This document shows, piece by piece, positions 1-64,000 of a DNA stretch of 64,000 bases (the stretch's first letter is position 1; every line of letters begins with the position of its first letter). The position numbers and the translations under genes were made by a program. The stretch lies in NCBI RefSeq assembly GCF_913060805.1, contig NZ_CAJXTC010000014.1, positions 61,954-125,953 of the forward strand, read 5' to 3'. The stretch is from an uncultured Draconibacterium sp. GTDB lineage: Bacteria; Bacteroidota; Bacteroidia; Bacteroidales; Prolixibacteraceae. Below the pieces are notes generated by a model. The model saw only the letters and a program-made list of their open reading frames with translations, was not told where the DNA came from and ran no database searches.

Positions 1-2
1 AA

Positions 3-788
3 TCGCTTGTAAAAAGAAACGAACTGTTCATTTATCGTTACCACGAGCGCGATCGCAGTGCCTGGGTGGTGTTCTACAATCCTATTCAGATACGTAATAA
101 ACTGCCCCGCCGGCTGGAAGAAAAACACATAAAAAAACTGGGACGCGAGTTGGCTCGTTTTCATAAAGCGTGCACCAACGTTTCGAACCAGTTGCCACAC
201 TCCTCGAAAAATGTAATTACCGATATTCAGAAATTGAAACGCTCGATCCATAAAAGCGAAATACAAATGGACGAGTCGCACAAGGATTTGATTCTTCGTC
301 ATGCCGATTATTTTTTGGAGAATGCCGACCGCGTGAATTACAACACCGAAATTGAAACCATACCCGTTTTGGTTGACTGGAACATTGGGAATTTCTCGAT
401 AACCGGCGACGGAAAATTCTATTCGCGATGGGATTACGACTGGTTCCGAATGTCATCGCGCGTTATGGATTTTTACTTTTTTAGCCGCGTGGTTTCCGAT
501 GTTGGCGACCGCACGGTTTTCAGTTACAAGGTCGACACTTTGATGGAAGACCGCTTTATGCTGTTTCTGAAAGAATACCACAAAGTTTTTCCACTTACAC
601 CTCCCGAAGTGCATTTAATTAAAGAAGTTTACCGCTTTTTTATTTTGAATTATGTGATTAAAGACGGGCCTTACTTTTTCAGAAGATACTATTCGAACAA
701 GCTGATTAAAGAGGCCTACGATACTTATTTTCCTGCCATGGAAGAGAAATACAGGGTAGAGAAAATTTTGAAAATATTAAAACTCTGA
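3..788 (+). CDS. Aminoglycoside phosphotransferase-fold kinase, 5' end outside the window
   Basis: The reading frame is open to the left edge (first in-frame codon at position 3), so the N-terminus lies outside; the GTG at 66 is an internal codon, not a convincing start. Numbering from that GTG, residues 103-109 (VDWNIGN) fit the D-x4-N catalytic and metal motif of APH/choline-kinase-like enzymes, and RWDYDW at 121-126 supplies the second metal Asp. The family transfers phosphate from ATP to small amines, sugars or alcohols; the substrate cannot be read from sequence. A HAD-like phosphatase gene follows 9 bp downstream, so the two are probably co-transcribed and may act on the same metabolite (inference). 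The usual His of the HxD motif is replaced by Val. Confidence 0.7.
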   Translation, partial: SLVKRNELFIYRYHERDRSAWVVFYNPIQIRNKLPRRLEEKHIKKLGRELARFHKACTNVSNQLPHSSKNVITDIQKLKRSIHKSEIQMDESHKDLILRHADYFLENADRVNYNTEIETIPVLVDWNIGNFSITGDGKFYSRWDYDWFRMSSRVMDFYFFSRVVSDVGDRTVFSYKVDTLMEDRFMLFLKEYHKVFPLTPPEVHLIKEVYRFFILNYVIKDGPYFFRRYYSNKLIKEAYDTYFPAMEEKYRVEKILKILKL

Positions 789-797
789 TGCTGTATT

Positions 798-1658
798 ATG
801 ATGAGAACAAAAAGTTTTAGAAGTGTAGTGAAAAACTACCGGGCCGTGTTTTTTGATGCTTTTGGTGTATTAAAAAATCATTCGGGATTGATTGAGGGCG
901 TGGGAAATACTTTCGACTATTTAGAATCAAAGGGAATTCCTTACTACGTATTAACAAACGATTCATCGAGAAGCCCTGATGAACTGGCAAACTGGTATCA
1001 GAACAAAGGCCTGACCACAATTACCACCGATAAGATTTTGTCGTCGGGGATGTTGGCCATGGAATTTTTTAAAACAAAACTGGCCAACGGAAAAGCGGTT
1101 GCTTACCTTGGCACAAAAGCATCTGCTCATTACCTTGAGTCGGCCGGGCAAAACACAGTGCCCATCAGCGAAGTAAACCTCGAAGATCTTGAGCATATTA
1201 AATCGTTTGCTTTTCTCGACGACGAAGGATTTGACTGGAACAAGGACATTGATAAAACCATCAACCTGCTACGTCACAAAAACATGACGGTAATTGTAGC
1301 AAATACCGACATTAATTACCCGGTAAATAAAAACGATATTTCGGTGGCCGTTGGAGGAATTGCCGACTTGGTTGAGCAGATTCTTGGAAAGAAATTTATA
1401 CGTTTCGGGAAACCCGATGCACAGATGTTTTTGCTGGCTTACGAACGTGCAATGAAGGATGTTCCGAACATTAAAAGAAACGAGATTTTAATGGTTGGCG
1501 ACACGCTTTACACTGACATTATTGGCGGAAATAAATTCGGGCTCGACACTGTACTTGTTCTATCGGGAAACACATTGCCGGATAATGCCAAGATTAAAAT
1601 CGTTAGTTCGGGAATTATTCCAACTTACGTTTGCGACTCGGCAGTTATTGAGTTGTAA
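798..1658 (+). CDS. HAD-superfamily class IIA-like hydrolase (NagD-like)
   Basis: A 286-residue protein with all HAD motifs: motif I FFDAFGVL with nucleophile D20, motif II Thr in LTNDS near 53, motif III K205 in FGKPD, and motif IV GDTLYTD at 234-240. The cap between motifs II and III is the large class II type, as in NagD/pyridoxal-phosphatase-like proteins. The second Asp of the usual DxD is replaced by Phe (D-A-F), so general acid-base chemistry may differ and simple phosphatase activity is uncertain. ATG at 798 is followed directly by a second ATG. It lies 9 bp after the phosphotransferase gene, suggesting one operon. Substrate unknown. Confidence 0.75.
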   Translation: MMRTKSFRSVVKNYRAVFFDAFGVLKNHSGLIEGVGNTFDYLESKGIPYYVLTNDSSRSPDELANWYQNKGLTTITTDKILSSGMLAMEFFKTKLANGKAVAYLGTKASAHYLESAGQNTVPISEVNLEDLEHIKSFAFLDDEGFDWNKDIDKTINLLRHKNMTVIVANTDINYPVNKNDISVAVGGIADLVEQILGKKFIRFGKPDAQMFLLAYERAMKDVPNIKRNEILMVGDTLYTDIIGGNKFGLDTVLVLSGNTLPDNAKIKIVSSGIIPTYVCDSAVIEL

Positions 1659-1971
1659 CTGGATGCTGGATACTTGATGCTGGATGCTGGAAGGCTTTGC
1701 GTTTTTCAGAAAGGGAAATCGTAAAAATGGTCCTATCTCCCGGCGCTTACGCACCGGGCTTTAAACGTTCTCCCCTTTGGGGCTATTTGCGTATTGCTAT
1801 TTGCATATTGCCTACTCATTCCCTCAATAACTCATTCACTTAAAGAGGGAAATTATTAAACTGCTGAAATGTCAAATTGTAAACTGACAACTGTGACTGT
1901 AAACTGAGACTAGTTACTATAAACCTATAGTTCTATTATCACTTTTGACTTTGAACTTTTACCTTTTGCCT
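1659..1971. other. Intergenic region between convergent genes, with REP-like double hairpin
   Basis: No gene is visible. The first part has short tandem GGATGCTGG-like words (about 1660-1690), probably low-complexity. At 1739-1758 CCCGGCGC and GCACCGGG form a hairpin with one mismatch, followed at 1772-1782 by a CCCC-TTT-GGGG hairpin. The same pair of motifs in the same order recurs near 20877-20945, so this is likely a dispersed REP-like repeat. A second half rich in TATTTGC and CTCATTCACT words has no recognisable function. Confidence 0.5.
1739..1782. repeat. REP-like double-hairpin repeat, copy 1
   Basis: Two consecutive hairpins, CCCGGCGC/GCACCGGG and CCCC/GGGG, are separated by about 13 bp. 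A second copy with the same words (GCACCGGGCT and a GGGGCT-ending hairpin) is at 20877-20945. Dispersed paired palindromes like this are often mobilised by RAYT/IS200-type transposases; none is encoded in the window, so that link is inference. Confidence 0.45.
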
Positions 1972-3090
1972 TTAAAATTCTGCTGCCACCTCTTTCAGTG
2001 CATGAATTAGCAGTTGATCTTTATCACGGCCTTTTGAAGCGATTCGGATGTGTTTATCGTCGAGGCCGATTTTATTGGAGCAGTCGCGCACATAAACGCC
2101 AAAATCCTGCAGCAATTTCATTTGCAAATCGTAAGCACTCATTGCAAATTTTACTTTCAGAAGTATAAAATTACTGTTCGACGGATAAACTTCGTATCCA
2201 TCGATTTTGCACAATGCTTCGTGCAATTCCCGAACATCGGAAATGACATGTTTGCGGGCATTGTGGTATTCAACATCGGTATCTTTTAGCTGCGTTAAAA
2301 AGTACTCGGCCAGCGTGTTGATGTTCCATACGGGCAAAGCATTTCTTATTTGCTTCAGGTACTCCTGATTAGCAGTACAGCAATAGCCCAAACGCAAACC
2401 CGGCACACCACAATGTTTACTCATGCTGCGCACAATTATCAAATTATGAAACTGCTCAACCATTGGCATCAGACTTGGTATTTCTTCGCCGGCAAAATCA
2501 ATAAACGACTCATCAACCAGCACAAGTTTCAAATGCTTCATGCGGTTAAAAAAACCTGTTATGTCTTCAATCGAAATTAACTGCCCTGTAGGATTTCCGG
2601 GATTAATAATTAGTGCTGATGACAATTTTTCGTTCTCCAGCCAGTCAGCGTATTCATCCAAATCCAGCTGATACTGTTTATCAGCAGGTAACTGAAACAA
2701 CTTCACCTTTTCCAGGTTCTGAACCTTCTCGATGTATTCGCTAAATGTTGGAATGGGAATCCCCATGTCCTCAAGAAAATTATTTTGAATGATCGTGATC
2801 AGTTCAGTAGCACCGTTTCCTAATACAAGGTATTCGGGTTTTACATGCACAACGGCAGCTAAATCCTGCTGAGCCAATTTCGGATTACTCGACGGGTATG
2901 CTTTTATCACCTCGGGCAATTTATCCTGAAGTTTTTGAAGCAATTTCTCATCGGGGAAGTAAGGATTCTCAATGAAACAAAAATCCACCACATCGCCCAA
3001 CTGTTCTTCTCCAACAATATCAATTAACGACGGCGAATGAGAAGTTTCGTTAAACAAGTGACGTTTTATTTCAATTTGTTTCCCTAACAT
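1972..3090 (-). CDS. PLP-dependent aminotransferase/decarboxylase, HisC/CobD-like
   Basis: Fold-type I PLP enzyme of about 372 residues. The Schiff-base lysine is in RSMSKHCGVPG (about residue 225), followed by GLRLGY with the phosphate-binding Arg; IINPGNPTGQ and LVDESFIDF supply the other cofactor contacts. The VDESFIDF and SMSK...PGLRLGY pattern is closer to threonine-phosphate decarboxylase (CobD) than to a classical histidinol-phosphate aminotransferase, but no cobalamin or histidine genes are nearby, so the substrate is open. The frame can be extended to a TTG at 3138, but that start lies in the poly-A side of the upstream terminator; ATG at 3090 is preferred. It lies downstream of glutamine synthetase on the same strand, separated by a terminator. 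Confidence 0.7.
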   Translation of the reverse strand: MLGKQIEIKRHLFNETSHSPSLIDIVGEEQLGDVVDFCFIENPYFPDEKLLQKLQDKLPEVIKAYPSSNPKLAQQDLAAVVHVKPEYLVLGNGATELITIIQNNFLEDMGIPIPTFSEYIEKVQNLEKVKLFQLPADKQYQLDLDEYADWLENEKLSSALIINPGNPTGQLISIEDITGFFNRMKHLKLVLVDESFIDFAGEEIPSLMPMVEQFHNLIIVRSMSKHCGVPGLRLGYCCTANQEYLKQIRNALPVWNINTLAEYFLTQLKDTDVEYHNARKHVISDVRELHEALCKIDGYEVYPSNSNFILLKVKFAMSAYDLQMKLLQDFGVYVRDCSNKIGLDDKHIRIASKGRDKDQLLIHALKEVAAEF

Positions 3091-3143
3091 GGCTTTAAAT
3101 TTTTGGGCATTAATTTTTGCGACGACAAATTTGAGCAAAAAAA

Positions 3144-3167
3144 AACTGCCCTACAATAAGGACAGTT
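3144..3167 (-). terminator. Rho-independent terminator of glutamine synthetase
   Basis: On the minus strand AACTGTCC pairs with GGGCAGTT (one G-U pair), then a run of eight or more T. It sits 30 bp after the glutamine synthetase stop. The plus-strand side is also T-rich. Confidence 0.75.
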
Positions 3168-3196
3168 TCTTTTTATTATGCAATTATGTCTTGGTT

Positions 3197-4210
3197 TTAA
3201 ACTTTTGCAGCTTTAACCGTTTTGATGATGCGAGCACCAATTTTGTAAGGATCACCGTTTGAAGCAGGACGACGGTCTTCCAAACGACCTTTCCAACCAT
3301 CTTCAACAGTTCCTACAGGAATACGGATAGAAGCACCACGGTCAGAAACACCATAGCTATATTCTGTAATAGCTTGAGTTTCGTGTAAACCAGTCAGACG
3401 CTGATCGTTGTATGCTCCGTAAACTTCAATATGCTCAGTAATGTGTTTACCGAATTCTTCGCAAATTGCAGTAAATACTTTTTCGTCTCCACAAGTTCTC
3501 ATCAAACCGTTAGAGAAGTTAGCGTGCATACCTGAACCGTTCCAGTCAAGGTCTTTTCCTAGTGGTTTTGGATGCCACTCTACATCAACACCATATTTTT
3601 CGGCAGTACGCTCTAATAAGAAACGAGCCATCCAAATTTGGTCACCTGCATCGTGTGCACCTTTAGCAAAAATCTGGAATTCCCACTGTCCGGCAGCAAC
3701 CTCAGCGTTGATACCTTCAACGTTCAACCCAGCTTCTAAACAAAGGTCGAAGTGCTCTTCAACAATTGCACGACCGAAAGCTTTAGAACCACCTACACCA
3801 CAGTAGTAAGGTCCTTGTGGCTCAGGGAAACCGCCTGCCGGGAAACCTAATGGAAGACGAGTTTGTGGATCGTACAAGAAATATTCCTGCTCGTAACCGA
3901 ACCAGAAATCTTCATCTTCTTCTGTAATGTGTGCACGGCCGTTAGTTTCGTGTGCTGTTCCATCAGGATTCAAAACTTCAGTTAAAACTAAGTAAGCATT
4001 TTTACGGTCCGGATCAGGACAGATAAATACAGGTTTTAAAAGAAGGTCAGAAGCTTCGCCTCCAGCCTGATTAGTAGAAGATCCGTCGAATGACCACACT
4101 GGACAATCTTCCAATTTACCGCTGAAGTTATCAGCTACACGAGTTTTAGCTCTTAATTGTTGAGTTGGCACACTACCATCCAACCAAATGTATTCCAATT
4201 TTGATTTCAT
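3197..4210 (-). CDS. glnII: Glutamine synthetase, type II (GSII)
   Basis: Makes glutamine from glutamate, ammonia and ATP; cytoplasmic, central to nitrogen assimilation. At 337 residues it is far shorter than GSI (about 450) or GSIII (about 700) and has the eukaryote-like GSII layout. The beta-grasp part carries FDGSSTNQA (41-49); the catalytic part has YEQEYFL (106-112, metal Glu), NAEVAAGQWEFQ (168-179), GSGMHANFS (about 226), RLTGLHET (about 268) and the Arg-rich SDRGASIRIP (about 290). ATG at 4210 is clear. It is transcribed alone, with its own terminator and a TATTTTTG promoter element 49 bp upstream. GSII has no Tyr-adenylylation site, so control is probably transcriptional or by feedback (family knowledge). 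Confidence 0.95.
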   Translation of the reverse strand: MKSKLEYIWLDGSVPTQQLRAKTRVADNFSGKLEDCPVWSFDGSSTNQAGGEASDLLLKPVFICPDPDRKNAYLVLTEVLNPDGTAHETNGRAHITEEDEDFWFGYEQEYFLYDPQTRLPLGFPAGGFPEPQGPYYCGVGGSKAFGRAIVEEHFDLCLEAGLNVEGINAEVAAGQWEFQIFAKGAHDAGDQIWMARFLLERTAEKYGVDVEWHPKPLGKDLDWNGSGMHANFSNGLMRTCGDEKVFTAICEEFGKHITEHIEVYGAYNDQRLTGLHETQAITEYSYGVSDRGASIRIPVGTVEDGWKGRLEDRRPASNGDPYKIGARIIKTVKAAKV

Positions 4211-4614
4211 GATGTAATAAATTTTATATAAATGTAGATTTTTTCTAACTGTCGTTCACAAAAATAGGAGCAAATGAAACTAATAAAACCATTTTACTAA
4301 CAAATTGTAATAAATTAATACAAAATTTACATTGAAAATAGATTTTTGTCAAACACCCCAAAATTAATGATACCCCCTCACAAATTCTTCATTTTTAACG
4401 TTAAAAGCTCTTAAAATTTATGCTACCCCCGCCAGATATTTGCATCTTTTCATCAGAATGCCCCCAAAACAGAACACACCCCTGTTTTTATCATTTTTCA
4501 AGGTTGCCTATTGTAGATATTTATGGCGAAATGTAATTTTATACACCCAAGCATTACCAATTGATAGATTGAAAAACGAAAACGCAATTGAAAATTAAAA
4601 ACAATACATGCACT
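4211..4614. other. Divergent intergenic region glnII / tldD
   Basis: About 400 bp of AT-rich DNA between divergently transcribed genes. It holds the candidate glnII promoter element near 4259 and several C-tracts (CCCC at about 4355, 4374, 4425 and 4460) between AT runs. No open frame or stable hairpin was seen. It probably contains both promoters. Confidence 0.5.
4259..4266 (-). promoter_or_regulatory. Candidate -7 promoter element for glutamine synthetase
   Basis: On the minus strand this reads TATTTTTG, a full match to the Bacteroidota TAnnTTTG -7 element, 49 bp before the ATG. No clear -33 TTG lies at the expected distance. Confidence 0.4.
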
Positions 4615-6141
4615 ATGAAAGTTGACAGACGTGATTTTATTAAAACAAGTGGTATGTTTGCAGCGGGAAGTATGGTTTTACCTCCCTTTGTGCAATCGTG
4701 CCAAAACGTACAAATTTCAGCAGACGTGAAAAGTTATTTAGATCATTTTGAAGTGACTACCGAGATGTTGCAAAAAGTTATTGCAACAGCCATGAGCAAA
4801 GGCGGCGATTATGCCGACTTATTTTTCGAACACAAAATTACCAACAGCCTGGCGCTTGAAGACGGGAAAGTAAACCGCGCTTATTCCAACATCGATTTCG
4901 GAGTTGGCATTCGCGTGTTAAAAGGAGACCAAACCGGTTTTGCCTACTCCGAAAATATTGCGCTCGACGATATGCTGAATGCAGCAAAAATGGCCGCAAA
5001 CATTGCCAACAGCAGCTCTAATTTTAATGCGGCTGATTACAACGAAAAACTGCCCGCCAACTACTACAAAATTTCGAAAAAGTGGGAAGACGTTTCGGTA
5101 AAAGACAAAGTGCCTTTTGTACAAAAGGTAAACGATAAAATTTTCGGTCTCGACGAAAAGGTTATTAAAGTAAATGCCGGAATGAGCGACGAAAGCAGCT
5201 ACGTAATGTTTTATAACTCGGAAGGACGTTTAACTCACGATTACCGACCAATGATCAGCTTTTATGCGGTTTGCGTTATGCAGGACGGTGAGCAAATTGA
5301 GAATGCTTACTCGGCACGTTCGGTTCGCCGCGGTTTCGAATGGCTGACAGATGATTTGGTTGATGAGCTGGCCAACGAAGCAGTTGAAAAAACCAACCTG
5401 CTTTTTAAAGCCGGAAAACCAAAAGCCGGAGAAATGCCGGTAGTTCTAGGTGCCGGAGGTTCGGGAATTTTACTTCACGAAGCCATTGGCCATACTTTTG
5501 AGGCCGACTTCAACCGAAAAGGAACTTCTATTTTTAGCGACAAACTGAACAAAAAAGTTGCTGAGAATTTCATTAATATCATCGACGATGGTACGCTGCC
5601 AAACGACCGCGGTGCCATTAACATCGACGACGAAGGAAACGACGTACAAAAAACTTACCTGGTAAAAGACGGTATTTTGAACAGCTACCTTCACGACCGC
5701 ATCAGTGCCAAATATTATGGTGTTGAGCCAACGGGTAACGGACGTCGCGAATCGTTCCGCCACATGCCACTGCCACGTATGCGATCAACCTACATGGAAA
5801 ATGGTCCGCACACCACCGAAGAAATTTTTGCCGCAGTTGATTACGGCGTATATGTCGACAACTTCAGCAACGGTGAGGTTAAAATCGGTGCCGGCGACTT
5901 TACCTTCTTTGTAAAATCGGGTTACATTATCGAAAACGGAAAACTCACCACTCCAATTAAGGACATTAACATTGTTGGTAACGGACCCCAGGCTCTGGCA
6001 GATATTTCAATGGCTGCCAACGACTACAAAAACGACAGTGGCACCTGGACCTGTGGAAAAGACGGACAATCAGTTCCGGTAACACTTGGCCTGCCAACTG
6101 TTTTAGTGAAGAAAATGACCGTTGGAGGAACAAATGCATAG
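4615..6141 (+). CDS. tldD: TldD-family metalloprotease with a twin-arginine signal
   Basis: TldD/PmbA metalloproteases work as a heterodimer that trims unfolded peptides and matures modified peptides. The zinc motif HEAIGH is at residues 288-293, preceded by the glycine-rich VVLGAGGSGILL. The N-terminus (DRRDFIK, then a hydrophobic stretch to residue 27) is a typical Tat signal, unlike the cytoplasmic enterobacterial TldD; a Cys follows in VQSC, but the lipobox is poor. ATG at 4615 is chosen; an upstream in-frame TTG at 4588 would bury the Tat motif. The partner gene begins 34 bp downstream. An exported TldD beside a PmbA-like protein without an obvious signal is odd and leaves the site of action unclear. 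Confidence 0.9.
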   Translation: MKVDRRDFIKTSGMFAAGSMVLPPFVQSCQNVQISADVKSYLDHFEVTTEMLQKVIATAMSKGGDYADLFFEHKITNSLALEDGKVNRAYSNIDFGVGIRVLKGDQTGFAYSENIALDDMLNAAKMAANIANSSSNFNAADYNEKLPANYYKISKKWEDVSVKDKVPFVQKVNDKIFGLDEKVIKVNAGMSDESSYVMFYNSEGRLTHDYRPMISFYAVCVMQDGEQIENAYSARSVRRGFEWLTDDLVDELANEAVEKTNLLFKAGKPKAGEMPVVLGAGGSGILLHEAIGHTFEADFNRKGTSIFSDKLNKKVAENFINIIDDGTLPNDRGAINIDDEGNDVQKTYLVKDGILNSYLHDRISAKYYGVEPTGNGRRESFRHMPLPRMRSTYMENGPHTTEEIFAAVDYGVYVDNFSNGEVKIGAGDFTFFVKSGYIIENGKLTTPIKDINIVGNGPQALADISMAANDYKNDSGTWTCGKDGQSVPVTLGLPTVLVKKMTVGGTNA

Positions 6142-6175
6142 CACATGCAGTGTTTAATGTTTAAATTTTAAAACC

Positions 6176-7495
6176 ATGACAAAAGAAGAAAAATATACAT
6201 TGGCAAAATGGGCTATGAATCATGCATTGGAGAACGGAGCCCAGGAAGTAAGCGTAAATATATCGAACAACCAAAGTAGCAGCATTGAAGTGCGCGAAGA
6301 GAAAATTGACAAACTGGAACAGGCGCTGCAAAGCAACTTGTCTATTCGTTTGTTTGTCGACAAAAAATACTCATCGCACTCTACCAGCCGCTTAAACAAA
6401 GAAGATCTGGCACGTTTTATCGAAGAAGCTATCGAAGGCACAAAATACCTTTCGGAAGATGAATTCAGAACCTTGCCCGATCCGGAATTGTATTACAAAG
6501 GCGACGGACCGGATTTGGGTTCGTTAGACAAAAACTTTGGTAACGTTGATCCGGAAGAAAAAATACAAGCTGCTTTTGCTGCCGAGAAAGAAATTTTGGG
6601 CAGCAACGAACGCATTATCTCCGTATCCAGCAGTTATTACGACGGTTTGAACGAGCGTGTAATGGTAAACAGCAATGGTTTCGAGGGCGACACCGCCAAC
6701 TCTTACTTTGGATTGTACACCAACGTTTCGGTAAAAGGCGATGGCGATGCACGACCTGAATTTGGCTGGGGAGAGACAGCTATTAAATACAATGAGCTGA
6801 AAAAAACAGGCACCGGAACAACCGCATTAAAACGTGCGCTTGATAAAATCGGGGCGAAAAAAATTGAATCAGGAACCATGCCGATGATCGTTGAAAACCG
6901 TGTGGTAAGCCGCATTTTTAGTCCGCTAATGAATGCACTCGACGGATCGGCTATTCAGCAGAAAAATTCATTCCTGATCGATAAATTGGGCGAAAAAGTT
7001 GCATCTGAGAAATTAACCTTAACCGACGATCCGTTTATTATCGGAGGCCGTGGTTCGCGCCTGTTCGATGGCGAAGGTATTGCCACTAAAAAACGTTCGG
7101 TTTTTGAAAAAGGTGTTTTGAAAAGGTATTACATCGACACCTATTACGGTAAAAAACTGGAAATGGAGCCTAACAGTGGAGCAACCACCAACTTGGTTTT
7201 TGAAACCGGCGATAAAGACCTTGACGCATTAATTACATCGGTTAAAAAGGGAATTTTTGTTACAGGTTTTAACGGGGGTAACAGCAATGGATCAACCGGA
7301 GATTTCTCGTACGGAATTGAAGGATTTTTGGTGGAGAACGGCGAGATTGTAAAACCGGTTACAGAAATGAACATTACCGGAAACATGAAAACCCTATGGG
7401 CAAACGTTGGAGAAATTGGTAACGACGTGCGCGAAGATTCTTCGTGGCGCACACCGTCGATTCTTTTCAACGATGTTGATTTTAGTGGATTGTAA
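6176..7495 (+). CDS. pmbA: TldD/PmbA-family protein (PmbA/TldE-like partner subunit)
   Basis: A 439-residue protein homologous to TldD but without the HExxxH zinc motif, as expected for the non-catalytic TldE/PmbA subunit. It shares the characteristic C-terminal end, with GFNGGNSNGSTGDFSYGIEG and VTEMNITGN matching TldD-family folds. No signal peptide is visible (MTKEEKYTLAKWAMNHALE), in contrast to the preceding tldD. The genes are 34 bp apart on the same strand and surely co-transcribed. It is followed by a dispersed hairpin repeat and a strong bidirectional terminator. Confidence 0.88.
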   Translation: MTKEEKYTLAKWAMNHALENGAQEVSVNISNNQSSSIEVREEKIDKLEQALQSNLSIRLFVDKKYSSHSTSRLNKEDLARFIEEAIEGTKYLSEDEFRTLPDPELYYKGDGPDLGSLDKNFGNVDPEEKIQAAFAAEKEILGSNERIISVSSSYYDGLNERVMVNSNGFEGDTANSYFGLYTNVSVKGDGDARPEFGWGETAIKYNELKKTGTGTTALKRALDKIGAKKIESGTMPMIVENRVVSRIFSPLMNALDGSAIQQKNSFLIDKLGEKVASEKLTLTDDPFIIGGRGSRLFDGEGIATKKRSVFEKGVLKRYYIDTYYGKKLEMEPNSGATTNLVFETGDKDLDALITSVKKGIFVTGFNGGNSNGSTGDFSYGIEGFLVENGEIVKPVTEMNITGNMKTLWANVGEIGNDVREDSSWRTPSILFNDVDFSGL

Positions 7496-7564
7496 AAAGA
7501 ATAAAACATTCGATTCCAGTGAATCATCAACCGGAATGAAAGTGAAACAATATTCAACAAACTC

Positions 7565-7627
7565 TCCCTCACTCCCTCTCTTCGCGAAGCGAGGGACGAT
7601 TGTGTCGAAGGCACAATCAGGGTGAGT
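7565..7627. repeat. Cloverleaf-like palindromic repeat
   Basis: Two adjacent hairpins: CCCTCTCTTCG/CGAAGCGAGGG (7574-7595, one mismatch) and GATTGTG/CACAATC (7598-7618), flanked by CTCACT and GGTGAGT that could close an outer stem. It is non-coding although short frames run through it. It probably belongs to a dispersed intergenic repeat family; no second copy is in the window. Confidence 0.4.
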
Positions 7628-7686
7628 CAATAAATTTTGGAGCATATTTGGCTATCAATTTTCACTCGACTTTCAGAAAAAAAGAC

Positions 7687-7709
7687 CCGTTCTGTAAATT
7701 TCAGAACGG
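7687..7709. terminator. Bidirectional terminator between pmbA and the M16 protease gene
   Basis: CCGTTCTG and CAGAACGG form a perfect 8-bp stem with a 7-nt loop. An A-run lies upstream and a T-rich run downstream (7711-7722), so it can end transcription from both convergent genes. Confidence 0.8.
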
Positions 7710-7731
7710 CTCTTTTCTTTTATCTCAACTA

Positions 7732-10551
7732 TTACAGTTCGTATAAAACCGGGTCGCCTAAACCGATATTCTTTAATGCTGAAAGTTGCGTTTCTGCATC
7801 GCCAACAACAACATAATACATGTGTTCCGGATCCAGTAATTTCTGAGCGAGTGCTTTGTGCTGCTCAGGCGTTAACGACTTGATAAACTCTTCCTCTTGC
7901 TTCACGTAATCGAAAGGCAAATCGTAAGCACTAATATTGGTAAGCATCGAATGTAATGCACCCAGCGTTTCAAAACCGCGGGCATTCGATTTTATCAGCG
8001 CATCTTTGGTAAACTGCAAATCGGTATCCGAAATTCCTTCGCGGTATTTTTCAATTTCGTCTTTAAAAATCTGCACCGATTCTTCAGTAGCCGTTGTGCG
8101 AACACTCGAGCTTGCCTGGAAAGTTCCGTAATTTTTACCTCCCGAGAAATAAGTTCTCGCACCATAAGTGTAGCCTTTTTCTTCGCGCAGTATCAGGTTT
8201 ACAATTCCGTTGAAACTTCCGCCCAACTTGTAATTCATTACAGTTGCCTTTTCAAAATCGTCAGAAGTGCGCGGAATGGCATTTTGGCCAATGTTAATTA
8301 CCGACTGTTTTGCCCCCGGAACATCAACAAAATAGATGGCTGATTTCTCCGGAAGTTTTGGCGCTGCAATTTCAGGAAATACAACATCGTGTGCTTCCCA
8401 GTTCGAGCTCAAACTTGCTAATCCTGTTACAACCCTGTCGTGATCAATTTTACCTACAACGTGCATCCGTGCCACAGATGGCGAAATTGCTTTGCTGTAG
8501 AAATCTTTCAAATCATCCATAGTTATCGATTCCAGGCTTTCAACAGTACCTGAAGTTGGCATTGCCAGAATATTATCGTCGCCATAAACCAACTTATCGA
8601 AGGCCACCATTGCCAAATAATTAGGATTGGCTTCGTTGCGTTTAACACTGTTTATCATTCGCGATTTTACCAGCTCGAATTGCTCCTCGTCCCAACGCGG
8701 TTGCAACAAAATCTCTTCAACCAGCGCCAACGTTTTTTCATAGTTTCGGGTAAGGCTGTTCACATAAACCGAAATACTTTCGGTACCTGCCCGAACGCTA
8801 ATATTAGCACCAAGCAAATCGATTTCTTCTTCCAGTTCTTCTGGCGTTTTTGTTGCGGTCCCCTCCATTAACATGCTCGCCATAAAACTTGCCACTCCGG
8901 CTTTATCTGTAGGAGCCAGAATATGACCGCCGTCGATAATAATTGAATATTGAACCAAAGGCAATTCGTTATGCTCAATGCCGTAAACTTTAATGCCGTT
9001 TGCGGTTTCATCGGTCCAAACTGCAGGTACAGAAATTTCAGGATCAGGTCCTTTCGCCGGTTCCACCGAACGATCAAATTCTGTTGGTGTTTTTGCAATC
9101 TCTTCGTCTTCCGCAATTGCCGACTGATCAACTTGTGTAGCCTCTAAAATATTCTCTTCAACAATGCCTGCATCAACCGAATTTTCGGCAATCAGATCAA
9201 GCTGCCCTTTAGGCACAAAACTGGTTGCCAGGTAATTTTTTCCTTTGATATATTTGTCGTAAACACGGTTGATATCGTCGATTGTTACGGCTTGAATTTT
9301 TGCAATGTCTTCCTCAATAAAACTAGGCGATCCGGCAAATTCGTTATACATCGCCAACTGAAATGACTTATTCAGCACCGAACTAACACCATTGTAAAAC
9401 TGTGTTTCCAAACCGGCTTTGTGCTTTTCCAGGTCTTTCTCTGTAATTCCCTCCTCTTCAAACAACTGAAATGCTTCGAACACGGCATTTTCAACATCGG
9501 CAAGACTTGTTCCGGCATTGGCATTTACAGAGACAGTAAACTGCCCGGCCAACTCCATCGGGCGACTGTATACCGATGCACGCGGTGCCAATTTTTTGTC
9601 CTTTACAATAACCCGGTAAAAAGGCGATTTTTTGCCGCTTCCCAAGACTTGTGAAAGAAATCTCAGTGCATATGCATCGTCGTTGTATTGTTCTACAGTT
9701 GGCCAAATCATGGTTAACTGCGGTGTCCGGGCAAAATTATCTTCGTGATACAGTTTTTTGGTTTCTTCCAGTGTTACATTCTGCGGCTCCATATCTGCCA
9801 CCTTATCTCCTCCCGGAATTTCACCAAAATACTTCTCGAGCATTGGCTTTACATCCTCTTCCTCGAAATCGCCGGCTAACACAATTGTGGTATTGTTAGG
9901 CACATAAAATTTCGAGTGAAAGGCTTTTACATCATCAACCGACGCATTGAATAAATCTTCCATTTCGCCAATTACAGTCCAGCTGTACGGATGACCTGCC
10001 GGATACAGATTTTTGGCAATTACCCACTGGTTAAAACCGTAAGGACGGTTATCATAGGATTGACGTTTTTCATTTTGAACAACATTTTGCTGGTTGGCAA
10101 ATGCCGAATTGGTTACCGTATTCTCCAGGTAACCCATGCGATCTGATTCCATCCAAAGCACCATTTCGAGTGCATTTTTAGGAACAACCTCATAATAAAT
10201 AGTTTGGTCGTTTCCGGTTCCGCCATTTAATGTTCCTCCGGCCGACTGAATTTTTGAGAAGAATTCATCCTGACCAACATTTTCTGACTGCTGAAACATC
10301 ATATGCTCGAACAAGTGAGCAAAGCCGGTTTTACCGGGAACTTCGCGGTTTGACCCGACGTGATACATAATTGCAACGGCTACGATCGGGTCTGATTTGT
10401 CCTGGTGTAAAATTACATCAAGACCGTTATCCAGCTGATACTGAACGTACGGTACCGAAAGTTTTTCATCGTTTTGTTTTGTGGTAGTGCACGAACTCAG
10501 AAACAGTATGAATGCAAAACTGAGACTGAGGAGAAAACTTAGTTTTTTCAT
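7732..10551 (-). CDS. M16-family zinc peptidase, lipoprotein (two tandem M16 units)
   Basis: A 939-residue insulinase/pitrilysin-type protease. Residues 1-20 are a lipoprotein signal with lipobox LSSC (C21), so the protein is exported and lipid-anchored. The inverted zinc motif HLFEH is at 79-83 in TGFAHLFEHMMF, and NEKRQSYDNRP near 160 gives the third ligand Glu. The second half (from about 510) repeats the M16 fold without the zinc motif and contains RTSDDFEKATVMNYKLGGSFNG-like and REEKGYTYG parts typical of the non-catalytic half that shapes the peptide chamber. It is a stand-alone gene on the minus strand, bounded by terminators on both sides. Confidence 0.9.
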   Translation of the reverse strand: MKKLSFLLSLSFAFILFLSSCTTTKQNDEKLSVPYVQYQLDNGLDVILHQDKSDPIVAVAIMYHVGSNREVPGKTGFAHLFEHMMFQQSENVGQDEFFSKIQSAGGTLNGGTGNDQTIYYEVVPKNALEMVLWMESDRMGYLENTVTNSAFANQQNVVQNEKRQSYDNRPYGFNQWVIAKNLYPAGHPYSWTVIGEMEDLFNASVDDVKAFHSKFYVPNNTTIVLAGDFEEEDVKPMLEKYFGEIPGGDKVADMEPQNVTLEETKKLYHEDNFARTPQLTMIWPTVEQYNDDAYALRFLSQVLGSGKKSPFYRVIVKDKKLAPRASVYSRPMELAGQFTVSVNANAGTSLADVENAVFEAFQLFEEEGITEKDLEKHKAGLETQFYNGVSSVLNKSFQLAMYNEFAGSPSFIEEDIAKIQAVTIDDINRVYDKYIKGKNYLATSFVPKGQLDLIAENSVDAGIVEENILEATQVDQSAIAEDEEIAKTPTEFDRSVEPAKGPDPEISVPAVWTDETANGIKVYGIEHNELPLVQYSIIIDGGHILAPTDKAGVASFMASMLMEGTATKTPEELEEEIDLLGANISVRAGTESISVYVNSLTRNYEKTLALVEEILLQPRWDEEQFELVKSRMINSVKRNEANPNYLAMVAFDKLVYGDDNILAMPTSGTVESLESITMDDLKDFYSKAISPSVARMHVVGKIDHDRVVTGLASLSSNWEAHDVVFPEIAAPKLPEKSAIYFVDVPGAKQSVINIGQNAIPRTSDDFEKATVMNYKLGGSFNGIVNLILREEKGYTYGARTYFSGGKNYGTFQASSSVRTTATEESVQIFKDEIEKYREGISDTDLQFTKDALIKSNARGFETLGALHSMLTNISAYDLPFDYVKQEEEFIKSLTPEQHKALAQKLLDPEHMYYVVVGDAETQLSALKNIGLGDPVLYEL

Positions 10552-10657
10552 GATTTAAGGTGTATTGAATTGTTTTTTACGAAGTTAGTACAAAATGTAA
10601 ATAATCAAAACATTGTTAAGTATCAATATTTGCAACCAATGCCTTAGGTTAGGCCAT

Positions 10658-10689
10658 AAAAAAACAGGAACCAAACGGCTCCTGTTTTT
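10658..10689 (-). terminator. Terminator of the DHOD-like gene
   Basis: AAAAACAGGA and TCCTGTTTTT form a stem closed by CC/GG with one mismatch and an AAAC loop. T-runs on both strands make it potentially bidirectional; it lies just after the minus-strand gene ending at 10714. Confidence 0.75.
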
Positions 10690-10713
10690 CTATGCTACGA
10701 AAAATCTACTCAA

Positions 10714-11727
10714 TTAAACCATCGGATATTTTTTGAAAATATCTTCCGATTTAGTTAGTATATCAACATATTGTGCACGCTGATAAGCAAATGGATCTTT
10801 CATGTTTTTACGCGAAAGTTTTCCTCTGAAATCAGCTAAAGTTTTATATCCTTTGTCGTCCATCCATTTATTAATGTCCATTAAAATATCAGAAACTACT
10901 GATGGCGAATTACGGTAAATAGTACTTACCATTTGTACCACATCGGCACCGGCAAGCAGCATTTTTATTACATCGTTGGCATCATAAATTCCCCGACTCA
11001 CACAAACACTTCCCTCAACATTTCCATGCAGCAAACCTGCGTAACGCAAACTTATCATGTGGTCTTTTGGATTGCTTAATTCCCATGGATAGAAATATTC
11101 TTCTTTGTCAATATCTATTTCGGGTTGGAAAAAGCGGTTAAACAGCACGTAGCCATCAGCACCGGCCTCATCCACCTTTTTAATAAAGTTCAGCGGATTG
11201 GTGTAAAACAAACTCATTTTTACACTTACAGGAATTTTAACCACTTGTTTAATGGCCTTAACAATTTGCACCTGCTTGTCTTCAATCGATTCGCCGGTAA
11301 CCTCGAAATAACCAGGCACCGCATAAAGATTGATTTCCAAACCGGCCACTCCTGTTTTCTCCAGTTCCTGTGCATATTCAACCCAGGTTGGTTCGTAAAT
11401 GGCGTTCAAACTTGCAAACACAGGTACATCAACACTTTTTACCAGTTTCTCAACATTATATAAATGCTCTTTTGGTCCGGCGTGTTTTAATCCCGGAAAA
11501 AGATCGGTCATCTCTGCATTACGATCTTCGTATTCACTAAGAAGCTCGTCCATTTGAAGACTTTCGAGCTGAATTTGCTCCTCAAAAAGCGAACGATAAA
11601 CAATCGCCCCAATTCCGGCTTCTTCAATTTGTTTGATTACATCGGGTTTCGATACTAAGTTACTTGCTCCAAGTATGAGTGGATTTTTTAACTCTACACC
11701 CATATAAGTTGTTGTAAGATTTGCCAT
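10714..11727 (-). CDS. Dihydroorotate dehydrogenase-like FMN protein
   Basis: A 337-residue TIM-barrel flavoprotein related to dihydroorotate dehydrogenase and the PreA half of dihydropyrimidine dehydrogenase. Recognisable parts are YMGVELKNPLILGAS at the N-terminus, GLEINLY (about 155) and SVKMS (about 193) lining the flavin, and C-terminal GADVVQMVSTIYR for FMN phosphate binding. The loop near residue 107 reads FASLNA, so the catalytic Cys/Ser of true PyrD is not clear; pyrimidine synthesis cannot be assumed. No pyr genes are adjacent. ATG at 11727; it has its own terminator. Confidence 0.75.
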   Translation of the reverse strand: MANLTTTYMGVELKNPLILGASNLVSKPDVIKQIEEAGIGAIVYRSLFEEQIQLESLQMDELLSEYEDRNAEMTDLFPGLKHAGPKEHLYNVEKLVKSVDVPVFASLNAIYEPTWVEYAQELEKTGVAGLEINLYAVPGYFEVTGESIEDKQVQIVKAIKQVVKIPVSVKMSLFYTNPLNFIKKVDEAGADGYVLFNRFFQPEIDIDKEEYFYPWELSNPKDHMISLRYAGLLHGNVEGSVCVSRGIYDANDVIKMLLAGADVVQMVSTIYRNSPSVVSDILMDINKWMDDKGYKTLADFRGKLSRKNMKDPFAYQRAQYVDILTKSEDIFKKYPMV

Positions 11728-12151
11728 GGTAGTATTTTTAATGATTAGAATTTACGTTTTCTTAGTGTAACTGAATTTACAAATAATTTGTTCAATAATG
11801 AAGTTAAATTTTGTTTATGTGCGATAGAGACATTGAGACCTGAGACAGTATGTAGATGAGACTTTAAGCGACAAAGGATGATGTGATGAGAAAAACGGAG
11901 GAGTTTGTAAAATGCCAAATTGTTGTTATTGTAAAATTGTAAGCTTTCATCGCCACGCAAGAACCCTAATATGCAATACCCGGTGCCAACAGCCTCAAGT
12001 TGTAAAAGCGAAAGAGAGTTACAACTTGTATGTTTCAGTACATAGTTAAACAATTTTCACAATCTGCGCCATCTGCGTTCCGGGCTAATCAAACAAAAAA
12101 AACCACCTGCCTCACGACAGATGGTTCAATATTTTTATGTTCAAAAAATTC
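11728..12151. other. Intergenic region with hppA terminator, no gene supported
   Basis: About 420 bp. A 102-codon minus-strand frame (11745-12053) has no family resemblance, no plausible start region, and a composition unlike the neighbours, so it is not called. Around 11820-12060 there are irregular short repeats (GAGACCTGAGACAG, AAGTTGTAA). The hppA terminator is at 12101-12126. Confidence 0.5.
12101..12126 (-). terminator. Terminator of the membrane pyrophosphatase gene
   Basis: On the minus strand AACCATCTG pairs with CAGGTGGTT (one U-G pair) with an 8-nt loop and is followed by eight T. It is 26 bp past the hppA stop. Confidence 0.8.
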
Positions 12152-14479
12152 TTATAGTAAACTCAATGTTACAGTTAAACCGGCCATTACAACCGAAACC
12201 ATAGTCATCAGTTTAATCAAGATATTCAACGACGGTCCTGAAGTATCTTTGAACGGGTCGCCAACAGTATCGCCAACAACACCTGCGTGGTGTGCTTCGC
12301 TACCTTTACCACCGTAGTTTCCTTTTTCGATGAATTTTTTAGCGTTATCCCATGCACCACCAGCGTTATTCATAAACACAGCTAATGTAAAACCGGCTGT
12401 TAAACCACCAGCCAACAGACCGATTACACCGGCAACACCCATTGTAGCCCCAACAATAACAGGAACTATAATTGCGACTAATGAAGGCACCAACATCTCT
12501 TTCTGTGCTCCTTTAGTTGAAATTTCAACACATTTGGCATATTCAGGTGTAGCGGTTCCTTCAAGGATTCCCTTAATGTCGCGGAACTGACGGCGAACTT
12601 CATCAACCATTGCACCCGCTGCACGTCCAACAGCTTTCATTGTCATTGCACTAAACAAAAATGCCATCATTGAACCTAAGAAAAGACCACCTAAAAACAG
12701 GGGATTAAAAAGTGTAACGTCGTAAGCAGCCGTAAAATCTTTTACAGAAGCAGTTGAAATCTTAATTGCTTGCATTCCATCCTGTGCTGCCGGAGCAATA
12801 TCATTATAAAAGATATATGATCCTTTGGTAACAAATCCTTCTCCGGCTGTTGCTATTTTTCCAAACCACAATCTAATTTCTTCCATATAAGCAGAAATTA
12901 AAGCCATTGCTGTTAGTGCTGCAGAACCAATCGCAAATCCTTTACCGGTTGCTGCTGTTGTATTTCCCAGCATATCTAAAGCATCTGTTCTTTCACGAAC
13001 TTCTGGCGGAAGCTCAGCCATTTCTGCGTTACCTCCTGCATTATCAGCAATAGGTCCGAATGCATCGGTAGCCAATGTAATACCCAGTGTAGACAACATA
13101 CCTACAGCAGCAAAACCAATTCCGTAAACCCCCATAGCAAAGTGAGTTGCTCCACCTGCTGCCCAGAATGATCCCATAATACCAAGTACAATGGTTACAA
13201 CCGGAATCCAGGTTGAGTACATACCAACAGCTAAACCGTCAATAATAGTAGTTGCAGGTCCTTGTTGCGCTTGTTCGGCAATACCTTTTGTAGGCTTATA
13301 TTCATCTGATGTAAAATATTCAGTAGCCTGCCCGATAATAACACCGGCAGCCAATCCAATAATTACAGCCCAGAAAACCCCCCAGGTAACCCAACCAAGG
13401 TAAGCCATTCCGGCCATTGCGAGAAGAATCAAAAATGAACTTCCTCCGGTACCAATTAACAGAGCATTTAATAAATTTTTCTGTGTAGCCGATTCTTTGG
13501 TACGAACCATGAAGATTCCCACTATGGAAAGAATAATTCCAATGGCAGCAACAAGCATAGGAGCTGTAACAGCTTTAATAGGATCGATACCTGTATCAGA
13601 AAGTACAATCACAGGAAGAGCGGCACCAAGAGCAGCGGTTGCCAAAATAGAGCCAGCGTATGATTCGTAAAGGTCGGCTCCCATACCGGCAACGTCACCA
13701 ACATTATCACCAACGTTATCGGCTATAGTTGCAGGGTTACGCGGATCGTCTTCCGGAATACCGGCTTCCACTTTTCCAACAAGGTCAGCACCTACATCTG
13801 CAGCTTTGGTATAAATACCACCTCCAACACGAGCAAATAATGCTTGTGTAGAAGCACCCATACCAAACGTTAACATGGTAACTGTTATTTCAATTAATTT
13901 TACTCGTTGGCCTGCATCGTTGATTACACCATTAGTTACATAATCTGCACTTCCGTGAACAAAATGAAGCCCTAAGAATTCAGCACCATTAGCCATATGC
14001 TCCGGTGTAAATACAACTTCACTTAGAAAAAAGTACCAGGCTGCAATATCTAACAATGCAAATCCCACAACGATTAACCCCATCACTGCGCCGCTTCGGA
14101 ACGCAACCTGTAAACCTTTATTCAACGACTGCGAAGCTCCGTGAGCTGTACGCGCTGAAGCAAATGTTGCCGTTTTCATTCCCAAAAATCCACAAAGGCC
14201 AGAGAAAAAACCACCAGTTAAAAATGCGATGGGCACAAATGGATTTTGAACGCCAAAATATGCCATAATTGTTAGTAGGATAAAGAGTATTACAAAAACA
14301 ATTCCTACAACCTTGTACTGTCTTTTCAGATAAGCCATTGCACCTTCACGAACGTATTGGGCAATTTCCTTCATTCTGTCAGTACCTTCTGAATTCTTCA
14401 TCATCGATTTGAAGAATATCCAGGCAAATACCAACGCCAAAATCGAGGCAATTGGCACTATAATAAAAATACTGCTCAT
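12152..14479 (-). CDS. hppA: Ion-translocating membrane pyrophosphatase
   Basis: Couples pyrophosphate hydrolysis to pumping H+ or Na+ across the inner membrane. At 775 residues with about 16 hydrophobic segments it has the usual size. The catalytic signature [11 protein letters not shown] begins at D228, followed by [19 protein letters not shown] with the metal-binding Asp residues; a second acidic motif [15 protein letters not shown] lies in the C-terminal half. The sequence [10 protein letters not shown] has Ala where K+-independent enzymes carry Lys, which marks the K+-dependent class (established family rule). Whether Na+, H+ or both are pumped cannot be decided here. ATG at 14479; TATCTTTG upstream is a likely promoter. 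Confidence 0.95.
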
Positions 14480-14798
14480 AAATTGATAATTTTAGTGTAG
14501 CTTTTGGCTACGGTTTAGTATTAAATTGAAAATTGTTCTTCTTTTGGTTTCCAGTCCGGTTTTACAAAAAAAAGTTTTTGCAATAGACAAAGATAAATTT
14601 CTACACGAGATGAGGATTATTAGCTTATGTATTTGACAACAGGTTGAATATTTTTTAACACTAATCTAAAAAGCTTAACATCCGCCAAGCATTTCGTCTA
14701 GAATATCAACTTTTGAATAGATTTTTAACACGCAAACAAACTCCCTTTAAAAATATTGCTACATTCAACATCAATAATATTACTTTTTGAATTTACAA
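14480..14798. other. Divergent intergenic region hppA / metalloprotease
   Basis: About 320 bp, AT-rich, between divergent genes. It holds the candidate hppA -7 element (14588-14595) and must hold the promoter of the metalloprotease gene. No frame, repeat or strong hairpin seen. Confidence 0.5.
14588..14595 (-). promoter_or_regulatory. Candidate -7 promoter element for hppA
   Basis: The minus strand reads TATCTTTG, a perfect TAnnTTTG element, 108 bp before the hppA ATG. No -33 TTG is found at the standard spacing. Confidence 0.4.
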
Positions 14799-17174
14799 AT
14801 GAAAAAACATTACTTACTTATTTTAATCATTGCCCTATCGATTGGCATATCAGAAGTTGCGGCTCAGGAATTCTCCGGCTTTTTCAATTTTACCTATAAC
14901 GAAGATGACGGAAAAATTGAACTGGCAATCAACCAACTTAACACTGAGTTTTTATATGTAACATCGCTGGCCTCGGGTGTGGGTTCGAACGACCTCGGTC
15001 TCGATCGTGGGAAATTAACCGGAACACATGTTGTTAAGTTCGTAAAAGCCGGTAATAAACTTTTACTAACGGAAGTAAATTATGATTACCGAGCATCGAG
15101 CAGTAATGCCGACGAGGTGAAAGCTGTCGACGATGCATTTGCCACCTCAGTATTGTGGGGCTTTACTATTAAAGAAGAAGAAGAAGACGGCACTTATTAC
15201 GTTGACGCTACTGATTTTCTGCTCGAGGATCGTGGACGCGTTGCAACAACTTTGCAAGGTTCTTATAAGATTGACAAATCAAGATCAGCCATTTATCAGG
15301 ATGGTTTGAGAAGCTTCCCTAAAAACTGCGAGTTTGAAGCGATACTGACTTTCACCGGGAAACCCGCAGGAAGGCTGGTTGGAAGTGTTACTCCGTCAGC
15401 TGATGCAGTGACGATCAGGCAGCATCATTCGTTTATTGAACTTCCTGATGACAATTATAAAGTACGTGAATTTGATCCGCGTGCAGGCTACGGTGGCATT
15501 AGTTATATGGATTATGCCACTCCGATTGACGAGCCGATAACCAAACGATTTATTCGTCGTCATCGTCTGGAAAAGAAAGATCCGAATGCAGCCATCAGCG
15601 AACCGGTTGAGCCCATAATTTATTATGTAGACCGTGGAGCACCGGAACCAATAAAATCGGCACTAATTGAGGGGGCCAGTTGGTGGAATCAGGCTTATGA
15701 GGCTGCCGGTTTTAAAAATGGTTTTATTGTAAAAGAAATGCCCGAAGGCGCCGACATGCTCGATGTTCGTTACAACGTTATTCAATGGGTGCACCGCTCA
15801 ACACGCGGTTGGTCGTATGGTGCTTCGGTAATGGATCCACGCACCGGAGAGATTCTGAAAGGACATGTGTCGCTAGGTTCATTGCGCATCCGTCAGGATT
15901 TTATGATCGCCCAGGGATTGATATCGCCTTACGGAGGAGACGCAAAAGAAGTGGAGCGCGCCAAAGAAATGGCATTGGCCCGCATCCGCCAGTTATCGGC
16001 GCACGAAGTTGGACACACTATCGGATTATCGCATGCCTACAGCTCAAGTTCCGAAGGACGAACTTCGGTTATGGATTATCCGCAACCGTTAGTTAAAATT
16101 AAAAACGGGGAAATCGATCTCTCGGAAGCTTACGATGATAAAATTGGAGAATGGGACAAAGTTTCCATTGCTTATGGTTACTCACAATTTCCTGAGGGAA
16201 CCGATGAAAAAGCGGAGCTGAATAAGATCCTTTCAAAAAGTATGGAAAATGGTCTTTCCTTTTTATCCGATGCCACATCATCCAGCGGTGTTCATCCATA
16301 CACGCACCAATGGGATAACGGAGAAAATCCATACGACGAACTGCTTCGCATGATGGAAATACGAAAAATAGCATTGAAGAATTTTGGAGAAAACACCATT
16401 CCAGAAGGCACTCCTTATGCCGAGTTGGAAAATGTTCTGGTACCAATTTACTACTTCCATCGCTACCAGATAACTGCTTCGGCAAAAGTTTTGGGCGGGC
16501 TTAATTATCGTTATGCTTTAAAAGGCGACGACCAATTCGTTGCGCAAATGGTTCCGGCGGAAGAACAGCAAAAAGCGTTGGATGCATTGCTCGCTACTCT
16601 TACTCCCGAGGCACTCGCTATTCCAGAAAATATATTGGAATTAATCCCGCCGCAACCGATGGGATATTACCGTAGTCAGGCAGAAAATGTGAATTCGAAA
16701 ACAGGAGCAACTTTCGACCCGCTGAGTGCAGCAGAAGCACTTGCCAATATGGTTTTTAGCGAAATTACCGACTCCAGAAGAGCACAACGCATGTTGGAAT
16801 ACCACAGCAGAAATGCGGAATTACCCGGTTTGAATTCGGTATTGGATGAAATAATTTCAGCCACATGGAAAGCAGAAAAATCGGAAGGCTACTACGGAGA
16901 ATTGCAAAAAGTGGTGGATAATTCTTTCTTAACTTACCTCGCTGCACTGGCAACCGACGATGCCGCATCAACCGAAGTAAAAGCCATTGCCTGGTTAAAA
17001 CTGCAGGATTTGCTTATATACTCAACACAGAAATACGCTTTGTCAAGCGGCAGCACTAAAGCGCATTATGGTTATGCGATGTCAAGGATCACTCAGTTTG
17101 AAAAAGATCCTGAGAAATTTAAAATTGCACGGGAAGTTATGCCTCCGCAAGGGGCACCCATTGGGATGGAATAA
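14799..17174 (+). CDS. Secreted zinc-dependent metalloprotease (DUF5117/DUF4953 type)
   Basis: A 791-residue exported protein. The signal peptide spans about residues 1-22 (hydrophobic core ILIIALSIGIS, ending near VAAQ). The metzincin-like zinc site HEVGHTIGLSH is at 402-412, with catalytic Glu 403. Upstream beta-rich sequence with DRG-type loops matches the DUF5117/5118 part that precedes the DUF4953 peptidase core in Bacteroidota. ATG at 14799 is chosen over an in-frame TTG at 14787. It is probably periplasmic or outer-membrane associated; the target is unknown. The gene stands alone and is followed by a MITE-like palindrome. Confidence 0.85.
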   Translation: MKKHYLLILIIALSIGISEVAAQEFSGFFNFTYNEDDGKIELAINQLNTEFLYVTSLASGVGSNDLGLDRGKLTGTHVVKFVKAGNKLLLTEVNYDYRASSSNADEVKAVDDAFATSVLWGFTIKEEEEDGTYYVDATDFLLEDRGRVATTLQGSYKIDKSRSAIYQDGLRSFPKNCEFEAILTFTGKPAGRLVGSVTPSADAVTIRQHHSFIELPDDNYKVREFDPRAGYGGISYMDYATPIDEPITKRFIRRHRLEKKDPNAAISEPVEPIIYYVDRGAPEPIKSALIEGASWWNQAYEAAGFKNGFIVKEMPEGADMLDVRYNVIQWVHRSTRGWSYGASVMDPRTGEILKGHVSLGSLRIRQDFMIAQGLISPYGGDAKEVERAKEMALARIRQLSAHEVGHTIGLSHAYSSSSEGRTSVMDYPQPLVKIKNGEIDLSEAYDDKIGEWDKVSIAYGYSQFPEGTDEKAELNKILSKSMENGLSFLSDATSSSGVHPYTHQWDNGENPYDELLRMMEIRKIALKNFGENTIPEGTPYAELENVLVPIYYFHRYQITASAKVLGGLNYRYALKGDDQFVAQMVPAEEQQKALDALLATLTPEALAIPENILELIPPQPMGYYRSQAENVNSKTGATFDPLSAAEALANMVFSEITDSRRAQRMLEYHSRNAELPGLNSVLDEIISATWKAEKSEGYYGELQKVVDNSFLTYLAALATDDAASTEVKAIAWLKLQDLLIYSTQKYALSSGSTKAHYGYAMSRITQFEKDPEKFKIAREVMPPQGAPIGME

Positions 17175-17182
17175 AAAATTAA

Positions 17183-17312
17183 GGAGCTGTCCAACAATGT
17201 CAGAAAGAACGTCATTCTGAACTTGTTTCAGAATCTATTACTACGATATAACTATTTAAAGATCCTGAAACAAGTTCAGGATGACGAAACATAAACTTTT
17301 TTGGACGGCTCC
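17183..17312. repeat. MITE-like palindromic element
   Basis: Outer ends GGAGCTGTCCAA (17183-17194) and TTGGACGGCTCC (17301-17312) are inverted with one mismatch. Inside, a 25-bp arm starting GTCATTCTGAACTTG (17211-17235) pairs with the arm at 17261-17285 with two mismatches, leaving a 25-bp centre. The 130-bp element could fold into one long hairpin and, with the following T-run, may also end transcription of the metalloprotease gene. No transposase is linked. Confidence 0.6.
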
Positions 17313-17327
17313 GTTTTTTATAAAAAA

Positions 17328-17352
17328 TCCCCACAACCAGTGGTTGCAGGGA
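17328..17352 (-). terminator. Terminator of the uxaB-uxaA operon
   Basis: A 12-bp stem TCCCTGCAACCA/TGGTTGTGGGGA (two G-U pairs) with a 1-nt loop, followed on the minus strand by TTTTTT. It lies about 30 bp past the uxaA stop. Confidence 0.75.
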
Positions 17353-17380
17353 CGTAAATAATACTTCTCAATTATGGTAG

Positions 17381-18868
17381 CTATAACGTTACTCCTGTTT
17401 TAAAAATGGCAATTTCCTTAAACCCGGTTTTTTCGTGGTTTAATTGTTTGCCGCTGGCCACTTCTATTATAAACTGAACAAAGTCTTCCAAAAGTTCGTC
17501 CATGGTTTTGCCTTCGAGCAAAGTACCGGCGTTAAAATCTATCCAGTTTTTCTTTTTGTTGTACAAATCAGAATTGGTAGAAATCTTCATGGTGGGCACA
17601 AAACTACCAAACGGTGTTCCGCGACCTGTGGTAAACAGTACCATCTGACAACCGCTAAATCCGAGTGCCGATGCTGCCACCAAATCATTTCCGGGTGCCG
17701 ACAATAAATTCAAACCTTTTGTTTTTAAAGGCTCGGCATATTTCAACACGTCGACCACTGTTGCAGTACCACCTTTTTGGGTACATCCCAGCGATTTATC
17801 TTCGAGGGTTGAGATACCCCCTTTTTTGTTTCCCGGCGACGGATTTTCGTACACCGGCAAATTATGTTGCAGGTAATAATCTTTAAAATCGTTGATAAGA
17901 TTAACCGTTTTATCAAACACAACTTTGTCCTGAGCACGCTCCATCAACAGTGTTTCGGCACCAAACATTTCAGGTACTTCGGTAAGAATTGTTGTTCCTC
18001 CCTGCGCCACCAGAAAATCGGAGAAAGCACCCACCAGCGGGTTGGCCGTAATTCCTGAAAAACCATCCGATCCACCACATTTTAAGCCGATATTCAGCTC
18101 CGATACCGGAACAGCTTCACGTTTATCGGTGTGCATCACCTCGTAAATTTCTTTCAAAATCTCCAGTCCGGTTTCCACTTCGTCTTCAACATCCTGAGCC
18201 GCCAAAAAGCGCACCCGGCTCTCATCAAAATCGCCAATAAATTTTTTCAGGTGATCGATCTGGTTATTCTCGCAGCCCAAACCAAGCACAAAAACACCAC
18301 CGGCATTCGGATGATTGATTACATCGGCCAGTGCTTTTTGCGTGTTCACATGGTCGTCGCCCAGTTGCGAGCAACCGTAACTGTGTTTAAACACCTCCAC
18401 CCCATCAATGTCGGTCGGGTTCACTTCCTGTTTAAACATGTCGATGATTTGCTGTGCCTGACCGTTTACACAACCAACCGTTGGCACAATCCACAGTTCG
18501 TTACGGATTCCCACTTTACCGTTGCTTCGTTTGTAGCCCTGGAATGTGAGCTCTCGTTCGGCAACAGCCAGTTCATTCAATTTCTGATCGAAGGAATAAT
18601 TTATGGTGCCCGAAAGATTTGTTTTCAGATTCTGAACATGAATGTGTTCTCCGGCTTCGATGGCTTGTGTAGCATGGCCAATCGGCGCACCATATTTAAT
18701 AATATCCTCGTTTTCGGCAATTGCAGACAAGGCAATTTTATGCCCTTTCGGAATATCGTTTTTGATCTCCAACTCTTGTCCGTCGACAATTAATTTATCG
18801 CCTGCAGAAAAATCTTTCAGAGCAATAACTACGTTGTCAACCGGATTGATTTTAATGAAATCTGCCAT
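17381..18868 (-). CDS. uxaA: Altronate dehydratase
   Basis: Dehydrates D-altronate to 2-keto-3-deoxygluconate in galacturonate breakdown. At 495 residues it has the full UxaA layout: an N-terminal SAF-type domain (about 1-90) and a large C-terminal catalytic domain with GVEVFKHSYGCSQLGDDH (Cys/His metal region), LGLGCENNQID, KCGGSDGFSGITANP and the STLEDKSLGCTQKGG motif. It starts 8 bp after the uxaB stop, so the two are translated from one mRNA. Its substrate is the product of UxaB. Regulation is probably through the operator upstream of uxaB. Confidence 0.93.
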   Translation of the reverse strand: MADFIKINPVDNVVIALKDFSAGDKLIVDGQELEIKNDIPKGHKIALSAIAENEDIIKYGAPIGHATQAIEAGEHIHVQNLKTNLSGTINYSFDQKLNELAVAERELTFQGYKRSNGKVGIRNELWIVPTVGCVNGQAQQIIDMFKQEVNPTDIDGVEVFKHSYGCSQLGDDHVNTQKALADVINHPNAGGVFVLGLGCENNQIDHLKKFIGDFDESRVRFLAAQDVEDEVETGLEILKEIYEVMHTDKREAVPVSELNIGLKCGGSDGFSGITANPLVGAFSDFLVAQGGTTILTEVPEMFGAETLLMERAQDKVVFDKTVNLINDFKDYYLQHNLPVYENPSPGNKKGGISTLEDKSLGCTQKGGTATVVDVLKYAEPLKTKGLNLLSAPGNDLVAASALGFSGCQMVLFTTGRGTPFGSFVPTMKISTNSDLYNKKKNWIDFNAGTLLEGKTMDELLEDFVQFIIEVASGKQLNHEKTGFKEIAIFKTGVTL

Positions 18869-18876
18869 GTTATTTT

Positions 18877-20400
18877 TTATGCTGTAACTGTTTCTTCTGT
18901 TTTGTTCATCTTGTCGATGGTAATTTGCATCAGCGGGTTGTCTTCGCTAAGCACCGCTTTAACCGCTTTTTTCATGCCCACCTGCGTAATCAGGAACAGG
19001 TAGTGGCTAACGGTTATCGTGAGGTTTGGAATTTCATTCAGGTTTTGTTTCCAAACTTTATCAAGGCTCAATACTTTTTCGCACAGGTTGTAAATCGAAA
19101 TCGGGCGGCCGTCGCATTCAGCCCAGGCTTCTTTGTAAAAGTCAACGATCCACTCATCGTCCTGAACGTTGTAGGCTTCGCCATTTGCTTCGCCTTTAAA
19201 ATAAGCGATCATCGCAGCCAGTGAGAACACCAGCTTTTGTGGCAACATACCGTGTTTTTGTTCGAAGTTAATTAACGAAGGCAAGTTACGTGTTTCCCAT
19301 TTCGACATGGCATTTAAGGCAATACTTTGCCATTGGTGACGAATAAACGGGTTGGCAAAACGCTCCAGAATTTTGTTGGCAAATTTCTTCAGTTCCTTTT
19401 CTGTTCCATCCAAAACCGGAAGCACCTCGTCGTAAACCAGTTCTTTCATAAAACTACCCACCTCGAGGTTTTCGTAAGCATCGCGAACCGTTTCAATTCC
19501 GCTAAGGTACGACACCGCGTAACTTCCGGTGTGGCAACCGTTCAGCACCTGTACTTTTTGCTCGCGGAAACGTTTCATGTCTTTTACGAACTTCACTTCA
19601 AGGCCGGCTTTTTCTGCAGGAAACTCATCCTGCACCCATTCCGGAGCTTCAATCACCCACAAGTGGAAATATTCGCCCACAACAACCAGGTTATCTTCGT
19701 AGCCTAACTCCTCCTGAATATCTTTGATCTCGTCGCGCGGGAAACCGGGAACAATACGATCAACCAGCGTGCTGCAGAAACAACAAGCTTCGTTCACCCA
19801 GCTGATAAAATCGTCGCCAAGGTTCCACTTTTCGGCATGTTGCAATACGAATTTCTTAAGCATATCGCCGTTTCGGTCGATCAGCTCGCAAGCGAAGAAT
19901 ATTAAACCTTTTGATTTGTCGCCATCGAATTCCTTGTAGCGCATGTACAACATGGCGGCCACTTTTGCCGGAAACGATGCCTGAGGAGCCATATCCAGTG
20001 TGTCGCTTTCTTCCCAGCTGATACCGGCTTCGGTAGTATTCGAAAACACAAAACGAAGATCGGGATTCAGGATACTTTCTTTGTACGTATCAAACTCGCT
20101 ATATGGATTGATGCCTTTATTGATACAGTCGACCAGCGAAAACTCGGTTACCGGTTTGCCATCTTTAATCCCTTTCAGGTAAACATGGTAAAGCCCGTCC
20201 TGGTCGTTAAGCATATTAACCATACCATTTGGCAAGGGCTGCACCACATCAACACCGGCATTAAAACCGATCTCTTTATTCATTTTATCAACGATCCAGT
20301 CGGTAAAAGCACGTAAAAAGTTTCCTTCACCAAACTGAAGGATGCGTGTTGGGTAGCTATTTGTTTCAGTTGCGTTCGTTCGATTTAATTTCTTCATCAT
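18877..20400 (-). CDS. uxaB: Tagaturonate reductase
   Basis: Reduces D-tagaturonate to D-altronate with NADH; the step before UxaA. It is a 507-residue member of the mannitol/polyol-specific long-chain dehydrogenase family: N-terminal Rossmann region starting RILQFGEGNFLRAF (nucleotide-binding G-x-G-x-F), NTTEAGISW, and the helical C-terminal half containing NGCHTGSYAVSYLSG and the conserved Lys region. The pairing with uxaA makes tagaturonate more likely than fructuronate (UxuB). ATG at 20400 is followed by a second in-frame ATG. The promoter and an 18-bp palindrome lie 60-100 bp upstream. Confidence 0.92.
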   Translation of the reverse strand: MMKKLNRTNATETNSYPTRILQFGEGNFLRAFTDWIVDKMNKEIGFNAGVDVVQPLPNGMVNMLNDQDGLYHVYLKGIKDGKPVTEFSLVDCINKGINPYSEFDTYKESILNPDLRFVFSNTTEAGISWEESDTLDMAPQASFPAKVAAMLYMRYKEFDGDKSKGLIFFACELIDRNGDMLKKFVLQHAEKWNLGDDFISWVNEACCFCSTLVDRIVPGFPRDEIKDIQEELGYEDNLVVVGEYFHLWVIEAPEWVQDEFPAEKAGLEVKFVKDMKRFREQKVQVLNGCHTGSYAVSYLSGIETVRDAYENLEVGSFMKELVYDEVLPVLDGTEKELKKFANKILERFANPFIRHQWQSIALNAMSKWETRNLPSLINFEQKHGMLPQKLVFSLAAMIAYFKGEANGEAYNVQDDEWIVDFYKEAWAECDGRPISIYNLCEKVLSLDKVWKQNLNEIPNLTITVSHYLFLITQVGMKKAVKAVLSEDNPLMQITIDKMNKTEETVTA

Positions 20401-20458
20401 CTAAAATCTATAACCTTTTTCAGGTGTAATTAGCACTTTACTATTTGTTTTGAGTGGG

Positions 20459-20466
20459 CAAATATA
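20459..20466 (-). promoter_or_regulatory. Candidate -7 promoter element of uxaBA
   Basis: The minus strand reads TATATTTG, a perfect TAnnTTTG match, 58 bp before the uxaB ATG. The palindrome at 20481-20498 covers the position where the -33 contact would lie. Confidence 0.55.
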
Positions 20467-20480
20467 AGTTTTAAATGTTT

Positions 20481-20498
20481 ACCGTTAACGTTAACGGT
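20481..20498. promoter_or_regulatory. LacI-type operator, perfect 18-bp palindrome
   Basis: ACCGTTAACGTTAACGGT is its own reverse complement and has the central CG and half-site form of LacI/GalR operators. It overlaps the -33 region of the uxaBA promoter, so a bound repressor would block transcription. The cognate regulator is not in the window. Confidence 0.65.
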
Positions 20499-20876
20499 GG
20501 AAAATATTTTGAGTGCTTTTCATGAAAAAATGACTGAAAAAATTGTAGAAAGTGCCTGTTTTCAGGGGGAAAGAGAATAATTTTTAAGCAAAAAAAAGCT
20601 TGCCTGATTTGTTGGAGGGTTAAGTGAATGTTAATCGCGGTTAAAACGGGAACAAAAAGAGGGACGCGCTCTTGGCAACATCCCCATTTGAATTTATGTC
20701 TAACCGAAAAATATTTTTTACTCCCCCTCGTCTTTCTCCCTTTTGCAAAAAGCTACGGTGTACACACAACTTAAATATTCCCATTTTCAAATGATTCTGC
20801 AACGTTTTTTCGTTCGGAACAAGCTGACCAATTCTAATCAATTTTAGACGCCGAACGATTTTTTATCGATAATTTG

Positions 20877-20945
20877 CCCGGCGCTTTGTGTCTTCGTAAA
20901 CTCAGCCACTCGCACCGGGCTATTGCCTGTCGCCCACTTCGGGGC
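20877..20945. repeat. REP-like double-hairpin repeat, copy 2
   Basis: CCCGGCGC (20877-20884) and GCACCGGG (20912-20919) can pair across a 27-nt loop, followed by a GCCC/GGGG hairpin ending GGGGCTAG. It shares words and order with the copy at 1739-1782. Confidence 0.45.
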
Positions 20946-21202
20946 TAGAAGAGAAAAATGACAAAGGCGCAAATACTTCAGTTTTTTGAAATACAGCCCT
21001 ACCTTGCGCCGCCTATTAGAAGTTGATTATAAAGCAGAACCCCTAAAATATTTGTGTGTACACCATAGTTTGCAAAAAGAGGGACGACCAGCCGGATTTT
21101 CAAACCACCTATCCACTTAATTTACGGCAACCAGCTTCAAGGCTCATTCCATCTTTGCGGCAGCAGAGAGCGACAGATTGGAACTTGGTATACACAAAAA
21201 AA

Positions 21203-21228
21203 CCGGCCCACCCCAAAGGGCAGGCCGG
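21203..21228 (-). terminator. Terminator of the DUF6261-like gene
   Basis: On the minus strand CCGGCCTGCCC pairs with GGGTGGGCCGG (11 bp with two G-U pairs) around TTTG and is followed by TTTTTTT. Confidence 0.85.
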
Positions 21229-21269
21229 CTAACCTCACAAATATCTGCCCGCAGGCATTATAGTTTTAT

Positions 21270-22016
21270 TTATTCCGTGTCGACGTTATTTTCGTCGGCG
21301 CTGTTGTCTTTTCTGCCATCGCGGGCAGCCAGCGTATCGTTATAACGTTTTATTTTCTGATTCATAACAACTATAAAGTTTTCAATTTCGGGTGTGGCCA
21401 TGCCAATTCTTACGTACGAATTTACCAGATCAATGATTTCGCGGTATAGCGGACTCATTTTCTCGCGAACAGCCTTTACATCGCCACTTGATTTATATCC
21501 TCTTTCTGTATCGCGTGTGTTTTGTAGCGATTTAAAATTTTCCTGCTGGCTTTTATACAAAGGCAGCCAGGTATTGAGCCGAATACGGGTTACATGTTCC
21601 GTATTTGGTGTTTTTTCCATGTCTTGAATAAGGTTGCGTGCTTCGCTCGATTCGCTGTCGAATGAACGTTTACGGAAATCGCCGTAAACATCGAAAATGC
21701 GGCGGATAATTTTAGCGCTTTCTACTTCTTCGGGTACCGGACTGTGCAAATGCGCATCTACCATCAAATCCATAGCACGCCAGGTTTTTCCACGTTCTTC
21801 GTCGGCAGCCTGAACTTTCTCGGTTAAAACGCTTCCGCGGTCAACACGCGTGGCTTCGTCCAGTTCGTTGTACACGACATTAAATCGGGTCATTAAACCG
21901 GTGGTTACTGTTGATTCGGGTAAAATGCCGGTAATGCCGGTTTTTAGGTCGGTAATAAGTTCGAAATACTCGCTGTTGCGTAAATAGGTTAGTGAAATAG
22001 AATTAACAAAATTCAT
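21270..22016 (-). CDS. Uncharacterised helical protein, DUF6261-like
   Basis: A 248-residue soluble protein, predicted mostly alpha-helical and strongly charged, with no signal peptide, membrane segment or catalytic motif that I recognise. Its opening (MNFVNSISLTYLRNSEYFEL) and overall length resemble the DUF6261 proteins common in Bacteroidota, often found beside mobile DNA; this assignment is from memory and moderate. The C-terminal 20 residues are acidic and probably disordered. It lies immediately upstream of the integron-like island, on the opposite strand from the recombinase, and has a strong terminator. No function can be assigned. Confidence 0.65.
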   Translation of the reverse strand: MNFVNSISLTYLRNSEYFELITDLKTGITGILPESTVTTGLMTRFNVVYNELDEATRVDRGSVLTEKVQAADEERGKTWRAMDLMVDAHLHSPVPEEVESAKIIRRIFDVYGDFRKRSFDSESSEARNLIQDMEKTPNTEHVTRIRLNTWLPLYKSQQENFKSLQNTRDTERGYKSSGDVKAVREKMSPLYREIIDLVNSYVRIGMATPEIENFIVVMNQKIKRYNDTLAARDGRKDNSADENNVDTE

Positions 22017-22333
22017 AGTAAAAAATTTAAGGTTTAAAATTAATATTGATGATTTTTATGATTCGAGGATTTATGTTTTACGATTGGATGTGTATTAGAT
22101 TGAGTAATAAAATTAAAACATATGTAAATAACTGTCAAGAATATAAAATATGTTTCACAGCAACTTACAGTCCTTACAAGGTATTGTATTTCGTATTCTT
22201 TGCATTGTTAGCAACTGTGCGAAAGCTACCTTCCCACCTGTTGGGTTCTTTTGTACCTGCTAAACGGGTTCTTGTTTTCAAAGGCAGATAAATTTTGCCC
22301 GATTTACCAACGATTATTTTCGACGAATCCTAC
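22017..22333. other. Divergent region upstream of the 42-bp array
   Basis: About 315 bp, very AT-rich to 22210, with no supported gene; it must carry the promoter of the DUF6261-like gene and probably that of the recombinase. The frame that becomes the recombinase is open from 22295. Confidence 0.4.
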
Positions 22334-22585
22334 GGGCTGCCTGATTTTATCAGTCACAGTAGCACAGCGGTTGCCGGCAGGCCGGAAAATACAATTCTGC
22401 TTTTCGTCACCATTTCCGGCAAGCCGGATTTCATTTCTCTGTTTGGCGTAAACTTTTCCGGGGCACCGGACAAGGCTTTTCTCCTGTGCGTGAACATTTC
22501 CGGGCTGCCGGATTTTATATTTCTTGTGTTCGGGAACATTTCCGGGCCGCCGGATTTTATTATTCTTGCGTGCGGGAATACTCTT
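22334..22585 (+). repeat. Six 42-bp tandem units, five centred on CCGG-N4-CCGG
   Basis: Units begin at 22334, 22376, 22418, 22460, 22502 and 22544, exactly 42 bp apart. Units 2-6 have the palindromic core CCGG-N4-CCGG; the first has a decayed version (GGGCTGCCTGA). Between the cores the sequence is TTT-rich and varied, often ending in GAACATTTCC. In the recombinase frame it would encode G-x-P-D-F-I repeats of 14 residues, but the minus strand is also open, so a DNA-level role (protein-binding array or hairpins) is at least as likely as coding. It lies directly upstream of the recombinase. Confidence 0.75.
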
Positions 22586-22672
22586 AATCAACAACTTACA
22601 CACATTATTGATTGTTTGCTTTTTAGCGAAAATTATGTTTATTTTAAGGGTAAAACCAAAAAACTGTACCCG

Positions 22673-23836
22673 TTGAACAAGCGCCCGCAAATAACGCTAA
22701 GGTTAGCCATACACCGGCAACAAAATATCGTAAGGATTGAATTTGCATACAACCGTGAATTAATGGATGTATTAAAACAAAATATGCCTGTTGTTTGGAG
22801 TGCTACCATGAAGTGCTGGTATTTGCCAATGCGCGATTTCGATTTGCATTATTTCTTCGAAACCTTTAAAAACCATGCATACATTAACTATGATGCGCTG
22901 AAAAAGGTGAATGATGAGCCACCGGAGAAAGAAGCTTCGAAACCTGTACGATACAGCTACCGAACAAGCACTAACCTGCCCGAAGGATACCTGGAAAAGC
23001 TTGAACAAAAACGTTACAGTGCCAGTACCATAAAGTCTTATGTGGCCTATTTTAAAGATTTTATCTATTATTTTCACGGGAAGGACATTGATAAGCTCAC
23101 AAAAAATGAAATTGATGCTTATATTCTTCACCTGATAAAAAAGCAGAAGATCTCTCCTTCGCAACAGAATCAACGGATTAATGCCATTAAATTCTATTAC
23201 GAGAAAGTATTAGATTTACCGAAACAGTATTATGATATTGAACGCCCCAGAAAAAGCTTTGACTTACCCAAAGTTTTGTCGGAACCGGAGATAATGCAAA
23301 TTATTGAAGCAAGTACCAACCTGAAGCATAAGACCATACTTGCTACCATTTATTCAGCGGGTTTGCGCCGAAGTGAGATAATAAACCTGCGAAAGGAAGA
23401 CGTAGATTTTAACAAAAACATTATTTTTATCAGAGGCGCAAAAGGTAAGAAAGACCGGATAACACTACTCTCTGAAACCAATGCGCATTTACTGAAGAAC
23501 TACATGGCCGAATACAGACCCAAATACTGGATGTTTGAAAGCCCTGATAAGAAAAAATACAATACATCCAGTATTTCAAAGGTGCTAAATAAGGCAGTTG
23601 CTATAGCTGGTTTAAATAAAAGAGTAACACCACATATGTTGCGGCATTCGTTTGCCACTCATTTACTGGAACAGGGAGTTGATATGCGTTATATACAAAA
23701 TTTATTAGGACATGAATCGACAAAAACCACAGAGATTTACACCCACGTAAGCAAAAGTTCTCTGCACAAAATAAAAAGTCCGTTAGACCGGATTTTCGAG
23801 GATAAAACAAATAATAACAACAAGTTACGCGAGTGA
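22673..23836 (+). CDS. Tyrosine recombinase of the integron-like island
   Basis: Catalyses site-specific strand exchange, here proposed to insert and excise the downstream cassettes. The core has all tyrosine-recombinase residues: Arg in AGLRRSE, Lys in GAKGKKDR, HMLRHSFATH (H-x-x-R), GHES and the nucleophile Tyr in EIYTHVS, ending KSPLDRIF as in XerC/IntI proteins. From KDR to LRH there are only about 66 residues, so the insertion of about 40 residues that marks IntI is absent. Before the SAM-like core-binding domain there is an extra module (about residues 1-95) with WSATMKCWYLP. No ATG lies near the likely start; TTG at 22673 gives 387 residues. The frame is open back to a TTG at 22295 through the 42-bp array, which would give 513. 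Confidence 0.85.
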   Translation: MNKRPQITLRLAIHRQQNIVRIEFAYNRELMDVLKQNMPVVWSATMKCWYLPMRDFDLHYFFETFKNHAYINYDALKKVNDEPPEKEASKPVRYSYRTSTNLPEGYLEKLEQKRYSASTIKSYVAYFKDFIYYFHGKDIDKLTKNEIDAYILHLIKKQKISPSQQNQRINAIKFYYEKVLDLPKQYYDIERPRKSFDLPKVLSEPEIMQIIEASTNLKHKTILATIYSAGLRRSEIINLRKEDVDFNKNIIFIRGAKGKKDRITLLSETNAHLLKNYMAEYRPKYWMFESPDKKKYNTSSISKVLNKAVAIAGLNKRVTPHMLRHSFATHLLEQGVDMRYIQNLLGHESTKTTEIYTHVSKSSLHKIKSPLDRIFEDKTNNNNKLRE

Positions 23837-23883
23837 CAACCAATAAAGTATATATTGCACTGCAACTAACACATACGTTAGGC
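23837..23883 (+). other. attI-like primary recombination site
   Basis: Directly after the recombinase stop. It ends in the core GTTAGGC (23877-23883), an exact match to the classical integron core GTTRRRY, with the proposed crossover between G23877 and T23878. Inside, TATATATTGCA-C-TGCAA gives a tiny hairpin and ACACATAC precedes the core, resembling the right arms of the attC-like sites (ACATACAA...GTT) in shortened form. It marks the start of cassette 1. Confidence 0.65.
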
Positions 23884-23921
23884 ACAATGGTGAGAACCCA
23901 AATTGTAACGAGATATTTTAA

Positions 23922-24365
23922 ATGAAAAGAAATAAAAAAGTTGAAAGGATATTTACAATTTCGATAATTATTTTGACAGTGATTGTTGGCATGAATCACC
24001 GAAAAAATAGGAAATCAGAAAAAGAAAATTTATTTCAAAATGGATTATTTACCATTGGAGAGGTTATTTACTATTCTTCTCCTAAATCACCGATAGCTGC
24101 TCCAAAAATTTCGAATACAGGAAAGCCAGCGGAAATAGAATTCTCAGTTAAAATAAACGGACAAAAATACATTTGCAAGTATGATGAATGGTCTGGAGAA
24201 ATTCCAAATGAAGGGATTGAGGTTGGAAATAAATATTTGGTACTATATCCAAAAAAATTTTCACCGAATGAGTGTAGGATGCAATTTGATTATCCAATAA
24301 AGGATAGTATCGATTTTAAAAAGTATATAGCGGAGTTTGAAAAGATAAGAAAAAAAGATGAATAG
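23922..24365 (+). CDS. Cassette 1 protein: membrane-anchored protein of unknown function
   Basis: A 147-residue protein with one N-terminal membrane segment (about 9-25, ERIFTISIIILTVIVGM) and a small, probably beta-rich C-terminal domain containing IEFSVKINGQKYICKYDE and GNKYLVLYPK. No known catalytic motif. It is the only gene in cassette 1 (23878-24515), 44 bp after the crossover point and 21 bp before the attC-like core. It is markedly AT-richer than flanking chromosomal genes, fitting separate origin. Orientation matches the recombinase. Function unknown. Confidence 0.7.
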   Translation: MKRNKKVERIFTISIIILTVIVGMNHRKNRKSEKENLFQNGLFTIGEVIYYSSPKSPIAAPKISNTGKPAEIEFSVKINGQKYICKYDEWSGEIPNEGIEVGNKYLVLYPKKFSPNECRMQFDYPIKDSIDFKKYIAEFEKIRKKDE

Positions 24366-24386
24366 AAATAGCGAAATAAAACCACA

Positions 24387-24524
24387 GTGCCTAACATATT
24401 GTAATATGGCAGGCGGGGGTTTCAGCGGTCTGACAAGTCAGACCACTCGCTCACTTTTCTGCGGGTCTGACAGGATTTCTCTTCGAAATCCCGCCCGGCC
24501 ACATACAAGTGACCGTTGTGTGGC
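24387..24524 (+). repeat. attC-like site 1
   Basis: Left core GTGCCTAAC (24387-24395) is the exact reverse complement of GTTAGGCAC that opens cassette 1. Right core is GTTGTGTGGC (24515-24524), crossover after G24515. The arms pair imperfectly (TTGTAATATGGC against GCCACATACAA, GGCGGG against CCCGCC). Two inner hairpins: GGTCTGAC-AA-GTCAGACC (24427-24444) and GGATTTC/GAAATCC (24473-24491). Length about 138 bp. Confidence 0.8.
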
Positions 24525-24561
24525 ATTTAAAAAGACACAGTTTCAAGAGAATAGAAAATAA

Positions 24562-25563
24562 ATGAAAAAAATAGGAATAGCCTTATTATTAATTTTATCT
24601 GTACAGATTACTTATTCACAGGTTGAGAATAAAGATTATTTTAAATTTAATACAGATACTATTGATTTAAGTTCAAATGAAAAAGTACTAAATCAAAAAG
24701 AGTTTATACTAAACTGTATGGATTACATTTTGGATAATAAGTCAAGTCATATATCCATTGCACACTCAAATTGTTTTAAAATCATTTTAAAACTTAATGA
24801 AAATAAGGACTATAATGTGTATAACCTTGATGCTGATCCGCTAGAACTGATAAAAGGTGGAAATATGGCATATCAGGTTGTTTATTGGGCAGGATTAACT
24901 AAACTTCGACTTGAAAATCCCCAATTGATAGAAAATGATTCTTTACTTGCATTGGCTTCTATTGAATTATTTGTTGACTATTATTCAAAACCTGAAAATA
25001 ATGTTCATTTATCAAAAGAGCGTAAACTTGTCGCTAATTTAAAAACAGAAAATGAACTTGGAGAATATATTCATAATCTAATAATTGAAACAACCTTAAG
25101 GAGAAGCAAACAAAAACCAACAAAAGAGCTTCCTCAAAAAGAATTAGTAGATAAATACAGAGAAAGACTTGAAAAAATACCTGATAGTTTAGGATATGAA
25201 CTTTTCTATTATAGATACGCTAATGGTAATTTAAAAATGTTGGCTATCGGAAAAAAGGTTAAAGTAGAAAAAAGCATAGCAATTGCATATTTGGATAGCG
25301 CACTCTTTTTTCATAAAAATTCTATTCCCAAAGTAATTTCGTATGTTGATTCTATTGGCAGACCAACTGGTTGGAAGAAATTCAACAAACAAGGAGAATT
25401 AATAGAAATAGCAGATTTTGAAATATACAATACGGAACTAAAAGCTCCAGAGTTCCTGATAAAATACTTTGAGAATGGAAAACAGACAAAAGAAGCAACA
25501 TACGTTTATTACACTTCAAAAAAGAAAAAGTTGATTAGAGAAACTGTTCATGGAGATGAATAA
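24562..25563 (+). CDS. Cassette 2 protein: secreted protein of unknown function
   Basis: A 333-residue protein with a clear signal peptide (MKKIGIALLLILSVQITYS, cleavage near SQ). The mature part is helical and charged, with no family motif I recognise; near residue 270 GRPTGWKKFNKQGELIE has the look of a MORN/toxin-antitoxin-like YwqK repeat, but only once. It fills cassette 2 (24516-25703), starting 46 bp after the crossover. Very AT-rich. No function can be assigned; export to periplasm or surface is the only firm inference. Confidence 0.75.
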   Translation: MKKIGIALLLILSVQITYSQVENKDYFKFNTDTIDLSSNEKVLNQKEFILNCMDYILDNKSSHISIAHSNCFKIILKLNENKDYNVYNLDADPLELIKGGNMAYQVVYWAGLTKLRLENPQLIENDSLLALASIELFVDYYSKPENNVHLSKERKLVANLKTENELGEYIHNLIIETTLRRSKQKPTKELPQKELVDKYRERLEKIPDSLGYELFYYRYANGNLKMLAIGKKVKVEKSIAIAYLDSALFFHKNSIPKVISYVDSIGRPTGWKKFNKQGELIEIADFEIYNTELKAPEFLIKYFENGKQTKEATYVYYTSKKKKLIRETVHGDE

Positions 25564-25572
25564 TGGAAAAAC

Positions 25573-25712
25573 GCCACACAACATTTTGTATATTGCATAG
25601 CGGTTTCTGTGTGTATGCGTAGCCCGGATTCCCGTCTGATTGTCCTAGTCCGTACCGGACAGACAATCACCCGCAATCCGCTACGACAACATACAATTTA
25701 CCGTTATAGGGT
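25573..25712 (+). repeat. attC-like site 2 (divergent interior)
   Basis: Left core GCCACACAAC (25573-25582) is the exact reverse complement of GTTGTGTGGC opening cassette 2. Right core GTTATAGGGT at 25703-25712. Outer arms pair (TTGTATATTGC against ACAACATACAA); CGTAGC..GGATT pairs with AATCCGCTACG; TGATTGTC pairs with GACAATCA near the tip. The interior is unrelated in sequence to sites 1, 3 and 4 but has the same length (140 bp) and plan. Confidence 0.78.
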
Positions 25713-25733
25713 ATTTTAAAAAGCTACAGGATA

Positions 25734-26216
25734 ATGAACTTTAGAATAATATTAGTTGGGTTGGGGATTTTATTTGGCATTCAAACGCTTTTTGGACAGC
25801 CAACTTTTATTAAAGGAAAAATATTAGATTACGAAACAAATGAACCAATCGAGGCAATAACAATACTTGAAAAATATCCATTAAACGGAGTAATAACAGA
25901 TTCTAAAGGAAATTTTGATTTTAATATTAAAGGAGAAACAAAAGAAATAGAAATTAAATACATAGGATACTACGATATTGAACTGATAAATATTCCAATT
26001 GAAAGAGATACCATTGATTTGGGAGAACTCAAAATGGTTCGAAATTATTCTCTATACATTCATGTTGAAATGGCTCCAGATATAAAACCAGATAATAGGA
26101 AAGATAAGATATTACGAAAGGAAGTATGCAATAAATATCGACTTGAAATATCGGATAAAAACCTAATTCCAGTTTTCGATGACCGCAAAATTATATTTGA
26201 TTTCAATAAATATTAA
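25734..26216 (+). CDS. Cassette 3 protein: exported carboxypeptidase-regulatory-like domain protein
   Basis: A 160-residue protein. Residues 1-21 form a signal peptide (LGILFGIQTLFG). The next about 80 residues match the CarboxypepD_reg-like beta-sandwich common in Bacteroidota: IKGKILDYETNEPIEAITI, GVITDSKGNFDF and IKYIGYYDIEL. The last 50 residues are charged and unassigned. Such domains usually begin TonB-dependent receptors; here it stands alone, so a binding role is a guess. It is the only gene of cassette 3 (25704-26359), 30 bp after the crossover. Confidence 0.75.
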   Translation: MNFRIILVGLGILFGIQTLFGQPTFIKGKILDYETNEPIEAITILEKYPLNGVITDSKGNFDFNIKGETKEIEIKYIGYYDIELINIPIERDTIDLGELKMVRNYSLYIHVEMAPDIKPDNRKDKILRKEVCNKYRLEISDKNLIPVFDDRKIIFDFNKY

Positions 26217-26229
26217 ATGAATAAAAAAC

Positions 26230-26360
26230 ACCCTATAACAAATTGTAATATGGCAGGCGGGGGTTTTAGCGGTCTGACAAGTCAGACCTTCTGCTCACTT
26301 TCCTGCGGGTCTGACAGGATTTCTTTTCGAAATCCCGCCCGACCACATACAAGTGACCGT
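26230..26360 (+). repeat. attC-like site 3, left part, interrupted by the IS
   Basis: Left core ACCCTATAAC (26230-26239) is the exact reverse complement of GTTATAGGGT opening cassette 3. The interior is nearly identical to site 1, with GGTCTGAC/GTCAGACC and GGATTTC/GAAATCC hairpins. The right core is split: it ends CCGT at 26360, and resumes after the IS at 28049 as CCGTTAGCGGT. Removing the IS and one CCGT restores ...GACCGTTAGCGGT. Confidence 0.78.
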
Positions 26361-28048
26361 CAGACTGTCTAAAAACCTAACCTCATTTTGTTAAAAACTA
26401 AAACACATACTAACACTACTGAAAAACAATCCTTTGTAACTTCAGGCATGAAGTTTATACAAGGACAAAACAGAGACCAAATCTACCTTTTTCCAGTTTC
26501 ACTAAATGATGCTGTTGATGCCGAAAACGAGGTGCGCCTAATCGATGTTTTTGTTGATAGCCTGGAACTGGAGGAGTTTGGATTTAAAACCCGTTTTATT
26601 GAAAATGGCAGACCAGCGTACCACCCTTCCGATTTATTGAAACTATTCATTTATGGATATTTGAACCAGTTACGTTCATCCCGAAAACTGGAAAAGGAAT
26701 GCAAGCGAAACATTGAAGTAATGTGGCTGCTAAAAAGCCTCCAGCCCGACCATAATACTATCTCTAATTTCAGACGAGATAACCCGAAAGCCATAAAAAA
26801 AGTATTCCGTGAAACCGTTAAAATTGCAAAGCACTTTAACCTGATTGGTGGTACTCTGATTGCTGGAGACAGTACAAAGCTCCGTGCGCAGAACAGCAAG
26901 AAAAACAACTTTAATCAAAAGAAGATAGACCGCCACCTGGAATACATCGAAAACAAACTGTCTGAATATGAAAAGGCATTGGCTGAGAGCGATGGCGACA
27001 AAGACGAGATTAATAAAGAGATAGACAAACAAAACGAGCGCAAAGACGGGTACAAAAAACTGGAGAAGCAGCTAAAGGAATCGGGACAGGCGCAAATATC
27101 AACCTCTGACCCTGATAGCCGACATCAAATTACCCGTAATAATATTACCGAGGTAGCTTACTCTGCACAAACTACCGTTGATGCTAAAAACTACATCCCG
27201 ATTGATTATAAAATAACCAATGCCAACGATAAAAGGGCGATGGGAAACATGCTGCGTAGAGCAAAAACTATTCTACGTCATAACAACTTTACTGCACTTT
27301 ACGACAAAGGTTATCATACGGGCAGGGAACTGGCTATTGTCGATGAACTTAATATAAATACTCTGGTTGCAATTCCTCCATTTTCAGGGGCTTCTCATGC
27401 ACCTGACCTTAACTACGATGTAGAACATTTTGACTATAATCCTGAAACCGACACCTACATTTGTCCGCAAGGAAATACACTGAGAACCACAGGTTATTGG
27501 CATGTTGCGAAAAATCCCAATGGGCAGATAGCTTATCGGTTCAGAAACTATACCACTCCAAAATGTAAAAAGTGTGAAGTACGCCCACTATGTACAAAAT
27601 CGGCAGCAAATGGGAAACAGGTCAGACGGAGCGAGTTCGCAACAAATATTGAAAACAACAAAAAGCGAATATTAGGCAGCGGAAAGTTATACAAACGCAG
27701 GCAGGCTATAGTTGAACATCCTTTTGGAACGATAAAACGACAATGGGGATTTAACTACATAATCACAAAGCATGGAATGCAAAGAGCCAGTTCCGACTTT
27801 GGTTTTACAATGGTAGCTTATAATTTAAAACGACTTGTAAATTGTATTGGATTAAATGAGTTGAAAAAATACCTGGAAAGTACCAGCCAGTTATTTTGGT
27901 TGAATATTGCCCTATTAAAGTCATTTTTAAGCTGTTTCCCTATCTTTAAGCAACGATTAATTGAAGAAACCGAAAATGCACTTTTGAACCTGAATTTTAT
28001 AAAACAAAACTATATAACCGCAACGCAACGGAGTTTTTAGACAGACTG
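26361..28048 (+). mobile_element. IS1182-family insertion sequence
   Basis: 1688 bp bounded by inverted repeats CAGACTGTCTAAAAAC (left, 26361-26376) and GTTTTTAGACAGACTG (right, 28033-28048), 15 of 16 matching. It is flanked by a CCGT direct duplication (26357-26360 and 28049-28052). It carries one intact transposase. The target is the crossover core of attC-like site 3. Confidence 0.9.
26448..28040 (+). CDS. IS1182-family transposase
   Basis: DDE transposase of about 530 residues. It opens MKFIQGQNRDQIYLFPVSL followed by the DUF772-type N-terminal domain (FVDSLELEEFGF, YHPSDLLKLFIYGYLN). Catalytic region: GDSTKLRAQNS (first Asp), LYDKGYHTGRE (second Asp), and VEHPFGTIKRQWGF (Glu). A CxxC-type cluster (TPKCKKCEVRPLC) precedes the final part. 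The frame extends to a TTG at 26388, but ATG at 26448 matches the usual family start. Intact, with no frameshift, so the element may still be active. Confidence 0.92.
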   Translation: MKFIQGQNRDQIYLFPVSLNDAVDAENEVRLIDVFVDSLELEEFGFKTRFIENGRPAYHPSDLLKLFIYGYLNQLRSSRKLEKECKRNIEVMWLLKSLQPDHNTISNFRRDNPKAIKKVFRETVKIAKHFNLIGGTLIAGDSTKLRAQNSKKNNFNQKKIDRHLEYIENKLSEYEKALAESDGDKDEINKEIDKQNERKDGYKKLEKQLKESGQAQISTSDPDSRHQITRNNITEVAYSAQTTVDAKNYIPIDYKITNANDKRAMGNMLRRAKTILRHNNFTALYDKGYHTGRELAIVDELNINTLVAIPPFSGASHAPDLNYDVEHFDYNPETDTYICPQGNTLRTTGYWHVAKNPNGQIAYRFRNYTTPKCKKCEVRPLCTKSAANGKQVRRSEFATNIENNKKRILGSGKLYKRRQAIVEHPFGTIKRQWGFNYIITKHGMQRASSDFGFTMVAYNLKRLVNCIGLNELKKYLESTSQLFWLNIALLKSFLSCFPIFKQRLIEETENALLNLNFIKQNYITATQRSF

Positions 28049-28081
28049 CCGTTAGCGGTAAGTTTAAAACGAAGAAAGACA

Positions 28082-28378
28082 ATGAGCTTAACAGGAAAAA
28101 CAATTCGAATAATTGTAAGTGAACCTTGGGATTGGACAGAAAATCTTTTTGGAAAAGTTATTTCTGACCGAGGTGGAAAAAGCTTATTAGTCAAATTAAC
28201 AAAACCAATTAAAGGCAAGAAACTGACCAGTGATTTAATCAAACTTGAAACAAGATATGAGAACGAAAAATTCAAATCGCTGGAGCAATATTATTCTGTG
28301 AATATTGGTGGTGCTTTAGTGAAAGAAGGAAGCGATGAATTTGATTATATAATAATAGGAACTGTAACTCTTGATTAA
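28082..28378 (+). CDS. Cassette 4, first gene: small protein of unknown function
   Basis: A 98-residue cytoplasmic protein, probably beta-rich (IRIIVSEPWDWTENLFGKVI, LLVKLTKPIKGKKL, YYSVNIGGALV), with no signal, membrane segment or motif that I recognise. It begins 30 bp after the restored crossover of site 3 (28051/28052) and ends 2 bp before the next start, so both genes of cassette 4 are translationally coupled. AT-rich like the other cargo. Function unknown. Confidence 0.65.
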   Translation: MSLTGKTIRIIVSEPWDWTENLFGKVISDRGGKSLLVKLTKPIKGKKLTSDLIKLETRYENEKFKSLEQYYSVNIGGALVKEGSDEFDYIIIGTVTLD

Positions 28379-28380
28379 GT

Positions 28381-29010
28381 ATGCTAATAGAAAAGAAACA
28401 TATTTGGTATGCGAGTTATGGCTCAAATCTTCTAGAAGAACGATTCCTGTGTTACATTTTGGGAGGTCAGCCAAAAGGAGCAAAAAGTATTACTCCTGGT
28501 TGCTCGGACAAATCATTACCTCTAAAAAATAAGAAGATTCTAATTAATAGTGAATTATATTTCGCAAAGGAATCTAAAACATGGTCAAAAGGTGGCGTAG
28601 CATTTATAAAAACCCAATTTGACAAATTGCAAAAAACTTATGGTAGAATGTATTTAATAAGTGAAGAGCAATTTGTCGAAGTAGTTAAGCAGGAAATAAA
28701 TCTAAAAGAAAAACTAGTAATAGATTTTAAATCAATTGCAGAGAGAGGAAGCATGATTGTTAAAGAAAATTCGTGGTATGGGAATGTTATATTCTTAGGC
28801 ATGGATGGAGAATTTCCAATATTTACTTTTACGTTTCAAGACAACATACAAAAGTTTAATAAACCAAGCCCTGAATATTTAAAAACAATAATTAACGGAT
28901 TAAAAGAGACATACGATTTCAAGAATGATGAAATATCGGACTATCTGTTGAGTAAAAATGGAATATCAGGGAATTACTCTATCAATGAACTTAAAAATTT
29001 AATGAAATGA
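28381..29010 (+). CDS. Cassette 4, second gene: gamma-glutamylcyclotransferase-fold-like protein
   Basis: A 209-residue cytoplasmic protein. Residues 9-16 (IWYASYGSNLL) match the YGSN loop that opens the gamma-glutamyl cyclotransferase (GGCT/AIG2) fold, and KTYGRMYLISEEQF (about 90) fits a following strand. The catalytic Glu of GGCT enzymes is not securely located, so activity on glutathione-like peptides is uncertain. It is the second gene of cassette 4; two genes in one cassette is less usual than one. It ends 11 bp before the left core of site 4. Confidence 0.65.
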   Translation: MLIEKKHIWYASYGSNLLEERFLCYILGGQPKGAKSITPGCSDKSLPLKNKKILINSELYFAKESKTWSKGGVAFIKTQFDKLQKTYGRMYLISEEQFVEVVKQEINLKEKLVIDFKSIAERGSMIVKENSWYGNVIFLGMDGEFPIFTFTFQDNIQKFNKPSPEYLKTIINGLKETYDFKNDEISDYLLSKNGISGNYSINELKNLMK

Positions 29011-29020
29011 ATAAAAACCA

Positions 29021-29130
29021 ATCGCTAACAAATTGTAATATGGCAGGCGGGGGTTTTAGCGGTCTGACAAGTCAGACCTTGCGCCCACTCTCCTGCGGGT
29101 CTGACACTCCCGATTACGTACAAGCAACAA
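29021..29130 (+). repeat. attC-like site 4, truncated end of the array
   Basis: Left core ATCGCTAAC (29021-29029) is the reverse complement of GTTAGCGGT opening cassette 4 except for one G-T position. The first inner hairpin GGTCTGAC/GTCAGACC is intact, but the second (GGATTTC/GAAATCC) is deleted, and the right arm reads TACGTACAAGCAACAATTAAC in place of ACATACAAGTGACCGTT, so the right crossover G is lost. It abuts the next chromosomal gene. Confidence 0.7.
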
Positions 29131-32106
29131 TTAACAATGAATCAAAACACGTCGGTCGCGCCCATTCATTAAAATAGTGAGTGGCTTATCAAACTGCACA
29201 TGTTTTATAAATTCGGTTTCGCGAAGCACCTGCTGTTTTTGCAAAGCCTCCATTTTTAGTTTTGTATTGCGCGAATTATGCGGCACCGAAAAATAGCCCA
29301 CATTCATTGATGTAACGTTGTGGAAAAAGTGCGAACCCAGCGATGCATCCAACGGGAAATCGGGCAAGCCCATTTCAACAATAATCTTGGCTTTCGAGAT
29401 GTGCGCCCACAACACCGGAATTCCGGTATATGGGTCGCGCGAGCCCCAACGCCCCGGACCAATAAGAATATACGAGCGCCCCTCTTTTTCAAACCAATCA
29501 TTTAATTTACTGATTTCCTGCGCCATTTGGCGGGTCTTCATTTTATCGAACTTCTCCGGATCGACATAAACCACATCGTAAATATCTTCAATTTTGCCAT
29601 TACCCATTCCGTGCTCGGCATACATAAACACTTTGTCCTCGTCCACCATCTCAATATCCACTTCTACCTGCTCCTCGGTACGGATAAGCGGTTTTATCTG
29701 CAATAAATAAAGCGTTGGTTTGCCGTTTTCTGCCGGCTCAAGATCTAACGAATATTCAATTTCAACCGGCGAGCCCATGGCTTCCTTAAACAGTTTTAGC
29801 AACAACTGCAGCACATCGGCAAGCGGCAAATGATCGTATTTTAATATATTGGCAAAATCAATCACTTTGGGGCCGGGCCCCTGTATTCCCGGTATCAGAT
29901 CATCATTTTCGATTAAATATGTTGATGCCGAATGTTCCAGCGTTCCATCTTTTTCGGCTTCTTTTATGCGGTATTTTTTTATCGCGGCATCTTCGCCGTC
30001 GCTCGCTAAATCGAAATCAGGATTTGAAAGATCGATGGCATAAAACTGCTTCTGCGTATCGCGCAACTGATCTTTTAACGACGAAGCATTAAGGGTTGGA
30101 TATTTCGGACTAAAGCGGAATGCATTCTCGCCACCAACCACATACATACCGAGTCCAACGGCAGCTACTGAAAAACCATCTTCGGGTTCCATGTACGCAA
30201 TCGGGTAATAATTGTACGACTGCGCCACCCCCGAAAGCGTGGGGTAATATTTACCGTTGTACTCGTGGCCAATCACTTCCTGAATGACCACTGCCATTTT
30301 CTCCTCCTCGATTTTGTAGTTTACCGCATCGAAATACGCCTGTGCCGACTCGGTAAAAATACTGGAATAAACCAGTTTTATGGCCATTTCAAGGTGTTGG
30401 TAACGCACCTCCAAATCGGCATTATTATTCGGGATGAGGTAAGTGGCATAAACCCCCGAAAACGGTTGCAGCAACGAATCCTCGAACAATCCCGACGAGC
30501 GAACTGCCAGCGGCCTTTTTATCTTTTTCAGGTATTCCATCAGCCTCTTCCTGATCTTATCGTCGAACTCCGACTCGAGGAAATGTTTCCGAATGGCGTT
30601 ATAATCGTTAAACGAATAAATATCGTCGTACAGGTTGTTGGTCTCGATAAACTTATCAAACTCCAGCGCACCGATAATCGACGTTGAAGGAATGCGGATG
30701 TTCATTTCAGGGATCAGCTTCGAGAAGTCGATGTTCTCGATAATATTGCAGATAAAAGCGATTCCTCTCCCCTTACCTCCCAGCGACCCTTTTGCCATTC
30801 GCACTATAAACCGGCTCGACGACAAAAACTCCGGGTCGAAGTTTACAATGGTTCCGCGCAAGCGTTCGAAACGTATTTTCTTAAAACTATCGAGGCAGAA
30901 TTGCCGCAGCTCTTCGGGTGAATCAAAATCCGACATCTGGATCGGCATCAACAACTCAGCAAGATTGATCTCGCCACGCGCCATTAGCCAGGTCGAAAAC
31001 GAGTTTCTACTTCCGTGATATTGCAACGATTCTTCGGGAATATCTCTGAATTTCTCCTGAAACTCCACCAGGTTTTTTGCCTGCGCAATGGGCAAACCGT
31101 CCATGCCTTTAAAAACAAAGTTTCCGAATCCCAATCGCCGATACAGGAAATTGAAAATATCCATCGACAGGCTCTCCGAATTTTTATTGATGAAATCGGC
31201 TCCCACCTCTTTTGCCCGCTGTGCATTAGAGATATCGTGCGATTGCAAAAGCAAGGGAATAGGAAATTTTCGTGTGGTTTGCGTAAACTTCAGCAGCTCG
31301 ATACCGGCATCTTCGTCTTCCACACCATTTCGTTCAAATTTCACGTCGGAAATTACACACAGCATGTAACGTCGGTAGCTGTTTATAAATTTCACCGCCT
31401 CCTCGTAGTTGTCAGCCAAAATTACTTTTGGCCGCGCCCGCATCCGTAAAATCTTGTGCAACTCATCTGCGGCATCTTCGTTCACCAAAAACTGTGTTTG
31501 GGTCATTACCGTGGTGTAAAGCATTGGCAGGTACCGCGAATAATATTGAATACTGTCTTCCACCAGCAAAATTATCCGAACGCTACCATTCTGCGTATCG
31601 CGGGCCACATTGCTTTTGTCCTCGATGTATTTAATCATGGCCATAAAAACATTCGAGTTACCGTTCCACACAAAAATGCGGTCGATAAAGTCGAGTTTTC
31701 GGCGCTCGGTTTGGAAGAAACGCAGGTCGGCATTGTTATTCACCAACAACAACAAAGGTGCTTTCGGACGTAAATTACGGATGGCACGGGCGGTTTCAAC
31801 GGGCGTGTGTTTGTCCATACCGGCCATTACAATTATCAAATCAAAATCGCGATGTTCCAGTATCAATTGGGCTTCTTCCTGTGTGTGCACACTGGTAAAA
31901 CGCGGCGCTGCATAGAGGTTTAACTGCAGGTATTCGCCAAAAATCTTATCGCTAAACTGCCCCTCGCGAACAATGGAATACGAGTCGTAAAGCGTTGCTA
32001 CCAGCAGCACTTCTTTTACTTTGGTGGGCATTAATTCCTGGAAAATATCGCGGTCGTTTTTGCGCTTTTTATAGATGGTGGATAGAGATATATTGTCGAT
32101 GTCCAT
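29131..32106 (-). CDS. PEP/pyruvate-binding domain protein with N-terminal receiver-like domains
   Basis: A 991-residue cytoplasmic protein. Two receiver-like alpha/beta regions come first (about 30-165, with FDLIIVMAGMDKHTP, and about 178-320, with IILLVEDS and CVISDVKF). From about 430 there is a PPDK/PEP-synthase type nucleotide-binding domain: MAKGSLGGKGRGIAFI, RPLAVRSSGLFEDS and FSGVYATYL, then VVIQEVIG and QIKPLIR. The phosphohistidine swivel and the PEP-binding barrel of a full PEP synthase are not evident, so it is not PpsA itself. Likely an ATP-dependent phosphotransfer or signalling protein of a Bacteroidota family; exact role unknown. Confidence 0.75.
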   Translation of the reverse strand: MDIDNISLSTIYKKRKNDRDIFQELMPTKVKEVLLVATLYDSYSIVREGQFSDKIFGEYLQLNLYAAPRFTSVHTQEEAQLILEHRDFDLIIVMAGMDKHTPVETARAIRNLRPKAPLLLLVNNNADLRFFQTERRKLDFIDRIFVWNGNSNVFMAMIKYIEDKSNVARDTQNGSVRIILLVEDSIQYYSRYLPMLYTTVMTQTQFLVNEDAADELHKILRMRARPKVILADNYEEAVKFINSYRRYMLCVISDVKFERNGVEDEDAGIELLKFTQTTRKFPIPLLLQSHDISNAQRAKEVGADFINKNSESLSMDIFNFLYRRLGFGNFVFKGMDGLPIAQAKNLVEFQEKFRDIPEESLQYHGSRNSFSTWLMARGEINLAELLMPIQMSDFDSPEELRQFCLDSFKKIRFERLRGTIVNFDPEFLSSSRFIVRMAKGSLGGKGRGIAFICNIIENIDFSKLIPEMNIRIPSTSIIGALEFDKFIETNNLYDDIYSFNDYNAIRKHFLESEFDDKIRKRLMEYLKKIKRPLAVRSSGLFEDSLLQPFSGVYATYLIPNNNADLEVRYQHLEMAIKLVYSSIFTESAQAYFDAVNYKIEEEKMAVVIQEVIGHEYNGKYYPTLSGVAQSYNYYPIAYMEPEDGFSVAAVGLGMYVVGGENAFRFSPKYPTLNASSLKDQLRDTQKQFYAIDLSNPDFDLASDGEDAAIKKYRIKEAEKDGTLEHSASTYLIENDDLIPGIQGPGPKVIDFANILKYDHLPLADVLQLLLKLFKEAMGSPVEIEYSLDLEPAENGKPTLYLLQIKPLIRTEEQVEVDIEMVDEDKVFMYAEHGMGNGKIEDIYDVVYVDPEKFDKMKTRQMAQEISKLNDWFEKEGRSYILIGPGRWGSRDPYTGIPVLWAHISKAKIIVEMGLPDFPLDASLGSHFFHNVTSMNVGYFSVPHNSRNTKLKMEALQKQQVLRETEFIKHVQFDKPLTILMNGRDRRVLIHC

Positions 32107-32128
32107 TGCTGTTGTTTTCTTTCAGACT

Positions 32129-32303
32129 CGTTAAAGATGTTTTACTAACTCCGTCCTTTAGGGCGGAGGTTTTGATGCTGTTTGACAAGCCCGGATTTAT
32201 AAAGAATTTTGTACTTTGGAAGTTACAAAATTCTTTATAAATCCTTTCGGTTCTGTCTACATTATTCCCCGCCCTAAAGGACGGGGTTAAGCAATCTTTA
32301 ACG
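32129..32303. repeat. MITE-like element with three nested inverted repeats
   Basis: From outside in: CGTTAAAGAT (32129-32138) with ATCTTTAACG (32294-32303), 10 of 10; CCGTCCTTTAGGGCGG (32151-32166) with its exact reverse complement at 32269-32284; and a perfect 21-bp arm at 32193-32213 (GGATTTATAAAGAATTTTG plus TA) with 32224-32244, loop 10 nt. No coding capacity. The nested symmetry is that of a non-autonomous mobile element. Confidence 0.7.
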
Positions 32304-32455
32304 AAGTACCAGTTTATATTTATTTAGCTTTTGAAGTTAGGGAATTTTTGGTGTTTGAAGAATGACAGACGGAAAAATCAATATGTTTTACAGGGATAAA
32401 ATGCGCTAAGCGGTTTTGATACGCTAAGCGCGTACACCTTCTGAGAGCAAAAAAA

Positions 32456-32484
32456 TCCCGATCCGTCAGGTGACGGACCGGGAT
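32456..32484 (-). terminator. Second terminator downstream of the DUF1015 gene
   Basis: TCCCG-A-TCCGTCA and TGACGGA-C-CGGGA form a stem with one mismatch and a GG loop, followed on the minus strand by a T-run. Strong rho-independent form. Confidence 0.8.
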
Positions 32485-32506
32485 ATTATATTTTTAGTCA
32501 CGCTGT

Positions 32507-32539
32507 AAGGATGTCATCTTTTTGAAAGATGACATCCTT
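32507..32539 (-). terminator. Perfect hairpin just after the DUF1015 stop
   Basis: AAGGATGTCATCTTT and AAAGATGACATCCTT pair perfectly over 15 bp around a TTG loop, 14 bp past the stop. There is no long T-run, so it may stabilise the mRNA 3' end ahead of the terminator at 32456-32484. Confidence 0.6.
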
Positions 32540-32552
32540 TGACCTTTTACGT

Positions 32553-33803
32553 TTAGTCTAATTTATGAATCACCAAACCTGAACGTAATTTGGGTTCGAA
32601 CCAGGTTGTTTTTGGTGGCATAATATTTCCGCTGTCGGCAATATTTATCAATTGCTGCATCGATACAGGGTAAAGCGCAAAAGCTGCTTTCATTTCGCCC
32701 GAGTCTACACGTCGTTTCAGCTCTGCCAAACCACGAATTCCTCCTACAAAATCGATACGTTTTGAGGTACGTAAATCTTTGATATCAAGGATCGGATCGA
32801 GCACCTGATTAGAAAGAATGGTAACATCCAGAATTCCAATCGGATCTGAATCGTCGTAAGTTCCTTCTTTTGCTGTTAGTTTATACCAGCTTCCGGCCAT
32901 GTACAGACTGAATTCGTGCAGTGCTGATGGTTTAAAAATTTCGGTTCCCATGTTTTCCACATCGAAACCTTTCGAAAGCTCTGCAAGGAAATCGATTTCC
33001 GACAGACCGTTCAAGTCGGTTACTACGCGGTTGTAATCGATAATCTGTAATTGGTTATCAGGAAAATGTACAGCCATAAAATAGTTGTACTCCTCATCAC
33101 CTGTATGATTTGGATTCTGACCAGTTTTTTCAGCACCGATTCGTGCTGCGGCTGCAGTTCGGTGGTGACCGTCGGCAACGTATGTAAACGGAACTTTCTC
33201 TTCAAAAAGTTGCTCCAGTTTTGCATTTGTTTCGGCATCGTCGATGGTCCAGAAATGGTGACCAAAACCGTCTTCAGCCGTAAAATCGTAATCGGCAGCT
33301 TTGCCTTTTACAATATTCTCAACAATCGCGTCGATTTCAGCCACTGCTTTGTAGGCAAAAAATACCGGCTCGATGTTGGCATTCAAATAACGTGTTAAAA
33401 CCATACGGTCTTCCTCTTTTTCAGGACGGGTAAGTTCGTGCTTTTTAATGATCCCGTTTTCGTAATCGGCACAGGCAGCAGCACCAACAATTCCGTACTG
33501 GGTAACACCATTCATGGTTTGTGCATAAATATAATATTTGGCCTCGGCATCGTCCTGCAGCCAACCTTTTTCCTGAAAAGCTTTAAAATTTTCAACGGCT
33601 TTGTTATACACCGTTTCAGAGTGAATATCTTCTACTCCCGGGCATTCAATTTCGGCTTTTGTAATACGAAGCAACGACTTCTCTTTTCCTTCAGCCATTA
33701 CAGCTGCTTCTTCCGAATTCATTACATCGTATGGAAGACAAGCCAATTCTTCAACAATTTCTTTTTGAGGACGAAGTCCTTTAAATGGTTTTATAATTGC
33801 CAT
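32553..33803 (-). CDS. DUF1015 family protein
   Basis: A 416-residue cytoplasmic protein of the DUF1015 family. It opens IIKPFKGLRPQKE and LPYDVMNSEEA, contains the family hallmark YVADGHHRTAAA (about residue 208), and ends EPKLRSGLVIHKL. The HH and R residues of that hallmark suggest a nucleotide- or metal-binding site, but the reaction is unknown. It is the third gene behind serC and serA on the same strand; this order recurs in Bacteroidota, so a role linked to serine or phosphoserine metabolism is plausible. A 194-bp gap with ACAAAG repeats separates it from serA. Two hairpins follow the stop. Confidence 0.88.
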   Translation of the reverse strand: MAIIKPFKGLRPQKEIVEELACLPYDVMNSEEAAVMAEGKEKSLLRITKAEIECPGVEDIHSETVYNKAVENFKAFQEKGWLQDDAEAKYYIYAQTMNGVTQYGIVGAAACADYENGIIKKHELTRPEKEEDRMVLTRYLNANIEPVFFAYKAVAEIDAIVENIVKGKAADYDFTAEDGFGHHFWTIDDAETNAKLEQLFEEKVPFTYVADGHHRTAAAARIGAEKTGQNPNHTGDEEYNYFMAVHFPDNQLQIIDYNRVVTDLNGLSEIDFLAELSKGFDVENMGTEIFKPSALHEFSLYMAGSWYKLTAKEGTYDDSDPIGILDVTILSNQVLDPILDIKDLRTSKRIDFVGGIRGLAELKRRVDSGEMKAAFALYPVSMQQLINIADSGNIMPPKTTWFEPKLRSGLVIHKLD

Positions 33804-33997
33804 TATTTAATGTTTTAGTTTTTAGACAACCAGATTTTTAGATTGCCAAAAATATAAATCAGGTTTCTATTTGAGACATTTATTTTAAGAAATAATTCAT
33901 TGTGCAACTTTGAGTTAACGTAACAACGTACGCACTAATTTTAACCACAAAGTTACACAAAGGAGACACAAAGGTTCACAAAGTGCTGCAATACAAG

Positions 33998-34918
33998 TTA
34001 TTTATTCACCTGGTGCGTAGTGTCGCCATTCTCGAAAAAATCGACAATTTGTTGTGCAGCAGCCAGCCCGGCATTCAGGTTAGCTTCAGCAGTTTGTGCA
34101 CCGGCTTTTTTAGGTGTAAAGAAAAATCTTCCCGGGAATTTCTCCTCGAATTCAGCTTCACAGTCTGGCGTAAGATCCGACATGTATTTAATACCCGGTT
34201 TTTCTTCCATACAAGCTACCAGGTCGGGCTCGTTGATGACTTCTTTTCGGGCAGTGTTTACCAGAATACTACCATCTTTTAAATGTGAAAGCACTCCGGC
34301 ACTTACCGATTTAATGTGTTCGCCACGTGCCGGAACGTGAATGGAAACGATATCGCTTTTTTCGTACAAATCTTCGAGCGATTTGGCAACTTTTAATCCG
34401 ATTGCAGCAGCAGCACCTTTACTGTAGCGCGTGTAAACAATTACTTTCATTCCCATGGCACGTGCAATGCGGAAAACGTTTCGGGCAACGTAACCAAAAC
34501 CGTGCAATCCGAGGGTACGACCGCGCATTTCGCCACCGGGTTTTCCGGAATACATTTCGCGTAAGCCCATTATTGCCAAACCAATGGCTAATTCGGCAAC
34601 GGCATTTGAGTTTTGTCCGGGCGTATTCATTACAACAATATCGTTGGCTGTTGCAGCGTTAAGATCAACATTGTCGTAACCGGCACCGGCACGTACCACA
34701 ATTTTTAGTTTTTTACCGGCGTTTAGTACTTCCTCTGTAAACTTGTCGCTGCGAATGATGGCTGCGTCAACATCGGCAACTGCATCTAACAGCTCCTGTT
34801 TTTCGGTGTACTTTTCGAGCATCTGAAGCTCGTAACCGGCTTTTTCGAAAATTTTACTGATTTTTTTTACAGCAACCGGGGCAAACGGTTTTTCTGTAGC
34901 TATTAAGACTTTTCTCAT
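33998..34918 (-). CDS. serA: D-3-phosphoglycerate dehydrogenase, lysine (type IIIK-like) form
   Basis: First step of serine synthesis: 3-phosphoglycerate to 3-phosphohydroxypyruvate with NAD. At 306 residues it has only substrate- and nucleotide-binding domains, no ACT domain, so no classical serine feedback. The nucleotide loop GLHGFGYVA (about 137-145) has Ala for the last Gly. Arg 224 (NTARKE) and the acidic region DLTPDCEAEFEE fit the catalytic triad, but the usual catalytic His is Lys: TPKKAGAQT at 268-276, K270. This matches the short lysine-type enzymes known from Entamoeba and Bacteroides-like bacteria. Directly downstream of serC, which uses its product. Confidence 0.92.
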   Translation of the reverse strand: MRKVLIATEKPFAPVAVKKISKIFEKAGYELQMLEKYTEKQELLDAVADVDAAIIRSDKFTEEVLNAGKKLKIVVRAGAGYDNVDLNAATANDIVVMNTPGQNSNAVAELAIGLAIMGLREMYSGKPGGEMRGRTLGLHGFGYVARNVFRIARAMGMKVIVYTRYSKGAAAAIGLKVAKSLEDLYEKSDIVSIHVPARGEHIKSVSAGVLSHLKDGSILVNTARKEVINEPDLVACMEEKPGIKYMSDLTPDCEAEFEEKFPGRFFFTPKKAGAQTAEANLNAGLAAAQQIVDFFENGDTTHQVNK

Positions 34919-34942
34919 TACTCATAAAAATTTAGGTAGAAA

Positions 34943-34968
34943 AAATGCAGGACGCCTGCCCTGCATTT
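34943..34968 (-). terminator. Hairpin between serC and serA
   Basis: AAATGCAGG and CCTGCATTT pair over 9 bp, and the minus strand continues into T-rich sequence. It lies in the 71-bp gap, so it is either an attenuating terminator that lowers serA relative to serC or evidence of separate transcripts. Confidence 0.6.
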
Positions 34969-34989
34969 TCTTTAGTTTTATAAATTGAA

Positions 34990-36057
34990 TTACTTCATTT
35001 TTTCAAACTCTTGCATGGCATCCACCAAAGCCTGAATACTTTCAACAGGCATTGCATTGTAAATTGAAGCCCTGAAACCACCAACTGAGCGGTGTCCTTT
35101 TATTCCCAACATACCTTTTGCAGTTGCGAATTCCAGAAACTCTTTCTCAAATTCAGCATACTCAGGAGTCATCACAAAAGTTACGTTCATTAACGAACGA
35201 TCTTCTTTTGCCAACACAGTACACTGGAACATTTTATTACGATCGATTTCATCGTACAGCACTTTTGCTTTTTCAATGTTCTTTTGCTCCATTGCTTCTA
35301 CCCCGCCGTTTTCTTTTAACCAAATTAAGGTTTGCAAACAAGCGAAAACAGGAAGCGTTGATGGCGTATTAAACATCGAACCTGCGTTAATATGCGTAGT
35401 GTAATCCAACATGGTTGGAATTGGGCGCTCAACTTTTCCGAGTGCTGAATCTTTCACAATTACCAAAGTAGCTCCTGATGGTCCAAGGTTTTTCTGTGCA
35501 CCGGCATAAATCAAATCGTATTTAGAGATATCGATTGGGCGACTGAAAATATCAGAAGACATATCGGCTACCAAAGGAACGTCAACATCCGGAGTAGGAA
35601 TTTGTGTTCCGTAAATAGTGTTATTTGATGTATAATGGAAATAGCTAACATCCGAAGGTACTTCGTAACCTTTTGGAATGTAGTTATAAATGGTGTCGGC
35701 CGATGAAGCAACTTCAACAACTTCGCCTAAGAATTTAGCTTCTTTAATGGCTTTTTTCGACCATGCACCTGTATTTAAATATGCTGCTTTTTTATCCATT
35801 AAGTTATATGGAGCCATTAAAAACTGTGTGCTGGCACCACCTTGCAAGAAAAGAACCGAATAACCTTCCGGCACTTTAAGTAATTCTTTTACCAAAGCAA
35901 CTGCCTCGTCCATAACAGCAACAAACTCTTTACTACGGTGCGAAACTTCCATTACAGAAAGTCCTGTTCCGGCAAAGTTCAGAGCAGCCTCAGCAGTTTT
36001 TTCCTTTGTAAATTCGGGCAGAATTGAAGGTCCTGCGTAAAAATTGTGCTTCTTCAT
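34990..36057 (-). CDS. serC: Phosphoserine aminotransferase
   Basis: Second step of serine synthesis, PLP-dependent transfer from glutamate to 3-phosphohydroxypyruvate; also used in pyridoxine synthesis. The 355-residue protein opens [11 protein letters not shown], has [23 protein letters not shown], and the Schiff-base lysine K189 in [12 protein letters not shown], with C-terminal [21 protein letters not shown] at 36057 is preferred; an in-frame TTG at 36069 adds four residues. First gene of serC-serA-DUF1015. Confidence 0.95.
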
Positions 36058-36503
36058 ATAATACAACAATTAAGGTGAGTAATTAAATTTTTTACCTTTT
36101 AAACACCACTATAAAGTTCTTAAATAGTGATTGTTTAGCCGATGAGAAAAATCAAGTTTATTTTATTTTTATGAGTTTTAAAACACTGATTAACAACACA
36201 AAAACAGCTGACTAATATCATTCCTACTGTCTCCATGACGTTAACGTTGTCGGTATCAATCTGTTATTTCATACAAAAATATCTTATTCCAAGCAACAAT
36301 ACCACGTTTTCCGTAATAAATGATTTTTTGGGTGTAATATTTAAAAAGAATTTAAATAGAAATGTGATAATTGAATATTGAGTGAAGAATATCGATTAAC
36401 GATTGTTGATGGATGATTGAACTGAAATGATTATCGATTTAAAACAAAAAACACTAATAATATACTGTAATCGCCGACAGAAATGAAAGGCTACGAAAAT
36501 CGT

Positions 36504-36594
36504 TTCACGCAAAGAAAAGAAGAAGCACAAAGCACGCAAAACTAAAAGAATCTGTTTTGCGTGCTTTGCGACGACTTAGCGATCTCTGCGTGAA
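36504..36594. repeat. Palindromic CACGCAAAG-type repeat
   Basis: TTCACGCA (36504-36511) pairs with TGCGTGAA (36587-36594), and CAAAGCACGCAAAA (36528-36541) pairs exactly with TTTTGCGTGCTTTG (36555-36568). Similar words (ACACAAAGG, TTCACAAAG) occur at 33950-33985. Looks like a dispersed non-coding repeat. Confidence 0.55.
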
Positions 36595-36630
36595 CATTTT
36601 TGCTTTTTTGAGAACATCTATCAATAAAAA

Positions 36631-36654
36631 AGCCGCCTGTAAAAACAGACGGCT
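36631..36654 (-). terminator. Terminator of gcvT
   Basis: AGCCGCCTGT and ACAGACGGCT form a 10-bp stem with one wobble around AAAA, with T6 on the minus strand. Confidence 0.85.
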
Positions 36655-36680
36655 AAGTTAGTTCTGATTTGTTTTATTGG

Positions 36681-37766
36681 TTAGATAAAAGGCAGTTTTA
36701 CAATTTCTGCAGGAATTACTTTGTTACGGATCTTTACAAAAATACCGGTACCAAAAGCCGAGTATTCTTTGGCAACATATCCCATTCCAATTCCTTTATT
36801 TAAAACCGGCGACATAGTTCCCGAAGTAACTTCGCCAATTGTTTCGCCATCGGAGTTTACCAATTCGTATCCATGGCGTGGAATACCTCTTCCGGTAAGC
36901 ACAAAACCACGCAACCTGCGGGTAACGCCCTCGTTTTTTTGCATGGTTAAAAATTCGCGATCGATAAATTTACGTCCGTTATTGAATTTTGTAATCCAGC
37001 CTAAACCTGCTTCCAGTGGCGATGTGGTGTCGTCGATATCGTTTCCGTACAGGCAATAACCCATCTCCAAACGAAGTGTATCGCGGGCAGCCAAACCAAT
37101 TGGTTTGATACCTGCTTCTGCACCTGCCTCAAAAATGGCATTCCATATTTGCTCGGCCACATCGTTTCTGAAGTATAACTCGAAACCACCTGCTCCGGTG
37201 TAACCAGTTGCAGAAATGATCACCTCATCAACTCCGGCAAATTTATCGGTAACGAATGTGTAAAATTTTATTTCTGAAAGATTTACATCTGTCAATTTTT
37301 GGAGAATCTCGGTTGCTTTTGGCCCCTGAATAGCCAACTGGCTAATATCATCTGAAGCATTTTCCAGCTCGGCGCCAATTTCTTCATTTTGCTGCACCAC
37401 CCAGTTCCAGTCTTTTTCAATATTGGCGGCATTAACTACCAGCATATATTTTTCGGGCTCGTAGTAATAAACCAAAAGGTCGTCAACAATTCCTCCTTTA
37501 CCGTTCGGAAAACAGCTGTATTGTGCTTGCCCAAGTGTAAGAAATCGTGGATCGTTTGATGTAATTTTAGCTACCAGATCCAGGGCTTTCGGGCCTTTTA
37601 CCCAAAATTCGCCCATGTGCGATACATCAAAAACACCAACAGCTTCGCGCACGGTCATGTGTTCATCTTTTATGCCACTATATTCAATAGGCATTTCGTA
37701 CCCCGCGAACTCCACCATTTTGGCGCCCAATTTTTTGTGTATCGAATTAAATGCAGTTGTTTTCAT
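36681..37766 (-). CDS. gcvT: Aminomethyltransferase (glycine cleavage T protein)
   Basis: T protein of the glycine cleavage system: moves the methylene group from the H-protein arm to tetrahydrofolate, releasing ammonia. At 361 residues it has normal length. Visible motifs: [29 protein letters not shown], the folate-site region [11 protein letters not shown] with the conserved Asn, and [12 protein letters not shown], then [18 protein letters not shown]. The other gcv genes are not adjacent. Clear ATG and its own terminator. Confidence 0.95.
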
Positions 37767-37945
37767 CTTAATTTTTCAGTTATTAACGGATTCAGCACGT
37801 TTTGCAAACCGTTTATCCTTCGAGGTCGGATATCGTAGAGCAAAACTATGTATTCAAAAACAGTGCAAATATGAATTTTATCAGCAACAGCACAAAAAGC
37901 TTTCTCGATTATTTTGCTAAATTGCTGACCGCAATCATAAAAAAA

Positions 37946-38290
37946 ATGGGCAACAAATTTCAACACATCGATACATCTCAGCTAGAAACACTTGCAGGTG
38001 GCGACAAGGAGTTTATGAAGGAGATGGCAGAAATTTTTCTGGAACAAATTAGTGAGTTCGTGACGAACATGAGTTCATTCCTGCAAGAAAAAAACTGGGA
38101 AAAACTGGCACGCGAGGCACATACGGCAAAATCTTCGGCAATGACATTTGGAATGGAAGATACCGGAACCTTACTGAAAAAAATACAATTGGAATGCCAG
38201 GCCAATAATCTGAACGACGTTCCGAAAATGGTTGAAGATGCCATTACTCAATTGCAGGCCGCCACTCCCGAAGTAGAGGAATTACTGTAA
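37946..38290 (+). CDS. Hpt (histidine phosphotransfer) domain protein
   Basis: A stand-alone 114-residue four-helix Hpt domain. The phosphorylatable His is in AREAHTAKSSAMTFGM (about residue 58), matching the AHTLKGS consensus. It would relay phosphate between a hybrid kinase and a response regulator; no partner gene is adjacent. Upstream in-frame codons to 37802 lack a good start, and ATG at 37946 gives a protein that begins right at the domain. Convergent with clpB, with a shared hairpin at 38298. Confidence 0.82.
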   Translation: MGNKFQHIDTSQLETLAGGDKEFMKEMAEIFLEQISEFVTNMSSFLQEKNWEKLAREAHTAKSSAMTFGMEDTGTLLKKIQLECQANNLNDVPKMVEDAITQLQAATPEVEELL

Positions 38291-38297
38291 AAAGAAA

Positions 38298-38319
38298 ACG
38301 GCTCCCCAAAGAGAGCCGT
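38298..38319. terminator. Terminator between the Hpt gene and clpB
   Basis: ACGGCTC and GAGCCGT pair around an 8-nt loop; A/T runs on both sides allow termination from both directions, best for clpB. Confidence 0.75.
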
Positions 38320-38341
38320 CTTAAAAATATTATTCGGTATT

Positions 38342-40930
38342 TTAATTGCTGAAAACCAACGAATCATTTTCATAATCGATTACGATCGGCTTGGTTTTAT
38401 CCACTTTGCCCGAAAGTATCCGTTTCGATAATTCATTTAGCACAAAGCGTTGAAGCACACGTTTTACCGGACGTGCACCAAAATGAGGATCGTATCCAAC
38501 TGTCGATAACCACTCGCTTGCTTTTTCGCTTAATTCAATTTTCATGTCGCTTGAGGCCAAACGTTTTACAATTTGCTCGAACTGCAAGCGAACGATCTCT
38601 TTAATCGCGTCTTTCGACAGCGGTGTGAATACAATGGTTTCGTCAATACGGTTCAAAAACTCCGGCCGTATTGTTTTTCGCAACATTTCCAGTAACTGGT
38701 TACGTGTTTTCTCCAGCACCTGGAATTCATTACTGTCATTCATGGTTTCGTAATTCTCCTGAATGATCTGCGATCCCAGGTTCGAAGTCATGATGATAAT
38801 AGTATTCTTAAAGTTTACAGTCCGGCCTTTGTTATCCGTCAATCGGCCATCATCCAACACCTGAAGCAACACATTAAATACATCAGGGTGCGCTTTTTCG
38901 ATCTCGTCGAAAAGCACCACTGAATAAGGTTTGTGGCGCACAGCCTCTGTTAACTGCCCCCCTTCGTCGTAGCCAACATATCCCGGAGGCGAACCGATCA
39001 AACGGGTTACTGAGAATTTCTCCTGGTATTCCGACATATCGATCCGTGTGATCATATTCTCGTCGTTGAACAAGTATTCAGCCAGCGCTTTTGCCAGTTC
39101 GGTTTTTCCAACTCCGGTGGTTCCCAAAAAGATGAATGATCCGATCGGGCGTTTTTCGTCCTGCAATCCGGCACGGCTGCGGCGCACTGCATCCGAAATG
39201 GCTACAATCGCTTCGTCCTGACCAATTACACGGTTGTGCAACTCGTCTTCCATGTGCAGCAACTTTTCGCGCTCGCTCTGTAACATTTTCGAAACCGGGA
39301 TACCGGTCCAGCGTGCCACAACTTCGGCAATATCTTCGGTATCAACCTCCTCTTTAATCAGGTTTTCACCTTTTTTCATTTCTTCCAACTCGGCCTGCAG
39401 TTTTTCAATCTCGGCCTCCACCTCTTTTACTTTTCCATAGCGCAACTCGGCCACACGACCATAATCACCCTGACGTTCAGCCTGCTCGGCTTCAAACTTG
39501 TAAGTTTCAATCTCTTCTTTCTTTTTCTGAATGGCTTCGATTACCGATTTCTCCGATTGCCATTTGGCACGAAGCTGCGATTGCTCCTCTTTCAGATTCG
39601 AAATTTCCTCGTTCAGCGAATTCAACTTTTTGGTATCATTCTCACGTTTTATTGCCTCGCGCTCAATCTCCAGCTGTTTTACCCGACGCTGAATTTCATC
39701 CAGTTCCTCGGGAACAGAATCAATTTCCAGGCGCAGTTTTGCTGCCGCTTCATCCATTAAGTCGATGGCTTTATCGGGCAAAAACCGGTCGGAAATGTAC
39801 CGTTGCGACAATTCAACCGACGCAATAATTGCATCGTCTTTTATCTGCACTTTATGGTGGTTCTCGTATTTCTCTTTAATACCACGCAAAATTGAAATGG
39901 CACTTAAAGTATCCGGCTCGTCAACATGTACGATCTGGAAACGACGCTCCAGCGCTTTATCTTTCTCGAAATATTTCTGGTACTCGGCCAGTGTTGTTGC
40001 TCCAACAGCGCGCAGTTCACCACGGGCCAGTGCAGGTTTTAAAATATTGGCTGCATCCATTGCACCTTCGCCTTTTCCGGCACCTACCAGTGTATGAATC
40101 TCGTCGATAAACAGAATTACCTCATCGTTTGATTGTACCACTTCGTTAACCACGGCTTTCAAACGCTCTTCGAATTCGCCTTTGTATTTTGCCCCGGCAA
40201 CCAAAGCTCCCATATCCAGCGAAAATACCTGTTTCGATTTCAGGTTTTCGGGTACGTCTCCACGTACAATGCGGTGCGCTAATCCTTCGGCGATTGCCGT
40301 TTTCCCGGTTCCCGGTTCACCCAGTAATATTGGGTTGTTTTTTGTACGGCGCGAAAGGATCTGCAAAATTCTACGAATCTCATCGTCGCGGCCAATAACC
40401 GGATCGAGTTTACCCGAGCGGGCACGTTCGTTCAGGTTGATCGCAAACCGATTTAAAGAATTGAATTTGTCTTCTGCCGTTTGGCTGTCAACTTTCGATC
40501 CTTTTCGTAATTCTTCAACGGCCAGTTTCAACTCTTTTTTTGCAATACCATTGTCTTTCATCAAACGGCTGGTATTGTCTTTTACTTCGAGCAACGCCAT
40601 TAAAATGTGCTCAACCGAAACATACTGGTCGCCCATTTCCTGCGCCAAACCAAGTGCTTTTTGCAGAGCCTGATTTGCCCCGGAAGAAAGATATTGTTCA
40701 GCTCCCGAAACTTTTGGATACGATTGAATAATCTGATCGAGTGCCTGTTTAAAAATTGGCACATTAACATCTAATTTTTTAAGTAAAAACTCGGTTACAT
40801 TTTCGGCTGAATGAAGTACTCCGCGAAGAATGTGACCGGTTTCGATTGCCTGTTGGTTATTTCCCTGGGCAATTTGAAAAGCCTGTTGAATGGCTTCCTG
40901 CGATTTTATTGTGAAATTATTAAAATTCAT
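38342..40930 (-). CDS. clpB: Chaperone protein ClpB (AAA+ disaggregase)
   Basis: Works with DnaK to pull proteins out of aggregates. The 862-residue protein has the full set: two Clp_N repeats (1-145), NBD1 with Walker [10 protein letters not shown] (204-212) and Walker [14 protein letters not shown] (about 276), the coiled-coil M domain (about 410-525, rich in E/K/R) that separates ClpB from ClpA/C, and NBD2 with GTTGVGKTE (about 609) and [14 protein letters not shown]. The C-terminal domain includes [13 protein letters not shown]. There is no ClpP-docking loop, as expected. No CIRCE element was seen upstream. Confidence 0.97.
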
Positions 40931-41071
40931 GGCTTTACGTATTAAAATTCGTCGTTAACCAAAACAACTTTCGAGCCATAACCAACTGACAGACAGAATG
41001 TCACAACAACACAGAAATATACAGAAACATTTTCAGGAAAGTGGAAATTTGTATGAAAAAGTGGCAGATTT

Positions 41072-41248
41072 GGGCATAAAAAAACAGAGACAATCAACAT
41101 TATCTCTGTTTCCTAACCTAACCAAATCTATTTCTATGAAAAAAACACTTAAACTATTCAAATTCTACACTACAAAAATACGGCGTATTTTAGTTAACGC
41201 GTTTAAATGGAAGTTAAAGAATGTTATAAGTATGGGTATCTGTGTTTT
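41072..41248 (+). repeat. Repeat copy A of the 41-42 kb family
   Basis: Begins GGGCATAAAAAAACAGAGA, with a hairpin ACAGAGA/TCTCTGT, then CCTAACCTAACC and a start codon at 41136 followed by A7. Matches copies B and C at most positions. Confidence 0.8.
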
Positions 41249-41267
41249 GCAGTTGCGAAACCACTAA
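41136..41267 (+). CDS. Short basic peptide in repeat copy A, possible truncated signal region
   Basis: Forty-three codons, MKKTLKLFKF..., rich in Lys/Arg then hydrophobic (NVISMGICVLQL). It looks like the N-terminal targeting region of an exported protein, without the protein. Copies B and C lose one A after the start (A6 instead of A7) and stop after 18 codons. It may be the relic of the 5' end of an outer-membrane protein gene; real expression is doubtful. Confidence 0.3.
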   Translation: MKKTLKLFKFYTTKIRRILVNAFKWKLKNVISMGICVLQLRNH

Positions 41268-41410
41268 AAACAGACCTGTTATAATTCCATTATAGCAACT
41301 CTTTTCAAGTACCAATATTCTCAATACCTGATAATTTGTTTCTCTATAAAAGTTCCACACAATATTGGAGCTGACTTCAGAAAACAATGCTTTTGTCTTA
41401 TCAGACCGAT

Positions 41411-41440
41411 TTTACTATTTGGCTTAGCCCAAATAGTAAA
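41411..41440. repeat. Perfect 12-bp hairpin
   Basis: TTTACTATTTGG and CCAAATAGTAAA pair exactly around CTTAGC. It sits at the left side of the unexplained block at 41390-41830 and could mark an element end or a terminator. Confidence 0.5.
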
Positions 41441-41919
41441 CACAAAACCCAAGGCTGCGCCCACTTCACTCGGAAAAGCTACGCGATGCCGACTAAAATT
41501 CCTGAAACTCGTCGTTCCTCCTCAAACAACAGTAATTTTTTACCGTCGTCATCACTTGTTTTCCGGCTCACCGGCCGAGGCCGAAGCTTCGAACAACATC
41601 GCATATCCTTCAACTTTCCATAAGCGGAACGGCCTCTTTTGGTATTTACCTGGAATTGAAATAAAACCTTAATGAGAACGGGAAGCTCCGAGGGATCGAG
41701 GAGATCACCCGTCCGAATTTGGGTTTTATGAAAATGGAAGGTAACTGCCAAAAGCAGCCTTGAGCTCGGAAATGCCTTCCTCGTGTTTCGTCTTTGCTTC
41801 AAGGCAAAGATGAAAGCCTGCGGCAGCAAACAAATATGATAATTTTAGAAAGGGATGTCTCACTTTATCCTATGCACCTTCAATTATTTAAAACAGGAAG
41901 CGCATTTCATCAAAAATAT

Positions 41920-42097
41920 GGGCATAAAAAAACAGAGACATTTTTAACTCATCTCTGTTTCCTAACCTAACCCAATCTATTCTCTATGAAAAAACACTTA
42001 AACTATTCAAATTCTATGCTACAAAAATACAGCGCATTTTAGTTAACGCGTATCAACGGAAGTTAAAGAATGTTATAAGTACGGGAATCTGTATTTT
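41920..42097 (+). repeat. Repeat copy B of the 41-42 kb family
   Basis: Same hairpin, CCTAACCTAACC and start codon (41986) as copy A, but A6 after ATG, shifting the frame to an early stop. Confidence 0.8.
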
Positions 42098-42146
42098 TCA
42101 GGAAAGAATCTGCCGAAAACAGGAAACGTTTTCATCCCGAAAAATT

Positions 42147-42302
42147 GGGCATAAAAAAACAGAGACGTTTTCAACTCATCTCTGTTTCCTAACCTAACCA
42201 AATCTATTCTCTATGAAAAAACACTTAAACTATTCAAATTCTATGCTACAAAAATACGGCGCATTTTAGTTAACGCGTATCAACGGAAGTTAAAGAATGT
42301 TA
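42147..42302 (+). repeat. Repeat copy C of the 41-42 kb family
   Basis: Nearly identical to copy B, start codon at 42213 with A6. It ends earlier, in GAATGTTAACAC, where the similarity stops. Confidence 0.8.
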
Positions 42303-42619
42303 ACACTTCATTTTCACGAGATAAACTTGCTGTTTAGAGCGTAAACAAAACGGATTTTCATACGTTCGGAAATACAAACATTAAAACCGTACGAAAAAAA
42401 ACATTAGCACTAAAAACAGTATATATTCGAACAAAATGCTATTAAAGCAAATCAGACATATACAAATAGAACAATGTTTAAATACATTACGATACATGCC
42501 TCTAAAACAGGCTTTAAAGCAGTTTAAAAACTTTCTAAAGTGGAAAAATAAAGTTACTTTAGCAATCCATTTCAATAATGTTTCTAATTCTATTTTATTA
42601 TAACTAAAATTTCAATTTT

Positions 42620-45322
42620 ATGACAAAGCATGTATATACTTTCGGAGCCGGACAGGCAGAGGGTAAAGCAGACATGAAAAACCTACTTGGAGGTAAAGGT
42701 GCAAACCTTGCGGAGATGAACCTTATTGGCGTTCCTGTTCCTCCCGGATTTACGATTACAACAGAAGTTTGTACCATGTACAACGAAAAAGGTCAGCAAG
42801 CAACGTTCGACCTGATAAAGCCAGAAGTTGAGGCCGCAGTGGCGCTGGTTGAAAAACTAACAGAAACCGAGTTTGGAAGCAAAGAAAATCCATGTTTGAT
42901 GTCTGTACGATCAGGTGCACGTGCATCGATGCCCGGAATGATGGATACAGTTCTGAACCTGGGGATGAATGAAGATGCCGTTGAGGGCATTGCTAAAAAG
43001 TCTGGAAATCCTCGTTTCGCGTGGGACTCATACCGCCGGTTTGTTCAAATGTATGGCGATGTAGTTATGGAAATGAAACCTGCCAGTAAAGAAGAGCACG
43101 ATCCTTTTGAAGAAATCATCGATCAGTTGAAAGAAGAAAAAGGTATTGCTTTGGATACGCAATTCACTACTGAAGACTTACAGGAACTGGTTAAGCGTTT
43201 TAAAGCTGCCGTTAAGGATGTTACCGGCAAAGATTTTCCAACCGATCCGTGGGAACAACTTTGGGGTGCAGTAGCTGCAGTTTTTGGAAGTTGGAATAAT
43301 GACCGTGCAATATATTACCGCAGAATGGAGCAAATTCCTGACGAATGGGGAACTGCTGTTAACTGTCAGGCTATGGTATTTGGAAACATGGGACAAACAT
43401 CAGGCACAGGTGTTGCATTTACGCGTGATGCTGCAACCGGAGAAGATATTTTTAATGGAGAATACCTAATAAACGCCCAGGGAGAAGATGTCGTTGCAGG
43501 TATTAGAACTCCACAGGAAATTACTCTCGAGGGGTCAAAAAGATGGGCTGCCCTACAAGGAGTTTCGGAAGAAGAACGTGCATCGAAATTTCCATCACTG
43601 GAAGAAGCAATGCCGGAAATGTACAAGCAGCTAAACGAGACTCAACAAAAACTGGAAGATCATTACAGCGATATGCAGGATCTTGAATTTACCATTCAGG
43701 AAGGTAAATTATGGTTGCTGCAAACCCGTAACGGAAAACGCACCGGAGCAGCCATGGTAAAAATGGCCGTTGATATGCTGGAAGAAGGTCGTATCGACGA
43801 AAAAACAGCATTGCAACGCATCGACGCTGCAAAACTGGATGAATTACTTCACCCTGTTTTCGACACCGAAGCCATGAAAGCGGCAAGTGTATTGGCAAAA
43901 GGTTTGCCTGCATCGCCAGGTGCTGCAACCGGACAAGTTGTTTTCTTTGCCGACGAAGCCAACAAATATCCTGAAGCAGTTTTGGTACGTGTTGAAACCT
44001 CGCCGGAAGATTTGGAAGGTATGCACATTGCCAAAGGTATTTTAACTGCCCGCGGAGGTATGACATCGCACGCAGCGGTTGTTGCACGTGGTATGGGTAA
44101 ATGTTGTGTGTCGGGTGCCGGTAATGTAAAAATCAATTACAAAACCCGCATTATGACCATCGACGGAAAAGAATTTAAAGAAGGCGACTGGATTTCGTTA
44201 AACGGATCGACTGGTGAAGTATACGATGGCAAAGTAGCTACCATGGATCCTGAATTGAGCGGAAACTTCGCAAAAATTATGGACCTGGCAGACAAATTCA
44301 CTCGTATGACAGTTCGTACCAATGCCGACTCTCCTGCTGATGCAAAAGTTGCTCGCGACTTTGGTGCGCAGGGAATTGGTCTTTGCCGTACCGAGCACAT
44401 GTTCTTCGAAGGTGAAAGAATTAAAGCGATGCGCGAAATGATTTTGGCTAAAACCGAAGTTGACCGTCGCAAAGCATTAGATAAATTATTGCCTTACCAG
44501 CGCGAAGATTTCGAAGGTATTTTGGAAGCGATGGCCGGTTACGGAGTAACTATTCGTTTGCTCGATCCGCCATTACACGAATTCGTTCCTCACGAAGAAG
44601 CCAACCAAAAAGAGATGGCTGACGAAATGGGAATTAGCGTTGAAGAGGTAAAAGCATTGGTTGAAGACCTTCACGAATTTAACCCGATGTTGGGTCACCG
44701 CGGATGTCGTTTAGGAAATACTTATCCTGAGATTACCGAAATGCAGGCACGCGCCATTATTGAAGCTGCTGTTAACCTGAAGCAAAAAGGTGTTGATGCA
44801 CGTCCTGAGATTATGGTTCCGCTGATTGGTACTGTAAAAGAATTTAAAATGCAGGCAGACATCATTAACGCAACTGCTGAAAAAGTATTTGCTGAAAAAG
44901 GTGCAAAATGTGACTATATGGTTGGAACAATGATCGAGATTCCACGTGCTGCAATGACTGCTGATTTAGTAGCTGAGCATGCCGAGTTCTTCTCGTTCGG
45001 AACAAACGACCTTACACAGATGACTTTTGGTTACTCGCGCGACGATGCCGGTAAATTCTTACCTATTTACATTGAAAAAGGTATTCTGAAAAACGATCCT
45101 TTCCAGGTACTCGACCAGGAAGGTGTTGGACAGGTTGTTAAAATAGGTGTAGAAAAAGGCCGCAGTACAAAACCGAATTTAAAAGTTGGTATTTGTGGCG
45201 AGCACGGTGGCGAACCTTCATCAGTGATGTTCTGCGACAGTGTTGGAATGGACTACGTAAGTTGTTCTCCATACCGTGTACCTATTGCACGTGTAGCTGC
45301 TGCACAAGCTAATTTAAAATAG
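42620..45322 (+). CDS. ppdK: Pyruvate, phosphate dikinase
   Basis: Interconverts pyruvate, ATP and phosphate with PEP, AMP and pyrophosphate. The 900-residue protein has the full PPDK order: N-terminal ATP-grasp domain (GGKGANLAEM at 26-35, SVRSGARASMPGMMDTVLNLG, the phosphate-donor-site loop of PPDK rather than PEP synthase), the central phosphohistidine domain with GGMTSHAAVVARGMGK (H484), and the C-terminal PEP/pyruvate barrel (GIGLCRTEHMFF, GTNDLTQMTFGYSRDD, ICGEHGG). The pyrophosphate it makes in the gluconeogenic direction could feed the membrane pyrophosphatase hppA elsewhere in the window. Two hairpins follow. Confidence 0.97.
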   Translation: MTKHVYTFGAGQAEGKADMKNLLGGKGANLAEMNLIGVPVPPGFTITTEVCTMYNEKGQQATFDLIKPEVEAAVALVEKLTETEFGSKENPCLMSVRSGARASMPGMMDTVLNLGMNEDAVEGIAKKSGNPRFAWDSYRRFVQMYGDVVMEMKPASKEEHDPFEEIIDQLKEEKGIALDTQFTTEDLQELVKRFKAAVKDVTGKDFPTDPWEQLWGAVAAVFGSWNNDRAIYYRRMEQIPDEWGTAVNCQAMVFGNMGQTSGTGVAFTRDAATGEDIFNGEYLINAQGEDVVAGIRTPQEITLEGSKRWAALQGVSEEERASKFPSLEEAMPEMYKQLNETQQKLEDHYSDMQDLEFTIQEGKLWLLQTRNGKRTGAAMVKMAVDMLEEGRIDEKTALQRIDAAKLDELLHPVFDTEAMKAASVLAKGLPASPGAATGQVVFFADEANKYPEAVLVRVETSPEDLEGMHIAKGILTARGGMTSHAAVVARGMGKCCVSGAGNVKINYKTRIMTIDGKEFKEGDWISLNGSTGEVYDGKVATMDPELSGNFAKIMDLADKFTRMTVRTNADSPADAKVARDFGAQGIGLCRTEHMFFEGERIKAMREMILAKTEVDRRKALDKLLPYQREDFEGILEAMAGYGVTIRLLDPPLHEFVPHEEANQKEMADEMGISVEEVKALVEDLHEFNPMLGHRGCRLGNTYPEITEMQARAIIEAAVNLKQKGVDARPEIMVPLIGTVKEFKMQADIINATAEKVFAEKGAKCDYMVGTMIEIPRAAMTADLVAEHAEFFSFGTNDLTQMTFGYSRDDAGKFLPIYIEKGILKNDPFQVLDQEGVGQVVKIGVEKGRSTKPNLKVGICGEHGGEPSSVMFCDSVGMDYVSCSPYRVPIARVAAAQANLK

Positions 45323-45345
45323 AAATTATTGAAGCTAAATAATTA

Positions 45346-45369
45346 AGAGCTGCTCTTCGGAGTGGCTCT
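45346..45369 (+). terminator. Terminator of ppdK
   Basis: AGAGC...GCTCT with inner CTC/GAG around TTCG, followed by a run of nine T. Confidence 0.8.
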
Positions 45370-45397
45370 TTTTTTTTGACAGGTTGCCAAAAACCAA

Positions 45398-45431
45398 GTA
45401 GAATTACCTGGTTAAAATCGAGTAATTCTAC
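45398..45431 (+). terminator. Second hairpin downstream of ppdK
   Basis: GTAGAATTAC and GTAATTCTAC are perfectly inverted (10 bp, 14-nt loop), then GCTATTTTTTTT. Could be a backup terminator; the symmetric halves could also be a regulator site. Confidence 0.6.
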
Positions 45432-45672
45432 GCTATTTTTTTTGAGACTTCTTCCCGAACTTTGCCATAACAACTAAAGGATCCATCAAATGGAAATGAA
45501 GCGTAAAATAAATTCACATTCGTTAGACACATTCACATCACAAACGCTGAACTGTATTTCCTCCCCTCTTTTTAGTTATTTTTTATCCTATAACTTTCAA
45601 CACATTTTACTTCAACATACACTGTCCCATTTCCCTGAGTCACAGTGATAAAAAATAAGAAGATGGAATCCG

Positions 45673-45701
45673 AAAAGGAGCGCATATTTTGTGCTCCTTT
45701 T
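45673..45701 (-). terminator. Terminator of the two-component operon
   Basis: AAAAGGAGC and GCTCCTTTT form a 9-bp stem that overlaps the stop codon of the response regulator (45700-45702). Confidence 0.6.
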
Positions 45702-46359
45702 ATATTTTATAGAGATTGTTTTTGATGGCATAGATTACAAGTCCTGCAACATTTTTAGTTTTGGTTTTTTCAAGCAGGTTGTATTTATGCCCTTCTATGG
45801 TACGTGCGCTAAGTCCCAGTTTTTCACCAATTTCGGTGGCCGTTAATTCTTCACAGATCAGCTTCAACACCTCGCTTTCGCGCTTTGTAAGCTTCAGCAG
45901 AAATGCTGAATCTTTCGTCGTATTTTTCTTTAATCCCTGCAAAACGGCCCCCGACAAACTACCCGAGAAGTAGAAATCGTTTTTTAGTACTTTTTTAATG
46001 GCCAGCTCCAACTCATCAGGCTCGGCATTTTTTAATAAGTAACCATTTACTCCTTCGCTAACCAGGTGAGCAACCAACTGTGGAGCTTCTTCCATACTGA
46101 GTATTAAAATCCGGATGTCAGGATACTCTTTACGTAAATGCCCGGTTACCTCAACACCATCCATTTCGGGCATATTAATATCGAGCAAAACCAGATCAGG
46201 TTTTTTGTCCAGTTCGGCGAGCAGTTCCAATAATTCGATTCCGTTACCGGCTTCGTAAATATTCTCAACAATATCAAAATCGTCTAACAAGCCAACCATA
46301 CCTTTTCTAAAAAGCTTATGGTCGTCGGTAACTACGATATCTACTTTTTGATCACTCAT
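45700..46359 (-). CDS. LuxR/NarL-type response regulator
   Basis: A 219-residue DNA-binding response regulator. Receiver domain 1-125 with acidic D12/D13, phospho-acceptor D60 in LVLLDINMPEMDG and Lys in YLLKNAEP; C-terminal LuxR helix-turn-helix (about 155-215) with LTKRESEVLKLICEELTATE and LSARTIEGHKYNLLEKT. Its start overlaps the histidine kinase gene by 8 bp, so the pair is translated together and the kinase is its partner. Target genes unknown. Confidence 0.93.
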   Translation of the reverse strand: MSDQKVDIVVTDDHKLFRKGMVGLLDDFDIVENIYEAGNGIELLELLAELDKKPDLVLLDINMPEMDGVEVTGHLRKEYPDIRILILSMEEAPQLVAHLVSEGVNGYLLKNAEPDELELAIKKVLKNDFYFSGSLSGAVLQGLKKNTTKDSAFLLKLTKRESEVLKLICEELTATEIGEKLGLSARTIEGHKYNLLEKTKTKNVAGLVIYAIKNNLYKI

Positions 46360-47143
46360 CAGCTTGCAGAACTATAATTGCGCGGGTTCCTTTCCCAGGC
46401 GATGATTTCATTTTAAACTTTGCATTTGCCATTTCCGACCGGCTTTCGAGGTTGCGCAAACCAAGTCCGGTTTGCATTTTTTCCTCCAGTAAAAAGCCTT
46501 TACCGTTGTCGGCTACAACAAGCGAGACCAACTGTTTGGCAAATCGAATATCAATTAAAATGCGTGTTGCTTCGGCGTGTTTAATGGCATTATTTACCAG
46601 TTCCTGCACGATACGAAAAACGGCCAGCTCCTGTTTACTGTCAAAACGAAATTGCTCTCCACTTTTCCAACACTCAATAGCCATCTGATCCGATTTATTC
46701 ACCCAGTTGGCCAGCTCCTCGAGAGCAAAATACAATCCCAGTTTTTCTAACGATGGCGGTAACAACGACCTTGAAATGCGGCGTACCTGAAGGATTACAT
46801 CGTCGAGGTAAGTCTTAGTTTCGGTAGCCAGCTCTTTTGCTTTGCCTTCTTCTGCTTTCTTCTCAATTCTCCCCACAGTAAGTTTTACCACCGAAAGCAT
46901 GGCTCCAACTTCGTCATGCAGATCGCGGGCAATACGTTTTCGCTCATTCTCCTGCGACTGGATCGTATTTTTTATAATTTCTTCCTGCTGATTTTGAACC
47001 ACCCGGTTCAATTCCAGTTGCTTCTGCAGCAATCTTTTCTGATAGGCAATAAAAAAGAAAAAGATGCCACCCGCCAACAACAGCATGCCGATGGTACCTA
47101 TTAAATAGACCAATAATATTTCCGAATTCCCGGCTCCCTCCAC
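46352..47143 (-). CDS. Sensor histidine kinase, NarX/DesK type (HisKA_3)
   Basis: A 263-residue membrane kinase. One membrane helix (about 8-33) leaves almost no periplasmic sensor, so the signal is probably membrane- or cytoplasm-derived. A coiled coil (36-68) leads to the phospho-acceptor H76 in RIARDLHDEVGAML. The ATPase domain has N-box QELVNNAIKHAEA and G-box VVADNGKGF, with GLGLRNLESR. It overlaps its response regulator by 8 bp. Likely autophosphorylates as a dimer and phosphorylates D60 of the regulator. Confidence 0.92.
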   Translation of the reverse strand: MEGAGNSEILLVYLIGTIGMLLLAGGIFFFFIAYQKRLLQKQLELNRVVQNQQEEIIKNTIQSQENERKRIARDLHDEVGAMLSVVKLTVGRIEKKAEEGKAKELATETKTYLDDVILQVRRISRSLLPPSLEKLGLYFALEELANWVNKSDQMAIECWKSGEQFRFDSKQELAVFRIVQELVNNAIKHAEATRILIDIRFAKQLVSLVVADNGKGFLLEEKMQTGLGLRNLESRSEMANAKFKMKSSPGKGTRAIIVLQADE

Positions 47144-47275
47144 AATTCACATTTTAGTCAATGCTAAAATAGTTAACAAAATTGAACTTTCTGTAAAATC
47201 AGGACAATATTCGGACAATGCGTTTGACCAGAATTTGAATTTCCCCTGAAAATTATCGACCTCAACTAACTGAGG

Positions 47276-47923
47276 TTACCGGTCAGATTTCCAGAAACCA
47301 ATAGCAACAAGTACGTAAAACAGCGTATTTAACCCCGCGTAATAGTAGTTTGTAATTTTTGCAAACTCTCTTGAATAATCTAAAATGAGATTAAACAACA
47401 GCGAGTAAAACAAAATGCCGGAATAATAGATTAGAACGGCGAGGTTAAGGAATATAAGCGGTTCTTTCCATAATTTCAGAATCCTCGCTTCAGTCATTAT
47501 TTTGTAAAAAAACAAAAGAGAGAACCCGACAAGAAATATTCTACTTAGAGCCAGTGGCACAGCCGGATATAGAAATACAGATTGCAAAAACAGTGTATTA
47601 ATGATACAATAAACTTCAAACGAAATAATCAGGATGATCATTAATCGTTTATTGATAATATCTTTTAAAACATGCGAATAAAAGAAACCAAGAAGCAGAA
47701 ACTCCAGCATTAAATACAAATGCGATAAAGGTTGAGTGTTGGTTTCCCCATCGTAAGTAATCAGTCCATACTGGATAACAATACGGGAAACAATCTCATT
47801 GGCCGTTCCATAAATCACAAAATAAAGGAACAAACGCAAGCTCTTGTCAAGATGTTTGTACCGATAAATACCAATAAAGAAGGGTATCAGAATTGATACC
47901 CAGTTATACATTATAAAGCTCAA
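47276..47923 (-). CDS. Integral membrane protein of unknown function
   Basis: A 215-residue protein with about seven hydrophobic segments spread over its length and basic loops; no periplasmic domain and no motif I recognise. Typical of small polytopic Bacteroidota proteins that sit beside two-component genes, so a sensory role is possible but unsupported. It starts 10 bp after the stop of the upstream 47934 gene and lies about 130 bp upstream of the histidine kinase on the same strand, so these may form one transcription unit. Function unknown. Confidence 0.65.
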   Translation of the reverse strand: MSFIMYNWVSILIPFFIGIYRYKHLDKSLRLFLYFVIYGTANEIVSRIVIQYGLITYDGETNTQPLSHLYLMLEFLLLGFFYSHVLKDIINKRLMIILIISFEVYCIINTLFLQSVFLYPAVPLALSRIFLVGFSLLFFYKIMTEARILKLWKEPLIFLNLAVLIYYSGILFYSLLFNLILDYSREFAKITNYYYAGLNTLFYVLVAIGFWKSDR

Positions 47924-47933
47924 ACCTTAATTG

Positions 47934-48593
47934 TTATGGATTATAAATACTTCGTTCGTCGCAAAATGGAGGACAAACCCCTGTATTATTGAATTCTTCC
48001 AGATCTTCCGGATCTTCAACATCTCCTGCCGATTTTAGTAATTGATCGGAAGCAGCGCTAACCATAACGTCCATGGTCTTTTTAATTCCGAATTCAATTT
48101 TTATACTGGCATGATTTTGCGTATTGAACAACTCGTGTAACTCGAATTTAGTAAGCAAATATGCATTTGGATAAATGTACTGACGATAGGCTGCACCTTC
48201 GTGTTTATCATCAATTTCGCCGGCCCGCCATTTACGGTACAATCGTATACTTTCTATCACTGCTTCGGTATTGTCCGAAAAATCTTCGTTTACCTTACTC
48301 AGTTTATATACCGGTGTTTCGTAGTCGGCATAAACATCGCCACTTCCCAAAAGAAAAGAGGACACTGCATAACCACAAAGCACATATTTATCGCCGGCCT
48401 TTTCGGGCTCCAACCCAAGATATACACGCACCCGGTTTTCATTCTCGCCAATCAACGATTTATAGGTTTCTTTTTGCAAAATGATTGGAGTCAATTTTAG
48501 GTTGAAGGTTTTATCGGCTTCTTCTTTAAAGTTACTTTTCCAGTTTTTTGCTTTTGCCGCTGGAAGTTGATCTCGTTTTAATTTGTTTGCCAT
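47934..48593 (-). CDS. Uncharacterised soluble protein with C-terminal CPPFC motif
   Basis: About 219 residues without signal or membrane segment. The middle part (VRVYLGLEPEKAGDKYVLCG, SSFLLGSGDVYADYETPVYKL) is beta-rich; the end is acidic with CPPFCDERS. No family recognised. ATG at 48593 (MANKLKRDQLP) is preferred; an in-frame ATG at 48638 would add 15 residues. It is 10 bp upstream of the membrane-protein gene. Confidence 0.6.
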   Translation of the reverse strand: MANKLKRDQLPAAKAKNWKSNFKEEADKTFNLKLTPIILQKETYKSLIGENENRVRVYLGLEPEKAGDKYVLCGYAVSSFLLGSGDVYADYETPVYKLSKVNEDFSDNTEAVIESIRLYRKWRAGEIDDKHEGAAYRQYIYPNAYLLTKFELHELFNTQNHASIKIEFGIKKTMDVMVSAASDQLLKSAGDVEDPEDLEEFNNTGVCPPFCDERSIYNP

Positions 48594-48703
48594 ATTTATT
48601 GTATTTGGACTACTAAAAATAGACAAAATGTTTGACATAAAAATAGGTTCAATAACATATTCTCAAAATGGGCCAATCAAAATCCGACTTTTTAAACACA
48701 AAA

Positions 48704-48734
48704 ACTGCCCGCCATATAAATGCTGACGGGCAGT
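48704..48734 (-). terminator. Terminator of the DUF6515-like gene
   Basis: ACTGCCCG and CGGGCAGT pair over 8 bp with a 15-nt loop, followed on the minus strand by TTTTTG. Confidence 0.7.
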
Positions 48735-48796
48735 GCTGTAAGAAACAGTATAATTCTAAGGTCTAGCCTGTTTCAATATCTTAACTCAAATTACTG

Positions 48797-49939
48797 TTAA
48801 TAAGGTTCGTAATAGTAATCATCAACATAACCCTGGTTGTAATAATCGTCGTTGTAGGCGTAATACCTGTCGGGATAGTGCACCAGGCTAAAACCTAATG
48901 CCGATGATTCGAAGAATAAATTTCCAATCCTGAAATACAGGTAGCCGTTTATATGAACTTGCTCGTAGCCATAAGGCAAACTTTCGAATGAAAACCCGAA
49001 TGGCAGATTCACCAACACATAACCAATTCCTGCGTGATAACGGAAAAAATGTCCGTCGTAACAATAGTAGCGATTATGGTTGTGTACAAAAACGGTTGGA
49101 CGATAAACAAACTTGCGGATTACGTGACCGTAGTGATTATTGTAATAATAATACTTGTGATAGCGGTAAGAGTATGGATTGTACCCACCGTAGTAGTCGC
49201 GCCAGCTGTTGTGGTTCCAGCGGTAGTGCTCCCAACGACGATCCCAGTGATTATTCTTGTAGTAATTATAGTTTGAATAATACTTCCTGTCGCGGTGGTT
49301 GTAGTTCATTGCTTTTGGGCGATTTCTGCTACTCCACTGCTGGCTGCTTCCGCGGTAACTTCTATTCGGAGTAAACCGTTTGTCGTTTCTGTCAACATTG
49401 TAGTATCTACGTGCTTCGGAAACTGATTTTCGGCTTGTCCCTCTTCCGTTTGAAACGGCAGGGCTCGACTTTTTTGAATTTGTATAAACCCGCGATGGCT
49501 GTCTGTTTGCCTCTCTGCCTCGCGCCTGCTCTGCCCTTTGTGGTTGACTTTGTCGGTAAACATTTGCTGAAGACCTTGTAGTACTTTTTTGCGGTTTATA
49601 GTTGTTATTAGAACTACTTTTACGCTGAACGTCGCGATTTGCCGAACGAGAATCGTTGTACGTTTTGTTGCTCGAACGAACGTTTGCACTGCTTCGACTG
49701 CTATTTGATTTACTCGATGACCGAACGTTTCTATCCGCTTTTTTCGGAGTTGACTGTCGATAAGTTTTTGAGGCACTCTTTGTTTTTACCTCAGTTCTGC
49801 TACTCCTTTTCGGAGCTTCTCTTTTTTCTGTTCCTCGTTCTCCTCCCCTGCGCTGGGCCTGGGCCGGAACTGTTGTTATTATTGTAATTGCCGCCAGAGT
49901 AATTATCGTGGCAAACAATTTAAAAGTTGTTGCTTTCAT
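48797..49939 (-). CDS. Secreted basic low-complexity protein, DUF6515-like
   Basis: A 380-residue exported protein: signal peptide 1-28 (ending AQA), then about 180 residues very rich in Ser, Arg, Lys and Asn, likely disordered, then a Tyr/His/Asn-rich stretch (about 210-280), and a short beta-rich end with YYCYDGHFFRYHAGIGYVLV and FGFSFESLPYGYEQV, which resembles the DUF6515 domain of Bacteroidota (assignment from memory). The composition suggests a surface or periplasmic matrix protein. No enzyme motif. Stand-alone gene. Confidence 0.65.
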   Translation of the reverse strand: MKATTFKLFATIITLAAITIITTVPAQAQRRGGERGTEKREAPKRSSRTEVKTKSASKTYRQSTPKKADRNVRSSSKSNSSRSSANVRSSNKTYNDSRSANRDVQRKSSSNNNYKPQKSTTRSSANVYRQSQPQRAEQARGREANRQPSRVYTNSKKSSPAVSNGRGTSRKSVSEARRYYNVDRNDKRFTPNRSYRGSSQQWSSRNRPKAMNYNHRDRKYYSNYNYYKNNHWDRRWEHYRWNHNSWRDYYGGYNPYSYRYHKYYYYNNHYGHVIRKFVYRPTVFVHNHNRYYCYDGHFFRYHAGIGYVLVNLPFGFSFESLPYGYEQVHINGYLYFRIGNLFFESSALGFSLVHYPDRYYAYNDDYYNQGYVDDYYYEPY

Positions 49940-50119
49940 GACAATAGACTTTAAAATTCAACAATTTGTTTGCTATGCTCTGTTGGCGCCAAAATAAAAA
50001 TCGATATCTGCCTTTGTAGATGCAAAGCGTGTGCCAAAAAAGCTACAGCCGCGTGTGATAAAAGTTACAGCTACTAGAGAACAGGCATTTATGCACTTTT
50101 TTTTCTAAGCAATTCTCTC

Positions 50120-50127
50120 TACTTTTG
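50120..50127 (+). promoter_or_regulatory. Candidate -7 promoter element for ruvX
   Basis: TACTTTTG, a perfect TAnnTTTG match, 18 bp before the ruvX ATG. The -33 region is unclear. Confidence 0.5.
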
Positions 50128-50145
50128 CGGCGATTTAATTAAAGT

Positions 50146-50571
50146 ATGGCCCGGATATTAGCAATAGATTACGGAAAAAAGCGAACAGGATTGGCAGTAA
50201 CCGATCCGGGGCAGATTATTGCCAGCCGCTTAACAACAGTTCCAACCCACACCATTTGGGATTTTCTGAAAGATTATTTCGAAAAAGAACAGGTGGAAAC
50301 GGTGGTTGTGGGTTATCCCAAACAAATGAACAACCAGGCCTCGGAGTCTGTTAGATTTATCAATCCGTTTTTGAAAAAGTTTCAGCAGAAATATCCGGAG
50401 ATGAATCTGGAAATTTACGACGAACGTTTTACGTCGAAAATGGCTTTTCAAACCATGATTGACGGAGGACTGAAAAAACAAAAACGGCAAGACAAAGCAT
50501 TGGTTGATGCCATTAGTGCAACCATTATTTTACAGAATTATTTAGAACAGAAACGCAACTCGTTACGCTAA
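50146..50571 (+). CDS. ruvX: RuvX/YqgF-family Holliday junction resolvase-like nuclease
   Basis: A 141-residue RNase H-fold nuclease implicated in Holliday junction processing and rRNA 5' maturation. ILAIDYGKKRTGLAVTDP gives the first catalytic Asp; VVGYPKQMNN, ETYDERFTSK-like NLEIYDERFTSK, and DKALVDAISATIILQNYL supply the other conserved blocks including the last Asp. Normal length. It is followed by def 54 bp downstream on the same strand. Confidence 0.92.
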   Translation: MARILAIDYGKKRTGLAVTDPGQIIASRLTTVPTHTIWDFLKDYFEKEQVETVVVGYPKQMNNQASESVRFINPFLKKFQQKYPEMNLEIYDERFTSKMAFQTMIDGGLKKQKRQDKALVDAISATIILQNYLEQKRNSLR

Positions 50572-50625
50572 AAAAACAAGTTTCAAAAGGTTAGTAGAGT
50601 TGTAATTGATATAAAATAGAAAAGA

Positions 50626-51180
50626 ATGAAATACCCGGTAACAGTATACGGAGACCCTTTATTACGGAAGAAAGCCAAAACAATTGAAAAAGATCATCCA
50701 AAATTGGATGAGATAATTGAAAATATGTGGGAAACCATGTACTACTCTGACGGTGTTGGTTTGGCAGCACCACAGGTTGGATTGTCGATTCGAATGTTTG
50801 TGATCGATGCATCATCGGGTGCCGACGAAGAGCCGGAATTGGAAGGTTTTAAAAAGGTTTTTATCAATCCTGAAATCATTGAAACCAAAGGCGACGAATG
50901 GACAATGAACGAAGGTTGTTTAAGCTTGCCCGAAATAAGGGAAGATGTGGATCGCCCCGACGAGGTGACCATTAAATACCTCGACGAAAATTTTGAGGAA
51001 CACACCGAAACCTACAAAGGTTTTGCCGGCCGCGTAATTCAGCACGAATACGATCATTTGGAAGGCATTTTGTTTGTCGATTATTTATCGCCACTGCGCA
51101 AACGTTTATTAAAAAGTAAACTTATTGCCATTTCAAAAGGCAAGGTTCGTCCACATTACCGAATTAAAGTTCCAAAATAA
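50626..51180 (+). CDS. def: Peptide deformylase
   Basis: Removes the formyl group from nascent N-terminal methionine; essential Fe/Zn enzyme. All three motifs are present: GVGLAAPQVG (43-52), EGCLSLP (96-102, metal ligand C98) and QHEYDHLEG (139-147, ligands H140 and H144, catalytic E141). 184 residues, normal. It lies between ruvX and comEC, all on the plus strand. Confidence 0.96.
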   Translation: MKYPVTVYGDPLLRKKAKTIEKDHPKLDEIIENMWETMYYSDGVGLAAPQVGLSIRMFVIDASSGADEEPELEGFKKVFINPEIIETKGDEWTMNEGCLSLPEIREDVDRPDEVTIKYLDENFEEHTETYKGFAGRVIQHEYDHLEGILFVDYLSPLRKRLLKSKLIAISKGKVRPHYRIKVPK

Positions 51181-51188
51181 TGTAACCT

Positions 51189-51241
51189 TTTTCCAAAACC
51201 TTCGTTTAAGGGCTAATCCTTCAGGCGTAGGTTTTGGAAAA
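51189..51241. promoter_or_regulatory. Inverted repeat spanning the comEC start
   Basis: TTTTCCAAAACCT (51189-51201) and AGGTTTTGGAAAA (51229-51241) are perfectly inverted; the second half covers the TTG start of comEC. In RNA it could hide the start, or act as a terminator for def. Confidence 0.45.
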
Positions 51242-53246
51242 TACATTTAAAAACATACCCTTCTTACGAATCACGGTCGCTTTTGCCACCGGCATTTTCC
51301 TTGCTTCAATATTTACGGGAATCAGCACACTGCTAATTTATGCGGCCATTGCCATTTGCGGATTTCTAATTCTCCTTCACAAACGTTACAACTTTTATCT
51401 TGCTCCACTTTTTGGCGGAACAACTTTTGTTCTGCTTGTATTATTCGGTGCCATCACTTACCAACAATACAACAATTTACCGTCTCCCGAAACCAACGGA
51501 TTAATGGCAGCCACAGTGCTGGAAACGCCGCAGGAGAAAACCAATTCATACAAAAGTCTGCTTCTTTTGCATTCGGTAAAAACAGAAGACACACTGGTTG
51601 GCACACGAGAAAAAGTGTTGGTTTATTTTGAAAAAGGCGAAGACATTAAACTGTTAAAGCCGGGCAGCCAGATAATTTTTGAGCAGTCGCCCGAACCGGT
51701 TGAAAACCGCGGGAATCCTTACGAATTTGATTACAAAAATTACCTCGCGAAGAAACACATTTTCAGGCAGGTTTATTTAAAATCGGGGAATTGGAAATTA
51801 ACAGGCTACGTAAACAACACGCCACTTTTATGGGCCGAAACGATTCGCGATAAACTGCTTAAAATATACCGCGACCAGGAAATCGGGGCGCAGGAAACCG
51901 AAATTCTCTCAGCGCTGACACTCGGCTACAAACGCGAACTCGACCGGGAAACAAAACGCATATTTTCTTCGGCCGGAGCCATGCATGTGCTGGCCGTTTC
52001 CGGATTACATGTTGGTATACTATTCTTTGCTTTTTCGTTCTGTTTTGGGTTTCTGCAAAAACGAAGAATCGGCAAGTTTATTTACGTCATTCTTTCAATC
52101 AGCTTTTTGTGGGGTTATGCGTTTATAACCGGTTTGTCGCCATCGGTTTTGCGGGCCTGCACCATGTTTAGCCTGATTATAATTGCCGGTAATATTAATC
52201 GAAGAGCAAATATCTACAACACGCTTGCAGCCTCAGCCTTTCTGCTTTTATTAATAAATCCCAACAATCTTTTCGAAGTTGGATTCCAACTCTCGTACAT
52301 GGCTGTTTTCGGTATTGTTTTTCTGCAGCCAAAAATTGCTGCATTATGGCCCATTAAAAACAAGGTAGGTTTGTTTTTCTGGAATTTGATAACCGTCTCA
52401 ATTGCAGCACAAATAGCAACTTTTCCACTTTCGGCCTATTACTTTTGTCAATTCCCCACTTACTTTTTATTGAGCAACATTGTTGTAATTCCGGCCGCCA
52501 TGCTGCTTATTCCTCTCGGGCTGGGACTATTGGTCTTTTCAAAAATACCGCTATTGGCTTCTTCAATCGCGTTCGTTGTAAAATGGATTATAAAAGGTGT
52601 ATATTTTTCACTCTTCTCAATCGAATCATTTCCCAACTCAACACCCGATGTTGTACTTCATCTGCCCGAGCTAATTTTTGTTTTGGCCATTCTGGGTACC
52701 ATCTTTTTATTTCTGAATTCGCGGCGGACTGTTTTTCTGAAATCGGCACTTTCGTTTGCTGTATTTTTGGCTGCGTTTATTTTGTTTTCAGGATACAAGC
52801 AAATCAATCAGCACGAAATAATTGTACTTAACTCGCAAGAACCGGTGGTTTGTTTTATCAATGCTAACAAAATGTATGTAATTTCAGCAGACACACTTTC
52901 GGTTGACGATTATAACTTAAGTTCGTTGCTGGACATAAAACAACAGAAACGATTAACGAATACCGTTTTCCTAATTTCAGAAGATACATACAAAGATGAT
53001 CTGCTTTTTCTCGATAAAGGACTAGCAGTTTTCGAAGGCAAAAAAGTGCTGTTACAACAAAAACAAACGCCGGCAACAAACACCGTTTCTCCGGATATAA
53101 TCATCAGTAAAACTAATGCTTACAGCATAGAACCTATTTCCGAAGACTGTTGCCTTATAAAGTACTATCCCGACCGAAAAAACTCTTCTTCAGAAAAAAA
53201 ACAACACATTCTTTCCGTACAAGGAGCATTTGCTACCTCTTGGTAA
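51234..53246 (+). CDS. comEC: ComEC/Rec2-family DNA-uptake channel protein
   Basis: Inner-membrane channel for single-stranded DNA in natural transformation. 670 residues: N-terminal helices and a DUF4131-type OB region (about 30-190), then the competence domain with SAGAMHVLAVSGLHVGIL (about residue 250) and about eight membrane helices to 510. The C-terminal metallo-beta-lactamase nuclease domain found in many ComEC proteins is absent; there is only a 140-residue tail without the HxHxDH motif, as is common in this phylum. No ATG is near; TTG at 51234 gives the expected N-terminus. Confidence 0.88.
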   Translation: MENTFKNIPFLRITVAFATGIFLASIFTGISTLLIYAAIAICGFLILLHKRYNFYLAPLFGGTTFVLLVLFGAITYQQYNNLPSPETNGLMAATVLETPQEKTNSYKSLLLLHSVKTEDTLVGTREKVLVYFEKGEDIKLLKPGSQIIFEQSPEPVENRGNPYEFDYKNYLAKKHIFRQVYLKSGNWKLTGYVNNTPLLWAETIRDKLLKIYRDQEIGAQETEILSALTLGYKRELDRETKRIFSSAGAMHVLAVSGLHVGILFFAFSFCFGFLQKRRIGKFIYVILSISFLWGYAFITGLSPSVLRACTMFSLIIIAGNINRRANIYNTLAASAFLLLLINPNNLFEVGFQLSYMAVFGIVFLQPKIAALWPIKNKVGLFFWNLITVSIAAQIATFPLSAYYFCQFPTYFLLSNIVVIPAAMLLIPLGLGLLVFSKIPLLASSIAFVVKWIIKGVYFSLFSIESFPNSTPDVVLHLPELIFVLAILGTIFLFLNSRRTVFLKSALSFAVFLAAFILFSGYKQINQHEIIVLNSQEPVVCFINANKMYVISADTLSVDDYNLSSLLDIKQQKRLTNTVFLISEDTYKDDLLFLDKGLAVFEGKKVLLQQKQTPATNTVSPDIIISKTNAYSIEPISEDCCLIKYYPDRKNSSSEKKQHILSVQGAFATSW

Positions 53247-53536
53247 CCGCACAATTCATGTAAAATGTACTGCTGTGAATTGTCTATTTCATTGAAAATT
53301 ATTTTGGTAATTTGCTGTAAATTACACGTGGCATTTTGTAATTTAGAATGTTAATTTAATGTTGGAAGCGGAAAATTATAAAGCGTTTTCCGTGGAGTTT
53401 AAAAACAGAATGCATTATTTTGCTTCATTAAATTACACAGACAGATGAAACGAGCATATAAAAATTGCGCTTACAGAATAGAAGCTAACAAGCGAGTTTT
53501 ATCGAATACTTTTTGAGAATTAACACTTATAATGAG

Positions 53537-54871
53537 ATGAAAGTTGTTATAGCAGGTGCCGGCGAAGTAGGAACACATTTGGCTAGAATGTTAACCAATG
53601 AAAACCACGATATCACCTTACTGGATGATTCTCCTGAAAAATTAGCGAAAATCAGTAGTGAAGTAGACCTGATGACAATTGCGGGTTCAGCGCATTCATT
53701 TCAGGATTTGAAAAGCACCGACCTCGCAAAATCAGATTTGTTTATTGCAGTAACTCCTTTTGAGGAACGCAACGTTTTGGCCTGTTCAATGGCGTCGTAC
53801 CTTGGCGTTAACCGTACAATTGCGCGAATAAACAACTCCGAGTACTTGCAGGAAAGATACCGCGCCAAGCTTAACAACTTGGGGATAAACGAATTGATTT
53901 ACCCCGAAAGTCTGGCAGCAAAAGAAATTATTGCGTCTGTAAAACAAACGGCAACACGTCAGTTAATCGAGTTTTCGGGTGGAAAACTGATTATGATGGG
54001 AATTAAAGTGCGCGAAAATGCACCGATTCTGAATAAAACGTTTGAAGAGTTATCGCAGGAAAATCAGCATTTGTTAGTGGTGGCGATTAACCGCGACAAT
54101 GAAACGATCATCCCGAATGGTACTGATTTTATAAAAAATGGTGACATCGTATTTTTTGTTACCACTCCGGCCGAACAAAACAATGTTTACGAATTAACCG
54201 GAAAAACACTTTTCGAGGTTAAAAACATCATGTTTTTGGGAGGTAGCCGAATTGCCCAAAAAGCAATTGAAAAATTGGGCGAAAACTACCGCATAAAAGT
54301 TATTGAAGGCGACCGCAAAAAATGCGAAAAAATTGCCGACAAGTACGAAAATGTGCTGGTAATTAACGGCGACGGACGAAACCTGAATTTGTTACGCGAA
54401 GAAGGAATTGAAAAAATGGATGCTTTTGTGGCAACCACCGGAAATTCTGAAACCAATATATTAGGCTGTCACCTGGCAAAAACATTTGGTGTACGCCGCA
54501 CAGTGGCCGAGGTGGAAAACCTGGCTTACATGAACCTTGCAGACAATATGGATATCGGCAGTATTTTTAATAAAAAGCTGATTGCCGCCGGTTACATTTA
54601 CCGGTTTACGTTGAATGCCGAAATCTCGAAAGTAAAATGTTTAACCGCCTCCGACGCCGAAGTTTTTGAGTTTATTGCCAAACCGGGAGCTAAAATCACA
54701 CAAAAATCCATTAAAGATCTTGACTTCCCCGAGGAAGCAAAAATCGGAGGTGTGATTCGCGGAAATATGGGTTATATTGCACACGGTTATACTCAAATTC
54801 AGGAAGGCGATAAAGTAGTTGTATTCACCCTTCCTTCAGGAATTAAAAAGCTGGAGAAATTCTTTAAGTAA
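53537..54871 (+). CDS. trkA: Trk potassium uptake regulatory subunit TrkA
   Basis: Cytoplasmic NAD-binding gating subunit of the Trk K+ uptake system. 444 residues with two RCK units: Rossmann motif VVIAGAGEVGTHLA at the N-terminus and IMFLGGSRIAQKA in the second half, each followed by a TrkA-C domain (GIKVRENAPILNKTFEEL; FEFIAKPGAKITQKS). ATG at 53537 starts right at MKVVIAGAG; the frame also extends to a TTG at 53513. trkH starts 17 bp downstream. Confidence 0.95.
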   Translation: MKVVIAGAGEVGTHLARMLTNENHDITLLDDSPEKLAKISSEVDLMTIAGSAHSFQDLKSTDLAKSDLFIAVTPFEERNVLACSMASYLGVNRTIARINNSEYLQERYRAKLNNLGINELIYPESLAAKEIIASVKQTATRQLIEFSGGKLIMMGIKVRENAPILNKTFEELSQENQHLLVVAINRDNETIIPNGTDFIKNGDIVFFVTTPAEQNNVYELTGKTLFEVKNIMFLGGSRIAQKAIEKLGENYRIKVIEGDRKKCEKIADKYENVLVINGDGRNLNLLREEGIEKMDAFVATTGNSETNILGCHLAKTFGVRRTVAEVENLAYMNLADNMDIGSIFNKKLIAAGYIYRFTLNAEISKVKCLTASDAEVFEFIAKPGAKITQKSIKDLDFPEEAKIGGVIRGNMGYIAHGYTQIQEGDKVVVFTLPSGIKKLEKFFK

Positions 54872-54888
54872 GCGCAAACTACCGGAAC

Positions 54889-56334
54889 ATGAATCTTAAA
54901 ATCATATTCAGAGTACTTGGTTTTTTATTATTTGTAGAGGGAATTGCCATGGGCATCGCTCTGCTGGTTGCTCTGATTTATGGTGAACACGACACTGGCG
55001 CATTCTTAATTTCGGGAGGAATAAACCTGGCAATCGGCGGACTGATCGTTGCTGCCACATCGAAAGCCAAAAAGGATATTGGCAAACGCGAAGGTTTCAT
55101 CATCGTGTCGATGGTATGGATTGTGTTCTCCTTTTTTGGGAGTTTACCTTATGTTATAAGTGGCTCAATTCCCAGTTTTACCGATGCATTTTTCGAAACC
55201 ATTTCCGGTTTTACCACAACAGGCTCATCAATTTTAAACGATATTGAAGCACTTCCCCACGGTATTTTATTCTGGCGAAGCATCACGCAATGGCTTGGCG
55301 GTATGGGAATTATAGTTTTGTCGCTGGCCATTTTGCCGGTGTTTGGAATTGGTGGTATGCAGTTGTTTATGGCAGAGGTTCCGGGGCCAACACCCGATAA
55401 AATAAGCCCCAGAATTAAACAAACGGCAAAAACACTTTGGGTAATTTACCTGGCATTTACAGTTGCAGAAACACTGTTGTTATGGGTTGGAGGAATGACC
55501 TTTTTCGACTCCATTTGCCACTCGTTTACCACCATGGCTACCGGAGGATTTTCAACCAAACAGGCAAGTATTGCGCACTGGCCGTCACCATTTATTCAGT
55601 ATGTGATTATTGTTTTTATGTTTCTGGCCGGAACAAACTTTACACTCTCCTATTTTGCTATAAAAGGAAAGTTTTCGGTGGCATTTAAAGACGAAGAGTT
55701 TAAATACTATAGTTTTTTTACCCTGGGATTTACGGCCCTTATTTTTATCGGCCTTTTAATTTCCAGCGAAATTGGCGTTGAAAAAGCATTTCGCGATTCA
55801 TTGTTCCAGGTCATTACAATAATAACAACCACAGGATACGCCACAGCCGATTACCTTATGTGGCCCCCCGTTTTAACAATGCTCATCTTTTTACTTTTCT
55901 TTTTTGGAGGTTCTGCCGGATCAACCGGTGGAGGTATAAAGATTATGCGAATTGTTGTGCTGCTGAAAAACGGCTACTACGAGCTAAAACGTCTGGTGCA
56001 TCCCAATGCTGTTATTCCGGTTCGTTTTAATAAACATTCGGTTGATGCGAAAATCGTTACCAACGTGCTGGCGTTCTTTATGATCTACTTTGTAATTTTT
56101 GCCATCAGCACCGTTATTTTCACACTTATAGAACCCGATATGGAATCGTCGATGGGAGCTGTTGCAACTTGTTTAGGAAATATCGGCCCCGGTTTAGGAA
56201 GTGTTGGTCCGGCAGAAAATTTCTACCACATTAGCCCAATCGGGAAATGGTTTTTATCGTTTCTGATGCTGCTTGGCCGACTGGAGTTGTTTACTGTTTT
56301 GGTACTCTTCTCGCCGTCGTTCTGGAAAGAATAA
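54889..56334 (+). CDS. trkH: Trk potassium uptake channel subunit TrkH
   Basis: Inner-membrane K+-translocating subunit, 481 residues, with four M1-P-M2 repeats. Filter-like loops are visible: TISGFTTTGSSIL, CHSFTTMATGGFST, ITTTGYATAD and CLGNIGPGLGSVG; also FGGSAGSTGGGIK. It forms the transport complex with TrkA, encoded 17 bp upstream. The stop is followed after 5 bp by the end of a convergent gene, with no terminator between. Confidence 0.96.
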   Translation: MNLKIIFRVLGFLLFVEGIAMGIALLVALIYGEHDTGAFLISGGINLAIGGLIVAATSKAKKDIGKREGFIIVSMVWIVFSFFGSLPYVISGSIPSFTDAFFETISGFTTTGSSILNDIEALPHGILFWRSITQWLGGMGIIVLSLAILPVFGIGGMQLFMAEVPGPTPDKISPRIKQTAKTLWVIYLAFTVAETLLLWVGGMTFFDSICHSFTTMATGGFSTKQASIAHWPSPFIQYVIIVFMFLAGTNFTLSYFAIKGKFSVAFKDEEFKYYSFFTLGFTALIFIGLLISSEIGVEKAFRDSLFQVITIITTTGYATADYLMWPPVLTMLIFLLFFFGGSAGSTGGGIKIMRIVVLLKNGYYELKRLVHPNAVIPVRFNKHSVDAKIVTNVLAFFMIYFVIFAISTVIFTLIEPDMESSMGAVATCLGNIGPGLGSVGPAENFYHISPIGKWFLSFLMLLGRLELFTVLVLFSPSFWKE

Positions 56335-56339
56335 TCGAT

Positions 56340-56954
56340 TTAATATTCCAATTCACCTTTTCCCTGACGTATCAAAGTTGGCTCGTCCGATGTGCAATCT
56401 ACAATGGTAGACGGAATCAATTCGCCAAAACCACCATCAACAACAATTTCAGCCAGTTCTGCGAATTTTTCATGGATCAATTCAGGATCAGTAGTATATT
56501 CCAGAATCTCGTCGTCGTCGTGCACCGATGATGAAAGAATTGGATTTCCCAGCTCGCGCACAATTTCGCGAATAATATTATTATCCGGGATACGAATTCC
56601 CACCGTTTTCTTTTTCCCTTTAAAATACCGTGGTACGTTGTTATTGGCATTTAAAATAAAAGTAAACGGACCAGGTAAATTCTTGCGAATGAGTTTAAAA
56701 ATATGACTGGGAATCGGCTTGGTGTAATCCGACAAGTGGCTAAAATCGCTGCAGATAAACGAAAAATTGTTCTTCTCTACCTGGATACCTTTATAACGCG
56801 CCACCTTCTCAACTGCCTTTTGGTTGGTAATATCGCAGCCCAATCCGTAAACCGTGTCGGTTGGGTACACAATCACTCCTCCATCACGCAAAACATCAAC
56901 AACTTTTCGAATATCGCGGGGATTTGGATTTTCATTGTACAAGCGCACCAACAT
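56340..56954 (-). CDS. Sua5/YciO/YrdC/YwlC family protein, closest to YciO
   Basis: A 204-residue member of the threonylcarbamoyladenylate-synthase superfamily. Motifs: GGVIVYPTDTVYGLGCDI, KNNFSFICSDFSHLS, LPGPFTFILNAN, KKKTVGIRIPDNNI and ending PTLIRQGKGELEY. The match to E. coli YciO in length, NF-S/T-F/L-C-D/R pattern and the KKT-G-R-P block suggests YciO, whose role is unsettled; TsaC activity (first step of tRNA t6A synthesis) is possible if no other TsaC is in the genome. Convergent with trkH. Confidence 0.85.
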   Translation of the reverse strand: MLVRLYNENPNPRDIRKVVDVLRDGGVIVYPTDTVYGLGCDITNQKAVEKVARYKGIQVEKNNFSFICSDFSHLSDYTKPIPSHIFKLIRKNLPGPFTFILNANNNVPRYFKGKKKTVGIRIPDNNIIREIVRELGNPILSSSVHDDDEILEYTTDPELIHEKFAELAEIVVDGGFGELIPSTIVDCTSDEPTLIRQGKGELEY

Positions 56955-57071
56955 AGTTTTTCGTATTTTTGGCCGATAAAATTAGTTTTTTAAGTTATAA
57001 AAGGTGCCTTTTTGCTGCTTTTTAGCTGAATACTGATTGTAGAACATACAATTTTAGGAAATTCGCAGGCC

Positions 57072-57737
57072 ATGCAACGACAAATAATAAATACTGAAGA
57101 CGGATCGAAAACGCTCTTTATTCCGGAGATGGACGAGCAGTACCATTCGGTGAACGGCGCACTGACAGAATCGGATTTTGTGTATCTCGATAAAGGTTAT
57201 CGACACAATCAATCGCCGGCACCTGTAATTCTTGAAATTGGTTTTGGAACAGGATTGAACGCCTTATTAACAGCAATTGAAGCAGAAAATACAAAGCGAC
57301 AAACCACTTATATTTCGTTGGAAAAATATCCGATTGAGCCAGAAGAAATACAGCAACTCAATTATGGAAGTTTGATTTCGAAACAAGCGGAAGAATTATT
57401 TTCAGCGTTGCATAGGAGCGAATGGAATGTTAGAACTCAAATTTCACCGTATTTCGATTTACTAAAACTAAAAACTGACCTCACCAAATTTACATTTGAC
57501 GAGATTCCAACAGTCGATTTGATCTACTTTGACGCCTTCGGCCCCGACAAACAACCTGAGATGTGGAACGAGGAAATTTTCAGGAAACTGTTCAGCATTA
57601 GCAACTCAAATGCAAACCTTGTTACCTATAGCGCCAAAGGCGAAATTCGCAGAAGAATGGAACGATCGGGCTATATTTCGGAGCGACTTCCCGGTCCTCC
57701 GGGAAAAAGACAGATGCTTCGGGCAACGCGGCCGTAA
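57072..57737 (+). CDS. mnmD: tRNA 5-aminomethyl-2-thiouridine methyltransferase, MnmD type
   Basis: S-adenosylmethionine-dependent enzyme that completes mnm5s2U at tRNA wobble position 34. The 221-residue protein matches the N-terminal (MnmC1) half of enterobacterial MnmC without the C-terminal oxidase half. Motifs: TLFIPEMDEQYHSVNGA, ILEIGFGTGLN (SAM site), DLIYFDAFGPDKQPEMWNEE and TYSAKGEIRR. Stand-alone gene. A possible promoter element TATTTTTG is at 56964. Confidence 0.92.
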   Translation: MQRQIINTEDGSKTLFIPEMDEQYHSVNGALTESDFVYLDKGYRHNQSPAPVILEIGFGTGLNALLTAIEAENTKRQTTYISLEKYPIEPEEIQQLNYGSLISKQAEELFSALHRSEWNVRTQISPYFDLLKLKTDLTKFTFDEIPTVDLIYFDAFGPDKQPEMWNEEIFRKLFSISNSNANLVTYSAKGEIRRRMERSGYISERLPGPPGKRQMLRATRP

Positions 57738-58099
57738 TGCAAAAAACAGTCAATCACACACCAAAAACACCAACGCTAAAGCCTGACCAACAAACACTTA
57801 TGCATCATTTCGCAAGATTATTCGATAAGCCGAACAACAAACACGAATGTTCGATTTTTCCTGAGTTAAAATTTTTTAACATTTTTTAATTCTATCAAAT
57901 TCGTTTCTGTATTTTTCACAATATTTTACAATAATATGCCCCGAAAAAGGTTAAAAACCAACCTTTTGACATTTTGTTAAAAATAACCGATCGCTAAAAA
58001 ATGCCCCTTTTGATAGATATTTTCAATTTTTTCTGCATTTAAATTCTTGGAATTTGTAAAAATTCCTGTAAAATTTGGACTTCATTCAACGTGAAATTT
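57738..58099 (+). other. Intergenic region mnmD / pRiA4b-like gene
   Basis: About 360 bp, AT-rich, with poly-T and AAATTTTT words and no hairpin strong enough to call a terminator. No gene seen. Confidence 0.45.
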
Positions 58100-58615
58100 A
58101 TGATTTATCAATTTCAAATTGTTTCACAAGAGGCCCAAAACTTCCGATTGGAAGTTGCTCTGGATGAGAAACATTCATTTTTCGATTTTCATAGCATTAT
58201 ACAGAAAAGTGTTGGTTTTGAGTCACATCAACTGGCATCTTTCTTCGTGTCCAACAAAAACTGGAGAAAGCTAGTTGAGATTTCAATGTTAGACTTAGGT
58301 ATAAATGGTGCGGCATTTTACATCATGCAAAAAACAAAATTATGCGACTTGCTGCAGGATAAGGGTCAACACCTCATTTATACATTCGATTTTTTGAACG
58401 ACAGGTCTTTTTTTATAGAACTAACTGGAATAATTATGGAAAAAAATCTTAATGAACCATTAGTCGCTTTAAAACAAGGCGATTCCCCCGTTCAGGTTTT
58501 AGGAGAAGAAAGAATTGAACTTGAAACTGGTATAAGCCAGGAAGAAGAAGTTTATATGGATTTTGGCGAGCTAGATGATTACACTGAAATCTTTGGCGAA
58601 ATGGACGATTTCTGA
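58100..58615 (+). CDS. Plasmid pRiA4b ORF-3-like family protein
   Basis: A 171-residue protein. IYQFQIVSQEAQNFRLEVAL, a strand-rich opening, and DEKHSFFDFHSIIQKSVGFESHQLASFFV resemble the pRiA4b ORF-3-like (IS1096 passenger TnpR-like) domain widespread in Bacteroidota chromosomes. The last 40 residues are highly acidic (DFGELDDYTEIFGEMDDF). Function of the family is not known. ATG at 58100 fits the family start; GTG at 58091 would add three residues. Strong terminator downstream. Confidence 0.75.
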   Translation: MIYQFQIVSQEAQNFRLEVALDEKHSFFDFHSIIQKSVGFESHQLASFFVSNKNWRKLVEISMLDLGINGAAFYIMQKTKLCDLLQDKGQHLIYTFDFLNDRSFFIELTGIIMEKNLNEPLVALKQGDSPVQVLGEERIELETGISQEEEVYMDFGELDDYTEIFGEMDDF

Positions 58616-58659
58616 TCACGAAAGACGACTGTTTAATCCATGTTTAAAAAAATTCCAAG

Positions 58660-58682
58660 GCTGTTCAATATTTTGAACAGTC
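58660..58682 (+). terminator. Terminator of the pRiA4b-like gene
   Basis: GCTGTTCAA and TTGAACAGT pair around TATT, followed by T8. Confidence 0.85.
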
Positions 58683-58719
58683 TTTTTTTTGTCATTAATT
58701 TGCCAAAAATCATGCATTC

Positions 58720-59622
58720 ATGCCAAAAACGCTTGTTGTAATTACCGGCCCAACCGGAATTGGGAAAACCGAGGTGAGCATTAAAGTTGCCCAACATTTT
58801 AATGCCGAAATCGTTTCGGCCGACTCCAGGCAAATTTTTAAGGAACTTTGCATCGGAACGGCTGTTCCTTCGGAAGAAGAACTGGCTGCCGTACCCCATC
58901 ACTTTATACAAAGTCATTCGGTTGAAGAAAATTACAATGCCAGCCGCTACGAAACAGAAGCGCTGGAACTGATAGACAAGCTTTTTCAGCAGAAGGATGC
59001 ATTGTTGCTGGTGGGCGGCTCAATGTTGTACATCGATGCGATTTGCAAAGGCATCGACATTATGCCTGATGCCGATCCCGAAGTTCGGGCAGCATTAAAA
59101 AAGCAGCTGGAAGAAGAGGGATTGGAAAGTTTGCGTTTGCAGCTAAAGAAGCTCGATCCGGCATACTACAAAAAAGTCGATTTGAAGAATCCGAACCGCA
59201 TTATCCACGCGTTGGAAATTAGTATTCAAACCGGCAAGCCTTACTCGTCGTTCCGCTCCGACACACCAAAAGAGCGCCCATTCCAGATACTGAAAATCGC
59301 GCTGAACTGTGATCGGCAGGTACTCCACAACCGTATTAATTTACGAGTTGATAAAATGATGGAGGCGGGACTGGAAGCAGAAGCAAGAAGCGTTTACCAC
59401 AAAAAACACTTGAACTCGTTAAATACAGTGGGCTACCAGGAATTGTTCGCTTATTTTAACGAAGAGATTCCGCGCGAGAAAGCTATTGAGTTGATCAAAC
59501 GCAACTCGCGGCGTTATGCACGCAAACAAATTACATGGTTCCGCCGCGATGAAGCAGTGAAATGGTTTGAACCTACCGAAAGTGAAAAAATAATCGACTG
59601 GCTCGAATCACAAATCAAATAG
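58720..59622 (+). CDS. miaA: tRNA dimethylallyltransferase
   Basis: Adds dimethylallyl to A37 of tRNAs reading U-starting codons. 300 residues with P-loop GPTGIGKTE (10-18), SADSRQIF (33-40), GGSMLYIDAICKGID and the C-terminal NTVGYQELFAYF and RRYARKQITWFRRD blocks. First gene of a tight plus-strand cluster: the NUDIX gene begins 1 bp after its stop. Confidence 0.97.
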   Translation: MPKTLVVITGPTGIGKTEVSIKVAQHFNAEIVSADSRQIFKELCIGTAVPSEEELAAVPHHFIQSHSVEENYNASRYETEALELIDKLFQQKDALLLVGGSMLYIDAICKGIDIMPDADPEVRAALKKQLEEEGLESLRLQLKKLDPAYYKKVDLKNPNRIIHALEISIQTGKPYSSFRSDTPKERPFQILKIALNCDRQVLHNRINLRVDKMMEAGLEAEARSVYHKKHLNSLNTVGYQELFAYFNEEIPREKAIELIKRNSRRYARKQITWFRRDEAVKWFEPTESEKIIDWLESQIK

Positions 59623-59623
59623 T

Positions 59624-60076
59624 ATGGGGCAATTTATTATCCGCGTTTATGGGCTGGTTATTAACGACGAGAAAGAAATTTTGCTTTCGGATGAATTTGT
59701 GTTGAACACCAAAATGACCAAGTTTCCCGGAGGTGGACTGGAATTTGGTGAAGGATTGATTGATGGCTTAAAACGAGAGTTTAAAGAAGAATGCAACGGA
59801 CAAGAGATTGAAAACATCCGGCACTTTTACACCACCGACTTTCACCAAAAAGCACTGTTTTACGACGATGCTCAATTAATCAGCATTTATTACCTGGCAG
59901 ACCTGAAAAAGCCGTTAAAATTTAAGATCTCGGAAAAAGCTTTTGATTTTGAAATTGACGCCGACGAAACACAAAGCTTTCGCTGGGTAAAAATAAAAGA
60001 CATAAAAGTAGACGATATTACTTTCCCAATTGATAAATTTGTTCTGAATAAATTAAAAGCAACTTTTAATGAGTAA
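59624..60076 (+). CDS. NUDIX hydrolase
   Basis: A 150-residue hydrolase of nucleoside diphosphate-linked compounds. Nudix box at about 38-60: GGGLEFGEGLIDGLKREFKEE, fitting G-x5-E-x7-R-E-x2-E-E-x-G. Substrate unknown; position between miaA and the gmhA-gmhB heptose genes (8-bp overlap with gmhA) hints at sugar-nucleotide or housecleaning, without proof. Confidence 0.88.
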   Translation: MGQFIIRVYGLVINDEKEILLSDEFVLNTKMTKFPGGGLEFGEGLIDGLKREFKEECNGQEIENIRHFYTTDFHQKALFYDDAQLISIYYLADLKKPLKFKISEKAFDFEIDADETQSFRWVKIKDIKVDDITFPIDKFVLNKLKATFNE

Positions 60077-60650
60077 CACGCTACAGCAAATCAGGCAGCT
60101 TTCGGCACTTTGCGATCAGCTTGGGGAAAATACACAGCTTGTTGAGGTAATCGATAACATTGCAGACACGGTCGTAAAAGCCTACAAAAATGGGAACAAA
60201 ACTATTTTTTGTGGAAACGGAGGCAGCTCGGCAGAAGCACAACATTTGGCAGCCGAACTTTCGGGGCGGTTTAAATTCGAGCGTCAACCCATTCCTGCCG
60301 AGGCGTGTCATGTGAACTCATCCTTTGTTACGGCAGTTTCGAACGACTACGACTTTACAAAAGTTTACAGTCGCTACATCGAAGGTTTTGGGCAAAAAGG
60401 CGATGTTCTGATTGGTTTATCTACTTCAGGAACTTCAGAGAACATTGTAAACGCCTTTATTGCAGCTCGCGAAAAAGGACTCACAACCGTTGCATTAACC
60501 GGCGAAAGCGGTGGCGATTTAAACAAATTGAGCGACCTGATATTGAAAGTACCATCAGAAAATGTACCCCGCATTCAGGAAATGCATCTGCTCGTTGGGC
60601 ACATCATCTGCGAAAAAGTTGAGCAAGCTTTATTCGGAAATGGCAACTAG
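60069..60650 (+). CDS. gmhA: Phosphoheptose isomerase (sedoheptulose 7-phosphate isomerase)
   Basis: First step of ADP-heptose synthesis for lipopolysaccharide inner core. A 193-residue SIS-domain protein: IFCGNGGSSAEAQHLAAELSG, LIGLSTSGTSENIV and the C-terminal QEMHLLVGHIICE with metal-site His. It overlaps the NUDIX gene by 8 bp and gmhB by 11 bp, so all are co-translated. GmhB, next, acts two steps later in the same pathway. Confidence 0.93.
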   Translation: MSNTLQQIRQLSALCDQLGENTQLVEVIDNIADTVVKAYKNGNKTIFCGNGGSSAEAQHLAAELSGRFKFERQPIPAEACHVNSSFVTAVSNDYDFTKVYSRYIEGFGQKGDVLIGLSTSGTSENIVNAFIAAREKGLTTVALTGESGGDLNKLSDLILKVPSENVPRIQEMHLLVGHIICEKVEQALFGNGN

Positions 60651-61125
60651 CAATAAAAATAAGGCCCTGTTTCTCGACCGCGACGGAACCATTAACGTTG
60701 AAAAAAACTACGTATTCCGAATTGAGGATTTTGAATTTATTCCGGGCATTTTCAAATTGCTGAAAAACTACAGCGACAAGGGTTTCCTGATATTCGTAAT
60801 TACCAACCAATCAGGCATTGCACGAAAATATTATACCGAAGACGACTTTTCTCGTTTAAACAATTGGATGATTCGGCAGTTTCAGAAACAAGAGATAGAA
60901 ATAACAAAAGTTTATCATTGTCCGCATCATCCTGAAATAACAGGAAAATGCAACTGCAGAAAACCCGAACCCGGAATGATTTTGCAAGCCATTCAGGAAT
61001 TTAATATCGATCCTGTTAACTCAGTGTTGATAGGAGACAAAAAAAGAGATATTTTAGCAGGAGAGAAAGCAGGGATAGGAAAGAATTTATATATTCAAAA
61101 CTTATTACAGGCAGATTTAGATTAA
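60640..61125 (+). CDS. gmhB: D-glycero-D-manno-heptose 1,7-bisphosphate 7-phosphatase
   Basis: HAD phosphatase of the ADP-heptose pathway. 161 residues: nucleophile in ALFLDRDGTINVE, TNQSGIARKYYTEDDF (specific for the histidinol-phosphatase/GmhB group), the zinc-binding CPHHPEITGKCNCRKPEPGM, and LIGDKKRDILAG. ATG at 60640 overlaps the end of gmhA; earlier in-frame starts would give an unrelated tail. Pairing with gmhA supports heptose rather than histidine synthesis. Confidence 0.9.
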   Translation: MATSNKNKALFLDRDGTINVEKNYVFRIEDFEFIPGIFKLLKNYSDKGFLIFVITNQSGIARKYYTEDDFSRLNNWMIRQFQKQEIEITKVYHCPHHPEITGKCNCRKPEPGMILQAIQEFNIDPVNSVLIGDKKRDILAGEKAGIGKNLYIQNLLQADLD

Positions 61126-61143
61126 GGATCAGACAAAGGCAAA

Positions 61144-63369
61144 GTGCAACATTTTACAAAAGCAGAAATAAGGCATATTGAAGACCGCTACCAGGATTTT
61201 CTGAAGGTCATTAAAGATAAGTTTGATGAAGGGCGGTTGGCACGTATAGAGAAAGCATTTCGTTTCTCGAATGCGGCGCACCATGGCATAAAACGCAAAT
61301 CGGGCGAACCGTTTATTATTCACCCTATTGCAGTTGCGCGTATTGTTGCGGTTGATTTGGGATTGGGAGCCACTTCGATTGTTGCAGCCTTGTTACACGA
61401 TGTTGTTGAAGACACCGAATACCGTTTATCCGACATTGAAAACATGTTTGGAACTCGGGCATCCCGAATTGTTGACGGGCTTACCAAACTGTCGGGCGAC
61501 TTTGATGCCAAACATGCGCTTACGCTGAAAAAAATGCTGATGACCCTTTCGGACGATGTAAGGGTTATTTTGATTAAAATTGCCGACCGTTTGCACAACA
61601 TGCGAACGTTGGATTCGATGCCGGCGCACAAAAAAATTAAAATTGCCGGCGAAACACTTTTCCTTTATGTTCCGCTTGCGCATCGCTTAGGGTTACATGC
61701 CATAAAAAGCGAACTGGAAGACCTGAGCTTTAAGCACAAACACCCTGAAGAATACGAACAAATTCAATACCTGCTGCACAACCAGGCAGAAAAACGGAAT
61801 TACCTGATAAACGAATTCACCAGCCCGATAATTGACAAACTGAAGGAAGAAGGGATTGATTGTAAGGTAGAACACCGGCTAAAAACAAGCTACTCCATTT
61901 GGCAAAAAATGCAGAAAAAGGCAGTAGCGTTTAACGAGGTTTACGACATTCTGGCCATTCGTATTATTATCAACTCGAAAAAAGGTATATCTGAAAAACG
62001 ACAGTGTTTCGATGTACTTTCGATCGTTACCGATATTTACAAACCAAAACCCGACCGCATTCGCGATTGGATTACCATGCCAAAAGCAAATGGTTACGAA
62101 TCGTTGCATGTTACCGTAATGGGGCCGCAAGGACATTGGGTTGAAATTCAGATTCGCACCGACAGAATGGACGATGTGGCCGAGCATGGTTTTGCAGCAC
62201 ATTATCGTTACAAAGACATTCGCAACTTCGAAAACGAGCTGGATCCGTGGATTGAACGTATTCGCGAACTGTTGCAAAGTTCCGATTCTGATGCATTCGA
62301 ATTTCTCGACGATTTTAAACTCAACCTGTTTTCGTCCGAGATAAATGTTTTTACACCAAAAGGCGATATGTTTTCGTTACCGTTGGGATCGACAGTAATT
62401 GATTTTGCCTACGAAATTCACACCGAACTTGGCAACAAATGTATTGGTGCGAAAATAAATACCAAGCTGGTACCGATCAGTCACGTGCTCGAAAACGGCG
62501 ACCAGATTGAGATTCTGACTTCCGAAAATCAGACACCAAAACTGGAGTGGCTAAGATTTTCAGCATCGCCAAAAGCGAGGGGTAAAATCAAAAATGTATT
62601 CCGGCTCGAAAAAAGCAAACATACCGACAAAGGCAAGGAAATAATTGAAGAGCTTTTTAAGGAAATAAACGCTCCGTTAACGTCGAATAACCTTAAAAAA
62701 TTAACGGCGCACTTTAATCTGAACAACAAAGAACAGTTGTATTCCGAAGTGGGAATGGGATTTTTGGAGCTGGATGATGTGAAAGACATTATTGGCAAAA
62801 AATCGGAAAGCAAACTGGTAAAATACTGGAACATTACTTTTGGATCGGGCAACAAAAACAAGGAAGAAGAAGAGGAAGAAACGCCCGAAAACCAAAAGAT
62901 CGATAAGAAAAAACCATTTCTGCTGCGCGAAAACCAGGATAATATAAAGTTCTCGCTGGCAAAATGTTGTAATCCAATTCCCGGCGAACCGGTTGTTGGT
63001 TACCTTACCACCGACGATCACGTAATTATTCATAAAGTAAAATGCCGCGAGCTGGAAAAATTCATCGCCAACCAGGGCGAAAAAATAATCCAGGCCGAAT
63101 GGACAAAATTTAAACGCCAGTCGTACCTCACCCGGTTGCATTTACAGGGATTCGACCGCATGGGAATTGTGAACGAAGTAACCACGCTAATATCTAAGGG
63201 TCACAATATTAACATGCGTTCAGTAAAATTCGACACACACGACGGAATTTTCATGGGCGACCTGTTTTTATACATCCACAACACAAACGATTTAGACAAC
63301 TTAATCAGCAAGCTAAAAACGATAAAAGGCATCGATAGTGTAAATCGTGTAGAAAACCTTGAGGATTAA
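61144..63369 (+). CDS. RelA/SpoT homologue, bifunctional (p)ppGpp synthetase/hydrolase
   Basis: Makes and degrades the alarmone (p)ppGpp. 741 residues: HD hydrolase domain (about 45-190) with the key pair LLHDVVEDT (H85 D86) intact, synthetase domain (about 235-345) with [18 protein letters not shown] and [19 protein letters not shown] domain (about 385-445), a helical/zinc-finger-like region with CCNPIPGEP, and a C-terminal ACT domain (about 665-741, [15 protein letters not shown]). Both activities therefore look possible. The start is GTG at 61144. A Fur-family gene follows. Confidence 0.95.
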
Positions 63370-63403
63370 TTTATATTCATTCTAAAAGAATAAATTTTTT
63401 TTC

Positions 63404-63411
63404 TATTTTTG
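63404..63411 (+). promoter_or_regulatory. Candidate -7 promoter element for the Fur-family gene
   Basis: TATTTTTG, a perfect TAnnTTTG, 23 bp before the ATG. Upstream -33 not clear. Confidence 0.45.
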
Positions 63412-63434
63412 GCCTATTTAAAATTGGTTTAATT

Positions 63435-63878
63435 ATGAATAACCAGAAGACCAGAGAAACTGTGCGCAACATGTTTACCGAGTACCTTGAAAAGAACGGT
63501 CACCGGAAAACACCCGAAAGATTTGCAATTCTTGACGAGATTTATTGTCGCGAAGGGCATTTCGATATTGAGTCGTTATACATTTCGATGAAGAACAATA
63601 ATTACCGGGTAAGCCGCGCTACTTTATACAATACCATCGATTTGTTGCTCGATTGCAAGTTGGTTGTAAAACACCAGTTTGGCAAAAACATTGCACAGTT
63701 CGAAAAGGCATTTGCAACACTTCAGCACGATCACCTTATCGACACGACAAACGGAACTGTTGTTGAGTTCTACGATCCACGTATTCGCGAGATTATTGAA
63801 GATGCCTGCAACAAAAACGATTTCAAACTGTCGCACCACACGCTTTATATCTACGGCGAAAGCACAAAAAAGGAATAA
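63435..63878 (+). CDS. Fur-family transcriptional regulator lacking the usual CxxC
   Basis: A 147-residue regulator of the Fur family. The winged helix (about 15-85) has [24 protein letters not shown] and the recognition helix [15 protein letters not shown]. The dimer/metal part keeps LQHDHLI (H98, D99, H100) and VVEFYDPRI, but where Fur and Zur proteins usually have C-x-x-C the sequence is DTTN (103-106), so the structural zinc site is lost or altered. It could sense Fe, Mn, Zn or peroxide. Right after the RSH gene. Confidence 0.88.
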
Positions 63879-64000
63879 AGCTGTTAATTCTTAATAGATT
63901 ATAAATTAAATGCAGGGTGCTTGTATTTTTATTGCAGAGCATAAAATATTTAGTACTTTTAACTGCTTAATTTGAAAGCCGTGAAAGGTTAATCTTGAAC
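63879..64000 (+). other. Right edge, no gene
   Basis: About 120 bp of AT-rich sequence, likely the promoter of a gene beyond the window. No terminator is evident. Confidence 0.4.

What the first reader, a model, noticed from the sequence alone, without database searches (positions are those of the whole stretch)
22334..29130. Integron-like cassette island with a non-IntI recombinase in a Bacteroidota chromosome
Seen: a tyrosine recombinase, a short attI-like site with core GTTAGGC, and four same-strand cassettes (23878-24515, 24516-25703, 25704-26359, 28052-about 29130) separated by about 138 bp folded sites. Established: integrons insert circular cassettes by crossover at G^TT, making cassette-specific complementary cores. 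Inference: this is a working or recently working integron analogue, based on a XerC/D-like enzyme rather than IntI, with the recombinase gene in the same direction as the cassettes. I do not know whether it has been described.
Basis: partly seen in the sequence, partly recalled or inferred. Interest (0 to 1): 0.95.

Follow-up and report, generated by a model that had tools for sequence, protein, structure and literature searches.

The report
Integron run by another recombinase
This bacterial chromosome carries a row of gene cassettes bounded by DNA sites predicted to fold into hairpins, next to a recombinase that falls outside the integron integrases it was compared with; the enzyme likely captures and shuffles the cassettes, and since the same arrangement recurs in many related genomes it would be a largely overlooked route of gene exchange.

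Summary
Window 22673-29137 has a tyrosine recombinase, an attI-like site, four same-strand cassettes and attC-like hairpins; each cassette's start core complements its own end core (9, 10, 10, 7 nt). In related loci, sites lie downstream of the recombinase on its strand (89 downstream, 1 upstream), consecutive sites share 8-nt cassette-specific cores in 80 of 106 pairs (1.9% when mispaired), and the bottom strand folds better in 149 of 166 sites, as in classical integrons. One pair of related species shares the platform but almost no cassette; one cassette (98.5% identical) lies at different array positions in two species. The recombinase lacks the stretch where IntI carries its I2 helix and falls outside a fully supported IntI clade, yet groups with IntI against five Xer proteins. 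Its extra N-terminal domain weakly resembles HARP/XPB domains. I read it as an integron run by a non-IntI recombinase that likely reads the folded site without I2. No activity was tested. No listed paper describes it (ten searches, capped lists); a 2026 Riemerella paper reports attC-like homology-free integration without naming an enzyme.

The parts
22673..23836 (+). tyrosine recombinase, 387 aa, TTG start; catalytic R, K, H-x-x-R, H, Y motifs present (Y356; residue roles recalled)
22673..22912 (+). extra N-terminal domain (~80 aa), HARP/XPB-like by weak matches
23850..23886 (+). attI-like site, core GTT at 23877-23879
23878..24515 (+). cassette 1, ORF 23922-24365 (147 aa, no Pfam family)
24388..24522 (+). 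attC1
24516..25703 (+). cassette 2, ORF 24562-25563 (333 aa, no Pfam family)
25575..25710 (+). attC2
25704..26359 (+). cassette 3, ORF 25734-26216 (160 aa, CarbopepD_reg_2 domain)
26230..26364 (+). attC3, split at its crossover by the IS
26361..28048 (+). IS1182-family insertion sequence, transposase ORF 26388-28040, 4-bp duplication CCGT
28052..29130 (+). cassette 4, ORFs 28082-28378 (98 aa) and 28381-29010 (209 aa), no Pfam family; 3' boundary inferred because its attC is degenerate
29022..29137 (+). degenerate attC4 (13 bits, E 0.12)

Best explanation
The locus has the anatomy of an integron, but its recombinase is not IntI: that neighbouring recombinase likely inserts and excises the cassettes at G^TT. 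Shown by calls: cassette-specific complementary cores, a covarying outer hairpin with almost no G-U pairs, better predicted folding of the bottom strand, tight linkage of arrays to this recombinase family, and different cassettes on one shared platform in two related species. Inferred: a cassette circle presents its attC bottom strand as a hairpin; the recombinase binds it, helped in many members by the N-terminal domain, which would do part of the work that the I2 helix does in IntI; one strand is exchanged with double-stranded attI beside the gene; replication resolves the junction.
For: Cores: attI chosen by its upstream sequence alone (leave-one-out) has its 9-nt complement downstream in 29 of 46 loci, against 3.2% of 2060 swapped pairs; consecutive attCs match over 8 nt in 80 of 106, against 1.9% of 11,130 mispaired. 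Structure: 13-pair outer helix, 88.8% of 454 cells paired against 66.3% shuffled and 29.5-37% slid; covariation score 0.532 against 0.160 (0 of 500 shuffles), hardly any G-U. Strand: bottom strand more stable in 149 of 166 sites. Linkage: 166 sites in 52 loci, no locus with both strands; in the 80 related loci 89 sites downstream of the recombinase in 273 kb, 1 upstream in 647 kb, 62 of the 89 not in training. Distribution: of 99 genomes of the phylum, 34 of 38 with the recombinase (E<=1e-65) carry sites, 19 of 61 others do. IntI does not explain them: of 24 genomes of the window's class (its own included) 17 carry sites, none of the 17 has IntI over cut-off, and the one class member with IntI has no site. 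Exchange. Of 117 intervals the longest ORF (60 aa or more) runs with the array in 99, against it in 4, none in 14.
Against: No recombination was observed. In the window the last attC is degenerate and attC3 is cut by an IS, so this copy may be idle. In 17 of 46 loci the chosen attI had no exact core match; in some a different GTT had been picked (L022, L041 and L043 do have a match), but five are gut Bacteroidota (L085, L086, L090, L091, L097) whose recombinases may do something else. 4 of 38 recombinase-bearing genomes had no site, and 12 of 32 genomes of other classes with neither this recombinase nor IntI had at least one. The N-terminal match to HARP is weak in every test, and a short recombinase type with arrays lacks that domain.
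Confidence: 0.86

Rival explanations
1. A conventional IntI elsewhere in the cell works these sites in trans, and the adjacent recombinase is a bystander.
For: IntI over cut-off occurs in 37 of 99 sampled genomes of the phylum. Arrays without a nearby integrase (CALINs) are known for classical integrons (passages).
Against: The window's genome has no IntI over cut-off. In its class, none of 17 site-bearing genomes has one. In other classes IntI without this recombinase goes with sites in 6 of 22 genomes, this recombinase in 18 of 21 (14 of these 21 also have IntI). The place of the aadA1 attC of plasmid R100 scores at chance with the model (7.1 bits, E 0.84).
Confidence: 0.05
2. Host XerC/XerD act on dif-like sites flanking genes, and the arrays are passive.
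For: The recombinase and XerC/D are one superfamily; resistance modules flanked by Xer sites are reported in Acinetobacter (abstract in the listing).
Against: The sites are mostly ~125-nt hairpins with cassette-specific cores, unlike dif sites (size of dif recalled); they track one extra recombinase lineage, from which the five Xer rows separate at 100/98; the genome also has a separate XerC/D-like gene on C8 that groups with E. coli XerC/D.
Confidence: 0.04
3. The repeats are transcribed elements (terminators or structured 3' UTRs) spread by duplication, not recombination sites.
For: They lie at gene 3' ends on one strand and fold.
Against: Rfam finds nothing in 22000-30000; helix pairs change on both sides with almost no G-U, which points to pairing in DNA; cores tie one site's end to the next site's start, which terminators would not do; a cassette occurs as a unit at two array positions in two species.
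Confidence: 0.03
4. An integron-type system indeed, but the window's copy is a fossil and no longer recombines (compatible with the main reading for the family).
For: IS in attC3, degenerate attC4, only four cassettes; the site is empty in a close relative (flanks about 140 bp apart).
Against: Recombinase frame and catalytic motifs intact; attI, attC1 and attC2 intact; a second recombinase with a clean array lies on contig C65 of the same genome.
Confidence: 0.35

Closest known systems
IntI-type integrons (mobile class 1 and sedentary chromosomal)
   Same: attI beside the recombinase, one-way cassette arrays, cassette-specific GTT/AAC cores, hairpin sites that fold better on the bottom strand, asymmetric unpaired spacer, cassettes of about 0.4-2.3 kb
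   Different: recombinase lacks the I2 stretch and falls outside the IntI clade; extra N-terminal domain; gene co-directional with the array (divergent in a related short type); core is GTTR with other letters following (GTTRRRY in 8 of 80 cores); the attC model does not recognise the one class 1 attC tested
Archaeal XerA / bacterial XerC, XerD
   Same: core fold and catalytic residues; passes NCBI model NF040815 (recomb_XerA_Arch, 228.2 against 220)
   Different: tied to cassette arrays; groups with IntI rather than with the five Xer rows; N-terminal domain
attC-like 140-bp 3' UTR of aph(3')-IVb in Riemerella anatipestifer (PMC13148043, 2026; one section and passages read)
   Same: a Bacteroidota species; the gene enters the chromosome with 27 bp before and 140 bp after it, without flanking homology, and the 140 bp folds like attC
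   Different: no recombinase is named in what I read; I had no sequence of that site, so identity with this system is inference
HARP (PF07443) and XPB N-terminal domains
   Same: top-ranked but non-significant matches of the N-terminal domain in fold and profile comparison
   Different: here fused to a recombinase, apparently in 0-3 copies (by eye); function untested

Membership tests
Integron in the IntI sense | integrase with the IntI-specific additional domain (I2) | tested here: not met
   2a3v residues 181-241 correspond to ~20 residues here; K-to-H spacing 64-69 in 28 rows against 107 in 4 of 6 IntI rows (the other two read 71 because my motif caught a later match) and 100-106 in the 4 of 12 further IntI rows where the motif was found; TIGR02249 214.6 bits, cut-off 265, in two pieces
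Integron in the IntI sense | integrase inside the IntI clade | tested here: not met
   16 IntI rows form a 100/100 clade without it
Integron (working definition) | primary site attI next to the recombinase with G^TT core | tested here: met
   by anatomy, not assay:
Integron (working definition) | attC sites that fold, with AAC/GTT ends and a conserved outer helix | tested here: met
Integron (working definition) | bottom strand is the better-folding strand | tested here: met
   149 of 166 sites, 1 tie; prediction only
Integron (working definition) | core boxes GTTRRRY/RYYYAAC | tested here: not met
   GTTR in 80 of 80 verified cores, GTTRRRY in 8 of 80; the canonical consensus is recalled
Integron (working definition) | variable same-strand cassettes | tested here: met
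Integron (working definition) | recombinase-dependent attC x attI recombination | not testable with these tools
   needs an assay
NF040815 recomb_XerA_Arch | score over the curated cut-off | tested here: met
   228.2 against 220; the model's own name reads 'site-specific tyrosine recombinase/integron integrase'
HARP domain PF07443 | score over Pfam's gathering score (25 bits) | tested here: inconclusive
   window protein: no match; 6 of 59 members match at E<=1, best E 5.8e-5, its bits not printed; the two members with printed bits have 20 and 12.4
HARP/XPB fold | significant structural match | tested here: inconclusive

The most novel reading that the evidence does not exclude
Integrons exist in two branches, and this is the one without IntI: a Bacteroidota-wide cassette-capture system whose recombinases read single-stranded attC hairpins without the I2 helix, many by means of HARP-like modules, and which represents the grade of enzymes out of which IntI with its I2 helix arose.
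Probability: 0.4. Interest if true: 0.96.

Novelty: new variant of a known kind. Interest (0 to 1): 0.9.

Why it matters
A survey with IntI and attC models added one complete integron in Bacteroidetes (Salinibacter) to those of Chlorobi and Ignavibacteriae (passages of PMC9024848). The I2 helix is described as necessary for cassette capture and not found in any other protein, and intermediates in the origin of IntI are described as lacking (passages of PMC7790495). If the reading holds, many genomes of a phylum have integrons that searches built on IntI would miss (53 of 99 sampled genomes carry the sites; IntI itself is over cut-off in 37 of the 99 but in 1 of 24 of the window's class); the origin of IntI becomes testable with living relatives that lack I2; and the unexplained homology-free uptake of genes in Riemerella gets a candidate mechanism. 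Cassettes in the window's own genome include a Drt4/Drt6-type defence reverse transcriptase and a sulfatase.

Tried and rejected
Rfam: no match in 22000-30000. HARP membership: not claimed; 4o66 is absent from the 50 rows shown by VIA-align. Phage link: 1 of 50,697 phage records, partial match, at E<=1e-40, not pursued. PF22823, printed for most of the listed homologues, was not named by any search. A strict attC pattern modelled on the window's genus found nothing in the 80 loci and one likely false match at window 48822; replaced by core walking (longest exact chain 12 cassettes in L099, up to 5 in 920 shuffles, but most single loci do not exceed their own shuffles) and a covariance model. 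Whether IntI is nested in or sister to this family is unresolved: holding HARP+SHORT together costs 10.2 log units, p-AU 0.228; an earlier tree kept them apart from IntI at 55/65. For one search I dropped three near-identical IntI rows (P0171, P0218, P0207), and 8 of 12 new IntI rows went in untrimmed because my motif missed them. The E<=1e-65 recombinase cut was set after seeing a gap; at the preset 1e-50 the counts are 36 of 44 against 17 of 55. From the N-terminal alignment I left out L053, L066 (stops) and L087 (near copy).
Full report
Observation. The window holds, on the + strand, a tyrosine recombinase (22673-23836), a short attI-like site (core GTT 23877), and four cassettes, the first three ending in hairpin sites of about 125 nt. 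Every cassette begins with a core that is the complement of the core at its own end: 9, 10, 10 and 7 nt (its printout for cassette 3 is shifted by one base, the sequence shows the 10-nt match). An IS1182-family element with a 4-bp duplication CCGT sits in attC3 at the crossover, and attC4 is degenerate (13 bits, E 0.12; no better than shuffles on folding).

Not chance. In the 44 of 80 related loci with at least 700 bp after the recombinase, 9-mers beginning GTT have their complement within 5 kb in 39 of 202 cases, against 681 of 13,042 for other 9-mers. With attI chosen by its upstream sequence alone, leave-one-out (the profile was learned on 31 loci with a core match), the 9-nt complement is present in 29 of 46 loci (these 44, the window and contig C65), against 3.2% of 2060 swapped pairs. 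The 80 loci are the best of 527 confirmed relatives among 590 stretches, a capped list.

The sites as a family. From 35 sites (8 from the window's genome, 27 from relatives, length class ~125 nt chosen by me) RNAalifold gives a 13-pair outer helix, 10 pairs with compensatory change. Counting pairs: 88.8% of 454 cells pair, against 66.3% in shuffles and 29.5-37% slid; covariation score 0.532 against 0.160, 0 of 500 shuffles; the count of pairs with a change on both sides (10) is reached by 33 of 500 shuffles and that of pair types by 429, so the signal lies in how often pairs change together. Nearly all changes are on both sides with almost no G-U, as expected for pairing in DNA. The AAC/GTT ends and the helix are separated by an asymmetric unpaired stretch (3 nt and about 6 nt), resembling the central spacer of attC (resemblance recalled). 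The bottom strand folds better than the top in 149 of 166 sites, one tie.

Linkage. Covariance model R1 over the 80 loci gives 92 matches at E<=0.1, all on the recombinase's strand. At E<=0.01 (overlap removed) there are 166 sites in 52 loci, no locus with both strands; in the 80 loci 89 lie downstream in 273 kb and 1 upstream in 647 kb, 62 of the 89 not in training. Consecutive sites carry matching 8-nt cores in 67 of 103 (strict parse; 1.5% shuffled) or 80 of 106 (any AAC/GTT near the ends, same rule for controls, 1.9%). Of 117 intervals the longest ORF of 60 aa or more runs with the array in 99, against it in 4, none in 14; median size of interval plus site 966 bp.

Distribution and who runs it. 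Of 99 sampled, 53 have sites at E<=1e-5, the window's genome 15. Recombinase matches at E<=1e-65 occur in 38, of which 34 have sites; 19 of the other 61 do (Fisher 7e-9). IntI is over cut-off in 37 of 99, but in only 1 of the 24 genomes of the window's class, and that one has no site; 17 of these 24 have sites, 16 of them with the non-IntI recombinase. In the 75 genomes of other classes sites occur in 18 of 21 with this recombinase (14 of the 21 also have IntI), 6 of 22 with IntI only, 12 of 32 with neither. The window's genome has no IntI over cut-off. A plasmid of Chryseobacterium carries the recombinase with four sites after it.

Two layouts. Recombinases with the N-terminal domain (about 370-390 aa, some longer), as far as examined, lie upstream of the array in the same direction. 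A short type (about 280 aa, no N-terminal domain) lies divergently from its array in 5 of the 6 examined (G046, G038, G054, G066, G065; the sixth, G005, is co-directional), as classical intI does. G046 has such an array and no IntI over cut-off.

Exchange. Two genus relatives (G105, G132) share recombinase (85%) and 2.6 kb of upstream DNA (88%), but in the first 13 kb of their arrays (matches of 150 bp or more) only one 629-bp stretch at 73.6%, once in G132 and twice in G105. A less close pair (G101, G107: upstream 76%, recombinase 62%) shares nothing there, but G107's contig ends early. G110 and G132 share one cassette, 98.5% over 1 kb including the attC before it, with its own core GTTAACGCC/GGCGTTAAC, 8.4 and 4.3 kb into the arrays, next to different neighbours; in G132 the DNA right after its end core is not an attC. 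The window's closest recombinase relative (G122, 85%) shares none of its cassettes at this threshold, only a stretch over the IS at 76%. The window's site is empty in G105 (flanks about 140 bp apart). In three of the seven regions fetched from six relatives (L205, L206, L208) that site holds attC-bearing DNA, while the recombinase matches of those genomes lie elsewhere (ORFs read only for L205).

Cassette contents. Of 98 ORFs scanned, Pfam matches are scattered, no family in more than 4. In the window's own genome one cassette (L021 6973-8991) encodes a Drt4/Drt6-type defence reverse transcriptase between two sites and one on C65 a sulfatase.

Literature. Ten full-text searches, seven on integrons, two on Riemerella, one on HARP, listed no paper that describes the system; the lists were capped and preprints are not held, so one may exist. 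Seen: passages of PMC9024848, PMC9668308, PMC8138268, PMC7790495, PMC2426708, PMC8618304; one section and passages of PMC13148043. Several of these list Bacteroidota or Bacteroidetes/Chlorobi among integron carriers, in the IntI sense. PMC13148043 reports that aph(3')-IVb enters the R. anatipestifer chromosome with 27 bp before and 140 bp after it, without homology, the 140 bp folding like attC, mechanism not elucidated. That this is the same system is my inference. NCBI already names several of these proteins 'site-specific tyrosine recombinase/integron integrase', the name of the general model NF040815, so the words exist in databases without the system.

Verdict. An integron by anatomy and history, not a member of the IntI family by two tested features. 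Mechanism by analogy; activity untested; this copy possibly idle.

Noticed in passing
window 22446-22578: Imperfect 42-bp tandem repeats (2.4-2.6 copies) upstream of the recombinase start; the frame stays open through them, but the homologues aligned begin after them.
   Followed up: partly
G000:C65 (L018), recombinase 4920-6068 on the - strand: A second recombinase (41% identical) in the same genome with its own attI and two complete attCs; one cassette encodes a sulfatase.
   Followed up: yes
loci, e.g. L027-L036: 36 of 80 relatives' contigs end within 700 bp after the recombinase, perhaps because repeated sites break assemblies.
   Followed up: no
window 29131 (3' end of the 991-aa gene); L205, L206, L208: The same intergenic spot holds attC-bearing DNA in relatives whose recombinase lies elsewhere; it may be a secondary target or an old platform.
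   Followed up: partly
recombinases in L147 (G034), L089, L149 (G098): Two or three apparent copies of the N-terminal WS...CW module in tandem, seen by eye.
   Followed up: no
Acinetobacter plasmids, H10 to H33: A TnpF-like tyrosine recombinase 50% identical to the core over 234 residues, matching without the N-terminal domain.
   Followed up: no
L022: A contig filed under a Rhodobacteraceae MAG carries this system with flavobacterial-looking attCs; probably a binning error.
   Followed up: no
L050, L053, L055, L070, L088; L022, L041, L060, L082: A second attC size class of about 190 nt with an AAATTTTTAAATTTGG-type inner arm, and a third of about 50-70 nt.
   Followed up: no
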